Below are positions 1-64,000 of a DNA stretch of 64,000 nucleotides, one piece after another. Position 1 is the first letter of the stretch. Each line of letters opens with the position of its first letter. Source of the DNA: Paralichthys olivaceus (lineage: Eukaryota > Chordata > Actinopteri > Pleuronectiformes > Paralichthyidae); the NCBI RefSeq assembly GCF_024713975.1, contig NC_091099.1, forward strand, positions 10,704,001 to 10,768,000, written 5' to 3'. The position numbers were made by a program, and so were the translations under genes. The notes beneath the pieces are model-generated. The model was given only the letters and a program-made list of their open reading frames with translations, was not told the DNA's origin and ran no database searches.

Positions 1-62
1 AATGCCAAACAAGTCTGTGTAAACATGAGAGTTTGTATTTATTGTGTGTGTTTGTATGTTAC

Positions 63-3000
63 CTGTACTGCAGCTGTGTGATCTGTGACAGGGGCTAGCT
101 GGACATACTGTACTTGGATGTCAGGCGGGAGAGAGGAGCCCTCTACAGCTGTGGCCCCTCCATCAGCGGATGCCACCGCTATCAGTTGAGCTCCACGCAG
201 CACCTACGACAGACAGGGAAGGAAGAGGACTTGGGAAAGTTGATAAGCACCATCATCATCAGATCTACTGTCCTGCAATGATTTATAGCCCACACCACTG
301 GAAAGAAAAAACAAACTGCACAAAGCCTCATTTGTCTGCTAACTGGTATATTCATGTTCTTTGATTGTTTACAGCCAATTATGTGTACAGGCATGGTGTT
401 CTACACACACACAAGTATCTTTGTGGCGAGAGTCATGTGTTGGCATCAGAGTGGAGTAAATAAAGGTTTCAACTGCAGTTTTCACTCCTTCACAACCCGT
501 CTGTTTATACATTGACTTGGAGAGGAAATTTATGGTCCTTTCAATTCAATTATATTTTATTATAAGTTTTGTTTTCCTGGACTGCATAACCTGATATTGT
601 AGTTAGGTGGTTTTTATTTGGGCTTAATTCATTATCTAGAAAAACCTGGCAGAGAATGGCTAGTGAGACATCGCAGGGGGATTCTAATCTCCCACAGTGT
701 TGAAAGTCCGCCAGGCGACATTGGACCTCTGCAGATTCGATGCACTAATTACAGAGCAGTAAAGTGCAGCTGGAGTGTTGCTGAGTATTCCTATAGTTCG
801 TTGAGCCTGTTCCTATACATAGACTGTAACCACAAACTCACACAGGATTTGTATGCATATACACTTGTGCAAGGGCACACACAAACACACACGCTCTGGG
901 ATTAGCAGATCCCTGTTGTTAATTTGGATAGCATAACTCCCATGTGACAACAGACATACAAATTAACATACAATTATCCTGTCAACAAAAACACAGAAAG
1001 ATGGATGGAGGAAAATATTTCCTCGGCTTTGTTGGTGCTTATTCATTTTAATCAGACAAGGGACGCGGACCACATGACTACCCTCCAGTGTGGCCCAGAG
1101 TTTTCCAGCAGGATATTTCTCAGAGGGGGGGATTACTGGTTTGAAAGAAAGGGTACTCCCACATGAACCAACAGCATGGTCTCATTTAGAGTTTCTTCAA
1201 TCTCATGGCTTTGAAATGAACACAGGGCCCTTCAGTATCTCCTGCCTGGCAGGTTTCATTTGCATGTTTTCTTTCTGGGCTTTTTCTCTGATGTTATGTG
1301 AGGTCTCTGTCTCCAGCTCAATCTTCCTCAAGCTACACTGGGTCCTGGAACTGGCTGAGACATGCTGAACAGACATTTAAAATTTAAAGGAGAATATGCA
1401 AGCCTGCAGAAAAACCCAAACCTCACAAACCTCAATTACAGATGATGTTTGTTGCCCCCAACCCCAGAGTCCCACACTGCCTCCCCAACCCTGAGTCCGA
1501 CCTTTGCTTTGAAGTTCTGAGTGAGGGGATGAGCCCGAAAGGTTCAGTTACCCACCCCCCTGGTATCCGCCAGCTTGCCTCTTCATCTCACAGACTTTGC
1601 CAGTTTGCCAGCACCACAAAATGTGCCGCCTCGTCACCATAATGCGCCAGGCTCGGCAGGCCCTATGGAAGTTATTAGCCTAACAAGTCTGCCTGACTCA
1701 CCCGATCAAACAACCAGGACACTTCACAGACATGGATTGAGGGCAAATGAGTTCGACTCCAAATATAGCAGGAGACAGTCGATGAGCTGGTTTAAATGAA
1801 TCATTAGACATTCTTGATTAATTACAGAACTAGCCTGGAGGGTTGATGTAAACAGACAATGAAAAGAAATATGTGTAATTGCTCTCTTGCTGAGAATTAG
1901 AACCAAAGATCGATACCACCTTTATTCATGTACACTAAATATGAAGTTGGAGAGAGCAGCCAGTTAGCTTAGCTCAGCAGGAAGACAAGCAAGGGGGGAC
2001 AACTAGCTTGGCTCTGCCTTTTATTATTACTATAAAAGATCTAACAAAATTTACCTTTGGACAGAACCAAGCTACCTCTCCCTCTTGCTTCCAGACTTTC
2101 TCGGTGTCCCAATTCAGGGGCCAACTTTTTCAGTTGGCTACTTCATTTGTGGGCTGCATAAATCATGAAGGCAAAACCAAAATGATATGGTCTGGTCTAT
2201 GGACAATTTCTGTGATATGCTTTGCCAGCTTGTCCCATCCTTACTACTGTAGACTAACAACAAAGCTGCAGTTGGACACAATAAGAACGTGTTAATGACA
2301 ATTGTTTTTTTTTTTTTAATATGTGCACCTGATACTTACATTTAACAGCGTAAGCATTGGACATTTGTGTTTTGCCACCTGCCGCCGTTATTAACTCATT
2401 GAAAAGTATTTTTTCACCAATGTGCAATCCTGGGATAGGTTTGCTCAAGAAGGATCCACCCATTAGATCCTTCATTCCTGGGGAATTGAAGGATACATTT
2501 GAAGGAGCATTCACAATGGGAGTCTAATTACATTGCTGTGATGCAATCGCAATTCAAATGCAACCTCTGAAGGATACATCCCTTGAATTGGCACACAGCT
2601 TTTATGCCAAGCTGAGCTTACGAACTCCTGCCACCACAATTTCCAAAATTTCAAACTTTTCCTTTAAGTCTAATATTCAGCAAATTGTTTTAGTGGGCAT
2701 TGGTCCATACAGTCTAAATCCATACCAAAAGCACTGAGTCATTTTTATTGAGAACAGTGAGAAAGTTAACACACAACCAGCTGTTGAAAGATTTCTTCAT
2801 GGGTGACATCCATAAAGAAGAATCGTTATCTCCACATTTCATCACCCCATCATCTTTGAAACCAAACATGGTTTCTGCCAAGTGCTTGTCTCTCTGCAGT
2901 CGTGTGAGTGTGAGTGTGTGAGTGTGTGTGTGTGGGTGTGTTTGCTCAATTATGATGAGTCTATACTGTCAAACGAATGTATCTAAATGTGCAATTATCA

Positions 3001-6000
3001 TTGTCCAAGTGATGCTATGGTTGACATTTGAGATTGCATACACTTGTCTCGCCTAATTAGATTCTCAACCTCCATTTGAGTGCAGTTTGCATTCTCAGCT
3101 GTGAGGAGCGGCAGACAGAGGCTCACAAAAGCATTTACAGAGTTGGAACAGTGTGTGAGATCTTGGCAGTGATTACACAGGAACTTCTCTGGGCCTACAT
3201 CCTGTCCCAGGACTTGCTCTGTCAGAACAACTCGTCTCTACTGCTTGGACAAAATACTGTCTTCCTTGGCTTAAGTGTCAATCAAATCTATGCTCCAAAA
3301 AGAGTGTACTCCCCACAAGGATAAATTACTAATTTGTTGTCTATGACTACCTCAAGGCTGGAAAATCGTATAAAACACTGTCAAACACTTTTAAGTGATT
3401 CTGTGAGTTCTGATGATAATTATGTCTCATTCAGCTGCTAGGAGATCATCATTAAGCTGGTTGGCAATGATGAGAAAACAAAAGAAATTGCTAAATTGTA
3501 TAAAGGAAAGATTTTATGAGGTAGAAAACAAGTCTAAAATTGTTAGTGGAAAAGATACATCGTACAGCAAGGTGACAAATATTTGAGGGGGCTGTCCTGG
3601 AGCAGAGAAGTTCCCTGACAATGGGAAAACTTTACAGCCTTGCTTTGATTGCCTAACTGCGTCAGTGTGCAGCGAGGAGCAGGGCTGACTCACTTAAAAT
3701 GCAGCTCAATATATTAGATTTGATGTTGTGAGCTCAATCTGTCAGAAACAGGGACCATCAGCAGATCTTAAGTGCATTGGTTACTGTTGACCTCAACGTT
3801 TAAGGGATTGGGTCCCTTAAATAATAGCGCTGGTTGGCTGGACACATCCCAGGTTGGAGGGCCAAGCAGCAGAGCAGACGAGCGGGATACAACACTGCAG
3901 CACAGTAATGGACAGAGACGCACAATCAAGAACATCTTAAATTTTCTGCAGGCTTTGCAAGCTGCCGTGGCCTTGAGAGAAAAAGGGAAAAAAATACATC
4001 TTTAGCTGATGCTGTAATGTTTTCAGTAATGGATCCAGGACACTAAAGAAATACAGCCATGGGAGAGGAACGAAACAAAAATGAAGAGCAACAGCAGCTT
4101 AATGCAAAACCCCCGTATGATTTCAAGAATGAATGATAATAAACAACTGGATAAACAAGGCTTTTTAACCCTGCCATCATCTCTGGTCGTCTTGAGGATT
4201 TCAAAATGTACTTTTTTTTCCTTTTTCTATCACGTGAAAATAGTTAAACTACAGAAAATATGGTTTGTTTGGAAATACAACAATGGATTTAAATTCCCAT
4301 CGTTATCCTTTTTGGCTGTCAGAGTGATGCACCAATTTGAAAAAAGAAAGAAAGAAAGAAAGAAAAGAAAGAAAAAAAAGTCTTGCTTCCACAATACACA
4401 TACTTGATTAAGGCTGGCATCAATTCCCAAGCTCTCCGGAGGTCTCACTTAAAGTCAGCTGCGAATCAGAAGATGCTATGAGTCACCAGCTGAGAGTGCA
4501 TGTGTGTTTGTGTCTGAGTATGCTTTTAAAGATTCTGCTTAACCCTCAAATCAATGAACGGAGGAATCTCTCACAATGCAAGATCCTACTTTTGGAGGAA
4601 ACAGATATACATAGAAAATAAGATTTAAGGTTTTGCTGTGCTCAAAACTAAAAAGGAGAGTAACACAAATCTGTTTTTCATCACTCTCAGTGGAGGACCT
4701 CCTATTCCTTCAGATCTGAAAAAAAAAAAAAACCAAAACAGGGAAATGAAAAAAAGAAACATTTGGACTTTGGAGTGGCTGGAACTTCCTCTCAGCTTCA
4801 CAGCCGTCAACAACATCTGCAACTGCCAGCCCTGGACAGATGTCCGAGCAGAAACACTAGCTCTGGGTGAAAAGTTGGGGTGGGAGGGGAGTGGAGGAGG
4901 GTGGAGGACTAAGGGCTGGCTGCTACGTTGCTGTAAAGATGCCTGACACAGTGCTCTCATGACTGCTTGTTTGGTGCAGACTGGGAAAGCGAACACACTG
5001 GCCTAAATATGTCTCACTGCAGTCATTTACTCTCTTAGTTCCATATGCCTTTTATTTCACCTCAGAGTCTGAGGGGTATTCTGAATTCAGCTGTGCCTCA
5101 GCTCACAATATGATTGAATAGACAACAGACGAGTTGTGATACAAATCAAAATTTGACAGCAGTTAAAATAGGAGCCAAGTTGTATCCTTCTTTGTTCCAC
5201 TGTGATTTGTGAATTCTCTGACTTGTTTTCAGTTATACATTAAGGCTTTTCACAAGTGATATTATGAACATTACTAAAATGTCTAGACATTATTCTTTGA
5301 AATACATACTTGTTATAAATATTATGTCTTGCAAGACCGCTGACCTTCGTATGTGGCCGAGAGCTTCCCACTTCCTAACACAGTGACACTGTCTCGACAC
5401 CAGAGGTTGACACCTGCATCGAAACAAACTGTCCCTTGTATCCTTTGCTCCGCAACTCTGACCCGCAGACTGGGGGTCAGATTCAAGAAGGGCTCTGAGA
5501 GGTTTTATGACAAAACTTTGACTTGACTTCTGACCCAGAACCAGCAAATCCAAATGGGATTGATGGCAAAAGTGCGAATAAAAGTTGGGCCCTTTGAAAA
5601 CTAAAAGACAGAAAGTTCCACCAAAGTTTTCCTCTTTTCTAAAAATGAATAAATCTAAACTTGACTAAGCGATGAAGGCATTTTTAAATTGTCTACAAAT
5701 GTAATGATTTAAGATGATGACTATCATGTTTACAATTATCCTGCAGGAGCGGAGGAGATGATATACAATTGTTGTAAACGTCAAACAAATATCACACTGC
5801 ACAAAATACCCAAGTCTTAATCTAGCTATGATTAAGAATCTACAAATGCAGATTGATAGAGGCCAAAACATTTCTTAAATTAAATGTCATTTTCCTGACA
5901 TAACATCTCATTCTGTTTTCAATGTCTGGTACTTGACATTAAAAATTTTTTTTAAAAAGTATTGGAAACGACATGTTTCCAATACTGTTACAAATTAAAG

Positions 6001-9000
6001 GAAAAACCAACATGAAGTGTCTTGGTAAGGTGTTGGGCCACTCTGTGCTGCCAGGACAACTTCAGCGCATCTTGCCAGTGACTCTACAACTCTCTGGATA
6101 TGAACTGGAAGGATGGGACGTCATCTTCCAAAACATATTCCCTCATTTTGGTGTTTTAATGATGGCAGTGATGAAGAGTAATGTTGAACACGTCAGTCTA
6201 AAATCTCTCATGGGTTGTTTAGTTGGGTTGAGATCTGGTGACTGTGGTCACAGAATATGAATCACATCATTTTCATACTCACCAAACTCAGTAACCCTTC
6301 AAATCTATCACAGATCATCTAATCTGCCAAATGCATTCACTGCTGTTTCACCTGTGCATTTGCCAGTATTAATAAAAGAGAGAAAACAAAATGTTCTGAT
6401 GACTCTATCGAGCAACATCTATCTCAACATCTGCCTTGTCCTTTCTCTGGATTCATTATTTGTTTAATAGTCACATCCATCAATGTCTAGGATATTGGGT
6501 GGTCTGAAGACATCATACTCATGTTTTACTTGTTGCATTGGTACATTTTACCAAACACCATTTAGTTGCAGTGTAACTTATGGAAGTTGTTTGCAATCAT
6601 TCCCATTCCAACAAGTTTTATTGTTCCCCCACTGCTAGTTGTGCTGCCTTTTTCCCCAACCACAAAACTTTGACTATACTCTGCAGTCCAAGTGTAATTT
6701 AAAAGACTGATGAGTGATGTAGTTCTGTTAATCAAGTTCCTCTATGCTTTTATGATTAGAACTTTTATGTGTGTAACATACCTTGATCAAGATGTTTGCA
6801 TAACTCAAGCTCAGCCTTAACCTGGTTAAAATCAAGCCCAGTTCTATGTCCATTCACTCATAATTGCTTTACTGTCCCTGTTAGGATACTGATGGAGTTC
6901 AAACTGATGGAAGCACTGAAGGTCTGGGTCTGATGAGACAAGGCTGCACTAGGCCTGTGCTGCTGGTGAGTCACACTGAAATGCATCTAAAACATCTGGT
7001 CCGTCTTACTCACTCAGACTGCAACCCTGGGCTCTGCCCACAAAGACAAAAGAGAACACCACTGGGGGGGTACCCTCCTCTGCACTGCTCCAAAATGCTG
7101 AGCTAGAAACAGACACACACCCACACCTACAGTAAACTAAGGATTCCCCAATCTGCAGGTATTTATCTCCAAGCCATGATGCCACAGGGACACAAAACAG
7201 ACCACTTCTCCTTTGAAACTAGATCCACCACTGGACCTCTAAATCCTTGACTGCTTACATGCATTCCACTTATAATAAACATTGGTCATAAAACATCTTA
7301 CTTGTATCTTTTTGTCTCATTTTGACCCTCCCAAAGTGCTGTGAATCACAGGAATCTGCACAAACCTTTTACACAATTCTTGAGCAGAGAGGAGAAGAGG
7401 ACAACTGAGCGAGTCAGGCTAGAGGCCAGCAGATTGATTCCAGCACGAATCACACCCTGATTGTGTGCGGTTCACTCTACATGTCATTCAAGCATCTGTT
7501 TTGTGTGTAGAAATGCCAAATACAAGAGATACTGTCCTAGAACGCCAGATGTTTACCAATGCTAACTGACAGCCGACATCAAAAGGAGGTGACGTCTCTG
7601 GCACAAACACACACAACTGTAATAACGTCAACACTTACAGTATAACATAACAAGTTCACAGTTCAAATCGCTGATTTATGCATTCCTTTTTCATTAATTT
7701 CATTGTCTCATTTTCACCATCTGGCCATATTTTTCTTATTCTGCACTACATCAATTCATCTACAGAATATGTCCCTCTGCCCCTCCGCACCACGACTGCA
7801 TGACACGTGTGTTCTGTGTTTTTCCTGGTCCTGGACTGATTGTGTGTTTACAGGTTCTGGCAGGACGGCCAGAGGGACCAGAGCCGAGCTGGACTCTGCT
7901 CTGTGACCCAGTTCCCACATCGAACATTAGCAATGCCGCTTGGGAGGGAGGATCCACCAGATGCACAGTAACATGTGCAGAGAGGAAGGGCTGACAGCAC
8001 TTCAGCCAGGGAGGGAGTGAGGTGAGGGGTTCATACTCTTGATGATCACATCTTAAACCCCCTGATGGGCAGCATTTAGGTCCATCATCAGTCGATGACA
8101 GTATAAGTAAATCTGGTGTATAGACGTATCGATGTCCCTGACACAACATTGTTTTAAAGCCATTGGATCGGTTGCTCCTCTGTAAGTTTTGTTCTCTTGT
8201 TTACCACAATAACCATCTTGTATGTTTTAATGTGGCACCTGGTACCGTGCATTTGTTTAGATGAGTCTGTTGTTCAATTTATAGCTCGACTGGTGTCAGT
8301 TTCCAATCATGAATGGGGCAAAACATCTATTCCAGACGGTCTCCCCTTTTGGCATTCCTCTCACCATGGTTTTTTCTTTCTACCCTCCTCCTCCTCAGTC
8401 ACTCCTTTCATCTTCCAATCCTCCATTTGGTCTGCATCAGTGCAGGGTAAGATCACAGCCCAGTGAGAGAAGGGCACTAGATAAGAGGCTATGACAGACA
8501 GCGTGGGGCAGTAAAGTAGTTATTTTGTAGTTTCATGGGTTTTCCTTCTCTTCCGTCTGCATGACAAGGTTTTTATAGGCCACCACAGAACTTTCTGCTG
8601 GCGCAGTTGCTCTCAGATCAGGGCACAGAGCAGCAGAAGTGGATACACAAACATCTGCAGCCAGAAAATACACAAATTCAATGTGCACATGAGGGGATAG
8701 ACAAAAAAACACAAAGTAAATAGTTACATGTGTGTAGCACACTGTTCTACGGCTGCAACAAGTAATGATTCGTTTTCATTGATTTTTCTATCAATTATTT
8801 TAACATGAAATCTGTTAATGAAGTGATGAATTATACTATTAATCAAATTTGTTTTACTATTACTATTAATTGAAATTCAGAATCATGATTTTGTTGCTTA
8901 AGAATGAGGCCTTCACTTCTACAATGGGAGTGGGTCCTCTTACCCAAGGTCCACCATATTGCCTAACTGTTTTTTACAGCAGCCAAGAATTAACAAACCA

Positions 9001-12000
9001 AACACTAGCTCATTTCTACATCACTTTATGACCTCCTAGTCATGTGGGAGGGGAGGGTGAGGGGTATTCAGATAGTTGCAATACACAAATTCGCCACAAG
9101 CTGCCCCCAACTCCTGCACACTGAATATTCAAATCTAACGTTCCCCTGCTATAGATTCATGTCCACATTATCAGCAGACGTGTGGGTACTAACGCACTGC
9201 ATACAAATCAACATATTTATGTAATCGACATAATCGACCATGAAAATGAGTCATTCTGGCCCTACACCTTTCTGCTAAGTAAATCTCCTGTGGAAACACG
9301 GGGGATGATGGGTGGACAAATAGCAGAAAGAGGGGTCAGTCTGCAGCCCTCTCAATATTTTAAAGCTCCCTGTCTCCTCAACAACAAAGACACCTCAATT
9401 TATTATTTCAGTAAAGCTGGACCCCGGGTTTGACCCCTCATCCATTAACAAAGCCCCAAACCCTCTCACTCATCTCTTGTTGACAAAAGAACCTTGTTTA
9501 ACTTCAGTCTGGAGTTTAACAACAACCAAATAATTGTGCAGCACTAGTTTACTTACTGGACACTGTGAGTTACTCAAACACAGACACGTGATATGACCGA
9601 TGAGCTGTGATTGTAAAAAATGATGAAAATATCCTGTTCTTCCTTCAACGAGTGATCACAGATATAATTTGCTGATTGTTTGATCACAAAGGAAAAAACA
9701 TCTTTAGTCTCACCAATGCAGGATGGAATATTCAATACAATACATATCAACATCCAAAGTTTTCTTTCCCATCATAATACAGCCAAAATACACCATGAAT
9801 TTTGGAGAAATGGAGAATGGAGAAAATGATGTGCCATGAGTAGCACCCTCATAAAAAGAAAAAACTAGCCAGAATGGTGAAAACTAGCTAGGGATAGTCA
9901 GTGAAGTCTGTTGACAATAAAACAACAGTTTTGAAAGGGGGGGGGTCTCTCACATGTTAGCTATTAAAAACAAACAAACAAAAAGATTGATTAGGCATGC
10001 ACACAATAATTAAAAGATCTATTACCCATGGCTATCCCCACTGGAAGGGAAACGAGCAGAGGAAATCTCTAGACTGCCTCCAGAATATCTCCTTAAGAAT
10101 ATGTGTCCAGTATGTTGATTTTTGTGACATATATGACATGACAGTTTCACTCAAAGCTGAGATGTGATAGAGCCAGACCACCTCAGGATGTGAATTCTGA
10201 TAATAACTTTAAATGGGACAAATGCTTCACAAAGTCAAAAACTAAGGACGTTCCAGACAAACAAGTACAACATGTGCAACAACTAAAAAGGAAAAAAACA
10301 AGAGTGCAAAAACATCTGTGTGAAGCTGTTAAACCTTACAGCCTGAGAGTGCCACAACTTTTCTTTATTCATGTAATAGATCTGAACACAGCCAAGGTTC
10401 AACCAGAGAGTGTAAACATCCTGCAGTTAATGTGACCTGGAGTGATTGGAGGCAGCAGGTGGCCTTTAAAAGTCAGGTGTAGTCACTGCAACACGATGCA
10501 GGGAAGATGAAAAGACTGCCCCAGAGAAAGCAAGGGAAGAGAGAGAGTCCTTCTGTGATGAATTGCGTGGGCTAGGCTTAGACTAACATAGCCTCAGCAA
10601 TATATTGCCAGATTACAAAAACATTGACATCATCCATAGCCTATTTGATCTAGGCCTCTGTGTAAACACACAAATTAAGACATGCGTATAAGCACACATA
10701 AGATTTAAGTGTGATCTGTATTGTCTTTGTCTGAGGTCCTTCACAAATTCAGGTCCAAAATACACTACACCAATCAAGATTAATATGCAATATGTCATTT
10801 GTATGCAACCATATCTGGTCTAAGAGATTTATCTCATTGAATGAAACGTTATCACTAATGTCATACTTGTTTGGGTCCTGTTTCTCTTCAGTGTTCTTTC
10901 TGGAATTCAACAGATTTAAGAGCTGACCTGGGATTCTCCTGACCTCTGCTCCATGAGAATGTAAGAATAATGTGTACAACTGCGTGTGTGTGAAAGGCTC
11001 GACCCGCAACATGAGAGTTAAAAAATAAGTCACTGCTTGTTTGTTTTGGCACCGCACTCGTATCATTTTACAGACCTAATCAAAGTATGAGCGAAAAGAA
11101 AGGAAAAATAAAAGAGCTTGTTTTATTGGACTAGGCTCCCAGACACTGCCAAGGGAAAAGAGGCTTTTGTGCAGTTTCCAGTTCTCGCATCCTGTGACGC
11201 TTTGCTGTCTATTTGCAAGGAACAAATAACTATACATATGCTACACTGCAGTTTCAAATAGTGCATGTTGTTATGCATGTTTCTATGGTATAACATAGAA
11301 CAGCTTAATCAGATAAAGCTGACTGAAATCAGCAGAATCACTTTGTGTACTCTGTGAACTGGAGATGACTGTTGTTGTGTAAAATCTAAACCAAACTTTG
11401 GCCAAAACTTGTTCTATGATCCATGAGAGAGACGGAGGAAAGCTGCTGTCAGGATTGGCAAGCTGGTTATTTGAGGACATGGGCACACATGTGTGTGAGT
11501 GTGTGGGAGAGAAGAAGCAGCACAAGGATGTGTACCTCAGTCAACCGAAAAAACACGGAGCCAACCAGCCAATAAAACAACATAAACAACATTAAAGCAA
11601 ATCCATTCACACATCACAAGTGAGCGTGCACACAGATAACCAATCGTGCCTTGAACCTATCAGTGAATTGGATGATTGGGATCTTAATCGGACAATAAAA
11701 TGAAGAAAAGAGTAGTTGAAAGCACATGGTTCCAGTTGGTGGGTGGCTTGTAACTCCTGCTGCACCACACATTTTGACATATTACAGCGCATAGAATGAT
11801 TGCCCTCATTTCCAAATGCCGTTTTAGAGGTCCAGTAATTCCCTACAAAGCAATGTAATTGTCATCACTTTACTACTTATTGCAATGGAACAAAGTTCGG
11901 CAAAACTTGACTCAGAAAACAAATAGGTTGTTACTTAAATTACACTTTTAGGTATCTTCAGTCTCTTCACTGGCATAATATCACTGGAAAAATCTCCTTC

Positions 12001-15000
12001 GTCTTATTCCCCCTTCAGTTGGTGCCAAAAAAGTGTGAATTATGAGCAGGGTGCATATGAGTGAGCCAACAAAGTGGCAAATACAAGTCAAACAGTCTAA
12101 ATTCAAAGCTACAGACTCTATTTTTGACTATTTTTACTACAAAACTTGGAAGTAAGTATTAATGTGGTCTTCAAACACACTGGGCTGCATTGGTGGAGGC
12201 ATCCTGTTAAAGGCACTGGTGAGATGATGAAATGTGATCCAATATGGCTGACTTGAAGAAAATATATTTCCATGAGTCTGGAAGCTTATCAGGGGCTAAA
12301 ACACTGCACACTGTTTCATACCACTGACAGGGAGAATATTACAACTCTGGAAAGTTACCATAGGGACAATTTTATCTTCTGTGGGGATGATCACAGCTTA
12401 AACAACAGAATTACGCCATTCATGTGACTACACAACACAAGGATTCAACATATCATAACCTGAATAAATGACGAGATTTATCATAGTGCTGTTGTTTGTT
12501 TGAACATCGCCTTAATGCAAAAACATTTTGTTAGCTAATTAATGTAAGTACCACAGTTGTTCGAAACATTAATGCAAATTATATGTAATGAGGTTTGGGT
12601 ACTTTTGGGAGCGTGTCACACTGAATAGATTGTCCTAACAAATGAAATTAAACAAATAATAATAATCTTTAGCAATGACCTCGACAGAAAAGGACAAAAA
12701 AATTTAAAGGCTGTTATATAGAAGCCCTTGTCGTATCAAAATGACACAAAGCGGTTTAATCAGCAGATGTGTGATGAGTTAAATAAGCGTCAGTCATTCT
12801 GAGCTTGTAAAATTATGTTCACAAATCATTTCACAGGTTGTAGTTCTTTATCACCTTGTACGTGCATGTAAAACAATTGTATTTACATATAAAATGTCAA
12901 AAGATTCTGTCACTGTAGAAATTTCTTTAAAATGAATTTTGAACCCGTTTTACAAATTAAACTTGTGTGCACAAAACATTTTTTTACATGCACACAAGGT
13001 GATATCCAACTGCAAGCTGTGAATATATTGTGAACATCATTTTTGAAGCTCAAAATATGAATGACCTCTATTTGACTCCTGATAGTCCCAGTTTAAGAAC
13101 TTCACTGCCTTTAACCTCACTTATAGAGACGTATTGGACTGGAAGGACTCAATATAAGCTGGTTTGTGTATGTGTTATGCTGCGTCCATGAATGTTTCTA
13201 TCTGGTATATCGGTATTATATCCAACTGCATGATGGGGTCTGGTGAAACAGAAATACAGCAAATACTACAATCTACTAAATACTACTACTACGCTTCTTT
13301 GCAGTAGTAGTAACATAACAACATTATGGACTACAGCTTTATAGTAAGCTCCATGTTAGAGCAGTGCAATAGTGGGTTCGTGGTTTTGGGAAACAGGAAG
13401 TTGGGTCTGATTAAAAGTGATTAGTTAAGGCCAACTGGTATGTGTCCAACTGACCATATTATCATAACATCTGTCTCTTTATTTTGACTTAATACCCTCT
13501 GTCTTTATAAAACTGAAAACCTCATAGCTACACATGGTTAAGCCCAGTCAATACAAGACAGAAAAGATCAAATACTTATTGGCTGAGGACTACTTAAAAA
13601 AATCCTTCAGACTTCCTGGCAGCTACATATAAGTATTACAGTGTTATTCTTTTAGATGATAACTGACCGATGCACTTGGGGAAAGTTTTCACTGAACAAA
13701 CCATTAGTAAAATTCAGATGATCAGTGAATCCTGAGCTCAAAAAGAAAATATTTTCAGTTAAATACATTATACTACACTATTCGATTACTTACATTATAT
13801 TTTCTTCACTTAACAGTCATTTTACATTTCCTAGATAATATTACTGAAATACAAATACCGAAAATCATATTTGATCTATTGTGATATCCAGTGATGTGAC
13901 CATACAAGTTGACAAGCTTCACTACCCTGAATGAAAGAAATATTCAGCATCTGCCAGGCACAGTGGCATGAAAAAACAAACATTGAAATAGTTTGAACTG
14001 TTGTGCAAATAAATCCAGAAAAAAGGTTTTTTTAGAACCACTGCTGAAATGAACGAAGAGAGCCAAAGCTACAGTATCACTTCACTGAAATGAGATGATT
14101 GAAATCATGGTACTAAAACATTAATAAGAGGTTGTGGTTGGGTTTTGTGTATTGCTTTTATGACTGAAGTAATATCTCTCATTCTAATTGCACTAGTGAG
14201 GTACTTGGTGCCATTAAGAGATAATAGAGTTGCCTGTCCTTGTTACTTCATGTCTGCAGAATCAGGGGAACAAAGAGTGCTCATAAACCCTGGAGGGTTT
14301 ACAGCAACGGGAAACATGAATCATTTGTGGAAGATATGAGGAGAAAGTCATTCCTTTAACACCAAACCAGACATATCCACAAATACTGTCATCCAGTCTG
14401 TGTTAGTAATGGATTTGCCTCAAAGTATAAAAAGATGACAATATGTGCTTTACCAGATATAACATATTAGCGTATTCAAATTTTAATTGAGTTAACTTTA
14501 AATGTGTTCTTACCTGTCCATCCTGTCCAACATGTACCTGGTGGATCTGGAGGTTTCCCTGCAACAGAGAAATAACAAGTCATGAGTTCATACTGCTGCC
14601 ACACACAATCATTTAGCTATTAAACTAGCAAAGGTGAAACTTTTCCCACTTTTTCATCTTTCTATTCGCCTCACCTACATGGATAAAAGAATACTGAGAC
14701 CTGTACTGTCAAAAAAGGGATTGACGTCATGCAATAGATCTGAACTGTACCCCTCCCCCACAATGTGCACAATGTGCTGCAAGACAGTGTCAATATCTGA
14801 GAGGTGTCTGAACTTTCTCGACAAACATTATGATATAAGGAAGAGAAGTGGATGCAGTGTCCTTGTATTTACATCTGTTTTGTCATTCCTGGCTACACAG
14901 AGACTTCTAGCTAAACAAAAACAGACAGACATTTGCACAGACGTGAGCCCATCACAGTCTCATTAAGATGCAATGACCATCATAAAGAACTCTGAACATT

Positions 15001-18000
15001 TGCAGTGACATGAACAAGGTCGGAACAGGACATCCTAGAAGCCATACTGAGTTGACCCCATATCTCAGTTGTTTTCTCTTGCTAATTGTATTTCATTTAT
15101 ATATGAAGCACTGACTGCGCTGCCATATGGCCAAAGAGTGGTGTAATCTCTCAAACAGCTCATTTCCTTTTCCAGCACCCTAAAACCGATGTCTGTGATG
15201 AAAGAGGCCCATTCCTAATGAAAACATATTCTGCGAGTGGCAGTTGGAGTAGTGGGATTTCGTTGCTAAGCTTTGAACTCAAAAAAACAAACATCATGCA
15301 ATGGGAAGGAGAGAGGAGAAAAAAATATCTGGACTCAGCCACAAAGAGCAGGAAAAGCTTTAGAGATTTTCTGTCTCCTATTCACTCACTCTCTCACTCT
15401 ATTGTGCATTTGTCCCTCTGAGCAACTTTTAGCACAACTGAAGAGGAAATGAGAAAAACACTTGGTCAAGGTGTCAATTGCTTCTGCATAATATTCAAGT
15501 TGTCATGCACATGTAGGATGTATCATGTGATTATGTGTGTGTGTTGTATGTGTTTTGTACACAGGCTGACGCCTTGAAATAAACCTCTCTCCCACATCCT
15601 CAAAAAATCGTTAACAATAATGCTGACATGGAAATTCCTCTTCAGCAGTTGGTGTGGTTTTGAGTTCGATTCTGATTTCAGCTGGCAGAACAACACTGAG
15701 TGTGCATGCAGAGATGTCTGGTGTGGGGACACGAGACATCTGGGCATTACATATAAACAAAAGTTATAACCTCATGCGTAAGCAGACAGATATATAAACA
15801 TTGAGATGCTCTTCACCAAACATCTGCTAATGACTTTAATGTTGTTAGGTATGGCTCGGGGGCATTCACTGGGACAGATATTGGCATACAGAAATATACA
15901 GGGCTCAAAGGGCACATAAATGTTTCAGTGAATCTAACCTAATTTATTTGACAGATTAGAAAAATAACTTTGATCTGTGTAACTCTTTTTAAAGGTCTAG
16001 CTTACACTCTACAAAATGTAAGTTGTGCAATCACAATATGTTCCGTTATTGGGAATTGGGTATTGCACATAACATGGCTTTATAAAAGGTAAAGTGGCAC
16101 ATTAAAAACAGTGTATTATGAAGTGCCTTATTTCATATGAGATATGACGATGTGTGACAACGCCACAGTGTGTGTGCAGGAATAGAAGCTGTGCCAATAG
16201 TTTTTAAGCTTCAAGAGAAGAACTAATACAAGTGCTCTTGCCATCCACGGCTTGTCAACAAAAAAGAGGTATAAAAGCATCTCGCCAAAAGAGAAAGGTT
16301 AACGACTGTGATAGAAAACATAATCACATCATGCCCATGCCCTCAAATATAAATCAATACTTATTTCTCTTTTGTTGGTTTCAGTAGAGCATAGTCCTCT
16401 ATCAAGTAGGTGTGTTGAGTCTCAATAAACACTGTGATATCTGCTTGCAAACACAAAGTTATCAAATAAATAAGCTCAAGTATAGGGGACATCAGATTAC
16501 TGCATAAAGATTAAATAACGTGACCTTGATGCTTGTATATTCAATAATAAATAAAGCTATAAAAGTTAAAAATGGTCTAATTCATTGTCATAAACAACAG
16601 TTTTATTGAGAATTAAAACTATACACATAAATGATTTAACTCTTTTTAACAAATTTTCCTCAGTGCAAACCACTTCTACCTCAAACATGAGTTCACTGTT
16701 ATATTTTGTCTGGAGACAAATTCCCCTGAGTGGCTGACAAACATTATACAACAGGAAGAATGACTGAAGAAAAGGAGGTTGGTTGTTTCTCTTTTCTCTT
16801 TCTTACTCTCACACAAACTTATAGACAACCACATCTTACCTCACTGTCCTGTGTGATCTGCACCTCCTCTCCTTGTGGCACTTGAGCAATGTGCAACTGA
16901 CCCTGTGGAATCTGAAAGAGACAGATGACGCATGAGAGCCTACAGAAGCTTGACAAATAACAAAAACATGATCAATGAGTGACTTTGTAATTTGTAATGG
17001 CAAGTTTTCCCTTAATCATAGGTATCGTTTTCCCTTAAAGTAATGATTCATTTATAAAAGTTATTGTGCAATTACATATTTTATGTTTGCAGCAGTGAGT
17101 CACTGCCGGTAAGGTTGCTTGATTTCCTCTGCTGAATCAACAACACTCATACATTTCATCCTCATCTAAACTTTAACTCTATTAACTGCACAGTGAGCTC
17201 CCTCTAGTCTACCTTCTGCCTTACGTCTCTTCCCATCTGTCCGCCCTCTATCTTTTATGCCTGTTCCTTCCTCTATCAGATGAGACACTAATCATCACTG
17301 CCTCCAAAACGCAGCAACCTATAAACAACAGAAATACTCAACACTGTATATTATGTGGAGCTCACATTTCATAAAGTGCATGCACCATTGAGTCCAGGTG
17401 CAGAACAGAAATTGCTTCTCTAATGTTCACAAAGTAGAACAAGGCAGTTATTATCAGGGCTACCTTTTATTTAGACACATGCACTTGTAACACAAGAACA
17501 AGATGATGTAATTCACCTTCCTAGTGAAAAGAAAAAAATACCCCCACACCCTCTGTATTTATCACTAATAGATGTAATACACAACAAATAGACCAGTTGC
17601 TCTCATTCAATGAATGACTGTTCCATTAATGAAATAATAATAAATTATACATGTCATCAATTCCACACACAGTGCTCTGATATCTTAAGATCTACTGCAG
17701 TTCACAGAGTTTAAGTCGTCAGTTCCACTCTTGTTCCTCACAATTAGATATTTTGGGTGGTTGGTCATATAAGAGGTTCAGTCACTTCCTCTTCGTCAGC
17801 CCACATATGATGCAATTGTGGACTTGTGACCTTTGACCATAGCGGCTGCACAAGGTCATTCAGTCCCAGAGCATGGACCACTCCTTCGTTGACATAAACT
17901 GTACTACATAACTGCATAGTGTGTCACATAGACAATACAGTATGTGGTGGGAGGTGTGATCTGTCCCCAAACACTACTGATCCTGCTCAATGGATTACTT

Positions 18001-21000
18001 ATATGACAGCAACCAAAGAAAGAGAGATGGATATCTGTATCTATTTGTTGTGTTTACCTTGTACATAAAATATTTGCTTATGGATTCAGAGAAAAAATAA
18101 GGGATGAAATGTCTGATACTCACCACCTGAACTTGTCCATCCTCGCCAATACGGTGGAACTGGACCTGCTGATTGGCCAGTGTATAGTGCAAGGTTTGCT
18201 GGGTGGCGGTGTCGATGTGGGCCGTTTCTTCTGCGATGCCTCCCTCTGGTTAGGAGGACAAGAAGTGTTGTCATTGATGTGGTCAAGTGTCCAGTGGAAG
18301 TAGGTCAGGAATACAGTGCAAGTGATTCCAGCATACATCAGAAACAAGGATGAGGTCTCTAAAGACGCAGACGCAGGCAGACACACAATCCCACACACAC
18401 CCACTCATGATCACGCAAGAGGCCTCAGTAACCTCATATATAAAAAAACTGGCTGATTACCAGGCCATCTGCGAGATGACGATGTGTTTATACTTCATCC
18501 AACGCCTAAACACAAAACAAGAACTCTTCAGCTAAGCATCCAAAAACACTCAAGGTCTAGCTGTCGAGCATAAACTACTGGCCTCAGTCTAAACACTCGC
18601 TATCACACCAGTGGTCTGAAACTCCTGCGTGGATTCGTCACATCATCCTCCACAGTACCCCAATGACATCCAGACACCATGTCAGCAGTCAACAACAGCA
18701 CAGCACTCAGCAACAGTGGCATCAACACCACAGGCCATAAACTTACACCTTCTCCTCCGACTTAAAAAGGGCAGCAATAAAAAGACCATTTGGTATAAAT
18801 TGCCGACTGAAAGGATTTGAGATCATTTCTTGTAACAAACCATGCAACAGTTATCGCTGCTGAGAAAAGGAACATTACTATGACTTTCTGACCATGAAAA
18901 AAAACTAAATTTGGCTTTAAATGATATGTAACACACAGTTCATATCACATGCACCTCAACCCCTCTGTTCTGAGTTATGTTTCTTTGAAAAGTTAGGACT
19001 GTCTCTCATCTTCCATTATAACAGCTATGCACTGTTATATGGAAATAATCCTCAGTACTTGTGTTTGCCAGATGAAGATGCAGGATGCAGGTGGCTTGTT
19101 GAGGCTATAGTCTTGGCCGAGGCCCTAATGGCTGGTTCACTGGTTAATAATGCTTTTAAAAACAGAAGAATTGGTTCTTTCCTGCCTGTTAACATTTCAT
19201 TTGATAAAGGAATTAACGGTTGTGTAGAGTGTGTATTTGCATGTTTGTGCAAGCACCATCTGAACTAGTATTTGTGTTATACACGCCAGGGTGTGTGGCC
19301 CCGAGAAGGCAGGGTCTCACTAGTGTGTGTTCACAGGATATTTGGGTTTCCCCTGCAGTCTTACTTTCCCTGGTCAGAGGTGAGAGGTGATGGCTCACAG
19401 GGAGGGAGGGACAGCAAGCATTGTGTGCAGATTACAACCATCTGCAGAAATACACACTGTCAAGAGTTCCCACTCTTTTCACAAGATCATTTTTCAGGAC
19501 TTTTTCAGGGCATTTTCAGGGCATTTTCAGTGACGTTCTAGCTGGCAGGACAGACAGACATATGTTTCTCTATGTGAAATTGATTGTTTTAAAAGACATG
19601 GAGTCTAGGGCTTAAAATTGACTATGATTTCATATCATTAAGGCTTAAAAAATATGATAAATTTGTTGCTGGTACGACCTTCACTAATTTACTAGTATTA
19701 TGTCCTTTTAATCTTGTCAGTTTATCTTGTTTTGATGCTCTGTTTTATATGTTATAATAATAATATTCACTCGTCATGCCAAAACTCACCGATGGAACAT
19801 TTTCACATGCGTTGATAGAAAGTGTCAAGGTGAACAAACCATTGAAGTGTTACTGGGAGCAATCTGTGGTAAACTTTGGTCAGAATCACAAGAAAGCTTT
19901 GGCAGCTAAAGTTGAGAAGCCGGTACGACTTAAGTGAAAACATCCTCCAAGTTTGCAGAAACACTGCAAACACTTGCACCCATTCCTTTCTAATTTGTTG
20001 AACACTAGTTTAACTTCACAGATCAAGGTTGAAAAAAATCTGAAATTCATTTGATGAGAGCACAAAAATAATAAGTTTCAATCCTGCAAGCCAACTGACA
20101 CTGCTCCACTAAAACCAATAGAAACTGAAAACCAGTGGTGACCACTGGCCTGTAAGCAAAGGAAAAGAAAAGCAGATGTCTCTCTTTGTGAGATCCCATA
20201 ACTGTGCACCTTGCTTGATTATAAAACAACCAGAGAAACGTAGCAACGTTATCTGTTGTTTCCTCAGACCAGAGATAAATGTTAATGTGCTCACTCCCAC
20301 AGCATTTTACAAGAAACATGTCAGAAAGGTCCAAAGAGTTCTTAAAAACAAAGATTCCGAGTGCATTAACATGTTGGAATTCATATTAGTCATATATAAT
20401 GCAAGGATATAATGCATGACTCTTTGTGTTGCTTGTAATAGTTTACTTATTCAGATCTGAATAAATGTGCTGATCCGCGAATTTTGGTTCACTTTCTCTG
20501 CAGCTATATTTCCTTTTTCATGCTGTTTTTTAGATGGGTTTGTGATAACGATGGTACACAGTAAATATTGTCCTGGACCAAATGTAAAACTAGGCTTTGT
20601 TCTGGAAAGTTACTTTAAAAAAACATCTGAGATTGGAGAACTTCTCATAAGTCCTTTAAGAATTCAACATGCCTGTCTCTCTCTGCTGTTGTGTCCTTTT
20701 TTGTCTTTTCCTGTATTAATATATAAATGAAATAAAGTCTGAATCTTAAATCAAACGCACAAGTCTGAAGAAAATCAGTTGTCCTTAGAGTACATTTTTA
20801 TGAGTCAAGGACACAAATAACCAACTCAAGCCATCACTGTTGTCACACAGGGTGTAAACATGAAGTTTCAATTATGCATTTTTCTTGAGTTATTGTGTCA
20901 CAACAATTTATCTACACACAAACCACAACGTAGTTAGCACGTTCCATGGTTGTGGATCTAGGGAGGTCTTATACACTAATTATAAATCACCTTCTTCAAC

Positions 21001-22232
21001 ACAACAGCAAAACAGAGAAATACCTGCTTTACAGCTCACTGTACTTTACCTGTGACTGAACTGCGAGGTGTACGTTTGGAGAAGCTCTTGACAGCTAGAC
21101 TCTGGCCGCGCTGCTTGCGTCTCCAGGCTGTGCGACACTTTGAGTCAATGCTTTGCTTGATGCGGTACCAGTCTGACTCAGTGATGCCAAATTTGTGGAA
21201 CAAGTGACCTGTGGGTTCATGGAAAGGTCAAAGGTCATCATATAGTGTATGATTGGTGATTTGGTGTTGATTGGTGGTTGATATGTCCCAAAGCCATCTC
21301 CGCTTCAGTGTTTCAACATTTCCTTTTTGCCTCAGAGTTTGCTACTGTTTAGTAATCGGGTCATTTAATCTGAAATGACTTAGAGCCCGACTGATTTATC
21401 AGTTGATCAATACTATTGAAATGAGGCTTTCACCAACAATCAATATTGTTGTTTATGTTTGCAGATATGCACCAATATGAAAAATTTATTTTACACAATA
21501 AACAATGCAGAAAATATGTACATTTATGTCTATATCAAATATTGTCTTAATTCATGTATTTGGCTGTATTTGTATTTTCCTTTTATTTATAATTAAGTTT
21601 ATTGTTTCCTTGTCAAGGGTTTGATAATGACACCTTATATATTGTATATATATATAGATATATATTCTATATAGATATATATCTATATAGATATATATGA
21701 ATGCAGATTATTAGTATCAGAAATGTTTTACTCCCCAATCAGCTGGGCTCTAGAATGAATGTATACTTTTATAAAAACTGAAGGGAAAAATTGACCATTT
21801 ACCGTTTCCACATTCCACTCCCTTTAAACAAGTGGGGTTAACACAGGCCTGTGAGTGTGTCTCATCTCTCCATCAGTGCAGATATATGCAGCTGAGATTG
21901 GTGAGATCAGTGTTATGAACTGTTTAAACAGGGTGAGTAGCTTGACAGCTCATTTCTACATAAATTAAAAACGCAGCAACAGCCCCAGGGTAGAAAATGA
22001 GATAGAGCTGATGTGTATCTGCATGGGATGGCATTGAACGGCAGCCTTTACACACCTGATGGGTCCTGTACAGGCAGGCAGGGCAGGTGCTCTTTAATTC
22101 CTTTACCTTTTCTAAGCAGGCAGAATGAGTCACCCAAGTCACCTGGCACTGCTCCAGCTCGAGCATACATCTAACTTCTACTTTTAACTAAAATCCCCTG
22201 TGTGTACAAGTTGAAAATGCAATATGAGCCTA

Positions 22233-22296
<64 letters not shown>

Positions 22297-25200
22297 CCAG
22301 AGAACTTTTTACAAATGTCCATCTGTCTGACATTCCAACCTTTGAGTCTGCTTAATCAGTAAAATCAAAGAGTTCAGTGAATTAAGGGTGACTCCATCAG
22401 GATCCTTCTACCAGACATGTGCTTGTCATTTAGAGTCTGGTATGTTATAAAATGTGTTGCACATTAATGCGTGTGTGCAATGATGAATGCATGTTGTTAT
22501 AACCCGCCTTGGGAATACAAACTGCAGTCTATTTCTGTGTTCAATTCAGTGCCGCTTTGTAATGGAATGGGGGGATGAAATGTGGGAAGGTCTCAGAGAG
22601 TTCATTTATCACAAGGGGGCAAGGCTTTAAACTCCGACTGAGTGATATTTATTAGTATAATTTGAATGATGAGAAAATCTTGTAATAATCGTGAGATAAA
22701 ATTCTGTTAGTAGACACCGCCTTGACAGATACTGGTGGGTCATTTTTCCAATTAAGTCAACACAAAATGATTTAGTTCTGAGGCTTGAGAGGATCTGTCA
22801 GTGCTGGCAGCTGGTACATAAAAGATACTTTTTTTTAAACTTAGCAATAATGTTATCACAAAGTAAAGCGCTTGTCAATAGACAGATATTATGATGTCAG
22901 GACTCACAGCGAATGCCATAGATCATGAGCGGGTCCAACTGCTTCTTGCCATGTTTGCCTTGCCCAGAGAGATTTGACATGGCCTGGACCTCCCGATGGA
23001 ACAGGTAGTCCAACAGCGTCAGTGCCATTTTCTCTGCTGTGCGGCAGTTTGTGCTGATATGGAGCATATCAGCTGCAGACACTGGGGAACGAACTCGCAT
23101 CTCCGGGTTGTTCTCATCACCCAGCCAGGTGCCCTCTGGATAATCATCTAGAGAGCAGGAGAAGGAACAGTTACAGCTACACAGCTCTATCAGCAAACCT
23201 GCAGTCAGTTAACAGTTGCAGATCTGTGGTAGTGTGTAAATGCCACCTACCATTTGTTCACTGAAGAAAAGCTAAATATATAGATATGTATTGATTCAGA
23301 GATAACTACACTGGTACAGTCACTGAGATTCTGTACTCTGCACTGTGCAATACAACAGCACACCCATGTGGCAGTAAAGGCAAACTACATAAAACATGGG
23401 CAAACAAATGTTATTAAATAAGATATTAAAATGCAGAATATGTGGTTTGGCTGTTTTCTCACTGCAAATGTTAAATGTTAAGACCACCACACAAAGACAC
23501 AAACAAAGCCTTTGAGACACTGCTCAGAATAACACATGGTACTTAATAATGCTGGCTAATACTATTTTGTCATGGTAACCCAAAGCTGCAACAAATCAAC
23601 TAATGAATTGTTTCCCTTTCAAAGGAATTAAGATTAAGATCTTCCTCAGTCCACTGAAAATAACCCAACCATCAAGGACAACAAATTAAACTCTTTATAA
23701 ATGTAAAGCTACTGAAAAATGATTCAATCACTAGAGTCAATGCTGACAATGCTCAAGTGCACAAGTCTTTTGCATGTAAGGACGAACACAAGCCAATTTC
23801 TTGTGAAAGTCAATCACTTCACATACAGGTCAAAATGGCAAAATGCTGTTTTTGACTGCCTAACTTGGGCATCTGCTGTTAGCCCAGGTATGTTTCGTAT
23901 GCTAGCAGCCATGAGGCCAAGTAACCATTAGCCAGAATTCAATCTGAAGTGGTCAGAAATTCAGAGTTTAGATTTCTTATCACTCAAAGCAGGGGCAGAT
24001 TTAGTGGTTTGGGGACTCCTGGAAAACTACTGCAACGTAAAAGTCTATAATAGTGATTTGGACGTTGCTTTTTCTTTTGCAGTACACACATGACTGTACA
24101 TACAAGAAAAATAAAACACAAAAAGAATCAATAAGAGTACCATGGAAGTATTAGATCGATATACAGTTCTTAAAAAATAGCAGTATAGTTAAAATGTTAA
24201 TGAGCCATCGCTGCTTCAACATAGCAAATATTTGTATTATTCATCTAAAAGAAAGCAAGGGAAATACATCACATGCATATGTGGCAGTTGATGAATATCT
24301 TTTTCAACTCCTCCTCCTCCTCCAGTGTTGTTTCATACACAAATGTGATAGTGGTCAGTGTTTCTGTGTGTTTATCAATAGCTTGTATTCGTACCTTCTG
24401 AATTGAGTGTGATCAGTGTGACATTTTGGCCACTTTGCGCGTTGTTGGAATGGCCGCCATTGGAAACAGAGTCACTGGCCTCTGAACCACTCTCCTGCTC
24501 CTCCTGACTCTCATCGGGACCCGGCACCTTTACCAGAATTGTGTTATGACGCCGCTTCGTCACGGTGCTGAGAAGAAACGCAAATATACAATCAGTGGTC
24601 CAAACATAGATTAAAATCACAGCTGTGGGCATCGTGTGTGAAGAAGTGATGAGAACGTTTTTCACATTTCAAACTAGACTAGAGATGTAAATGTGGACCA
24701 CTCACTTGCTGAGCAGATTCTCCAGCGGGGTGTCCTCTTGGCTAGAGCTCTTCGGGTGCTCACTGCTCACGATCACATTCGTTTGTGGAACAACACTACG
24801 TGAGGAGTTAAACAGCCAATGATAAATTCCCACTGTTTTTTGGTTTAAACTAAACCTAAGCAATGTGGCTCTGGTAGTATCTGTGTTCATAATACATATT
24901 TGCAAAAAGTGTCTAAAAGCATCATAACAAAACTAAACATACTTAAATTTTGATTAATCTCCAGTGGATTGCACTCTATTGGCCTAAGATTTGTTGTAGC
25001 TTACCATCGCACTTTGTTCCAAGTTTGAGTGGCCCCCTGAGGTGACCCTGCAACCATAGGAACCTGGATAGGACTCTTGGGACAAGGCACCATGCTGTCC
25101 AGCTTGTGTCCAAGGGCTTTGCAGGTGGCATCCAGAGCCTGTAACTTGGACTCGATTCCCTCCAGTCGCTGGCTGATTGATGTGGTGAATGAAAAAAACA

Positions 25201-25735
25201 GGTTCTTGAAAGACAGAGAATAAGATCTCAAATGTATAATTTATCTTCAACATTTTTATTTCTTCAATTATATTTGAAAATATTTTTTTTTTAATCCAAA
25301 GCTTGTACCTTAATAAAAGATATGTCTTGGTTGTTGCTGTTGTTTTCTTGACTGTTGCTTAATTTTCTCTTTTTCCTCTGAGGCCTTTCTTCATCGTTTT
25401 CATGATTGTCAAGCAAGTCTGCCAAGAATAACCCAGAGACACAAACCTCAACACAAAACATGACAGCCTATGTTTTTTTTAAACCCTAACCCTCTCTATG
25501 GGATGTCTAGACTGAGGCTGTGTGTCCTTCTTCAGTCTGAGGAGAAATAGTTATAGGAGTATAAGAGTGTCTGCATCCAAAAATACAGAATTTACAATGC
25601 TGTTACAATTGTTGATTAAATGAAATTAAGACAATGTCATTGCTCATTCACAACGATTAGATTACCTGTTCGGTCCTCCTGGTTAAAGTCCTCCACTGTT
25701 ATTTGCACAATGTCATCCAAATCTTGCTCCGACAT
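63..25735 (-). CDS. banp: BANP/SMAR1, BEN-domain nuclear protein (C-terminus off window)
   Basis: Coding exons in transcript order: 25735-25666, 25418-25309, 25204-25005, 24795-24706, 24567-24395, 23147-22908, 21208-21050, 18245-18124, 16911-16840, 14558-14514 and 203-63. All splice phases agree, giving 474 codons; the last exon lies beyond base 1. The start is MSEQDLDDIVQI, just after a cag acceptor. A basic nuclear-localisation-like stretch (RPQRKKRKL) falls in exon 2. A coiled-coil-like segment (RLEGIESKLQAL) is in exon 3, an acidic serine-rich stretch (GSEASDSVSNGG) in exon 5, and the BEN domain covers about residues 223-320 (exons 6-7; LHISTNCRTAEKMALTLL, GITESDWYRIKQSIDSK). A Q/V-rich tail follows (GEDGQVQV, AQVPQGEEVQITQDSEG, IQVQYVQLAP). 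BANP binds CGCG-motif promoters and matrix-attachment DNA in the nucleus. Exon 8 has tandem donors, so one valine may be optional. The mammalian segment beginning LLEATRIP, expected between exons 10 and 11, was not found. Assignment is by remembered similarity along the whole length. Confidence 0.93.
1925..2310. repeat. Degraded dispersed repeat (GTTAGCTTAGC / CTAGCTTGGCTCTG type)
   Basis: The stretch begins with GTTAGCTTAGCTCAG, continues through an ACTAGCTTGGCTCTG block and ends near a CGTGTTAATGAC block. From memory these three blocks occur in this order in a very common percomorph interspersed repeat, probably a non-autonomous DNA transposon. No terminal repeat or target-site duplication is clear, so the edges are approximate. 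Confidence 0.4.
4339..4380. repeat. GAAA tetranucleotide microsatellite
   Basis: Purine-only tract of GAAA units with A-run interruptions, inside the 14.3-kb banp intron. Confidence 0.9.
5958..6300. mobile_element. Fragment of a non-autonomous transposon-like repeat
   Basis: The block starts with a perfect 12-bp inverted repeat (5958-5969 and 5975-5986). It continues with text such as GTGTTGGGCCACTCTGTGC, GGGTTGAGATCTGGTGACTG and CACATCATTTTCATACTCA, which I remember as the body of a dispersed teleost element. A 95-codon ORF across it (5973-6260) is best read as repeat sequence, not a gene. Family name and full borders are not known to me. Confidence 0.5.
8755..8830. repeat. Fragment of a homeobox-site-rich teleost repeat
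   Basis: The sequence GCTGCAACAAGTAATGATT followed by alternating ATTGATT/AATTATT text resembles the end of a widespread fish repeat that reads as 'GCTGCAACTAACGATTATT'. Similar fragments appear near 23,585 and 37,806. Attribution is from memory. Confidence 0.35.
8898..9120 (+). repeat. Dispersed repeat, same family as 41,335-41,523
   Basis: Blocks AATGGGAGTGGGTCCTCTTA, a degraded GTCCACCATATTG, TTTTTTACAGCAG, AACAAACCAAACACTAGCTC and GGAGGGGAGGGTGAGGGG follow the order of a common percomorph interspersed repeat as I remember it. A second copy lies in the opposite orientation near 41.4 kb and shares GTCCTCT, a CCGCCATG/CCACCATA block and TTTTTTACAG. Confidence 0.5.
14559..16839 (-). other. 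banp intron, no recognised content
   Basis: AT-rich unique sequence between the exons encoding GNLQIHQ and IPQGQLHIAQV. I see no gene, long repeat or conserved-looking island in it. Confidence 0.7.
16912..18123 (-). other. banp intron, no recognised content
   Basis: Phase-0 intron between the exons encoding GEDGQVQV and IPQGQLHIAQV. AT-rich; nothing identifiable seen. Confidence 0.7.
18246..21049 (-). other. banp intron, no recognised content
   Basis: Phase-1 intron downstream of the exon ending FSKRTPRSSVT. A short tandem CAGGGCATTTT duplication lies near 19,505-19,530. ORFs such as 18921-19268 show no family signature and are taken as chance. Confidence 0.65.
21635..21699. repeat. ATATAGAT-type simple repeat
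   Basis: Alternating TATATA and TAGATATATAT units able to form AT hairpins, within a banp intron. Confidence 0.85.
22237..22294. repeat. (AT)n microsatellite, about 29 units
   Basis: Uninterrupted alternating AT run within a banp intron. Confidence 0.95.
23148..24394 (-). other. banp intron, no recognised content
   Basis: Phase-1 intron between the exon ending VTLITLNSE and the exon starting DDYPEGTWLG. AT-rich, with a possible repeat scrap near 23,585; otherwise nothing seen. Confidence 0.65.
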
Positions 25736-26846
25736 TGTTCACACCTGAAAGATAAAGTAGAACATCAAAATATTTCTTTATTTACATGCTACTAAAAGGC
25801 AGAATAAAACCCTGGTTGTTGTCGATTGATGTCTCCTGAACTTAAAATTGTACGTGTTACACAAAATATAAAACTGCATTCCCCCTTGTTTGTATGATTC
25901 AGGGATGTTTCAGGAAGTTCCTTCAGGACTTAGTTACTTGTGACCAAGACAAACCCAACACATGGATTTGATTGTAACACTTTAGTCCTTAGTTATGTTC
26001 ATGTAATGTTCTCACCTGTTATTGTAGAGGTATTACATTGTCTGTACCCAACATATCCAGGAACTGCATACAGCACAAATATAAATGTACTTTTCTGTGT
26101 ACCACTGATATCCCATTTGTTTAAAAGTTTTCAGTTATAATTTAAATAAGGCCATCTTCATAAGAGAAAGCTTTGATATCATTACATTTTGTTTTCTAAT
26201 GATGCAATCGCTATTGTCTGCAAAGGAAATGAAACTAAAAGGAGAAGAACTCATTTCTATGCATCAGTTCAGCAAAGTTCACTTTATAACTCCAACTACT
26301 GTGCATTTAACTACTGTTGGATTATTTAAGCTTACATTTGAATGAATTTGCTTCTTTAGACAGAGGTTTTATGGTGAGAGATGAAAGTGACAGCTTTTTA
26401 AATGATGGAAGTAGCATTGAACACTGTCGGTGACTGCACTTGCATCAGTCAGTATTAGCTGTCACTAATGTAATCACAACGCCAAAAAATTGCATATAGA
26501 TTTATTTGATATGTTTATTTCGGTTAGCAACTTAAATACAAAATGAATGACAATCTGTGTGCATGGATGTGTCTCCTCAGCTGAGAGCCTGAGACAATTC
26601 AAATTATTAGGAGGGTGAGACACTGTGCGTTTATGAGACAGGGGAGACAGTTGTCCACACTCATCATGTGTCAGTCCTCTCTGGGCTTCATCCCTCTGGT
26701 TGTATACTTATTTATATATGCAGATTTCAATCTAACACACATTAAACATAGGTTTCCAGGTCATAACTATAAAAACATGTCACTATCTGAGTGATAGCAG
26801 CTGACTTTATAATAACAGGGTCGTTTGAATTTGGACTGACAGTGAC

Positions 26847-27560
26847 GTTAGCTAGCATTAGCTCTGGTAGTAGCAGGGACAGGGAGTGTGTTCCAGCTGT
26901 TGTGGGGCAACAATGCGTCCCTCGATGCTTCCTCCTAAACTGCGACGACTATTAAAAACACCCCACAGTGCTGGAGGAGTCGAGCTAGCCGGGCTCACTG
27001 CGTCTGTATTGGGACTCCAATGCTAACGGTGCGGCTACGAAGCTAACTGGGCGGGGGTGGGGGCTTATCGATGATAATAAGTGTGTAAAGACAAAATAAA
27101 ACAAACAACTGGCGCAACATGGCTGTGAGGTGATTTAAATTCATTATCCCATCCAGCTGGGAACGTTGCAACCACCGCACAGCTGCCCAGCCCGGTGAGA
27201 GACAGACGAGCTAATGCTAGCTAACGCTGCAGAGTGTGGAGATGCAAGCTTGCTTTGTAACGTTAAAGCTGAAGCTAAGGACTAAGCTAGCGTGGTGATT
27301 AGCATGCTAGCGGGGCCTAAAGGCCTCGGAGGTGTAAAGCAACGATCCTAAACATTCAGGATAAATAGCGACACAATCTGCCTCTCGCTCGGCTGCTCCG
27401 CTCCCGCACCGCCACACGACACACGTACCGTGTAAGATTGGGTTATATTACCGTGTGAATGATGAATTCTCGTGGTGTTTGTAGGGATTCCGATAACGGC
27501 GCCGTTCCTCGCGAGAGATGAGTCCTCGCCTCCGCGTGTTTGTCTCTTCATTCAGTGGAA
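26847..27560 (-). promoter_or_regulatory. CpG-rich banp promoter/5' region with a BANP-type CGCG motif
   Basis: The first coding exon of banp begins right after an acceptor (ctttcag|GTGTGAACAATG), so at least one untranslated exon must lie upstream. The only CpG-rich stretch upstream is here. It holds CCTCGCGAGA at 27507-27516, which matches the known BANP motif TCTCGCGAGA at 9 of 10 positions, plus a cluster of GCTAGC/GCTAAC words at 26,847-27,313. A plausible untranslated-exon donor on the minus strand is CACACG|GTAATA near 27,450. The transcription start is not determinable here. Confidence 0.6.
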
Positions 27561-27678
27561 CGAGGCCAGAGCGCCCATCTGACACTGCGGGTGAGACTAC
27601 AGGAGACCGAGAGTTCGAGTCCCCTCCGGTTTCAAGTCTTGGTGATTGTGTTTACCGATGTACGGTCGTGACTATAAG

Positions 27679-28262
27679 AACAATTTTTTTATTACACTTT
27701 CCTCAGCACAGTGACAAAGTGTTTGACAAAAAAAACACGCAATAAAATAACAATAAAATAGTTTAAAAAAGAAAACAAGTTAAAGTATTTGAATTTCACA
27801 CAGAGATTAGTTATATTATATAATATCATATTAGTTACAAACAAAAGTGAAGTGAAAATCTCTCTCTCTCTAAATACACACACACACACATATGTATATG
27901 CACTGCTCAAGTACAGTAAAGATACCTCAAAACTAAAGTATCTCACATTCCATCATTTATTTGAATTTTCACAATTTAGTTTGACCTTATTATTTCTCCA
28001 TTATTGTTCATAAATCGTGTTTGGTGTGTGTGAGAGACAGAAAAGACAGCAAGCAAACAAGTCATGATACCTTATGAAAATAAGTTGTTGCAACTCTTTG
28101 TGATCATGTTAGCAACTGAAATGACAGAAATGGAAAGAAATACGGATATTCTTTTTTATAACACTTTTCTTAACAAAGTTACAAAGCGTTTGACAAAAAG
28201 GAAACACAACAATAAAATTAACCAAAAAACCAACGAAAAATGAATTCACACAGAGATTATAA
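27679..28262. repeat. Imperfect direct duplication, two copies about 470 bp apart
   Basis: Copy 1 (27679-27812) and copy 2 (28149-28262) share, in order and orientation, a T-run plus ATWACACTTT, ACAAAG(T/C)GTTTGACAAAAA, ACAATAAAAT and TTCACACAGAGATTA. They lie between the banp promoter and the 3' end of the titin-like gene. They could be a local tandem duplication or two insertions of one dispersed element. Confidence 0.7.
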
Positions 28263-28294
28263 TAGGGATTTAAAATCAGTACAGAAATAGCATG

Positions 28295-28300
28295 TTTAAT
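28295..28300 (-). terminator. Possible poly(A) signal (ATTAAA) of the titin-like gene
   Basis: The first poly(A)-signal-like hexamer on the minus strand downstream of the stop codon at 28604-28606, giving a 3' UTR of about 0.3 kb. A canonical AATAAA on the same strand is further away at 27956-27961. Confidence 0.3.
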
Positions 28301-28603
28301 CTCAGCAGGTAGAGTATTTTTTGCTCTTGTTTGCAGCAGAAACAAAAAGGTATTCATTGCATCTTTTTTCTATGAATACAATTCAGCAAAGTCAATAATT
28401 CATACAAACATTAAAATATATATATTTTTACCTACAAAACAGCAGTTTATGGTAATGTATTAATTCAAAGAGCATTTTCTAAATGAAAAAATAAATATAT
28501 ATTGGGGATAGAACAAAAATGAATGTTTTGTAAGTGAGATATAGATTATGATCTTGAAGTAGAGATCTGGAGATGGCTACCTCAGCCCCAGGATAGAGAC
28601 AAG

Positions 28604-31600
28604 CTAAGCTCCTGGATTTGTCTCCCAATCTGTTGTATCTGAAACAAACAAACATAAAACAGAATTACACTTCATACAGTAAGTAGAATAATGTTTAAAG
28701 ATATAGTGCTTACTGCATACATCTTCATATTTTATATCTTACTGTAATTAGACAATATAATCCTATCTTAAATCATAAATCTTTTCATTTCCAATACAAA
28801 CCACAATTGTTATAATATGTGTTTATTATTCCTAGATTGTACCTGTCATTTTCGTTCCCTCCTTGGTCTCAGCTGGGACACCAATCCCATACTCATTTTC
28901 CCCAGTGATTCTGAAGAAGTAGATTCCTCCCTCCTCTAGGTCAGACACCTTATAGGACAGTCGACAGCATTTGTCAGTGAGTCTTGTCCACCCTTGTCTA
29001 CTGATGTCCCGCATGTCCACATAGTAGTTCTTGACAGGAGCTCCTCCCTCATTCTCAGGGATGTCCCAGGTAACAGTGGCAGAGGTTTTGGTCACATCCT
29101 TGACTATTATATGAGTTGGTGGACCAGGGGAATCTAAAACCCTCACACTCAGGGCTAAAGAGGCAGATCCAGCCGCATTTTGCAGTTTGACTATGTACTT
29201 GCCAGAATCGTCACGTGTTGCTTGTTCCACTGTGACAGAGGTGAGGCCATTGGTGGTGTGTATGAGTCCCCTGACTCTGAGATCGACATCTGCTTTGTCC
29301 CATAACACACTGGGAACAGGTTTGCCTGTGAAAGGCACAGTCAAAGTGAAGGAGCTGCCATCTCTAACAAGTAGGGTCTTCCTCATCTCGTTGCTAATGT
29401 CAAACCTTGGCTCTTCCTCTCTCTCAACAGCTATTTGAGGCTCTGTTTCAGGACTTGGCTCACTGATGCCAATCTTATTCATGGATCTGACAATAAAAAT
29501 ATATTCTGTCCCTGATGTGAGTCCAGTTATTGTAAACTCTGTTTTATCTGTGTTAGGAACACCAACAGTCCAGTCTTCTTCTGTTGATTTTCTGAACTCA
29601 ACTTTATACCCTGTAACTGCTGCTCCACCATCAAACAAAGGCTTGTTCCATGACAGACTGATCGAGGACCTGGATGAATCAACTATGATGGGCTTTGCTG
29701 GAGGTGAAGGTAGAAACTTTGGATCCTCTGCCACGGTTAGTGGGCACGGGACACTGGGTTCACTTATCCCTCCAGCATTCTCAGCAAAGACTCTGAATTC
29801 ATACTCACATCCCTCATGCAGACCAGAGGCTTTGACTCGTAAGTCATAGACTGGTTTTTTGTTGACTCTTACCCAGCGAACACCCTGCTTCTCTCTCCTC
29901 TCAATGATGTAACCACTGATGCGGCTACCACCATCAGAGTTTGGTCTCTTCCAGCAGATGGTCATAGCCTCAATAGTTGCACTTGTAACCTCAACATCCA
30001 TTGGGGCAGATGGGACGTTAAAGGGATCCACAGCCTTGATGGGCTCACTTTCCAAAGTCTCACCCTCCCCATATTTATTCACTGCCCTCACTCGAAAAAG
30101 GTATTCATTTCCTTTGAGCAGCTTGGTTATCTTACAAGTTGTTGCCATCATGTCACCGTACACAAGAGTCCAGGCAACACGGCTGGTTTCACACTTCTCA
30201 ACAATGTAGTACATGATCTCAGCACCACCATTCTCATGAGGGGGTTCCCATGACAGGGTGCATTTCTCTGCTGAAAGTCCAGAAACCTCCAGAGGTCCAG
30301 CAGGTGGGCCTGGCCTGTCCAGGACCTTACAAGTGATAGCTTTAGATGTGGTACCACCTGTATTCTGTAGGGTCAAAGTATATTGTCCAGAGTCTTTCCT
30401 AACACTTTCTCGGATGAGAAGAGAGGTATGCGTCTTTGTTGCAGTCATCTCAATCCTTCCCTTCGTGCTAATATTTCTACCATTCTTCAACCAAAACACT
30501 GTAGGATTTGGGCGACCAGCGATTTCAGCATCTATTCTTAGGAGGTCTCCTGCTTTGACAATCACCACCTGTCTCAGTTTGTCATCCAAGATAATTTTGG
30601 GTGGTTCTACATCATGCTGTACAGTAACAGGTCCTGTGGTTTCTGAGGGTGCACTGAAGAGTTCAGCTGAATTCTTTGCAATCACACGGAAATCATATTG
30701 TTCACCCTCTGTGAGGCCAGTCACTTCCAAAGAGGTTTCCAGTAAATTAGTGAAATTGCACTTTAGCCAACAACTCTCTGGCAGCTCTTTACGCTCAACA
30801 ATGTAAGCAGTTATTTTCGCTCCACCGTCGTATTCTGGTTTATCCCATGAGAGGGAAACTGAGCTGTTGCTTATGTTGGTGACTGTGAGGTTCTGTGGGG
30901 GATCGCACTGGTCTCTTGCTGCAACAGGATCAGATGTCTTACTGCAGGGTCCAATACCTGCCATATTCTCAGCACAGACCCGAAACTCGTATATCAGGCC
31001 CTCCTCAACACTCGTTACCTTGAACTGTTTCTCACTCACCAGGCTTCTGTTTAACTTTGTCCACAGAATACTGCTTTGATCTTTGCATTCAATATGATAC
31101 CCCATGATAGGGCTGCCGCCATCACTATCTGGATTGTTCCAAGCAATGACCATTACAGACTTTGAGGCCTGCACAACATGGAGGTCAGTTGGTGGACCAG
31201 GGGGCTTGAAGGGATACTGGGCAACAACAGGTTCAGATTCAATAAACATGCTCTTGCCATAGCGATTCTCTGCAGCAACACAAAACTGATATTCAGTACC
31301 TTGTGTCAGACGGGCGATTTTGATTGATGTTCTTGCAACTGTAGCTGAAACAGTCTGCCATATTGTGCTGCCTGTATCTCTCTTCTTAACAACATAATTC
31401 GTGATTTCACATCCACCAGTATAACGTGGGGGCTGCCATGAAAAAGACACAAAGTCAGCACTCACCTCATCTACACTAAGGTCACTTGGTGGTCCAGGTC
31501 TTTCAAAGACATTAACCACAATTTCAGCAGACGTGTTTCCAACAGAATTGGACAGAGTCACTTCATACACACCCACATCTATTTTGGAGGCATCTTTGAT

Positions 31601-34600
31601 AATGATCTGAGATGATGTGTCAGATGTGTGTACATTTACCCTGCTCGTCTCTTTCAATGCATTGCCATCTTTTTTCCAGGATGCTGTTGGTGCTGGAACA
31701 CCCTTGAATGGAACATCAATCTTAAAATCATTGCCTGCCTTCACACTGAAAGTGTTGGACAGCAAATTAATAATGGGCCCAGCACTAGTATCCTTAACGG
31801 TAACAGGCGCCAACAAATACTTTGGTTCACTTTTTCCCTTTTCATTTAAAGCACTCACTCTAAAGAAGTATTCCTTTCCTTTTGTCAGCCCATTAATTGT
31901 CACTTCCAGTGCTTTACTCTCTGAACATATTGTCCATGTGTCATCTCCCTTTGCTTGCATTTCTACAGTATAACATGTAATTTTGCTTCCTCCATCATGG
32001 TCAGGTTTCTCCCAAGAGAGTGTCACATTATTGCAAGTGACATCACTGATAGTGATTTTACCTGGAGTCAGAGGAGCCTCAGATGTTTTAACAGCCTCAG
32101 TGGTTGCTACTGGTTGTCCAGTTCCAAATTCGTTCACAGCCAACACACGGAAATAATAAAAGAAACCTTCCTGGAGATTGTCGATCTTGTATGAGTTCCT
32201 GACACAATTGCTACAAACGCTTGTGAAGGCCTTTCTAGCTTCCTCACGCTTCTCTATGATGTAGTGTGAAATCTTTGATCCTCCATCAATGAGAGGTGCC
32301 TCCCAGGAGATGGACACAGAGTCTCTCTTTACATCTTTCACCTCTAGGTTTGTAGGGGCACTGGGAGAGTCCAAAACTCTAACGTTGATGAAAGCTGATT
32401 TAGAGCCACTGCAGTTTACAGCGGTCAACACATACTTTCCTGAGTCATTTCTGTTGACATTCTCAATCAATAGCACTGTGAAGGAGCTTGTAACCTCAAT
32501 TTGAGCACGCTCACTGAGAGATCCATCTTCCTTCGACCATTTAACCTCAGGCTCTGGCCTCCCTTTGATGGTGACATGGAGGCGTAAGGTGGAACAGGCT
32601 CGGATGTTCACAATCTTCCTCAAGGTGGTGTCCAGCTCAATGTCAGGTGCCTCCAGTTTTTCAGCTGCTTTCACTGACCCAGGTAGATCCACAGGCTCTC
32701 CAATTCCAGCAGCATTAATCGCTCGTATACGAAAATTATACTCTGCATTTTCTCTCAGTCTCTTCACTGTGTAGTTTGTTTCATCTACACCTGTGAATGT
32801 AATCCACTCATCCTCTCCTGTTTCTTTAATTTCAACTATAAATCCACTGATGACTGCACCACCATCATAGATGGGCTTTGACCAAGTCAGAGATACAGTA
32901 TTGCTGGAATAGTCTGTCACTTTAGGGTTGGTAGGGGGACCAGGTGGGTAAGTAGCTTCACAGACTTTTATATACTCACTTGGCTCACTGGGTGCACCCA
33001 CACCAGCTGCATTTTCTGCCGATACTCTGAATTGATAGTAATGTCCCTCAGTGAGCCCTGTGCAACGGAAACGGAAGTCGTTTAGCCTTCTCTTGTTGCA
33101 TTTAGTCCACCTGACACCTTCTTTGTCACATTTCTCCAAGATGTAGCCATCAATCTCTGAGCCTCCATCGCTCTCTGGCCTTTCCCATGTTAGCGCTACA
33201 GAGTCACCAGTCACTGCGCTCACTGTAGGAGTAGATGGTGCACTAGGGGTTTTAAATGGGTTTTGTGCAATGAAGGGGTCTGATTCCAAAAATTCACCAA
33301 CACCAAATTTATTCACTGCAGCAATTCTGAATATGTATTCTTTTCCAGGCACCAGTTTTGTTACTTTGTAACTGACAGCTTCAACATGAGCATCAACCCC
33401 TGTCCATGTAACACGACTGGTCTCCCTCTTTTCAATGATGTAGTGGGAAACACAGGCACCGCCATCATTTAAAGGGAGGTTCCAGTGAAGATTACACTTA
33501 TCTGCACTGATAACTTTCACTCTCAAAGATCCATCAGGAGGACCAGGTCTGTCCAGGACCTTCACATTAATTGGCAGTGACGTAGTTCCACCAATGTTAA
33601 TAAGGCTCAGTAAAAACTGGCCCCCATCCCCTCGTGTACAGTCCCTGACAGTAAGAGTTGTGTGAGTGAGGGTGTTTTTGACCTCCATTCTCGGTGTAAC
33701 TTTGTCAATTTCTTTTCTGTCTTTGAGCCACAGTACCTCAGGAAGGGGCTTCCCAAAGTAATCAGCCTCAATAATGAACGTCTCACCCGCCTGAATGACG
33801 GTAGTACTCTTGAACTTAGGATCAATATATGCTGTGGGTGCTTCAATAACATCCTGAGCGATGATGGTTACAACTTCTGAAGGTGGGCTCCAAACACCGG
33901 CTCCATTCTTGGCAGTTACTCTGAACTCATAACTTTGGCCTCCTGTCAGACCTGTAACTGTGAACTGATTCTCATTAACATTAGTGAAGTTTGCCTTCAT
34001 CCATCTGCCATCTGGGAGGTCCTTCTTTTCAACAACATAGCCTGTGATGGTGCTTCCACCATCGTACTTGGGTTTTTCCCACTGAAGTGTGACGTTCTCT
34101 CTCGTAATGACAACAGCGTCAGGCTTTCCAGGTGGATCACAGGGGTCTCTCGCCACATAACATTCAGATATCTTGCTCGATGAGCTGAGTCCAGCAATGT
34201 TCTCAGCAAAGACCCTGAATTCATACTCAATGCCCTCTTCCAGGCCGCTTGTTTTGAAGCGAGCATCGGTTATAACAAACTTGTTCAGCTTGGTCCATAA
34301 AATGCTGTTCTTCTCTTTGCGTTCAAGGTGATAGCCGATGATGGGGCTGCCTCCATCTTTGTTTGGGGGCTGCCATTCAACAACCATGCTGTACTTTGTC
34401 ACGGTGGACACAAAGGGAGTCCCAGGAGCATTGGGCACACTAAATGGATATTGTGCAATTACAATAGGAGAGGTGATTGCCGTACTCTTTCCGTACCTAT
34501 TTTCTGCAAACACTCTAAATTGGTATTCACTTCCTGTCTTCAGCTTGGTGACTTTGATTGTAGTTCTTACTGTGGTCGCTGACACGGTCTGCCACTCTGT

Positions 34601-35657
34601 ACTTGTAGTTCCACGTTTCTCCACTATGTAGTTGTCTAGCTGACATCCTCCTGTGTATTCAGGTGGCTCCCATGAGATGGTAGCGTAGTCAGAACTGACT
34701 TCATCAATCCTCACAGGACCTCTGGGCGGATCCGGCTTTTCAAGAACAACCACACTGATTTCTCCTGTGAATTCTCCAGCGCTGTTGCTCGCTGTGACTA
34801 AGTATTGACCAGAGTGCTCCCTGGCAGCATGTCTGATATGAAGAACTGCTAATGAGGGTGTAGCTGAAACCTGGAGCCTCGATGTCTCTTTAACTGCAAC
34901 ACCATTTCTTTTCCATTCAATCTTGGGTGCTGGTTGACCAAACACTGGGATTTCTACTTTCATATCTTCACCATCCTTGACAGTGAATGTGCTAAAAGTT
35001 ATCTGGAGTGATGGCTTAATAGCATTTTCCTTCTCTGTCACAGGACCAGATGGGACCTGAGGGTTGGGTTCTCTGTTCCTTTCAGACGTGTCAGACGAAC
35101 CTGGTATGAAGATCAGATAAGCGGTAAATAATTGTTTTTAATAATATATATGAGTATTGTTAAGTCAAATTAATCTATATAAATGTTTAAATTATTTACA
35201 TTGTGACAATCTGTTATTTGAATCTATACCAAAATGTGAATATATAGTTTTATTTGTTATTAACATAAAATAATTGTTTATACTGAAAAATCAAAAACTG
35301 TATAAGTAGAAATAACAAGGGACAAAAAATGTATTCTAGACACTTGGTAACAATTAGGCAACACAATAATCCAACATTTTAGCATGTTTTGATTTCAACT
35401 CAAAGCAAAGCATTGATATATACAAGGCTACAAAGTGAGAGGAGGATTGTGTGACATACCTTGGACAATGAGTGAGGAGGGTGACTGGGAAGCTCCTGCT
35501 GCGTGCTCTGCATTAGTGTCTGGTGTCATATTTATATTTAGAGTGTGAGCTTTATCCTCGCTTTTCTTTCCCGTCTACAAAAAAGAAAGGAACAAAGCTA
35601 TCAGAAAGAAGAAGAAAAAAGGGAAAGAGATGCATGCATACATAAACAGGGCGATAT

Positions 35658-35694
<37 letters not shown>

Positions 35695-36083
35695 ATTGTT
35701 TCTATTTGGTTGTTTGTAGTTTATGACCACGTTATAAAAATTTGCTCTACATATTTCATTTTACTGACATTTTGACAGATCTGACATTGATGTTTTAGAC
35801 AGACGATGTGGGCTGTGTTACTCTGGTGAGTGTGATGTGTTGTAACAGAAACTTTTGATGGTGTTAAAAATAACTACAGGCATGACGGAGTAGGCGGCCA
35901 GCTGCTCAGATAAAACTACAACTTTCAAAGCTCTAATAAGTTTCAAACTACTAAGAAACATTGAAAAATCACCAAAGAAAACATCATTCAGAGGGGCCCT
36001 CGGCTCTTTCTGTACTATTCCAACAAGCTATTTCCTACAAGCAACACAACTGTACCACTTACTTGATTGTTGTTTGATTCCAT
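28604..36083 (-). CDS. Stand-alone titin A-band-like protein (mini-titin), complete
   Basis: Four coding exons join with matching phases: 36083-36063 (MESNNNQ), 35574-35460, 35100-28843 (6,258 nt uninterrupted) and 28638-28604 (ends NPGA, stop TAG). The predicted protein has about 2,142 residues. A hydrophilic leader of about 75 residues shows no known domain. Then come 21 domains: Ig-F-F-F-Ig-F-F-F-Ig-F-F-Ig-F-F-F-Ig-F-F-F-Ig-F (6 Ig, 15 FN3). Ig signatures include DSGKY/DSGQY; FN3 signatures include YEFRVFAEN and DGGSPI. Domains 1-2 recur as 12-13, and 9-10 as 20-21, about 1,079 residues apart, which is the 11-domain super-repeat of titin's C-zone. No kinase, PEVK, Z-disc or M-line part is present. 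The start has a strong Kozak context (A at -3, G at +4). By family analogy it should bind thick-filament myosin and MyBP-C; that role is inferred. It could instead be annotated simply as 'titin-like'. Confidence 0.9.
35101..35459 (-). other. Titin-like gene intron 2
   Basis: Phase-1 intron with donor CCAAG|GTATGT and acceptor cttcataccag|GTTCG. AT-rich; nothing else seen. Confidence 0.8.
35662..35694. repeat. Poly-C homopolymer of 33 bases (poly-G in the titin-like transcript)
   Basis: An uninterrupted run of 33 C on the plus strand inside intron 1 of the titin-like gene, starting about 88 bases from the exon-2 acceptor. Homopolymer length may be affected by sequencing or assembly error. Confidence 0.9.
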
Positions 36084-36099
36084 CCTTTCTCTCACTTGT

Positions 36100-36280
36100 C
36101 CGTAATAATGTATGAGAAATGTGACGTGATGTAAAATCCAGCTGCTTCAGTTTAAATGCATCAACTGTGGTGAGCCGAGAAAATCTGTGGCAGACGTGCA
36201 CAGCTCTGCCTGTTACTCTCTGCTTTATCTGCAAAGGCATGCAGGGGCTAAAATAACCATGATGCCTGATTGGCCAACTG
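36100..36280 (-). promoter_or_regulatory. Likely promoter/5' UTR of the titin-like gene
   Basis: Immediately upstream of the strong-Kozak ATG. Reading the minus strand, a CCAAT box (complement of ATTGG at 36269-36273) and a CAGCTG E-box (36139-36144), the type bound by myogenic bHLH factors, are visible. No TATA box was found. The transcription start is unknown; a muscle promoter is only inferred from the product. Confidence 0.4.
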
Positions 36281-36283
36281 CTC

Positions 36284-37237
36284 ATGCTTTTAAAGTTAGC
36301 CTGTGACAGTCAGCCCAGGAAAAACTGGAAAGTGGCTTAACAGTTAAATATTGCTCACATGGCATTTACCATATGACTTTACACTTTAGATACTTTGTAA
36401 ATACATTTGTGTTTAATTGGGGGTGGGTGTGTTATATGCGCAGACAATAAGCAAATTATCATCCATTACAATAATAGCAATGGGTCAAAGCTACAGAAGA
36501 ATCAACATGTAGACTACTCTTATAAATATTCAAGCTTTTAATCTGCTGCCTTATAAAACTTTGGAAGGAGTGAGTTGGCAATAACAAACAATATTTTACT
36601 GGAAGCCAGATATCAAATAGATATCCTGGGCACTTGAACTTCCTTTGCAGTACACGCTTCAGGACACAGGGGGGAGACAATCCAATATGAATAAGGCAAT
36701 GTAGAAAACAGGAGATAAGAGTTCCTATATCCTTATAGTATAAACAGTAACAAGCAGTTCAGAAAGTGAGGACACGATGGGGGAAATAAAAAGACTGGAT
36801 GAGGGGAAGAGAAGTGAAGAATATACTGGGGGGGAAAGTAAGTCAACAGGTGCACCAACTCAGAAAAACATGGCTTATTGAGGTTGGCAGTAATGCAACC
36901 ACTGGAATAACTGCTACAACAGAGGAGGAAGAAGAAGGAACTGTACTATGGGTATTTGCAAATATCCGCAGATATTCACTGCTATGGGCAGTGAGAAAGC
37001 AGATATATTGGCAAAATTATTGTTAATCGACATTACACGTACCATTAAGCAAAGCAGAAATAATCATACAGGCAAGAACACTGACATTTAAATGACAACG
37101 GGAGACATTTGTACAGAATTCAAAAGTGGGCAATTCTAAGTAGGAACTGGTGAGAGGAGCAGAGGAGAGAAAGTCATTACCCATCACAGTATTAAATGAT
37201 AATCATGAAATAGGCAAACACCCAACACTCCCGTTCA
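36284..37237. other. Intergenic spacer between two divergent genes
   Basis: Separates the titin-like gene (minus) from gdpgp1 (plus). AT-rich with no ORF of recognisable family; nothing else identified. Confidence 0.6.
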
Positions 37238-37332
37238 GAGGGTGGCGGTAATGCGCCTATAAGCTGGTTTGCCAACCCGTAAAAACACAAGAAGAAGAGA
37301 AAGCAACAGCAGCAGCAGCAGAAGAAGAAGGC
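37238..37332 (+). repeat. Repeat-derived segment in the gdpgp1 5' UTR/promoter, with CAG and GAAGAA tracts
   Basis: GGTGGCGGTAATGCGCCTAT, GCTGGTTTGCCAACC and then AAGAAGAAG/CAGCAGCAG/GAAGAAGAAG. The first two blocks resemble a motif I remember recurring in fish 5' UTRs just upstream of GAAGAA tracts, probably the end of a retroelement. It lies about 0.1-0.2 kb upstream of the first in-frame ATG of gdpgp1. Confidence 0.45.
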
Positions 37333-37427
37333 GAACCGGTGCTAGGAAGTAGCTTGTGACCTGTGTCCTCTTCATGTTGTTGTAGCTTTTTAAAACAAGG
37401 TATTTAACTCCCGTCTGTTTCAAGACG

Positions 37428-38997
37428 ATGACAAAACCTAAAGGTGAGTTCACAGTTAAATGAGCTCGTGTTTGTGTCATGGCGTCTTCCGCGTCACAGT
37501 AGAAATGTTAACACGTGTCTCTGATTTTCATTGATTCATTCATGGATCATATTTTCTTGATGTTGTTTATTTTTTTTACAGCTTATTAAATGTTTGCTCC
37601 ACGTGTGAGCATTAAAATGTGTTGTTCTTCAACTTGTTACCTTTCTGACAAATCCATTTGAGGCCTGTACTGTGTACTTAGTTTTTATAAGACTTCTGAT
37701 ATTCTTTTCTTTTCTTCATTCTGTACCAGTGTTTGAGGTCTATGACATCCATACAATGGAGATCTGAGTAAAATAACATGTGGTGTATTACTGTATAACT
37801 GATTTTAGAGCTGCCACTTTGTAAATTAATCAATTAGTGATTAACTGAAAAGTTTAACTAACTATTCAGATTGTTTCCACCTTCTCAAAGACCTTCAAGT
37901 CTTATTCCTGTGTCTCATCAGCAGATCCAACCATGTCGCTCCAGTTTGTTTACACCGACCAGGACTTTGTTACAGATGTGCATCGAAGCAGTGAAAAGAG
38001 TCCGTCAGCCAAGTTTGACGCTGTCATCCAAGCCGGCTGGAGCGACAGGATGGAGAGGGGACTTTTTCGCTACAATCTGGGTGATTTACAAACACGCATT
38101 ATGCCGGGGTCACACAGCTACGTGGCACAGTTGAATATTCAAAGAGGTACAGAGAAAAGAAAGCCTCAGGAGATACTGAGCATTAAGCAGGAGTTTAACG
38201 CCAAACAGTTTCATTTTAACAAAATAAATCCAGAGGAAATTATATTTGAGATGATAAAGAACACAGAGGCAGGCTCAGCTTTGCACCAGCAGAGCAGGAT
38301 GGTCGTGATGGTCAACGTCAGTCCACTGGAGTTTGGGCATTGTCTCTTTGTTCCAGATCCATCGCGCTGTTTACCGCAGGTTCTGACGAGATTTGCCATC
38401 CAGGGCGGTATCGAATCTGTGCTCCTGAGCGCCGACACTGGCTTTCGCATGGGTTTCAACAGTCTGGGAGCATTTGCGTCAGTCAACCATTTACACCTAC
38501 ATGGCTATTACATGGACCATGAGCTGAAGATAGAATCAATGCTGCTCAGGCCATTGGTTCCTGACAAGGGTTTTTATCGCTTGTTGGACTTTCCAGCAGG
38601 TTTTGTGTTTTATGCTGAAACAGAGGAGGTGGAGAAAGTTGCCAGAGCCATTTGTGAAGTGACGGATTTCTTGGTTGATGGAAATGTCGCTCACAACTTA
38701 TTCTTGACCAGAGGATGTCCTCCCTGTGAACGGATACAGGACGAAACAAATGTCTGTCTGAGAAAAGGTGTTCGTATCTGTGTGTGGCCCAGAATGCTCT
38801 GCTTCGGTGCCAAAGAAGATTCTGCGTTCAATGTTGCTCTGTGTGAGCTGGCTGGACATTTACCGTTCAAGAACAAGAAGGACTATGAGCTCAGCACTGA
38901 AAAAGATGTGATGGACATCATTGAGCGGTATCTTCTGCCTGACGGGGAGTTTCACAGCTTGGAACAGCAGCTTATTCGTCTTTTAATGGATTCTTAA
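37428..38997 (+). CDS. gdpgp1: GDP-D-glucose phosphorylase 1
   Basis: The main coding exon is 37933-38997 (354 codons from MSLQFVYTDQ). It matches vertebrate GDPGP1 throughout: LFRYNLGDLQT, VAQLNIQRG, FHFNKI, VVMVNVSPLEFGHCLFVP, the HIT-like active-site block HLHLHGYY (His at 186, 188 and 190), HNLFLTRG and FNVALCELAGHLP. An upstream exon ends at 37443 with donor AAAG|GTGAGT. Its ATG at 37428-37430 splices in frame through MTKPKDPT (or with one extra Ala, since the acceptor is cagcag) into the internal ATG, so the protein may have 362-363 residues. The enzyme, a cytosolic HIT-superfamily member, phosphorolyses GDP-D-glucose to glucose-1-phosphate and GDP, clearing a misformed sugar nucleotide. 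Identity is firm; the start is less so. Confidence 0.95.
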
Positions 38998-39095
38998 TGA
39001 ATGGAGGACTTGATCAACCTTGTGCTTGAGCAACAAATCAGATGAAATCGATCCTTCATACATTTGTGTTATTGTTCCAGGTTTTTGATGACACA

Positions 39096-39101
39096 AATAA
39101 A
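39096..39101 (+). terminator. Poly(A) signal AATAAA of gdpgp1
   Basis: First canonical hexamer after the stop codon, about 100 bases downstream, giving a short 3' UTR. Confidence 0.65.
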
Positions 39102-39109
39102 ATTTAACA

Positions 39110-42100
39110 AATCCTGCACCAAATACAAATATTTAGATGTGTTAATTATTACATTTTAAAATCTGTGAATTTCCTTTCGCTAAAGGATGTGTTATAGTGA
39201 AAGTTGTATTAAATACATTTGAAAACCAATAATAATTTATCTAAAACCTAAGGTTTGTGTTATATTTTTTTTGCTATGTTATGTGAAAACACATTTTGGT
39301 ATGGTCAGGTATAATAGCACAGTTAATGCATTCTGCTCTGAAGATGCTTCAATCCATTGATTATCGATAAAGAAACAGAAGAAACATGGAATGTTGTTTT
39401 TCATGCGATGCCTGTTTCACCCCAATACTCCTCAGCACATACACACTGATTAACATACAAATACAGCACATGCAACAGTCTTGTCTGACAGTGGTAGTCG
39501 GATCGAGCTGGATCAGTGTAACACGTTATCCCTGAAGATCACATCATCTGCCAGAATTAGATCACCAAGGTAGCAGTGCTAAGCCAAGCAGTGAGATCAG
39601 CGAGCACAGATGCGTGGCCGTTCATTACAGCGCTGGTGAGAAAAAAACCAGGGCGTTGATCTATATGTTCAGCAGCTGATGTGCTCATTTGCCAATTTTC
39701 ATTTCATAAGCAGCCACCGGTATTGATCTGTTTTATCATTAGAACGTGATGGAATTGAAGAGGCATTTCAAGGATGTTTGACTGACCACAAAAACTCCCA
39801 CCTTGTTGATGTAAAGAACATACAATGAATACATATAAGTATATTGAACACACACACACACATATAATGATATGTCTTAAATTTATTTTCTTTGTGATTC
39901 GTGCAATTTACCTTCCTCTGAACAGACATGCTTACGTCAGGATAACGTGATTGTTGATGTTTTTAATCACATTTAGAAAATCTCTGCTTTCACCTGTCAT
40001 GTACTCTGTGGGTGTTTCTTTGCACAGAGGTTTTCAGGATGGTGTCAGCAATTCAAATGAATACAGTATTGTTGGTGTCACGTTTCATTGGGAGAAGTGA
40101 GTGAGTTTCTTCATCCGGATATGTTCAAAGAGAGTCAGCTTCATGGCAGTCGTCCCATCATGCCTCAGGGCTTGTTGGAGCCAGTCATTGTCACCACCAG
40201 TGTTACCCTGCATGGATTGTTTAGTGGCCACAAATATGATTCATGTTGCTTCTGTATAGTAAATACTGCGACAGTGACTACTCATAGGTGAAATATTACA
40301 GCTACATTATACTTACATATACTGAACATGTAACATGTCTTCATATCAGTTTGTATGGATCCATTGGAATCGTAAAATATCCCATTATTTATAGTACACC
40401 AATATATCTATATATATTTTATTTGTAACAGTGATTTCATCATTTTCATACTCCATTCAAACAAGCCTAACACGAGTATTTCAGGGGCATACACATAAAG
40501 AAGTCTTTCATTAGAATCCCCCTCCCTGAAACTTGTTCTTATTGTAAGGCTTGTGAGGTTTACATTTAACTGAGGAGTTTCATGTGTATAACTTTGCCTA
40601 ATGCAGCTTTGATTTGGAGTAGAGTTTAGACATTAAGTTAAAAAAAGTGTTTTATTCATAATTAATCACGCTTATTTTCTTTTAGACTGTTTCAGATAGT
40701 TATGTCCTCAGCAGAGGACAGAAGAGAAACAACCATGACAATTCAAAGCTGCTGTTTGTTCTCTAGTCATGATCTTCTTGTCTAGACAGGTAGGTCTTGC
40801 TCACCCTATTTACATTAGTAACTGTGTGTGTAAACATTTGCATACACCATTTTTTTCCCACAATGTAAATGTTATATAGATGTCTGTACTACATAGTGCA
40901 CACAGAGCTGAGAAAACAACCTCTGGTAATATGTTAACACATATTAACTGTACAGAAGCATAATGCTTGTTTGCCTTCTTGCTGACAGTTAGATACTATA
41001 CTCACCTAAAGCACAAGTTAGCTTAGCATAATTTCTGGATGAAAATCGATCGACACCAAAAGTGCTCAAATCTTGTATTTCCAAATTGGCATCTTCGTCT
41101 GCGTCTATACGCACATTTTTTTTCTTTTCTGCTCGTTTTTGAAACCTCATCACCCACTAGCTCTGTGAATTTTGCAGAATAGTTCGGTATTTGCTGTTTC
41201 CTCCCACTCACTCTGGTGACATGTAACCAGGGGGGCTGGCAGTAAAAGTTAAGGGAAAATTCCGTAGCAACCTCCTCCAGCTTATTTACCACAAACAAGA
41301 ATATATTATCAATGTTCTCATCAGGTTTGGACCACTGTAAAAAACATGGCGGCCTCCGTAGAGAGGACACAATGTAAATCTTAAGTATTTAAATATAAAG
41401 GTCTCGTTCTCGGGTAAAGAAAACAACAATTTATACAATTTACATGAAACATCACTCAGATTATTTCATATTCAGGTTCTGCCAATAGATCACTTTCACC
41501 TAAATCTTATACACTGGACCTTTGATTGTAATATACATTTCAGTTTATTGAAATTTTTATGTTTAGATGTAAGTATATAAATCAATTAATAGTAATTATT
41601 ATTATTATTACTTTACAATACTTTTACTTATTTTTTCTTTATTCTAGGCTTGATTATCCAAGTAAAATTGAATGTTTTACATTTTGTCTGTACAACAGTG
41701 CAGCATTTTTTGTAGAGTAGGAAAACTGGACACTTGACAACCTTCAACCCTTAGACTGTGATGCTTGACTGAGTCAAACCTGTTGTGCACCTTTCTAATG
41801 GGGCCCAGCACGGATTGACATTATTTACACTTAATGCTTCATAGGAGCAGCCCTGTACAGAGGACACACAGAAACATCCTGCCCTTGACTGAAAGAAAGA
41901 AAAGACCAAGTGTGTGTGTATCCAGAGGCCTGAGTGTATTTACTCCATATGCTGTTTGTCTTTCTCTGACATGTGAAGAGTTTGTGCTAAGGGAGGATTT
42001 ACCACAGGAAGTTCTTCATCCCTGTACATGTTGGCTTGATTACAACCTGGATTTACCAAACCAGACTAGTATCATTAACACAATCTATTCACAGGGCGTC

Positions 42101-42320
42101 CTCATAAAATATCACCTCCCCCCTGTTTGAGCTGGATATGAAGCATGTTTCCTCTCACTACAAATCCTTAGTCGTAGTGGAATGAAATATTTTCTTGTTT
42201 GCACCTGTACAAAGTATTCAATTATGAAATATAGTAATCAAAATAGACTTTTAAAATCTAATGTCCAAATAAGGAGATCATCTGAACATGTGACCTCACC
42301 TGCAGGAGTCTTGTTCATTC
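39110..42320. other. Intergenic region between gdpgp1 and rhcg
   Basis: AT-rich. Contains the dispersed repeat at 41,335-41,523 and a short CA tract near 39,851. ORFs such as 41,834-42,130 show no family features. Nothing else recognised. Confidence 0.6.
41335..41523 (-). repeat. Dispersed repeat copy, inverted relative to 8.9-9.1 kb
   Basis: Read on the minus strand it starts AAAGGTCCAGTGTATAAGAT and ends near GTCCTCTCTACGGAGGCCGC and TTTTTTACAGTGG. The terminal 'ACACTGGACCTTT' block is, from memory, the end of a very common percomorph element. It explains part of the 115-codon minus-strand ORF at 41,023-41,370, which is not taken as a gene. Confidence 0.55.
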
Positions 42321-42505
42321 AAAGTGAAAAGTGGAGGGAGTGACAGGGGGGAGTGTCTTGTATTTTTATGCTAAGTGCCCCTCATTGCTCATCTCCACTA
42401 GGACTTTGGATGCTCTGGGTCTTTCATCTGTCGGTCTGCTTTGACACAGCTCACTTGAGTTATTCAGCTTTTCAGACTTTCTTAGGCAGTAAAAAATAAA
42501 TAGAA

Positions 42506-43242
42506 ATGGGCTGTGTACAAAGTTTCAGGGACTTGTGTGACCGTCCAAAAAACACCAATGTCCGTATGAGTCTTCCAGCAGTTTGTGTTGTGTGGCAGAC
42601 GGCTATGATCATCTTGTTTGGGGTGTTTATTCGTTACAACGAAGAAGCGGATACACACTGGATAGAGCACCGAAAGGCTAAGAATATATCAAGTGACATC
42701 GAGAACGACTTCTACTTCAGATATCCAAGTAAGTGATTTCATTTTGATTTCTCTTTCACTGATATATTTTCTTTTTCAAAATGTATATTAACTCATCACT
42801 TTCATTATAATTGAATTTATGCATCTGTCATTGCAATAAATCTGTATATATTTTTATCACATTTCTGCACATTTAGTATTTTTTTATTTTATTAATATCT
42901 ATTTGCAGATTGTAATAAAATGTGTTTCTACTTGAGTCACCAATCAGTGTTACTATCAGATTAAGCTGACCTCTCATGTTATTCCTACATTGCTGACGAG
43001 GCTCTGACACACACAAGCGCTCGTTTCCCCCTGGGGTCGGACTCCCTCAGGCTCCATCTCTAGTTCAACTATAGCTGACATGTCAACGCTTACACTCTTT
43101 GTCTTGGGGTAGAATATATATTGAAAAATATGTTTTAGTATCAGTGTTATTTTGATCATATACATACAGCCTATATTTGTATATAAACACACATGCATCA
43201 ACATGTGGATCTAAAAGAAGAAAAAAAGACAAGGACCTGCTG

Positions 43243-43328
<86 letters not shown>

Positions 43329-46300
43329 CTGTGTCCTAATGCCCTTAAAATATGCTGTTTCCATGCTCACCAAAATAAGAAACAATTTCTCAAAAGCAAG
43401 GCTATGTGTGTGTATGTATATGTCTTCATACAGGTCCATGGGTGTGGTTGTGACGGTGTCATGGTCAGACTTATCATGGAGCCATCCCAGACGATAAAAG
43501 TGCATCCTGACCCATTTTGAACCTTTTGTCGTTGCTGATACGTTCGACCTGTTGTGATGCTCGTGCATTCACCACAGTGGATGCACTCTGTCTAGGTCTT
43601 CAATTCAAACCTCACTATAGTGTTTCACAGGACAGTGGGGAGCTATTGTGTTCCCTCACTTACTTTGTTATGCTGTAAATGACACTGGCTTGTTCATGCT
43701 GGTGCTGGTTATAGAAGATATTGCAAGCTTAGATCAGCCACAGAGATTTGTACCTATAACTGTATACATATCTTGATTTAGTTCATTATTGTCACAAAAT
43801 ATCAGCAGCTAATCAGCGGGAAAGTTAATATGTGTCTCTGCTGTAGTGTCCTTGAATCATCTTCATGATTTCCTCTTCTTATGTGATGTGCCCTCACGTC
43901 TCTGCTGTGGTGACATGTTGTCAAAGCAAACTGTCTGTGTCTCCACTTGTAATATAATAAACATGCACTGTTACTTATGTACTGTTATTATATTTCTAAG
44001 ATTATAGGATTTATAAACCTGATTGTCGGATTTAATTGAGATTTATTCACATGTTTTTTTTCTCTTATACAGACCAAAATATTCCAAAGAGGTACACTCA
44101 GTCTATAATGAATTATTAACAGACAATTGTAATTATAAGTATTATTGGTCAAAATCTGAATTTAATTTAATTTGATCATTTATTCCCCTTTGACCTGATC
44201 AGATGTAGGGAGAGGAGGGGGACGTGGACCAGGATGTGAAGTAGAAGAAAGGAACTAGCAATCCATACACACATAAAACAGAACCAGATTAACATCTCGG
44301 TCAAATCCTTGTTTTAGGAGGGCATTCAAGTACTCTTGACCCCCCACAAGGCGTGATGACGGCAATGAAGCTCCACAGACTCAATCAGACTGATTTTGAC
44401 TTGCAGCCAAACACTGAAACATTTCAAGATCTTTATCACTTATCTTATCCTCCTCTTCATCTTCTCCCATCTTCGACCCAGGTTTCCAGGATGTCCACGT
44501 CATGATCTTTGTCGGATTTGGCTTCTTGATGACATTTCTCAAGAAGTACAGTTTTGGCGCCGTGGGTTTCAACTTCCTCATCGCTGCCTTCGGCCTTCAG
44601 TGGGCCCTGCTCATGCAAGGCTGGTTCCACTCTCTGGACTACACTGATGGAAAGATCAAAATCGGAGTAGAAAAGTAAGTTTTATTCTCGGTCAGTTCAG
44701 AGATTCCATTCTTTTATTCCACCTGCATTGTTTCCATTGGTGAGGTGGAGAAACCAGTTTGACTGACATGATCCCAACGGGACTGTATGGACGTAGTGTT
44801 TGTGATCTCGGTTGGGTGGAGGGTAAACAGAAACTCAAGGTGATGAGAAGTGACGATATTGTTGAAGGGAGGCAAAGTCACTGTGTGTCAACAGAAAAGT
44901 GTTTCTCAGTTTCTCTGAGTAAAAAGTGAAAGAGATAACGTGATAACTGAATCAGGTTCCTCAGAATAACACAACTGATCTTCAGTATTTTCTTATTTTA
45001 TATTCGTCCAGTGCAGATTACAGATGATCTCATTCTGTCCCCTCCTCAGTCTGATCAATGCCGACTTCTGTGTGGCTGGCTGCTTGATTGCGTATGGAGC
45101 GGTGCTGGGCAAAGTCAGTCCAGTGCAGCTGATGGTTATGACCCTGTTTGGCGTCACATTGTTTGCTGTGGAGGAATATATCATCCTGAATCTCATTCAT
45201 GTAAGTTGAAACCATCACTGGATGTTATTAGGAGGAGGTGATGTTTTCTCCCTCATGTCTGTTTGTTGGTTTATTTGTTTAGAAATAAGATTTTTCAAAA
45301 GCCACTGGATGGAAAAATCACAAAACTTGGAGGAAGGATGCATTAAGGGTCAGGAAAGGCGCATTTCTATTTTGGTGTGAATGATTCTATTAAAGGGGCT
45401 GATTTTTATGTGTTTTTTAAATAAACAAATACAAATCTGGATGAAGTGAATTAAGATGTGGTTTCATAAGGGAATGTTTGGTCTTGGTGGAGGTATGAGC
45501 TCCACTGAGTGACATTCTTTCAAAATTAGAGAATACCTCCCTGTGTTTATGGAAGAGTTGCCTTCAAGTTCTATTCCCAAATCCTTCGTTTTGTTTGTTA
45601 ATGTTTTAGAATCTATGTCAACTTGCAGCTGCTCAACATCTTTTTCTAAAATAAATAAATACATCTTCACCAGGAATTAATTGAACAACTGTTGCAACAA
45701 CTAATGCAGATATTTCCTCTCTGGTAGGCCAGAGATGCTGGAGGCTCCATGGTGATCCACACATTCGGAGGTTATTATGGTCTGTCCATCTCGTGGATGC
45801 TCTATCGGCCAAACCTGGAACAGAGTAGTCGTCTGCAGGGCTCCGTCTACCACTCAGATGTCTTTGCTATGATTGGTGATTACAGCTTTTCACCTTTTAT
45901 TCTCCTTCTGTTGTTGTGGTGCTGACTCCCTTCTCTCTGCACAGGCACCCTCTTCCTGTGGATGTTCTGGCCCAGCTTTAACTCCGCCATCACGGACCAT
46001 GGGGACGGGCAGCACAGAGCGGTCATCAACACCTACCTGGCTCTGGCCTCGACCGTGCTCACGACTGTGGCCATCTCCAGCGTCTTTCAGAAGCATGGAA
46101 AACTGGACATGGTAAAGACGAGCACGTGTGAACAACCTGGTTATGATAACTAGGAGTATGGGTGTTTGTTAAGTAGGTAATACAGGTTCTGTTTGCAAAG
46201 AGCACCTTGTTAAATACTCAGAAATGACATGTATGTCTTTGGCACCGTCTGAACAAACTTAAACTTCTCTTGAAAATATATTCTATTTTTTTTCTTGACT

Positions 46301-49039
46301 GATTTCTCAGGTTCACATCCAGAACTCTACTCTTGCTGGAGGTGTTGCAGTGGGAACAGCAGCAGAGTTCATGCTGATGCCCTACGGATCACTGATCGTA
46401 GGATTCTGCTGCGGTATCCTCTCCACCCTGGGATACATCTTCCTCACGGTGTGGCATCCGTCTTCATCCTTTGATTGCTGCTTTTGCTTCTCTCGCGAGC
46501 CCGTCAGCATGTTCTGAAACCTGAGCAAAACTAACCTGTTACGATTTTTTTTAGCAAATTCTAAATGATTTATCTTTCTCAGCCAATCATGGAAAAGTAC
46601 CTAAAGATCCAGGACACATGTGGCATCCATAACCTCCACGCCATGCCAGGAGTCATAGGTGGAATTGTGGGAGCCATTACTGCGGCAGCGGCGTCAGAGT
46701 CAGTTTATGGCGCTGAAGGGTGAGTGGTCTTCACTTACAAATAGGAAACTAGCAGTCACAGTGGTTTTGATTGTTTAAGTAGAAATATTTGTATTCTCGT
46801 GGCCAAATATATATAAATATATGTAATGTCACTGTCATAGAACAACAATGTGATTTGCCTCTTCTCTCTATTAAAGGCTTATTAACACCTTCGACTTTGA
46901 GGGAGCTTTTAAAGACACACCACCCACTCGACAGGGTGGTCTCCAAGCCGCAGGCCTCTGTGTGGCCATCTGCTTCGGAATAGGCGGAGGCATCATCGTC
47001 GGTCAGGAATAACCACTGAAACTTGAGTTTAACTGCATGACTGAAAACATGCAATGTCTACACGTTAATGATGTGTTAATAATATGACGCCACTGTGTGT
47101 GAACAGGAGGTCTGTGTGAACAGCGTTGACAGGCTCTGTGTGTTGTACTCTTCTTACAGGTTGTATCTTGAGACTACCGATCTGGGGAGATGTTGCAGAT
47201 GACAATTGTTTTGATGATGAGCCCTACTGGGAGGTGAGGGATGCATCTACACGATCATTAAAACGTTTCTGTAAAAAATTCCATATCAAATCACATCTCT
47301 TTCTGTCATTCATCCCACAGTAAATGAGCATGAGGGACAAAAACAACGAATATTTTCATATCCACGTTGAATCTGAGATATATGTAGTCTCGACTCTGCT
47401 TCGCTGGACTGGATAAATTCAAAAAATAGTTTTCACATGTTTCTCATTTTGAGTTTTTAATGTGATGCATCCCAGCAGGACTTGGTCCACACTGGCTCCT
47501 CATAATGAAGAGTTACTGAAATACTTGTGCTCAGCTCAGATCACAGCAGATAAAATAAAAAGCCTCCAATCCGAAGGTTTGAATCAGAGACTCTGATTGG
47601 TCGGAACCAGCTCAGTTAAAGTTCAGTTGAAATGCAGTTTGCTTAATGGTTGTAGAAACGCATCCTTTTGGAGCCACAATGACTCTGATTGGTCAGCACC
47701 AGATTGTTTGCTGCTTCTCAGTTCATCGTTTTACCGAACAATTTTTTAAATATACCAACAATATGGTACTTAGATCAAAATACTGTATAATAAATAAGGG
47801 CCAGGTGCAGGCATGAAACATCAATATAATAAGACAAAAGAAAGAAAGAAATGCATCAATAATAAAATTAATCAATAATAAAATGAATGTTAAAAGTAGG
47901 GATTGTTTTTAAAATCATATTCTTATATATTTTAGTGCAAGTCTGTTTTTCTGCTGTGATCTGACCTGAGCAAACATTTGAAAAGAATTATTCTAAAGTA
48001 AGCAGAATTTCAGCAGTATATATTTAACAATAGTCTCATATTCTTCATGAAAACCATCTTGTTTTACTGTTTGTGTGTGTACCTCTCCCCGAAGTTTTCA
48101 TCACATCCATTTCTGATGATGTGTCATTCTACCGCCTCTATCGACAAAGAAACTGCTCTTAATCTTCCATTTGCTGACATTAGTGCCCAGGAATCACACA
48201 TTTTCTTGTTGACTGATTATGCGGTGATCGTTTCGTCTTGAATCCCATCACAGCTCCCTGATGAGGAGGAGATCATCCCGCCCATCCTGCAGTACAACAA
48301 CCACACGCACAACAAAGATATGTAAGTGCTCAGTTTCTCTGACGACAGCATCCCACTCATGGATTCATGCTGGTCTCATCCAAAAACATGCGATGCAGGC
48401 AGTGGCACGTGTTGCATTCGGTGTCCTCTTGGTGGCAGCACATCACAGTTTTCAGAGACAACGTGAGACTTCGTTGTGATTCCTGCCCTTTGTTGGCAGG
48501 ACCTGGTCATGGTGTTGAATACAGTATGAACACACAGTGAGGATGTGGCTGCACACACACGGCACCTCTGACACACACACACACACTCGGGCCTGCTGGT
48601 GTCCCCGTCACTGAGCGTGGGCTGGATCACGGAAAGCTGACACAGACCCTGAGCTCTGTGTTTCCCCCGAGCTCTTTGTTGATAGGGGTTTCTCACAGCA
48701 CAGTTCTGCACGTGCAGCTCTTCAAAGTGACCTTGAAGTCGTGCTATAGTCAGAAAAAAACATGGATTTCATAAGATGTTATATCTTCATTTACAGTGTT
48801 AAATTGAGTCCAATCTAGAGTGATGTCATATTGAGGTGGGAGCACAGCAACATGTATAAATCAAATATAACAGCTCTTTAAATTGAGGCTGTATAAGAAA
48901 ATAAACCTTGACGCCTAACTCTGCCTATTTAAGGAATATTTTAATTCATAATTTTTAACATGTGGAGTTTCATTGTTTCTCACACTTTTTATTTCATTTT
49001 TCCAGAGCGGAGTCTAATTTCACTGTGGAGCAGAACTGA
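42506..49039 (+). CDS. rhcg: Rh type C glycoprotein, ammonia channel
   Basis: Eleven coding exons with consistent phases: 42506-42728, 44482-44674, 45050-45200, 45728-45875, 45945-46111, 46311-46448, 46583-46719, 46877-47001, 47160-47233, 48254-48321 and 49006-49039, giving 485 residues. Family blocks are [70 protein letters not shown] and [15 protein letters not shown]. The pore twin histidines are His200 (VIHTFGG) and His359 (NLHAMPG), equivalent to His185/His344 of human RhCG. An N-glycosylation site, Asn60-Ile-Ser, sits in the first extracellular loop. Twelve membrane spans are expected from the family. In fish, Rhcg proteins export NH3 from gill ionocytes and other epithelia. Which teleost paralogue this is (Rhcg1 or Rhcg2) I cannot settle. 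The exon-6 donor (ACG|GTGTGG) is weak. Confidence 0.95.
42729..44481 (+). other. rhcg intron 1
   Basis: Largest rhcg intron, phase 1, AT-rich, carrying the compound CT/TA microsatellite. No other element recognised. Confidence 0.75.
43244..43328. repeat. Compound (CT)n(TA)n microsatellite
   Basis: CT run of about 60 bases with one G interruption, passing directly into a TA run of about 26 bases; in rhcg intron 1. Confidence 0.95.
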
Positions 49040-49862
49040 CATTAGGCCTCGATCCGGATGGAGCTCATGAAATGCTTCTTTTCTTGCTCCTGGTGAACAG
49101 AAATATTTTTTGAATACAATTATTCCTCAACAATTTAATGCAGTTATTTTTCATGCAATCAATATGACTATCAAGGTTCTTTGATCAGTGGAAAAATGTC
49201 AGTAGAATTAGATCTTTTCTTTTCTCTACCAGACATTTTTATTTTCAGTTTGAATCCACAATTATTCAATAAAATAGTTAAATTGTTAAATGTTTTCCTT
49301 ATTTCAACTTTGACGTCAGGTTAATTCACTGAGAGAAATTTACTGCTGCATTTTTCTTGATCCTAATAAAACGATGAGACTCAGTTCTGAACTAAACAAA
49401 CTTGAACGTGACTGTGAGATGAATGTTTGAGACAGTGTGTTGTATTATCTTCGGATCCATTTGAGTTGCACTTCAAGGATTTTCCCGCTTGAGCTTTCAC
49501 GTCTCAGTTTGTCCCGATTTCAATTGTTTGTGACAGACTGGAGGTGAAATCATGGAAACACACAAACAGGCGATTTTGTGTTGAACGCTAACTTTGGTTT
49601 GTTTGCATAGTTGCATATTTCCCTTGTTGCCGTTAGAAACTGTACATATAAATACAATTAGTCAACTAGTGCTACTTCTACAGGCATTAGCATACAATTT
49701 TACTTATACATTTTAATATCCTATATAAAATATGTACAATTTTTATGTACTGCTTATAAATACATCAATCATTTTGTCAAACTCTGATATTTATACATTT
49801 AGATACAGTAGAATATTTATCTCTTGTTGTTTTGAAATGTTTCATGTCAGTAATTTTGAATC

Positions 49863-49868
49863 AATAAA
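49863..49868 (+). terminator. Poly(A) signal AATAAA of rhcg
   Basis: Canonical hexamer about 0.82 kb after the rhcg stop. Earlier AATAAA words occur near 49,267 and 49,366, so alternative ends are possible. Confidence 0.45.
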
Positions 49869-49949
49869 GTATCGTTGATTTCCATTATATATGTGGTGCC
49901 TACTTTCTTTAACAAGATTTAACAAGTCCTGAACATAAAGAGGAAGTGT

Positions 49950-51210
49950 GTTTCCTCAGGCGTCTCCTCTCCAGTGGGGTCAGACTGAGGGTTAAGGTCA
50001 CACCCTTATTGCTCTCTCGGGACACTGTGGTGACCAAAAACAAACCGGAGATCAGCCTTGTCAACACGACCTCAGGTCAAAAGATGGCTAAAGAGCCGGG
50101 TCACTAACTGGGCTGCACACATATGCTGGAGTCAATCATTTTAACTTCGATTCACAGAGAGAATTTCTCTGGATTCACATTGGTGTTATCCTTGTAAAAG
50201 GATGAGTGGAAATGTGATGGCGTACATGCAATCCTACAATATATGGAACAGGACGCCATGTTGGTCTGTAACTACTGAGGATAATTTCACAGAGCGGTTT
50301 ATTCCTGTAGCCCCTGTCCATCATTTCCTCTCATGACGGCTGTAATTGCCATGTGCTCTGTGTCCAGCCCACCTGGCTGCAGCACTTCACTGGACGGGCG
50401 GAGGCAGTGGCGGCAGCAGCAGCAGCGGGAGTGTGGATGATTCCCACACATGAGTAGCAGCAAGGAATCCAGCCTCCTCGCTAACAAAGGCAGGCTTAGT
50501 GCTGTTTTCTTTTGTCATCAGTAACGTGTTTGAGTAAAGAAGGTAATGGTGCCACAAGTGCTCCAATTAAACGAGATGCAGCCCTGCTGGGAAGAAAGGC
50601 CCCCCCCTTTGCCCTCGATACCCCCACCACCACACACACACACACACTCACACAAACCGGGCCTCTTCCCATCCTACCCCCATGCAGTTCCCACCCCAAC
50701 ACCACTCATGTTTATTCATCAGCCACTTAAAGGGCAAATGCAGAGGCCTGTTAAAACTAACTCAGACTTATTTTAAATGATGCCGGGTCTTTCCCCTCTG
50801 AGGGTGAGGGAGCCGGGCGCTGTGGCATCGTGACGGCCACGTTTGAGGAGGTTCACCCAAATCTGAACACGAGCTGACCACGGCTGCGACTCCTACGAAC
50901 CGCGCAGGGACGGCAGAGGAGGAGCAGGGAAAGCGAGAGGCCGCAGAGAAAGTGAGATGGGAAAAAAAAACTTGAGGAGGCAAGGGGGCATGAAAAGGGG
51001 GAGGGACAGGCGGAGAATGAGGCCTCACTTTCATTGCTGATGACTGACTGCCTGCCATAGGGGCTCAATCATGATGTTTGATTGACAGGCCGAGGGACTG
51101 AGAGGGTGGGAAAGCGGGCGCAGGAAGGGAGCTCAGAATGGGAGCCGTACAAAACACACTCCCATACAGGGGGCCACGGAGACACTCATTAATGATAAAG
51201 AACATACCAG
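49950..51210. other. GC-richer unique island, candidate regulatory DNA
   Basis: Non-repetitive and GC-richer than the surrounding DNA. It contains TGATTGACAG (51079-51088, a perfect PBX-MEIS composite), AACAAAGG (50483-50490, TCF/SOX type), a TGTGGGAA RBPJ-like word near 50,440 and a CACCTG E-box. ORFs here lack family signatures. Conservation cannot be tested from one sequence, so the regulatory label is inference. Confidence 0.35.
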
Positions 51211-52859
51211 GAAAAGCATGTTTTCTCTGCATGCCAGCGATGTTGTTTATAGGTTGAGATTAGTTTGTAATCTTCTATATACGTAAAACGCACACAGAAC
51301 ACTACAGGGAGAAATGCAACGTGGGAGGTCGTGTCGGAGCACCTGGTTGTGGCTACTTGGCTTTTTGTTCCTTTTATTTCTCACCATCGTTCTTAGAAAA
51401 CAACCTGATATGTTTAACGGTGATTACGTCGCAGGGGCTGCCCATTCATCTGCTCATTTTAATCTCGCCGTTGACAGATATGTGTCAGTCACTCCACAGT
51501 AAAACCCGTTGGGTTCACTTTACAGTTACGAGGTACAGCGGTTAGAGAGGAAGCCATGTTCACTCCCTTATAAAGAGAGCTGTAAAAGCCCCTATTGAAA
51601 GCATCCAAAGGTCCATAAAACTGTTCATAAACTATTCAAGCCCAGACTCTTTTCTCTCTGTACATAATCTGCTCACGTTCTGTGCAGCGTCACCGACCCT
51701 GAAAGGTTATTTCTCAGCAGGTGCACCTGACTTCCAGAACAGTTCTGACTGTTTGGACGTGGACCGCCTTTTTTATGCCCAGTCCAAAAACATACAGAGA
51801 GACCATAAAGGCCCAAACACTGTATCTCCCACCATCAGCCCTGTCACATTCACCAGTGGTGTGAAGCAGCCAAGTGCATTCATCTGAAAAACCCAACTGA
51901 AGTGCAACTTTTTCGTTTCACTTACTTTCCTATTTTCTGCAACATCTCAGATGGAAATACACTTTTTAATCTACTCCTAATTTGACAGATACACTGACTT
52001 GTGACCCTTGTCACATTTTAAAATGATGAGTTGTGGTTGTTCCACCACTTATGATTGGTTTTATAACTTCAACTTCTCATAACATTTTAATTTGTTTTCT
52101 ATGGACAAAAGTAATTAAACAAAACAATAGCAAAAAAATTATAATATTAAGAATTAAGTTTTAGATATCTTTGCTTGAGAATATTGGATATTTTGAAATA
52201 CTTTTAACTGCATTTATGTGCCATTATATTACTGCAAAAATACTTCTATTTTTTATGTATTTGGTTAATACTTCCACTTATAATCATGGTATTGATACTT
52301 TTTTATGAAAATAAAATCTTTGATTTTTCTTCAGGCACTGAACCAGTGGCTCAACCCTGAAACTGGGAACCACAGCGTTACAATGCTTTAAATGTGAAGC
52401 ATTTAAAATCAGCTCAACCTTTACCAGCTTCAACAATAAATGCTGCTCAACACCAACTAACATTTAATAAAAATATAAAATAAAATGACATTTTGTCAAC
52501 TCATTTACACAAGTGATTCTCTGGAGAACCAGGAGTTTAGTTCAGGTACTTTTAAGTACAGTTTGCGGATAGTACTTCTGTGGAGATCCTACCTGTAGTG
52601 TAGTAGTTTTATATTCTTGTACTGATAATTGAACTACTCATGACTGTTGACCAATGATAGATGGTTTATCTAATGGATGGATGGGTGGATTGATAGCCCT
52701 CTTTTGCTTGAGTAAATGATCTGAGTACTTCTTCCACCACTGTCCATCTGTCTCTCCCTGCTCTTTGCACCGATGAACCTCTGAGTTCAGGCGGACCCAG
52801 GTATCCCCGGGCCTCCCCACGCCACTAACTGTCCACAGAGGCTGCTTAAGTATCCCTAT

Positions 52860-53300
52860 CGGACCACAGTGGAGAGGAACAGCAGATTAACCATGATCCT
52901 ATCCGCTCACCGCTAGCCCCTTCATTCGCTCCGTTACACCAGCATTTAAAAGGAGGAGGGGACGCCATTGAGGCCCGTGATATGAATCCCAGACGCAGGG
53001 ACAAGAACAGAGCTTTCACCCCGTTTCACAGAAAAGACCCCTTTCTGGCATCCTCTAATCCTGGTTGCTACGGGCTTCTGGGTTCAATGGTGGACTCCCG
53101 TTGTGAGGGGACAAAGCCTCTCAGTCATGCGGCCATGGTTGCTAGGGGAGGCAGAATGTATGGGGAGGGACGGGCTGCCGTTGTCCCAGACGAAATGTCT
53201 CTCTTAAGGTGGCGGAGATGTGGTGATTGACAGGTGGCTACATGCTCCACTGCGGATCATCCGGGAGGTCTGGGGGGGGCTTATATCTGTGACCGTGTGT
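52860..53300. other. GC-richer unique island with TALE and RFX-half-site words
   Basis: Contains GGTTGCTA twice (53063-53070, 53137-53144) and TGATTGACAGGTG (53224-53236), a PBX-MEIS decamer overlapping a CAGGTG E-box. No coding signature was recognised. Regulatory role is inferred. Confidence 0.35.
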
Positions 53301-54029
53301 GTGTGTCAGTTAGTGTGTGTGGGGGTGAACAGAAGGGTTGAGAGCATATAGCCAACAAGGTTTCTGCCACCATGATGGACGTGGCACTGATTATTACCTG
53401 TAGAGGGCGCTACCTCAGCTTTAAAGAGATGATCAATCAGCCTGTAATGATCTGTGTTGCTGTGTTTGACTCTTTGACTGCTGCCAGAGTCTCATTACAA
53501 CTGTGTGGTAATACTCTAGAAAATACTTCAAAGTCATTCCTCCTTCATCCAGCTCATAATATGTTTTTCTTATCATTATTTTACCGTGCAGACTCGTCTA
53601 TATGCAGAGTTTGATACTTTTTCTACTCTCACCTTAAATAAATTCAAATTTGTGTGCTCTGTTTTTAGATTTTTGAATGAAAAAGATGCAGAAAGTCCTT
53701 TAATCAAAGTCCAGTTCATTTAGAAAAACCGTATCAGACATAAAATATAAATGAGTATGGAAAAGTCTTCATCTCTGCAGGTGATCTTTAAGTAAAAGTA
53801 AAGTGTGATCAGATAATTTACTCAGAGCTACCACATATGTTTTAACAGTTTTAACTATATTTTAAATGTTGTTATTTAGTCCAGTGGTTCCCAGTAAAGA
53901 GGTCGGGTCCCTGCAATGTGTTACAAAATAAATCGGAGGGAGCGTAATGTGATTATAATGGTGGAAAGAATGAAATACATGTGTTCCCGTTATCATTTCC
54001 ATTCATGTTTTTGACTTTTCTTGAATCTT

Positions 54030-54106
<77 letters not shown>

Positions 54107-54760
54107 TAATGTATTATTTTACTTCTTTTTATTTTAATGAAACCATCTGAGAAGTTTAGATGACGAATCTCTGTTGACATGAGATAAGGGATTCTGATAA
54201 AAAATATATTTTTGGTAAAGGATCACAAATCTCCAAACAGCCCATATATAGAACAAACAGGTATACTCTACAATTTAGTTAAGAGATATTGGAAAATTTA
54301 AAAAAAGGTCATTCCAAGTTATGTATATGGTAAAACTGGAAAATTAACATTATTAAAATAGAATGGCACTCATAGAGCTCATACATCCGTGTTTGTTTAG
54401 CTCTTATAAAGGAGAAAAAAAACTAAATCCATTTATTTGTCATAAAACATAGTTAAAGAATGTTTAAAAAAATCCTGGATCCACACATTACTTTGCATTT
54501 GGCTGAAATTTGTTTTTGTATTTTTAAAATCCTGCTAAAAAGAAAAGTAATCAACAAACAAACACACCTCATTGTCGGAGGTTTACTGAACACTTCAAGC
54601 AAGATAAGAAAGTCACATAACTCTACTGACATTTAACTTATAGCAACCGTTACAGTCAGGTGTAAAGATAAAAGCTTTGGTATAAATGAGACACAGACAA
54701 AGTGAATGTTAATTCATAAGAATCACTCGAGGGTTTGGGTTTGTGTGTATCTGCATCTAA
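53301..54760. other. AT-rich spacer with a long GT microsatellite
   Basis: No gene recognised. Most of it is AT-rich unique sequence around the (GT)n tract at 54,035-54,103. Confidence 0.6.
54035..54103. repeat. (GT)n microsatellite, about 34 units
   Basis: Pure alternating GT run. Confidence 0.97.
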
Positions 54761-54769
54761 ATGATGAGT

Positions 54770-55160
54770 GATATTCAGATTAGTGAGTCTCCTCCTCCAG
54801 TGTGGGAACCATCGCCCCGCCGGTCTCCAGACATCAGCCATCGCAGCTTCCTCTTCCAGGGCCACAGAGGTGAGAGGGAGCAGACGTGGTAGGATGTGCG
54901 GATCTGAAGGGGTTCACACACAAACGCCCGTCTCCCCTCACATTGACGTCTGGGACTGTCTGGGTTCTGCTCTCCCAGACAGGGAGCCCTTCCACCCGTC
55001 AGATGCTGCTCACACCCATCAGGCCCCTCACCCCCTTCTTCCCCTTGACCTTGACTCTGTCACCGTGGCCCTCCAGACAGTCTGGGGTCAAAGGGTAACA
55101 CAGCAGCCGCACATCAGACACGGTTCGTGTCCCTTGTGTCCATATAAATGCTGAATGGTA
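54770..55160. other. GC-richer unique island
   Basis: Overlaps a 128-codon plus-strand ORF (54768-55154) whose translation shows no family or compositional sign of a protein. More likely non-coding; function unknown. Confidence 0.25.
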
Positions 55161-55662
55161 AATCACCCTAAAGATCAGCCTGTTGGAATGTGCCGCTGAA
55201 TTCCTGGAGAGATGGACCCAAAGACCTCAGAGAACCGTAAGAGACGACAGCGACTCGATATAAAGACTTTAAATACAAGAGGTTAGATTTCATTTCCTCT
55301 TTCTCATCCTGCAGGAGCCTGGATTTAAAATAAAATAAGATAAAATGTACATTTTTATCAGTGGTTTATATATATCATCAGAATTGATTTCATTAAAAAC
55401 AATCAGCTTCCTGTCGCATCATTTCCAAGCAGCCATGCAACATTTTACATTTCACCTTTGACTGCTGATGCACTCCGTCTGCAGCCAATCACAGCCGAGC
55501 ATCCAGAATGTCATGACAGATTTGTGTGAGAAGGAAACGGCTGCAGCCTCACGTGGCTTTTTGAAAAATGCCAACCCACACAGTGTGCATGCTCTGATCC
55601 CACGTCTGACGTGAGCATGCGCACATGAGCTTAGTGTGTCTCAACGTGGGCTCATCCCTCTG

Positions 55663-55767
<105 letters not shown>

Positions 55768-56062
55768 CTCTTTTCTACCTTTTGTCTTTGGATCAATGGA
55801 CAGAAATGCATTTCTTACTGGATTTTCTGGAGATTCCACATTATTATTGTGTAAATAAATCAGCTCATTTTCTCTGCAAGACATTAGGTTAACATTAGGT
55901 TCACAAACCACTTCCATAGTGTTAGATTTTATTTTGATCGACAGCACAACCTGAAGAGTGATGTGCAGCCATGTAGTCGAGCAGTGGATTTATCTCACAT
56001 TATCACATTGAGTGATGTCTCCACATACAGAGCAGACATGGACAGTAAAGTGCAAACATGAG

Positions 56063-56063
<1 letters not shown>

Positions 56064-56127
<64 letters not shown>

Positions 56128-56155
56128 ACACACAAACACACACACAAACACACAA
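56064..56155. repeat. (CA)n microsatellite with degenerate tail
   Basis: About 30 clean CA units followed by ACACAAACAC-type degenerate units. Confidence 0.95.
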
Positions 56156-57030
56156 AGCTTTCTCTCCTTTTTCACACACCCTGGAGGGGGTTCATCTTAG
56201 TTTTATGCAGATATACTCACCAAGCATATAAATACCTCCAGCATGTGCAGCATCCAGCTCTCTGCAGATTTGTTACAAAACATCAACCATCATCTGACAC
56301 CACCTGCTTTTCAACTCCTTGTCTCCAATAATAGGAAAACTGCTGATTCCAGGTGTCACTTTCATTCTAAATCATGAAGCACAAAATGTGGAATTATTAA
56401 AACAACACAATATATATTTTTTTTTAAATGCACATTTCTCTTTAAACTCATGCTTCTGCAGGATGAGACAGAGGAGCAATGGATTATAACCATTTGTTTG
56501 AATTAAAAAAAAGATTTTCTGTCTTTCAATGTATTTCAATGAATTGACCTCAGTCGTATCAAAAATGTCTCGTGACAGTTCTCACTTTACAAGGTCACGT
56601 GTGATGTGGGTTCATATATTTTACAGCAACTCAGGAATTATCATAAATAAATAAAACAACTTTTTCCTCAAATCGGTTAAAACAAAAGTCAAAGCTGTCG
56701 CTCGTGCTAGTGGTGAAGGAAAAAATATTTATAATGCACACACACACATACACACACACACACACACACACCCCCACACAATTAACTGCGCGCACGGTAT
56801 GGGGATTAAGAATCATGCACAAACACGTGGCTTTTTTTTTTCATGAACAGTCCTTCAAATTCAAAAATTCTCTGTCTCCAGAATAAAAACGTAATACAAA
56901 CTTTAAATTATATACTGTATATATTATAAAACATAGATCCATCATTTACTTTGAATTATTGTTTAAAGCTATTTACCTGATCATGTTTGTGCATTAAGAC
57001 CTGTACAGCGTCTGGTCTCTCACAGGACAG

Positions 57031-57135
57031 ACTACATTACATTACATTACATTACATTATACTACATTACAATACATTATACTACATTACATTACATTAA
57101 ACTACATTACATCACAGTATACTACATTACATTAC
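57031..57135. repeat. ATTAC/TACAT pentanucleotide array
   Basis: Around twenty imperfect ATTAC units with TATAC variants; abuts a CpG-rich stretch on its right side. Confidence 0.9.
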
Positions 57136-57245
57136 GTGTATCCCAGCGTGGGAACGAGCTGCAGCGAGGGGCGGGACTCGTTGCTCTCATCGCGCCAATC
57201 ACAGCCGCAAACACTGACATGAAGCCTCCAATAAAAACACGTGTA
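57136..57245. promoter_or_regulatory. Small CpG-rich promoter-like stretch
   Basis: Within about 110 bases there are a GC box (GGGGCGGGAC, 57168-57177), an E2F-like CGCGCCAA, a CCAAT word in the same block, and clustered CpGs, in otherwise AT-rich DNA. No gene was found on either side, so any transcript would be a non-coding RNA or a distal first exon. Weak evidence. Confidence 0.25.
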
Positions 57246-58200
57246 AATGAACCTGTAGACAATTATTAAGCAACAGCAACGAAAAATGCTCCTTTTTATC
57301 AATAAACTAGTTTTTTAATAGTCACATTCAGTCCCGTTTAGCCACTAAAAATAAAAAATACATATTTTTTGTTCAGGTTTAAAGATTATTGATTTATTTT
57401 CAGGTATTGTAAATATCTAAATGTGTAATAGACGATGCACATATTTAGTTTTACTATAATTAGATTTAAATTGGCCAGTAAAACATTTACATGATTATTA
57501 TAGGGAAACTTTTATTGTAGTTTGATACAAAGCTGCATTTTCTGGTGATTTTGACATGTTGTTGAATGTCCATAAAGGTGTGTCAAGTTTAATTTTATGA
57601 CAGTGCTTGTGAATTTGGTTTGTCTGCTGCAGGATCAGTTTCTACCTGTGCTGTCCCTGAAGCACGACACTCATACATGTTCAGCTTCACTTTGGGCCTT
57701 TGATCCATATATTGACACTATATACAAGTATATTCTCCAAAATTACTTTATGCCATGAAACTAAATTTAAATTCAGATTTTAATCAAATTTGAATTTAAT
57801 CGAAATGCATTACATTTACACTACAGAGGAAACATTTACATAATAACACATATATACAAAAAGATATCAAATTAAGAAAATATAAGCAAACTTCCTCATA
57901 GAATCATAAACTCTATTATGTGAATTATCCACCTTTAGGCGTGACAGTGAAATGAAATCATGCAGGTTAAATTACTCTGTAATATAGTGATATAACTTTG
58001 TCAAGTACTACTGTGTCAAGCTATTTCTACTGATGCCATTTAAATTAAGCCCATAATTCAGCTGGAAGTAAGAAATAAAGAGAATTGGAGAATCAAGTAG
58101 AGGAGTAAGTAGATTTTTTTTCTTTTCAGTTTTTCCATTTTGTAAACTTTGACACTCTGAGAAACCTCGAACAGTTTGGATCGAGTGCCAGGTCCTTGGA
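57246..58200. other. AT-rich gene-free stretch
   Basis: No ORF, repeat or motif cluster recognised. Confidence 0.6.
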
Positions 58201-58730
58201 CGAGGAACCATTTGATTATAAAGAGACCCCGACTCATTGGAGGAGAAAGGGCCCCTTGTTATTTCAAACCAGCTCCTCTAACTTCCCAAAGTGCAGGGGC
58301 CCAGAGGCAGGGCTGAGGTGTGGGGGATCGTGTGTGCCGTGAGTGTGTGCGTCTCCAGTAAAAGGCTGCGGAGCGACTCCTCTGAAGCTGCAGCGGGGCC
58401 GGGTGCACGGCGAGGAAGGACCTGCAGGATACATTAAATCAGCCTGATTAGGAGTTTAGGCGAGGGCAAGGCTGGGGTCTGACTGAAAGGCGGCCGTGCA
58501 GCCCTCGAGTGATACTATTCACATCCTGGGAGAAAGGTCAGTGTCAGAGGAGTTCACAGGCCCCATCTCCTTTCTTATGCTAAGGGATCATACACATGGG
58601 CTCATTCAGAGACTGGAAAGGCATAAACAGCTCCTGCCGACTTTCCCTCCAAAATGTTTGGATTCCTCAACTCGTCGTCCGGCCTCTGTTTCTTTCTCTT
58701 GTAGCTTCTAACGTTTTTTGGTTTAGATAT
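58201..58730. other. GC-richer unique island
   Basis: Non-repetitive sequence including CCTTGTTATT (SOX-like) and CTGATTAGG (homeodomain-like). No coding family recognised; regulatory role only inferred. Confidence 0.25.
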
Positions 58731-61540
58731 GAGCTAATTGATCCTACCTTCAGTCAACGTGGTTTTACAACTTGTATCAAAGTCTAAATAATGTAAAAAA
58801 CAAACATACTCCTCTCTGAACCAGAGCTGAAGACGTGATAGTGAGAGTAGATTCAGTTTAGAATTTTTCATGAGGTGAAGCTGCTGATGTTTTCCTCTCT
58901 GCTGTTCCGCTCACTGATCTTCTTTCTCGTGACAAGGTTTTATTAACCCCTTCTATACATAGACTTCTTCATGCACTTCCCCATCCTTCCCTGCATCTAT
59001 AGTGGTCACTGGGGAATAGTCGGAAATCGCCACTTAATTAGTGGCCCTTGACCTTTGACTCTGCCACTCTCTGGCCTGTTTATTGTCCTCTGGGGGACCG
59101 TCCAGGTCGTGACCCCTGACCCCTGCTGACCTGCAGCGACTTCACGAACAAGTCCCTGACCATCGACCCCGCACTTGTCAAGACTCAAGACTCTAGTCAA
59201 AAAGCAATATTTAACTTAAGTGACTTATCCAGGCAATTACCCCCCTGCAGGAGGATGATGGGATACCGAAGCTGTCGTGATTACTTCAGGAGCTTTTTCT
59301 AATATTTGTCAGCAAACGGAAACATAAAGCACACATTTGTAAATCCAACAGAATGTGAGACATTTCTTAATGATGAAAATCACGGCAGTGTAACAGTTTT
59401 TACAGAATCATTGGAACATTTGGGCTTTGGTTCCACTCCGGCTCTACAGAGGCTGATTTTACTAATTGGTTTCCATCCATCCAGAGAGGGGAACTAATCA
59501 CCAAAATCAGCCTGTGTCGTGTTTGGATGGAAAAACATGCTGAGTCGCGGAGAGGCCTCCGTCACTGAAGTCTCCACTTCAGATTTAGGGAGAGAAAAAA
59601 AAGAGTTGTTTTACATGCTGTTCACAGTTATGACTTATTCTACTTATATTTTATTACAACATCCTCATTTCCTCACTTTTTTGGAATGACTGGTGTTCAT
59701 GTTTGATGGAATAATATTCAGTAGCCACCTTTATTTTTGTTTTAATCTTAATTTCTTTCTCATGAGGAGAAGACTGTGCTTTTAAACTGACAATGCAACA
59801 TTATCTTTCTATCTATCTATCTATTTTTCTAGATTTCATGCATTAATGCACATGTAGAAGATCTCGATTTTTTTTAATCATTTTATGTTTTAGTTATTAA
59901 CATTTTTAATGTTTTAAAAATGTGTTCAACCTCAAGAATAAAATGAATTAACAATCTGAACTGTGAAAACAGGATTTATATAATATAGAAGATAATTTCA
60001 GCACTGCCTTTCTATAGGGTGAAATGCTGCACTGTTGTAACTGTGTGTGTTTTTCTCCTGTTTTCATGTAAAGAGACACAAGGAAATAATCCCCTGCTGA
60101 TCCTCAGCATGTCCATCTGTTGTTTGACTCCGGACACAGATCAGTCGGACACTGATTGAGGTTCGACTGACACCACGACAGACTGTAATCCCAAAACCTG
60201 ATTAATCGTCAAAACTGGGCCCTGATGCAGAGTAATACATTTGGATTTAAAGGAAATGACACATTGAAATAGAGTATACGCATCTTTTATCCAGGTTAAA
60301 AAAAACTTCTTATTTCATTATAGTCTAGGCCTTTGCTTTTTTTTTTTTCGCAAAGTGCAGCAGAAAATTTGCACAATGTGATTGTAAAATTACATTTACA
60401 TTACATTTGCCTGATAAATAAAATATGAAGGCAATGAACAAAACCTTATTATATATTTTAATAGCGGTCGGGGTCATTCTGTCCATAGAATTTAGTGGCT
60501 GATGAACTTTTTCTCTCCCACACTGATTCAACACACGTCCCTCTGTCTGCTCCTCCTAATTAAAACTTAATGCGAGGTCATTCAAACACTTTCTCACACC
60601 ATCTTCACACCATCTTCACACACACACACACACACACACTAACATGTAAATCTAAAAGGAGAAAAGAAGGAAAGGCCCTGCTGATTCTCACTTTGAAACA
60701 TTTTGGAACTCATCTCCATTTTCAAATCACTTGTAATTCATTTTTGAAGCTTAATAATAAAATCCTAATAAATATATAAAAAGCAAGACTATTAAACAGA
60801 CATGATTAAGTTTTAATAATTTTTATTTTAAAGTGTGATCAACATTAGTACATTTAAAACAATTTACTTTAATGCATTTATACAACTAATATTTTACTTT
60901 TGAATATGAGAACAAGGAAATTGCACTAAAATTATAATGAAAATGTGCATTCGCTATGAAAGTACATATAAAACAATGAGTATGAATTAAGCGAAAACAA
61001 TTAAGGCTTTTTTATTTGCAGTTTTTTTTTATTGTATAATTGTGTAATAACTATATACAATTATTCATGAGTGCAGCATTTTAACATAAACTTTGTATTA
61101 TTTCTAAGGTTGGCAGTCATCTTGAGCTATATTTCAGATTTACACAGCAAATCTTTTGTTACTACACATGACTCCTCCTCCTCTTCCTCTTCTTCTTCTT
61201 CTTCTTTTTCTTCTTCTTCTTCTCGCGGTGTTTAGTTGGCAGTTAATCTCGCTGAGTTCCTGCTCTGGTGAAACAAAATCTGATGATGACATTTTGTTGC
61301 TTTTGCTCCACAGTCTCCTGGTGCCAGAGCAGTTTCCTGCAGAGAGCAGAGCCTCACAGGTCCCGTCCTGAGGAGAGACGATGCAGGGAATCATTAGCAT
61401 GAGAATCGAACTTGGCTCCATCAACTCCTCCATTGAGCATGGACAGCAAAAATATTTCACATTTTTTGGGCAGAAGAAAGAAAAGAAAAGAAAGAAAGTT
61501 TCTCTAAAGAATTAGATAGTGAACGTACATTCATTTTGTC
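58731..61540. other. Gene-free stretch, mostly AT-rich
   Basis: No gene recognised. Holds a short CTAT tract near 59,810, a CA tract near 60,619 and a CTT/TCC pyrimidine tract at 61,171-61,224. Confidence 0.6.
61171..61224. repeat. (CTT/CCT)n pyrimidine tract
   Basis: Imperfect CTT and CCT triplets. Leucine- or arginine-rich ORFs over it are repeat translations. Confidence 0.9.
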
Positions 61541-62430
61541 GAGAACTTAGTAATAATTAAAAGCTCTGTTTATAGAGTCTGCGAAGTGCTGAACAGTCAA
61601 TAAAAACAGCAAACAGTTGCCGTAAAAGAGATTAAAACAAAAACCAGAGGACCACAGGGTAAAAGAACATAAAAAGAGTAAATGAGCTCCCTTCATAAAA
61701 GTAATGTCATATAAAAGTGAGTCTATGGAGATACGTTTTAGGAACCAAGTTATAAAATGCGATGAAAATTCTGCAGCACAAAGTTCTTTGGTTAAACCTA
61801 ATATTGATGAGTGTTTTGACAGCAGTGAATTTGCAGTTGTGCATGATTTTTTTGTAGTTTTGTGCACGAGAAATCGCAGCCACTGTTTAAGAAAAACAAA
61901 CTTCCTTTTCATGCCCTGTAAAAATAGGCCCCTGTGCGCTGCGTGTTGTTCTTCTCTCCCATTTTCAGGCTGTATGCATGGAGGGATCTTGAGGCTTTTA
62001 TCCCCACGGGGAACCGGCCCAAACTCTTTCTCTGTCAATTTTCACCCACTCCCCAATTCAGACGAGCCTTTTCTCCCACCAACCTCACAATGAAGGATTT
62101 GTCCTCGTTCTCTTTGTCCACCTCTGATATCTTTTTTTTGACTGCTCCCTCTCTGCAGACGGCATGCAGCGTATGCAAATACACGCTCCTTTATTCGCGG
62201 GACCCCTCCCCTGAATGAATGCAACCTTAAATGAGGCCACACTTTTCACACATTTACAGAGGGGCATGGAAACATGCACATATTACAATCAGTGGATTTG
62301 CATGCCCGCTCTGACACGCAGTCACTCAAACATCTGACCATTTTCAAAATGAGCAGGCACAGGATTATATGGCTGACAGGTTATTTTGTCTGTGTCTTTC
62401 AGATCATTTATCCAAACAACAGAAAATGGA
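61540..62430. other. Unique island with two octamer (POU) sites
   Basis: Perfect octamers ATGCAAAT (62173-62180) and its reverse complement (62296-62303) lie 123 bases apart in opposite orientation. ACAATG SOX-core and GGATTA words are nearby. Overlapping ORFs of 163 codons (minus) and 129 codons (plus) cover the left part but resemble no family. The long open frames on both strands fit compositional constraint rather than coding. Enhancer role is inferred. Confidence 0.35.
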
Positions 62431-62796
62431 AATAGTCTAAAAAAAAGTCGCATGGAGCTAAATTCAAGATCTTTATATCTTCCAGCATTATCCAATACTA
62501 ATCATATAAACAGCTAGTTTTTTGCTGCTCCTGAGAAGTTCCGACTTTGTTTGTTTTGCCATTTAATTGAGACTAAAGACAATGTTTATTTAATATTTTA
62601 GTGCTCCCATAAAGTGATTTTCAGGCTTAACTTTTGAGTTAAATGTTCTTTAGTTCTTCTGACTTCTGTTTGAAAAGACTTGAGACTTGATTTGTAGAAG
62701 AAGAGGAAACTGGACAAAGCCTTTTGTTTGCAAAGCTTCCTAAGAAGTTATGTTCTTTTCTGTTTCACCACACTAAAGCAATGTTGTCTTATAATA

Positions 62797-62797
<1 letters not shown>

Positions 62798-62863
<66 letters not shown>
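62798..62863. repeat. (CA)n microsatellite, about 33 units
   Basis: Pure alternating CA run. Confidence 0.97.
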
Positions 62864-62865
<2 letters not shown>

Positions 62866-62989
62866 GGGCATTCAGATGTGTGGGATGAGGCTGAAAATGA
62901 GACAGAAGTGGTGAGTGCACTGAGGAGGAGGTGTGGACTGTGTAACTCCGAAGGTTGGATGAATTACAACGGCGTCTGATGAACATAAA

Positions 62990-63260
62990 GCGCAGCTAAC
63001 TTTCCCAAGCTGGCCCGTGCCATCTGTGTGTGTGTGTGTGTGGTGGGGGGTTGACGTCTGCTGGACAGCCCTGACAGTTCGGCCTTTTCAGTCGTACATT
63101 ACTGAGCCGGCCGGCCTCTTTCCCATAGCAACCCTAACAGAGGTCAAAGGCTATGTGCTACCCCGCCCGTACTCCAGGGTGGCCACAGACGCTCTTAACT
63201 TGTTGACCGGTCACAGACAGAGCGGCTACAAACATGAACTTGAACTTGTCACGTGAACGA
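62990..63260. other. GC-richer unique island with nuclear-receptor-, RFX- and TFEB-like words
   Basis: TAGCAACC (63126-63133, reverse complement of the GGTTGCTA seen near 53.1 kb), AGGTCAAAGG (DR1-like) near 63,140 and TCACGTGA (63249-63256, CLEAR/E-box palindrome). No coding family seen. Confidence 0.3.
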
Positions 63261-64000
63261 TGGAGTTGCACATGATGATGATGAGTAGAATATAACTTCC
63301 TTTATTCACCTTTTCACTTTTCTCACCCTGGTTCTGAATTAATGTGCTACCGTTAAAGAATGCAACAACAAAAAAAAAGGTCACACCAAGGATTCCCCAC
63401 CTAAATCTGCTCACCCCCGAACCTCATCTCCTCCTGATATGATTACAAAGGCCCACTGTATTAAAGGCTCAGTCACCTAATTCTCCTCTACTTTTATTGG
63501 AGCGTACAGGACCCCTACTCAGGGACGCCACGGCCAACAGACGTAATCTGAAAAGCCTGGGATGCAGAAACTTCTCTCCATCTTCCTCTAAGATACTTAA
63601 CATCGGGCTTTGTGCTAGATTAGTCTCGGCCAAAGTTGCATTAAAGAGCCCAGATGAGCCTCGCTTGACCCACATTGGACCTCATCCAAGACTATAGGGC
63701 TAGGCTTTATAAATATATATATATATATATACACATATCACAGCAGAGCCGTTAAAACATTAATAGTGTCCACACATAGTGAGGAGAATCCAAAGAGGTA
63801 ACCCAGGAGCTATATGGTATTAACATTTTATCGCTACTATGGCTACGCTGCTGCACCCGAACAGAAAAGGAAGTGAGCGCCGGCTGCTGTCACTTCATCA
63901 TGTCACATATTATAATTTCCTTGCTCTGAAAATCCCACACAGAAAAAAAAAGCAATACATAGATAATAACGAATAACAGGAGGAAAGAGAGAAGAAAGAA
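63261..64000. other. Right-edge sequence, no recognised gene
   Basis: Contains a short TA tract at 63,712-63,732. A 66-codon plus-strand ORF at 63,497-63,697 lacks any signature and is not taken as a gene. Confidence 0.5.

Follow-up and report, generated by a model that had tools for sequence, protein, structure and literature searches.

The invertebrate mini-titins twitchin and projectin are short Ig/FN3 proteins of the thick filament that carry a kinase, and myosin-binding protein C (MyBP-C) and myomesin are Ig/FN3 proteins of the A-band; the full titin genes of teleosts stand as a tandem pair on the HOXD chromosome. According to the accessible parts of the sources, full titin comprises about 300 domains and its C-zone follows an 11-domain pattern, I-FF-I-FFF-I-FFF (I, Ig; F, FN3; PMC5648799); each 11-domain repeat spans 43 nm, the linkers set the shape of the chain, and the stripes of MyBP-C, a protein of 10-11 domains (PMC10665226), lie at the interfaces of the repeats (PMC10665226; PMC5648799). 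Teleosts have two titin genes (PMC12198301; PMC12862963, both as accessible in part); the locus discussed here is absent from the accessible parts of these two accounts, and the term "titin-like" was not found in the main text of PMC12198301. The titin or titin-like products in the accessible parts of PMC6473766, PMC7830382, PMC12470603 and PMC9420404 could not be tied to this gene, and among the top-ranked papers of the open-access literature, as far as their accessible text goes, no description of a stand-alone C-zone titin gene was found.

The gene lies in a 64-kb stretch of DNA of Paralichthys olivaceus, analysed as a whole and hereafter called the window. Its closest relative is the C-zone of the titin A-band (teleost ttna/ttnb, mammalian TTN exon 327), with which it shares the domain order, the linkers and the 3' end of an exon. 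In the product Pfam recognizes 15 fn3 and 6 I-set stretches, and our own parse reads I-FFF-I-FFF-I-FF-I-FFF-I-FFF-I-F, i.e., the 11-domain C-zone pattern in an array of two super-repeats less one domain, out of register (positions 4-11, 1-11, 1-2). The best match among solved structures is the titin chain 8q6t_I, colinear with residues 316-1390 of the query (1,549 bits, against 248 bits for the best MyBP-C chain and 107 bits for myomesin); a protein of the MyBP-C type is excluded by the 21 domains standing in titin's own order. The C-zone pattern, together with the descent of the sequence, places the protein within the titin family as a derived paralogue. Unlike twitchin and projectin, it has no kinase domain detectable with Pfam or in the search of the window, and NCBIfam gave matches below the cut-off only. 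From titin it differs by its 21 domains (58 in the giant-exon strings P0134, P0137, P0140, and P0143), by the lack of any other titin region, by leader and stop exons of its own, and by other neighbours in the window. Its identity is 67-70% to the giant exons of group Y, about 61% to exons grouping with Xenopus, and 50-57% to group X, X and Y being the two teleost titin groups of the trees discussed below. The absence of titin's kinase, PEVK, Z-disc and M-line regions, asserted in the first-pass annotation, was borne out by Pfam for the kinase and by empty searches of the flanks, PEVK having been sought via 234 query proteins only.

Four minus-strand exons (36083-28604, Table 1) join in phase into an uninterrupted reading frame of 2,142 residues, and the three introns have GT/AG at every exon border. 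Around the ATG, position -3 is A and position +4 is G, and exon 1 ends at the donor GTAAGT; exon 2 lies between the acceptor TTTGTAG and the donor GTATGT, exon 3 between CAG and ACAG/GTACAA (slash, exon border), while exon 4 follows the acceptor TTTCAG and closes with the stop codon TAG. The initial reading of this locus, an intact 6.26-kb exon in phase with two leader exons, a strong-Kozak ATG and a short stop exon, was confirmed at all borders, and exon joining and Pfam gave the predicted product, 6 Ig and 15 FN3 domains in about 2,142 residues. Leaders that start like that of exon 1 are present in orthologues, and with tblastn outside exon 3 the best 40 of 106 rows all fell on exon 2 (top E 1.3e-17). 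The frame containing exon 3 runs from stop to stop over 2,101 codons (35137-28832, minus strand); from single-base composition alone, the chance of 2,085 stop-free codons is about 10^-54. The protein is already in the databases, as nr lists an annotated prediction, "PREDICTED: titin-like [Paralichthys olivaceus]" (P0001), to which the joined product is identical in 2,136 of 2,142 residues, six differing. A processed pseudogene would have neither introns nor constraint; here we find three GT/AG introns and a constrained sequence. That the stand-alone mini-titin is a real gene we regard as virtually certain. As a side observation, a run of 33 C (plus strand, window positions 35662-35694) lies within intron 1 and is possibly a weak spot of assembly or sequencing.

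Table 1. Features of the mini-titin gene and its neighbours (window coordinates; those of Ig domain 1 were calculated from exon borders and domain-parse residues).
Feature	Position	Strand	Description
Exon 1	36083-36063	-	21 nt, start codon and MESNNNQ, phase 0
Exon 2	35574-35460	-	115 nt, leader (TGKKSEDKAHTLNINMTPD...VQG), phase 1 donor
Exon 3	35100-28843	-	6,258 nt, 21-domain Ig/FN3 array, phase 1-1
Exon 4	28638-28604	-	35 nt, DTTDWETNPGA and stop; first base of the D codon supplied by exon 3
Ig domain 1	34742-34993	-	residues 82-165, super-repeat position 4, first titin-derived domain
FN3 domain 21	28874-29128	-	residues 2037-2121
FN3 domain 21 with giant-exon end	28843-29128	-	ETKEGTKMT-G/GT (slash, exon border); from the parse and exon borders
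BEN-domain exon	22.9-23.2 kb	-	Pfam E 1.1e-4, slightly below its cut-off; consistent with banp
379-aa frame	37.9-39.0 kb	+	weak DcpS_C match, no solved relative
Rh type C-like ammonium transporter exons	44418-46514	+	neighbour of the mini-titin gene

As to the origin of exon 3, the matches to the far end of a Labeo titin include 42 proteins (P0134-P0175): 41 measure 5,618-5,938 aa, and the one from Chaenocephalus, a different model, has 6,153 aa. Human TTN exon 327, with 17,106 nt, has the size of these 41 giant-exon ORFs (PMC9845391; PMC12198301, accessible parts). The domain strings count 58 domains in the four proteins named above and 59 in P0157, and the mini-titin query matches the last third of the 41 ORFs (the last 21 domains where strings are given). 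In each of the 42 proteins, the best alignment stops between query residues 2131 and 2138, and 39 of them carry the exon end K-I-T/S-G, whose counterpart in the window is K-M-T-G, within their last 32 residues; the motif was not among the residues inspected in the remaining three (P0141, P0168, Chaenocephalus model). Beyond this point the spliced titins (Labeo, Megalops) continue with TE-KPSPP and the mini-titin with D-TTDWETNPGA and a stop. On the 5' side, the homology begins in the linker preceding a position-4 Ig, and it is these two limits, the linker and the end of the giant exon, that define the copied piece and its register. Judged by these alignments, exon 3 corresponds to the final 21 domains of a giant exon that has about 58, with the same splice point. 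The segmental copy of part of that exon, suggested at first pass, is thereby strongly supported, and we are highly confident that exon 3 derives from titin's giant C-zone exon. Since mouse titin exons 305-325 encode C1-C2 (PMC5648799, accessible part), the giant exon would begin at about C3 and end early in C8, with the copy comprising about C6-C8. The copy appears to have departed from the titin locus, as the window holds no other titin sequence. Another assignment, to the last two super-repeats beside the P-zone with an end at A154 (the departure of titin-beta in the mouse filament), was discarded, because the array ends with the giant exon instead.

The protein search gave 1,229 matches, and our counts of orthologues rest on the best 120 of these, of which 18 ids were set aside as salmonid/pike short titins or pieces of titin and 102 were classed as orthologues. 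Among the matches listed, 86 of the 102 orthologues have the identical 21-domain string, and the remaining 16 lack domains and look like partial or domain-skipping models. The hosts named in this list include flatfishes, stickleback, medaka, seahorse, toadfish, Centroberyx and Atlantic cod, and by this taxonomic spread the gene dates back to the acanthomorph ancestor or earlier. Measured by HMM borders from the first Ig to the last FN3 in the 86 same-order rows among the matches listed, the array spans exactly 2,043 residues in 60 rows, 2,040-2,045 in 78, and a shorter 2,026-2,031 in 8 (SD 4.5 over the 86); across the equivalent stretch, 16 group Y titins have 2,042-2,045 residues by alignment. 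The leader has 57-82 residues in 56 of the listed rows (median 78.5, SD 6.1), with a conserved core N-I-N..T. When the window is added to the 86 listed orthologues, the joined stop exon is visible in 50 of 87 rows and both the leader and the joined stop exon in 44, and listed orthologue proteins with start and stop exons of their own measure about 2,100-2,148 aa. Three candidates were rejected as orthologues: a 3,267-aa Alosa protein, whose domains match several query domains ambiguously, and a 3,267-aa Engraulis protein with two near-equal alignments, both of which we take as pieces of titin, and Megalops P0098, which runs on beyond the exon end as titin does. The independence of the gene, likewise claimed at first, is upheld by the same ends in orthologues, by exon-joined contigs (8 of 32, see below) and by the absence, at E 0.01 with 234 query proteins, of a further titin-like or kinase match in the window; the 6.3-kb frame with its 21 domains is kept in 86 of the 102 listed rows.

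The mini-titins evolve faster than the parent-type exons and are yet constrained, still resembling a thick-filament array. Mean pairwise identity is 0.81 among 82 mini-titins, 0.89 among 13 group Y exons and 0.86 among 16 group X exons, the species sets being different, and 443 of 2,072 columns are invariant across the 82 mini-titins. In 32 titins, 596 positions are invariant; the mini-titin consensus has the titin residue at 557 of them, and at 461 so do at least 95% of the mini-titins, against a mini-titin/Y consensus agreement of 0.68 outside these positions. Four [N/Y/D]PF linkers recur in 81, 80, 85, and 71 of 87 rows (86 listed orthologues and the window), and domains 1 and 16 have drifted (mini-titin/Y consensus agreement 0.58 and 0.57). 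The per-domain conservation of mini-titins correlates with that of group Y (Spearman 0.56, p 0.0085) but shows no correlation with that of group X (0.06, p 0.81); since X and Y themselves are uncorrelated (-0.26, p 0.25), the former correlation may reflect a shared starting sequence as much as function. Selection, which the first reading had taken from the long open frame, finds support at the protein level in the domain order of 86 of the 102 listed rows and in the largely kept titin-invariant positions, and we consider that the mini-titin is very probably under purifying selection.

As for transcription, 32 of the 102 listed orthologues stem from a source labelled "lgn", which we understand as assembled sequencing runs to which no gene prediction was applied. 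Of these contigs, 24 begin inside the intron or exon 3, or cross the donor into intron codons, and therefore resemble unspliced DNA. The other eight (P0013, P0024, P0034, P0038, P0063, P0088, P0089, P0099; 6.5-7.4 kb) have exon-joined ends, both ends being joined in the first five, and we read them as probable spliced mRNA, a reading that depends on our understanding of the label. Muscle promoter motifs were ruled out as an argument: within 1.5 kb upstream of the start codon there is no MEF2, CArG or TATA consensus, and three E-boxes stand against 0.87 expected.

The explanation that we favour as a whole, and think rather probable, is that of a stand-alone, protein-coding, titin-derived gene, made in muscle and docking on the thick filament. 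By sequence, exon 3 is the copy of a segment of one teleost titin group that begins in the linker before a position-4 Ig and runs to the 3' border of the giant exon, splice donor included; the gene has two leader exons and a short stop exon of its own and has been kept in acanthomorph fishes. In the relaxed state, titin chains lie among the myosin tails, with no direct contact between titin and MyBP-C (PMC10665186, accessible part). The contour of the 21 domains is estimated at about 82 nm (21 x 43/11 nm), nearly two 43-nm repeats, and by analogy with titin we lean towards a protein that would be made in striated muscle and dock over this length on the myosin tails of the C-zone by titin-type contacts. 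Such a protein would serve as a local splint or compete for titin's track, but would not be an end-to-end ruler. No passive tension is to be expected from a protein without Z-disc, spring, kinase and M-band parts; a role in setting length is unlikely for a piece without anchors, and any effect on filament length seems to us improbable. The real and conserved gene might instead be used outside the sarcomere, e.g., as a cytoskeletal or developmental scaffold, its titin features being kept for the stability of the fold. The new leader with its N-I-N..T core, the new stop exon, the faster evolution relative to parent-type exons and the upstream region devoid of MEF2, CArG and TATA consensus would suit such a use; nevertheless, the array span and linker motifs are held as in titin and the per-domain constraint correlates with that of group Y titin, and we judge a non-sarcomeric function unlikely, though it is the strongest competitor of docking on the thick filament.

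Whether the copy arose later or is a remnant of genome duplication can be judged from the trees, built with 42 rows (LG+G4) and 27 rows (LG+C20) and both rooted on the long hagfish branch. In both, the teleost titins split into group X (Labeo, Acnodon, and, in the 42-row tree, Dissostichus) and group Y (Megalops, P0107, exons P0143, P0150, and P0153, and Chaenocephalus with further exons). The comparison of the mini-titin domains with titins, proposed at first pass, placed the mini-titins inside Y, nested at forks of 100/100 and 100/99 and adjoining exons that include that of the icefish Chaenocephalus. They stand after Megalops, P0107, P0143, P0150, and P0153, and hence after the elopomorph branch, which we take Megalops to represent. 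A remnant of a lost titin copy of the 3R whole-genome duplication, in place of a later copy, is by this position quite improbable, even if, according to the accessible part of PMC12198301, the titin copy from 3R was lost and only two tandem genes are found. As a separate observation, the group X giant exons P0157 and Dissostichus P0176 show IFFFF twice where group Y shows IFFF, and the query alignment takes about 2,120-2,140 columns in exons of this kind against about 2,080 in Y; the extra F is either an insertion or a parsing split.

Salmonids, Esox and Umbra possess short titins (P0002, P0004, P0109, P0110, P0111, P0113, P0114), which resemble the mini-titin in being predicted, in having C-zone-type domains only and in standing near group Y, and differ from it in their content (query domains 5-21 plus FIFFF) and in their ends. 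Domains 12-21 are repeated in P0002 and P0004 (3,192 and 3,202 aa), and the N-terminus of the salmonid proteins keeps the apparent start of another FN3 domain, which would fit a formerly longer segment. These short titins join the mini-titins at 80/66 in the 42-row tree and form a three-way fork with them and the Y exons in the 27-row tree. A topology uniting mini-titins with Y without the short titins was not rejected (p-AU 0.297), whereas one uniting the short titins with Y without mini-titins was (p 1.2e-6); shared derived residues number 7 for mini-titin and salmonid, 9 for mini-titin and Y, and 2 for salmonid and Y (740 usable columns). One origin or two are possible by these sequence data. 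The 100/100 union of both in a first tree of 24 rows, without group Y giant exons, is superseded by the two trees that include them.

That the locus is what is left of a titin duplicate, transcribed but of little function, is very improbable: all other titin regions are indeed missing and 16 of the 102 listed rows lack some domains, though these models are seemingly partial or domain-skipping, but the 6.3-kb frame with 21 domains persists in 86 of the 102 listed rows, from cod to flounder, and 443 of 2,072 columns are invariant in 82 mini-titins.

With 234 query proteins, some of which carry kinases, no titin-like or kinase match was found in the 64-kb window outside 28600-35600 at E 0.01. At a laxer E, with the first 133 proteins as queries, the best other site was 51.8-51.9 kb (E 0.09), which we take as chance. 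The neighbouring BEN-domain exon agrees with the banp named at first pass, and the 379-aa frame was there called gdpgp1. Rfam (gathering threshold) and ARAGORN (bacterial code) found nothing in the window, and long CA/TG repeats at 55610-55990 and 62750-62980 give spurious His/Thr or Cys/Val frames. A fragment of a full titin gene cut by the window edge, to which an exon of titin in only 64 kb could point, can practically be dismissed in view of the start and stop exons of the listed orthologues of about 2,100-2,148 aa, the non-titin neighbours on both sides (BEN-domain exon, Rh C-type transporter exons) and the lack of any further titin-like hit (E 0.01) across the window.

A third titin-type gene thus looks real, with a length kept near-constant in dozens of fishes, and it means that an independent gene can arise from titin's giant exon. 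In mice, two super-repeats were deleted in a key test of the ruler idea (PMC5648799, accessible part); here a natural free piece of almost two super-repeats offers a small clonable protein for testing C-zone repeats alone. We suggest only tentatively that acanthomorphs possess a third, separately controlled titin strand, which would add to titin or displace it on the myosin filament. If so, fibre types may tune the order of myosin heads or of MyBP-C, or local filament stability, with the giant gene left untouched.
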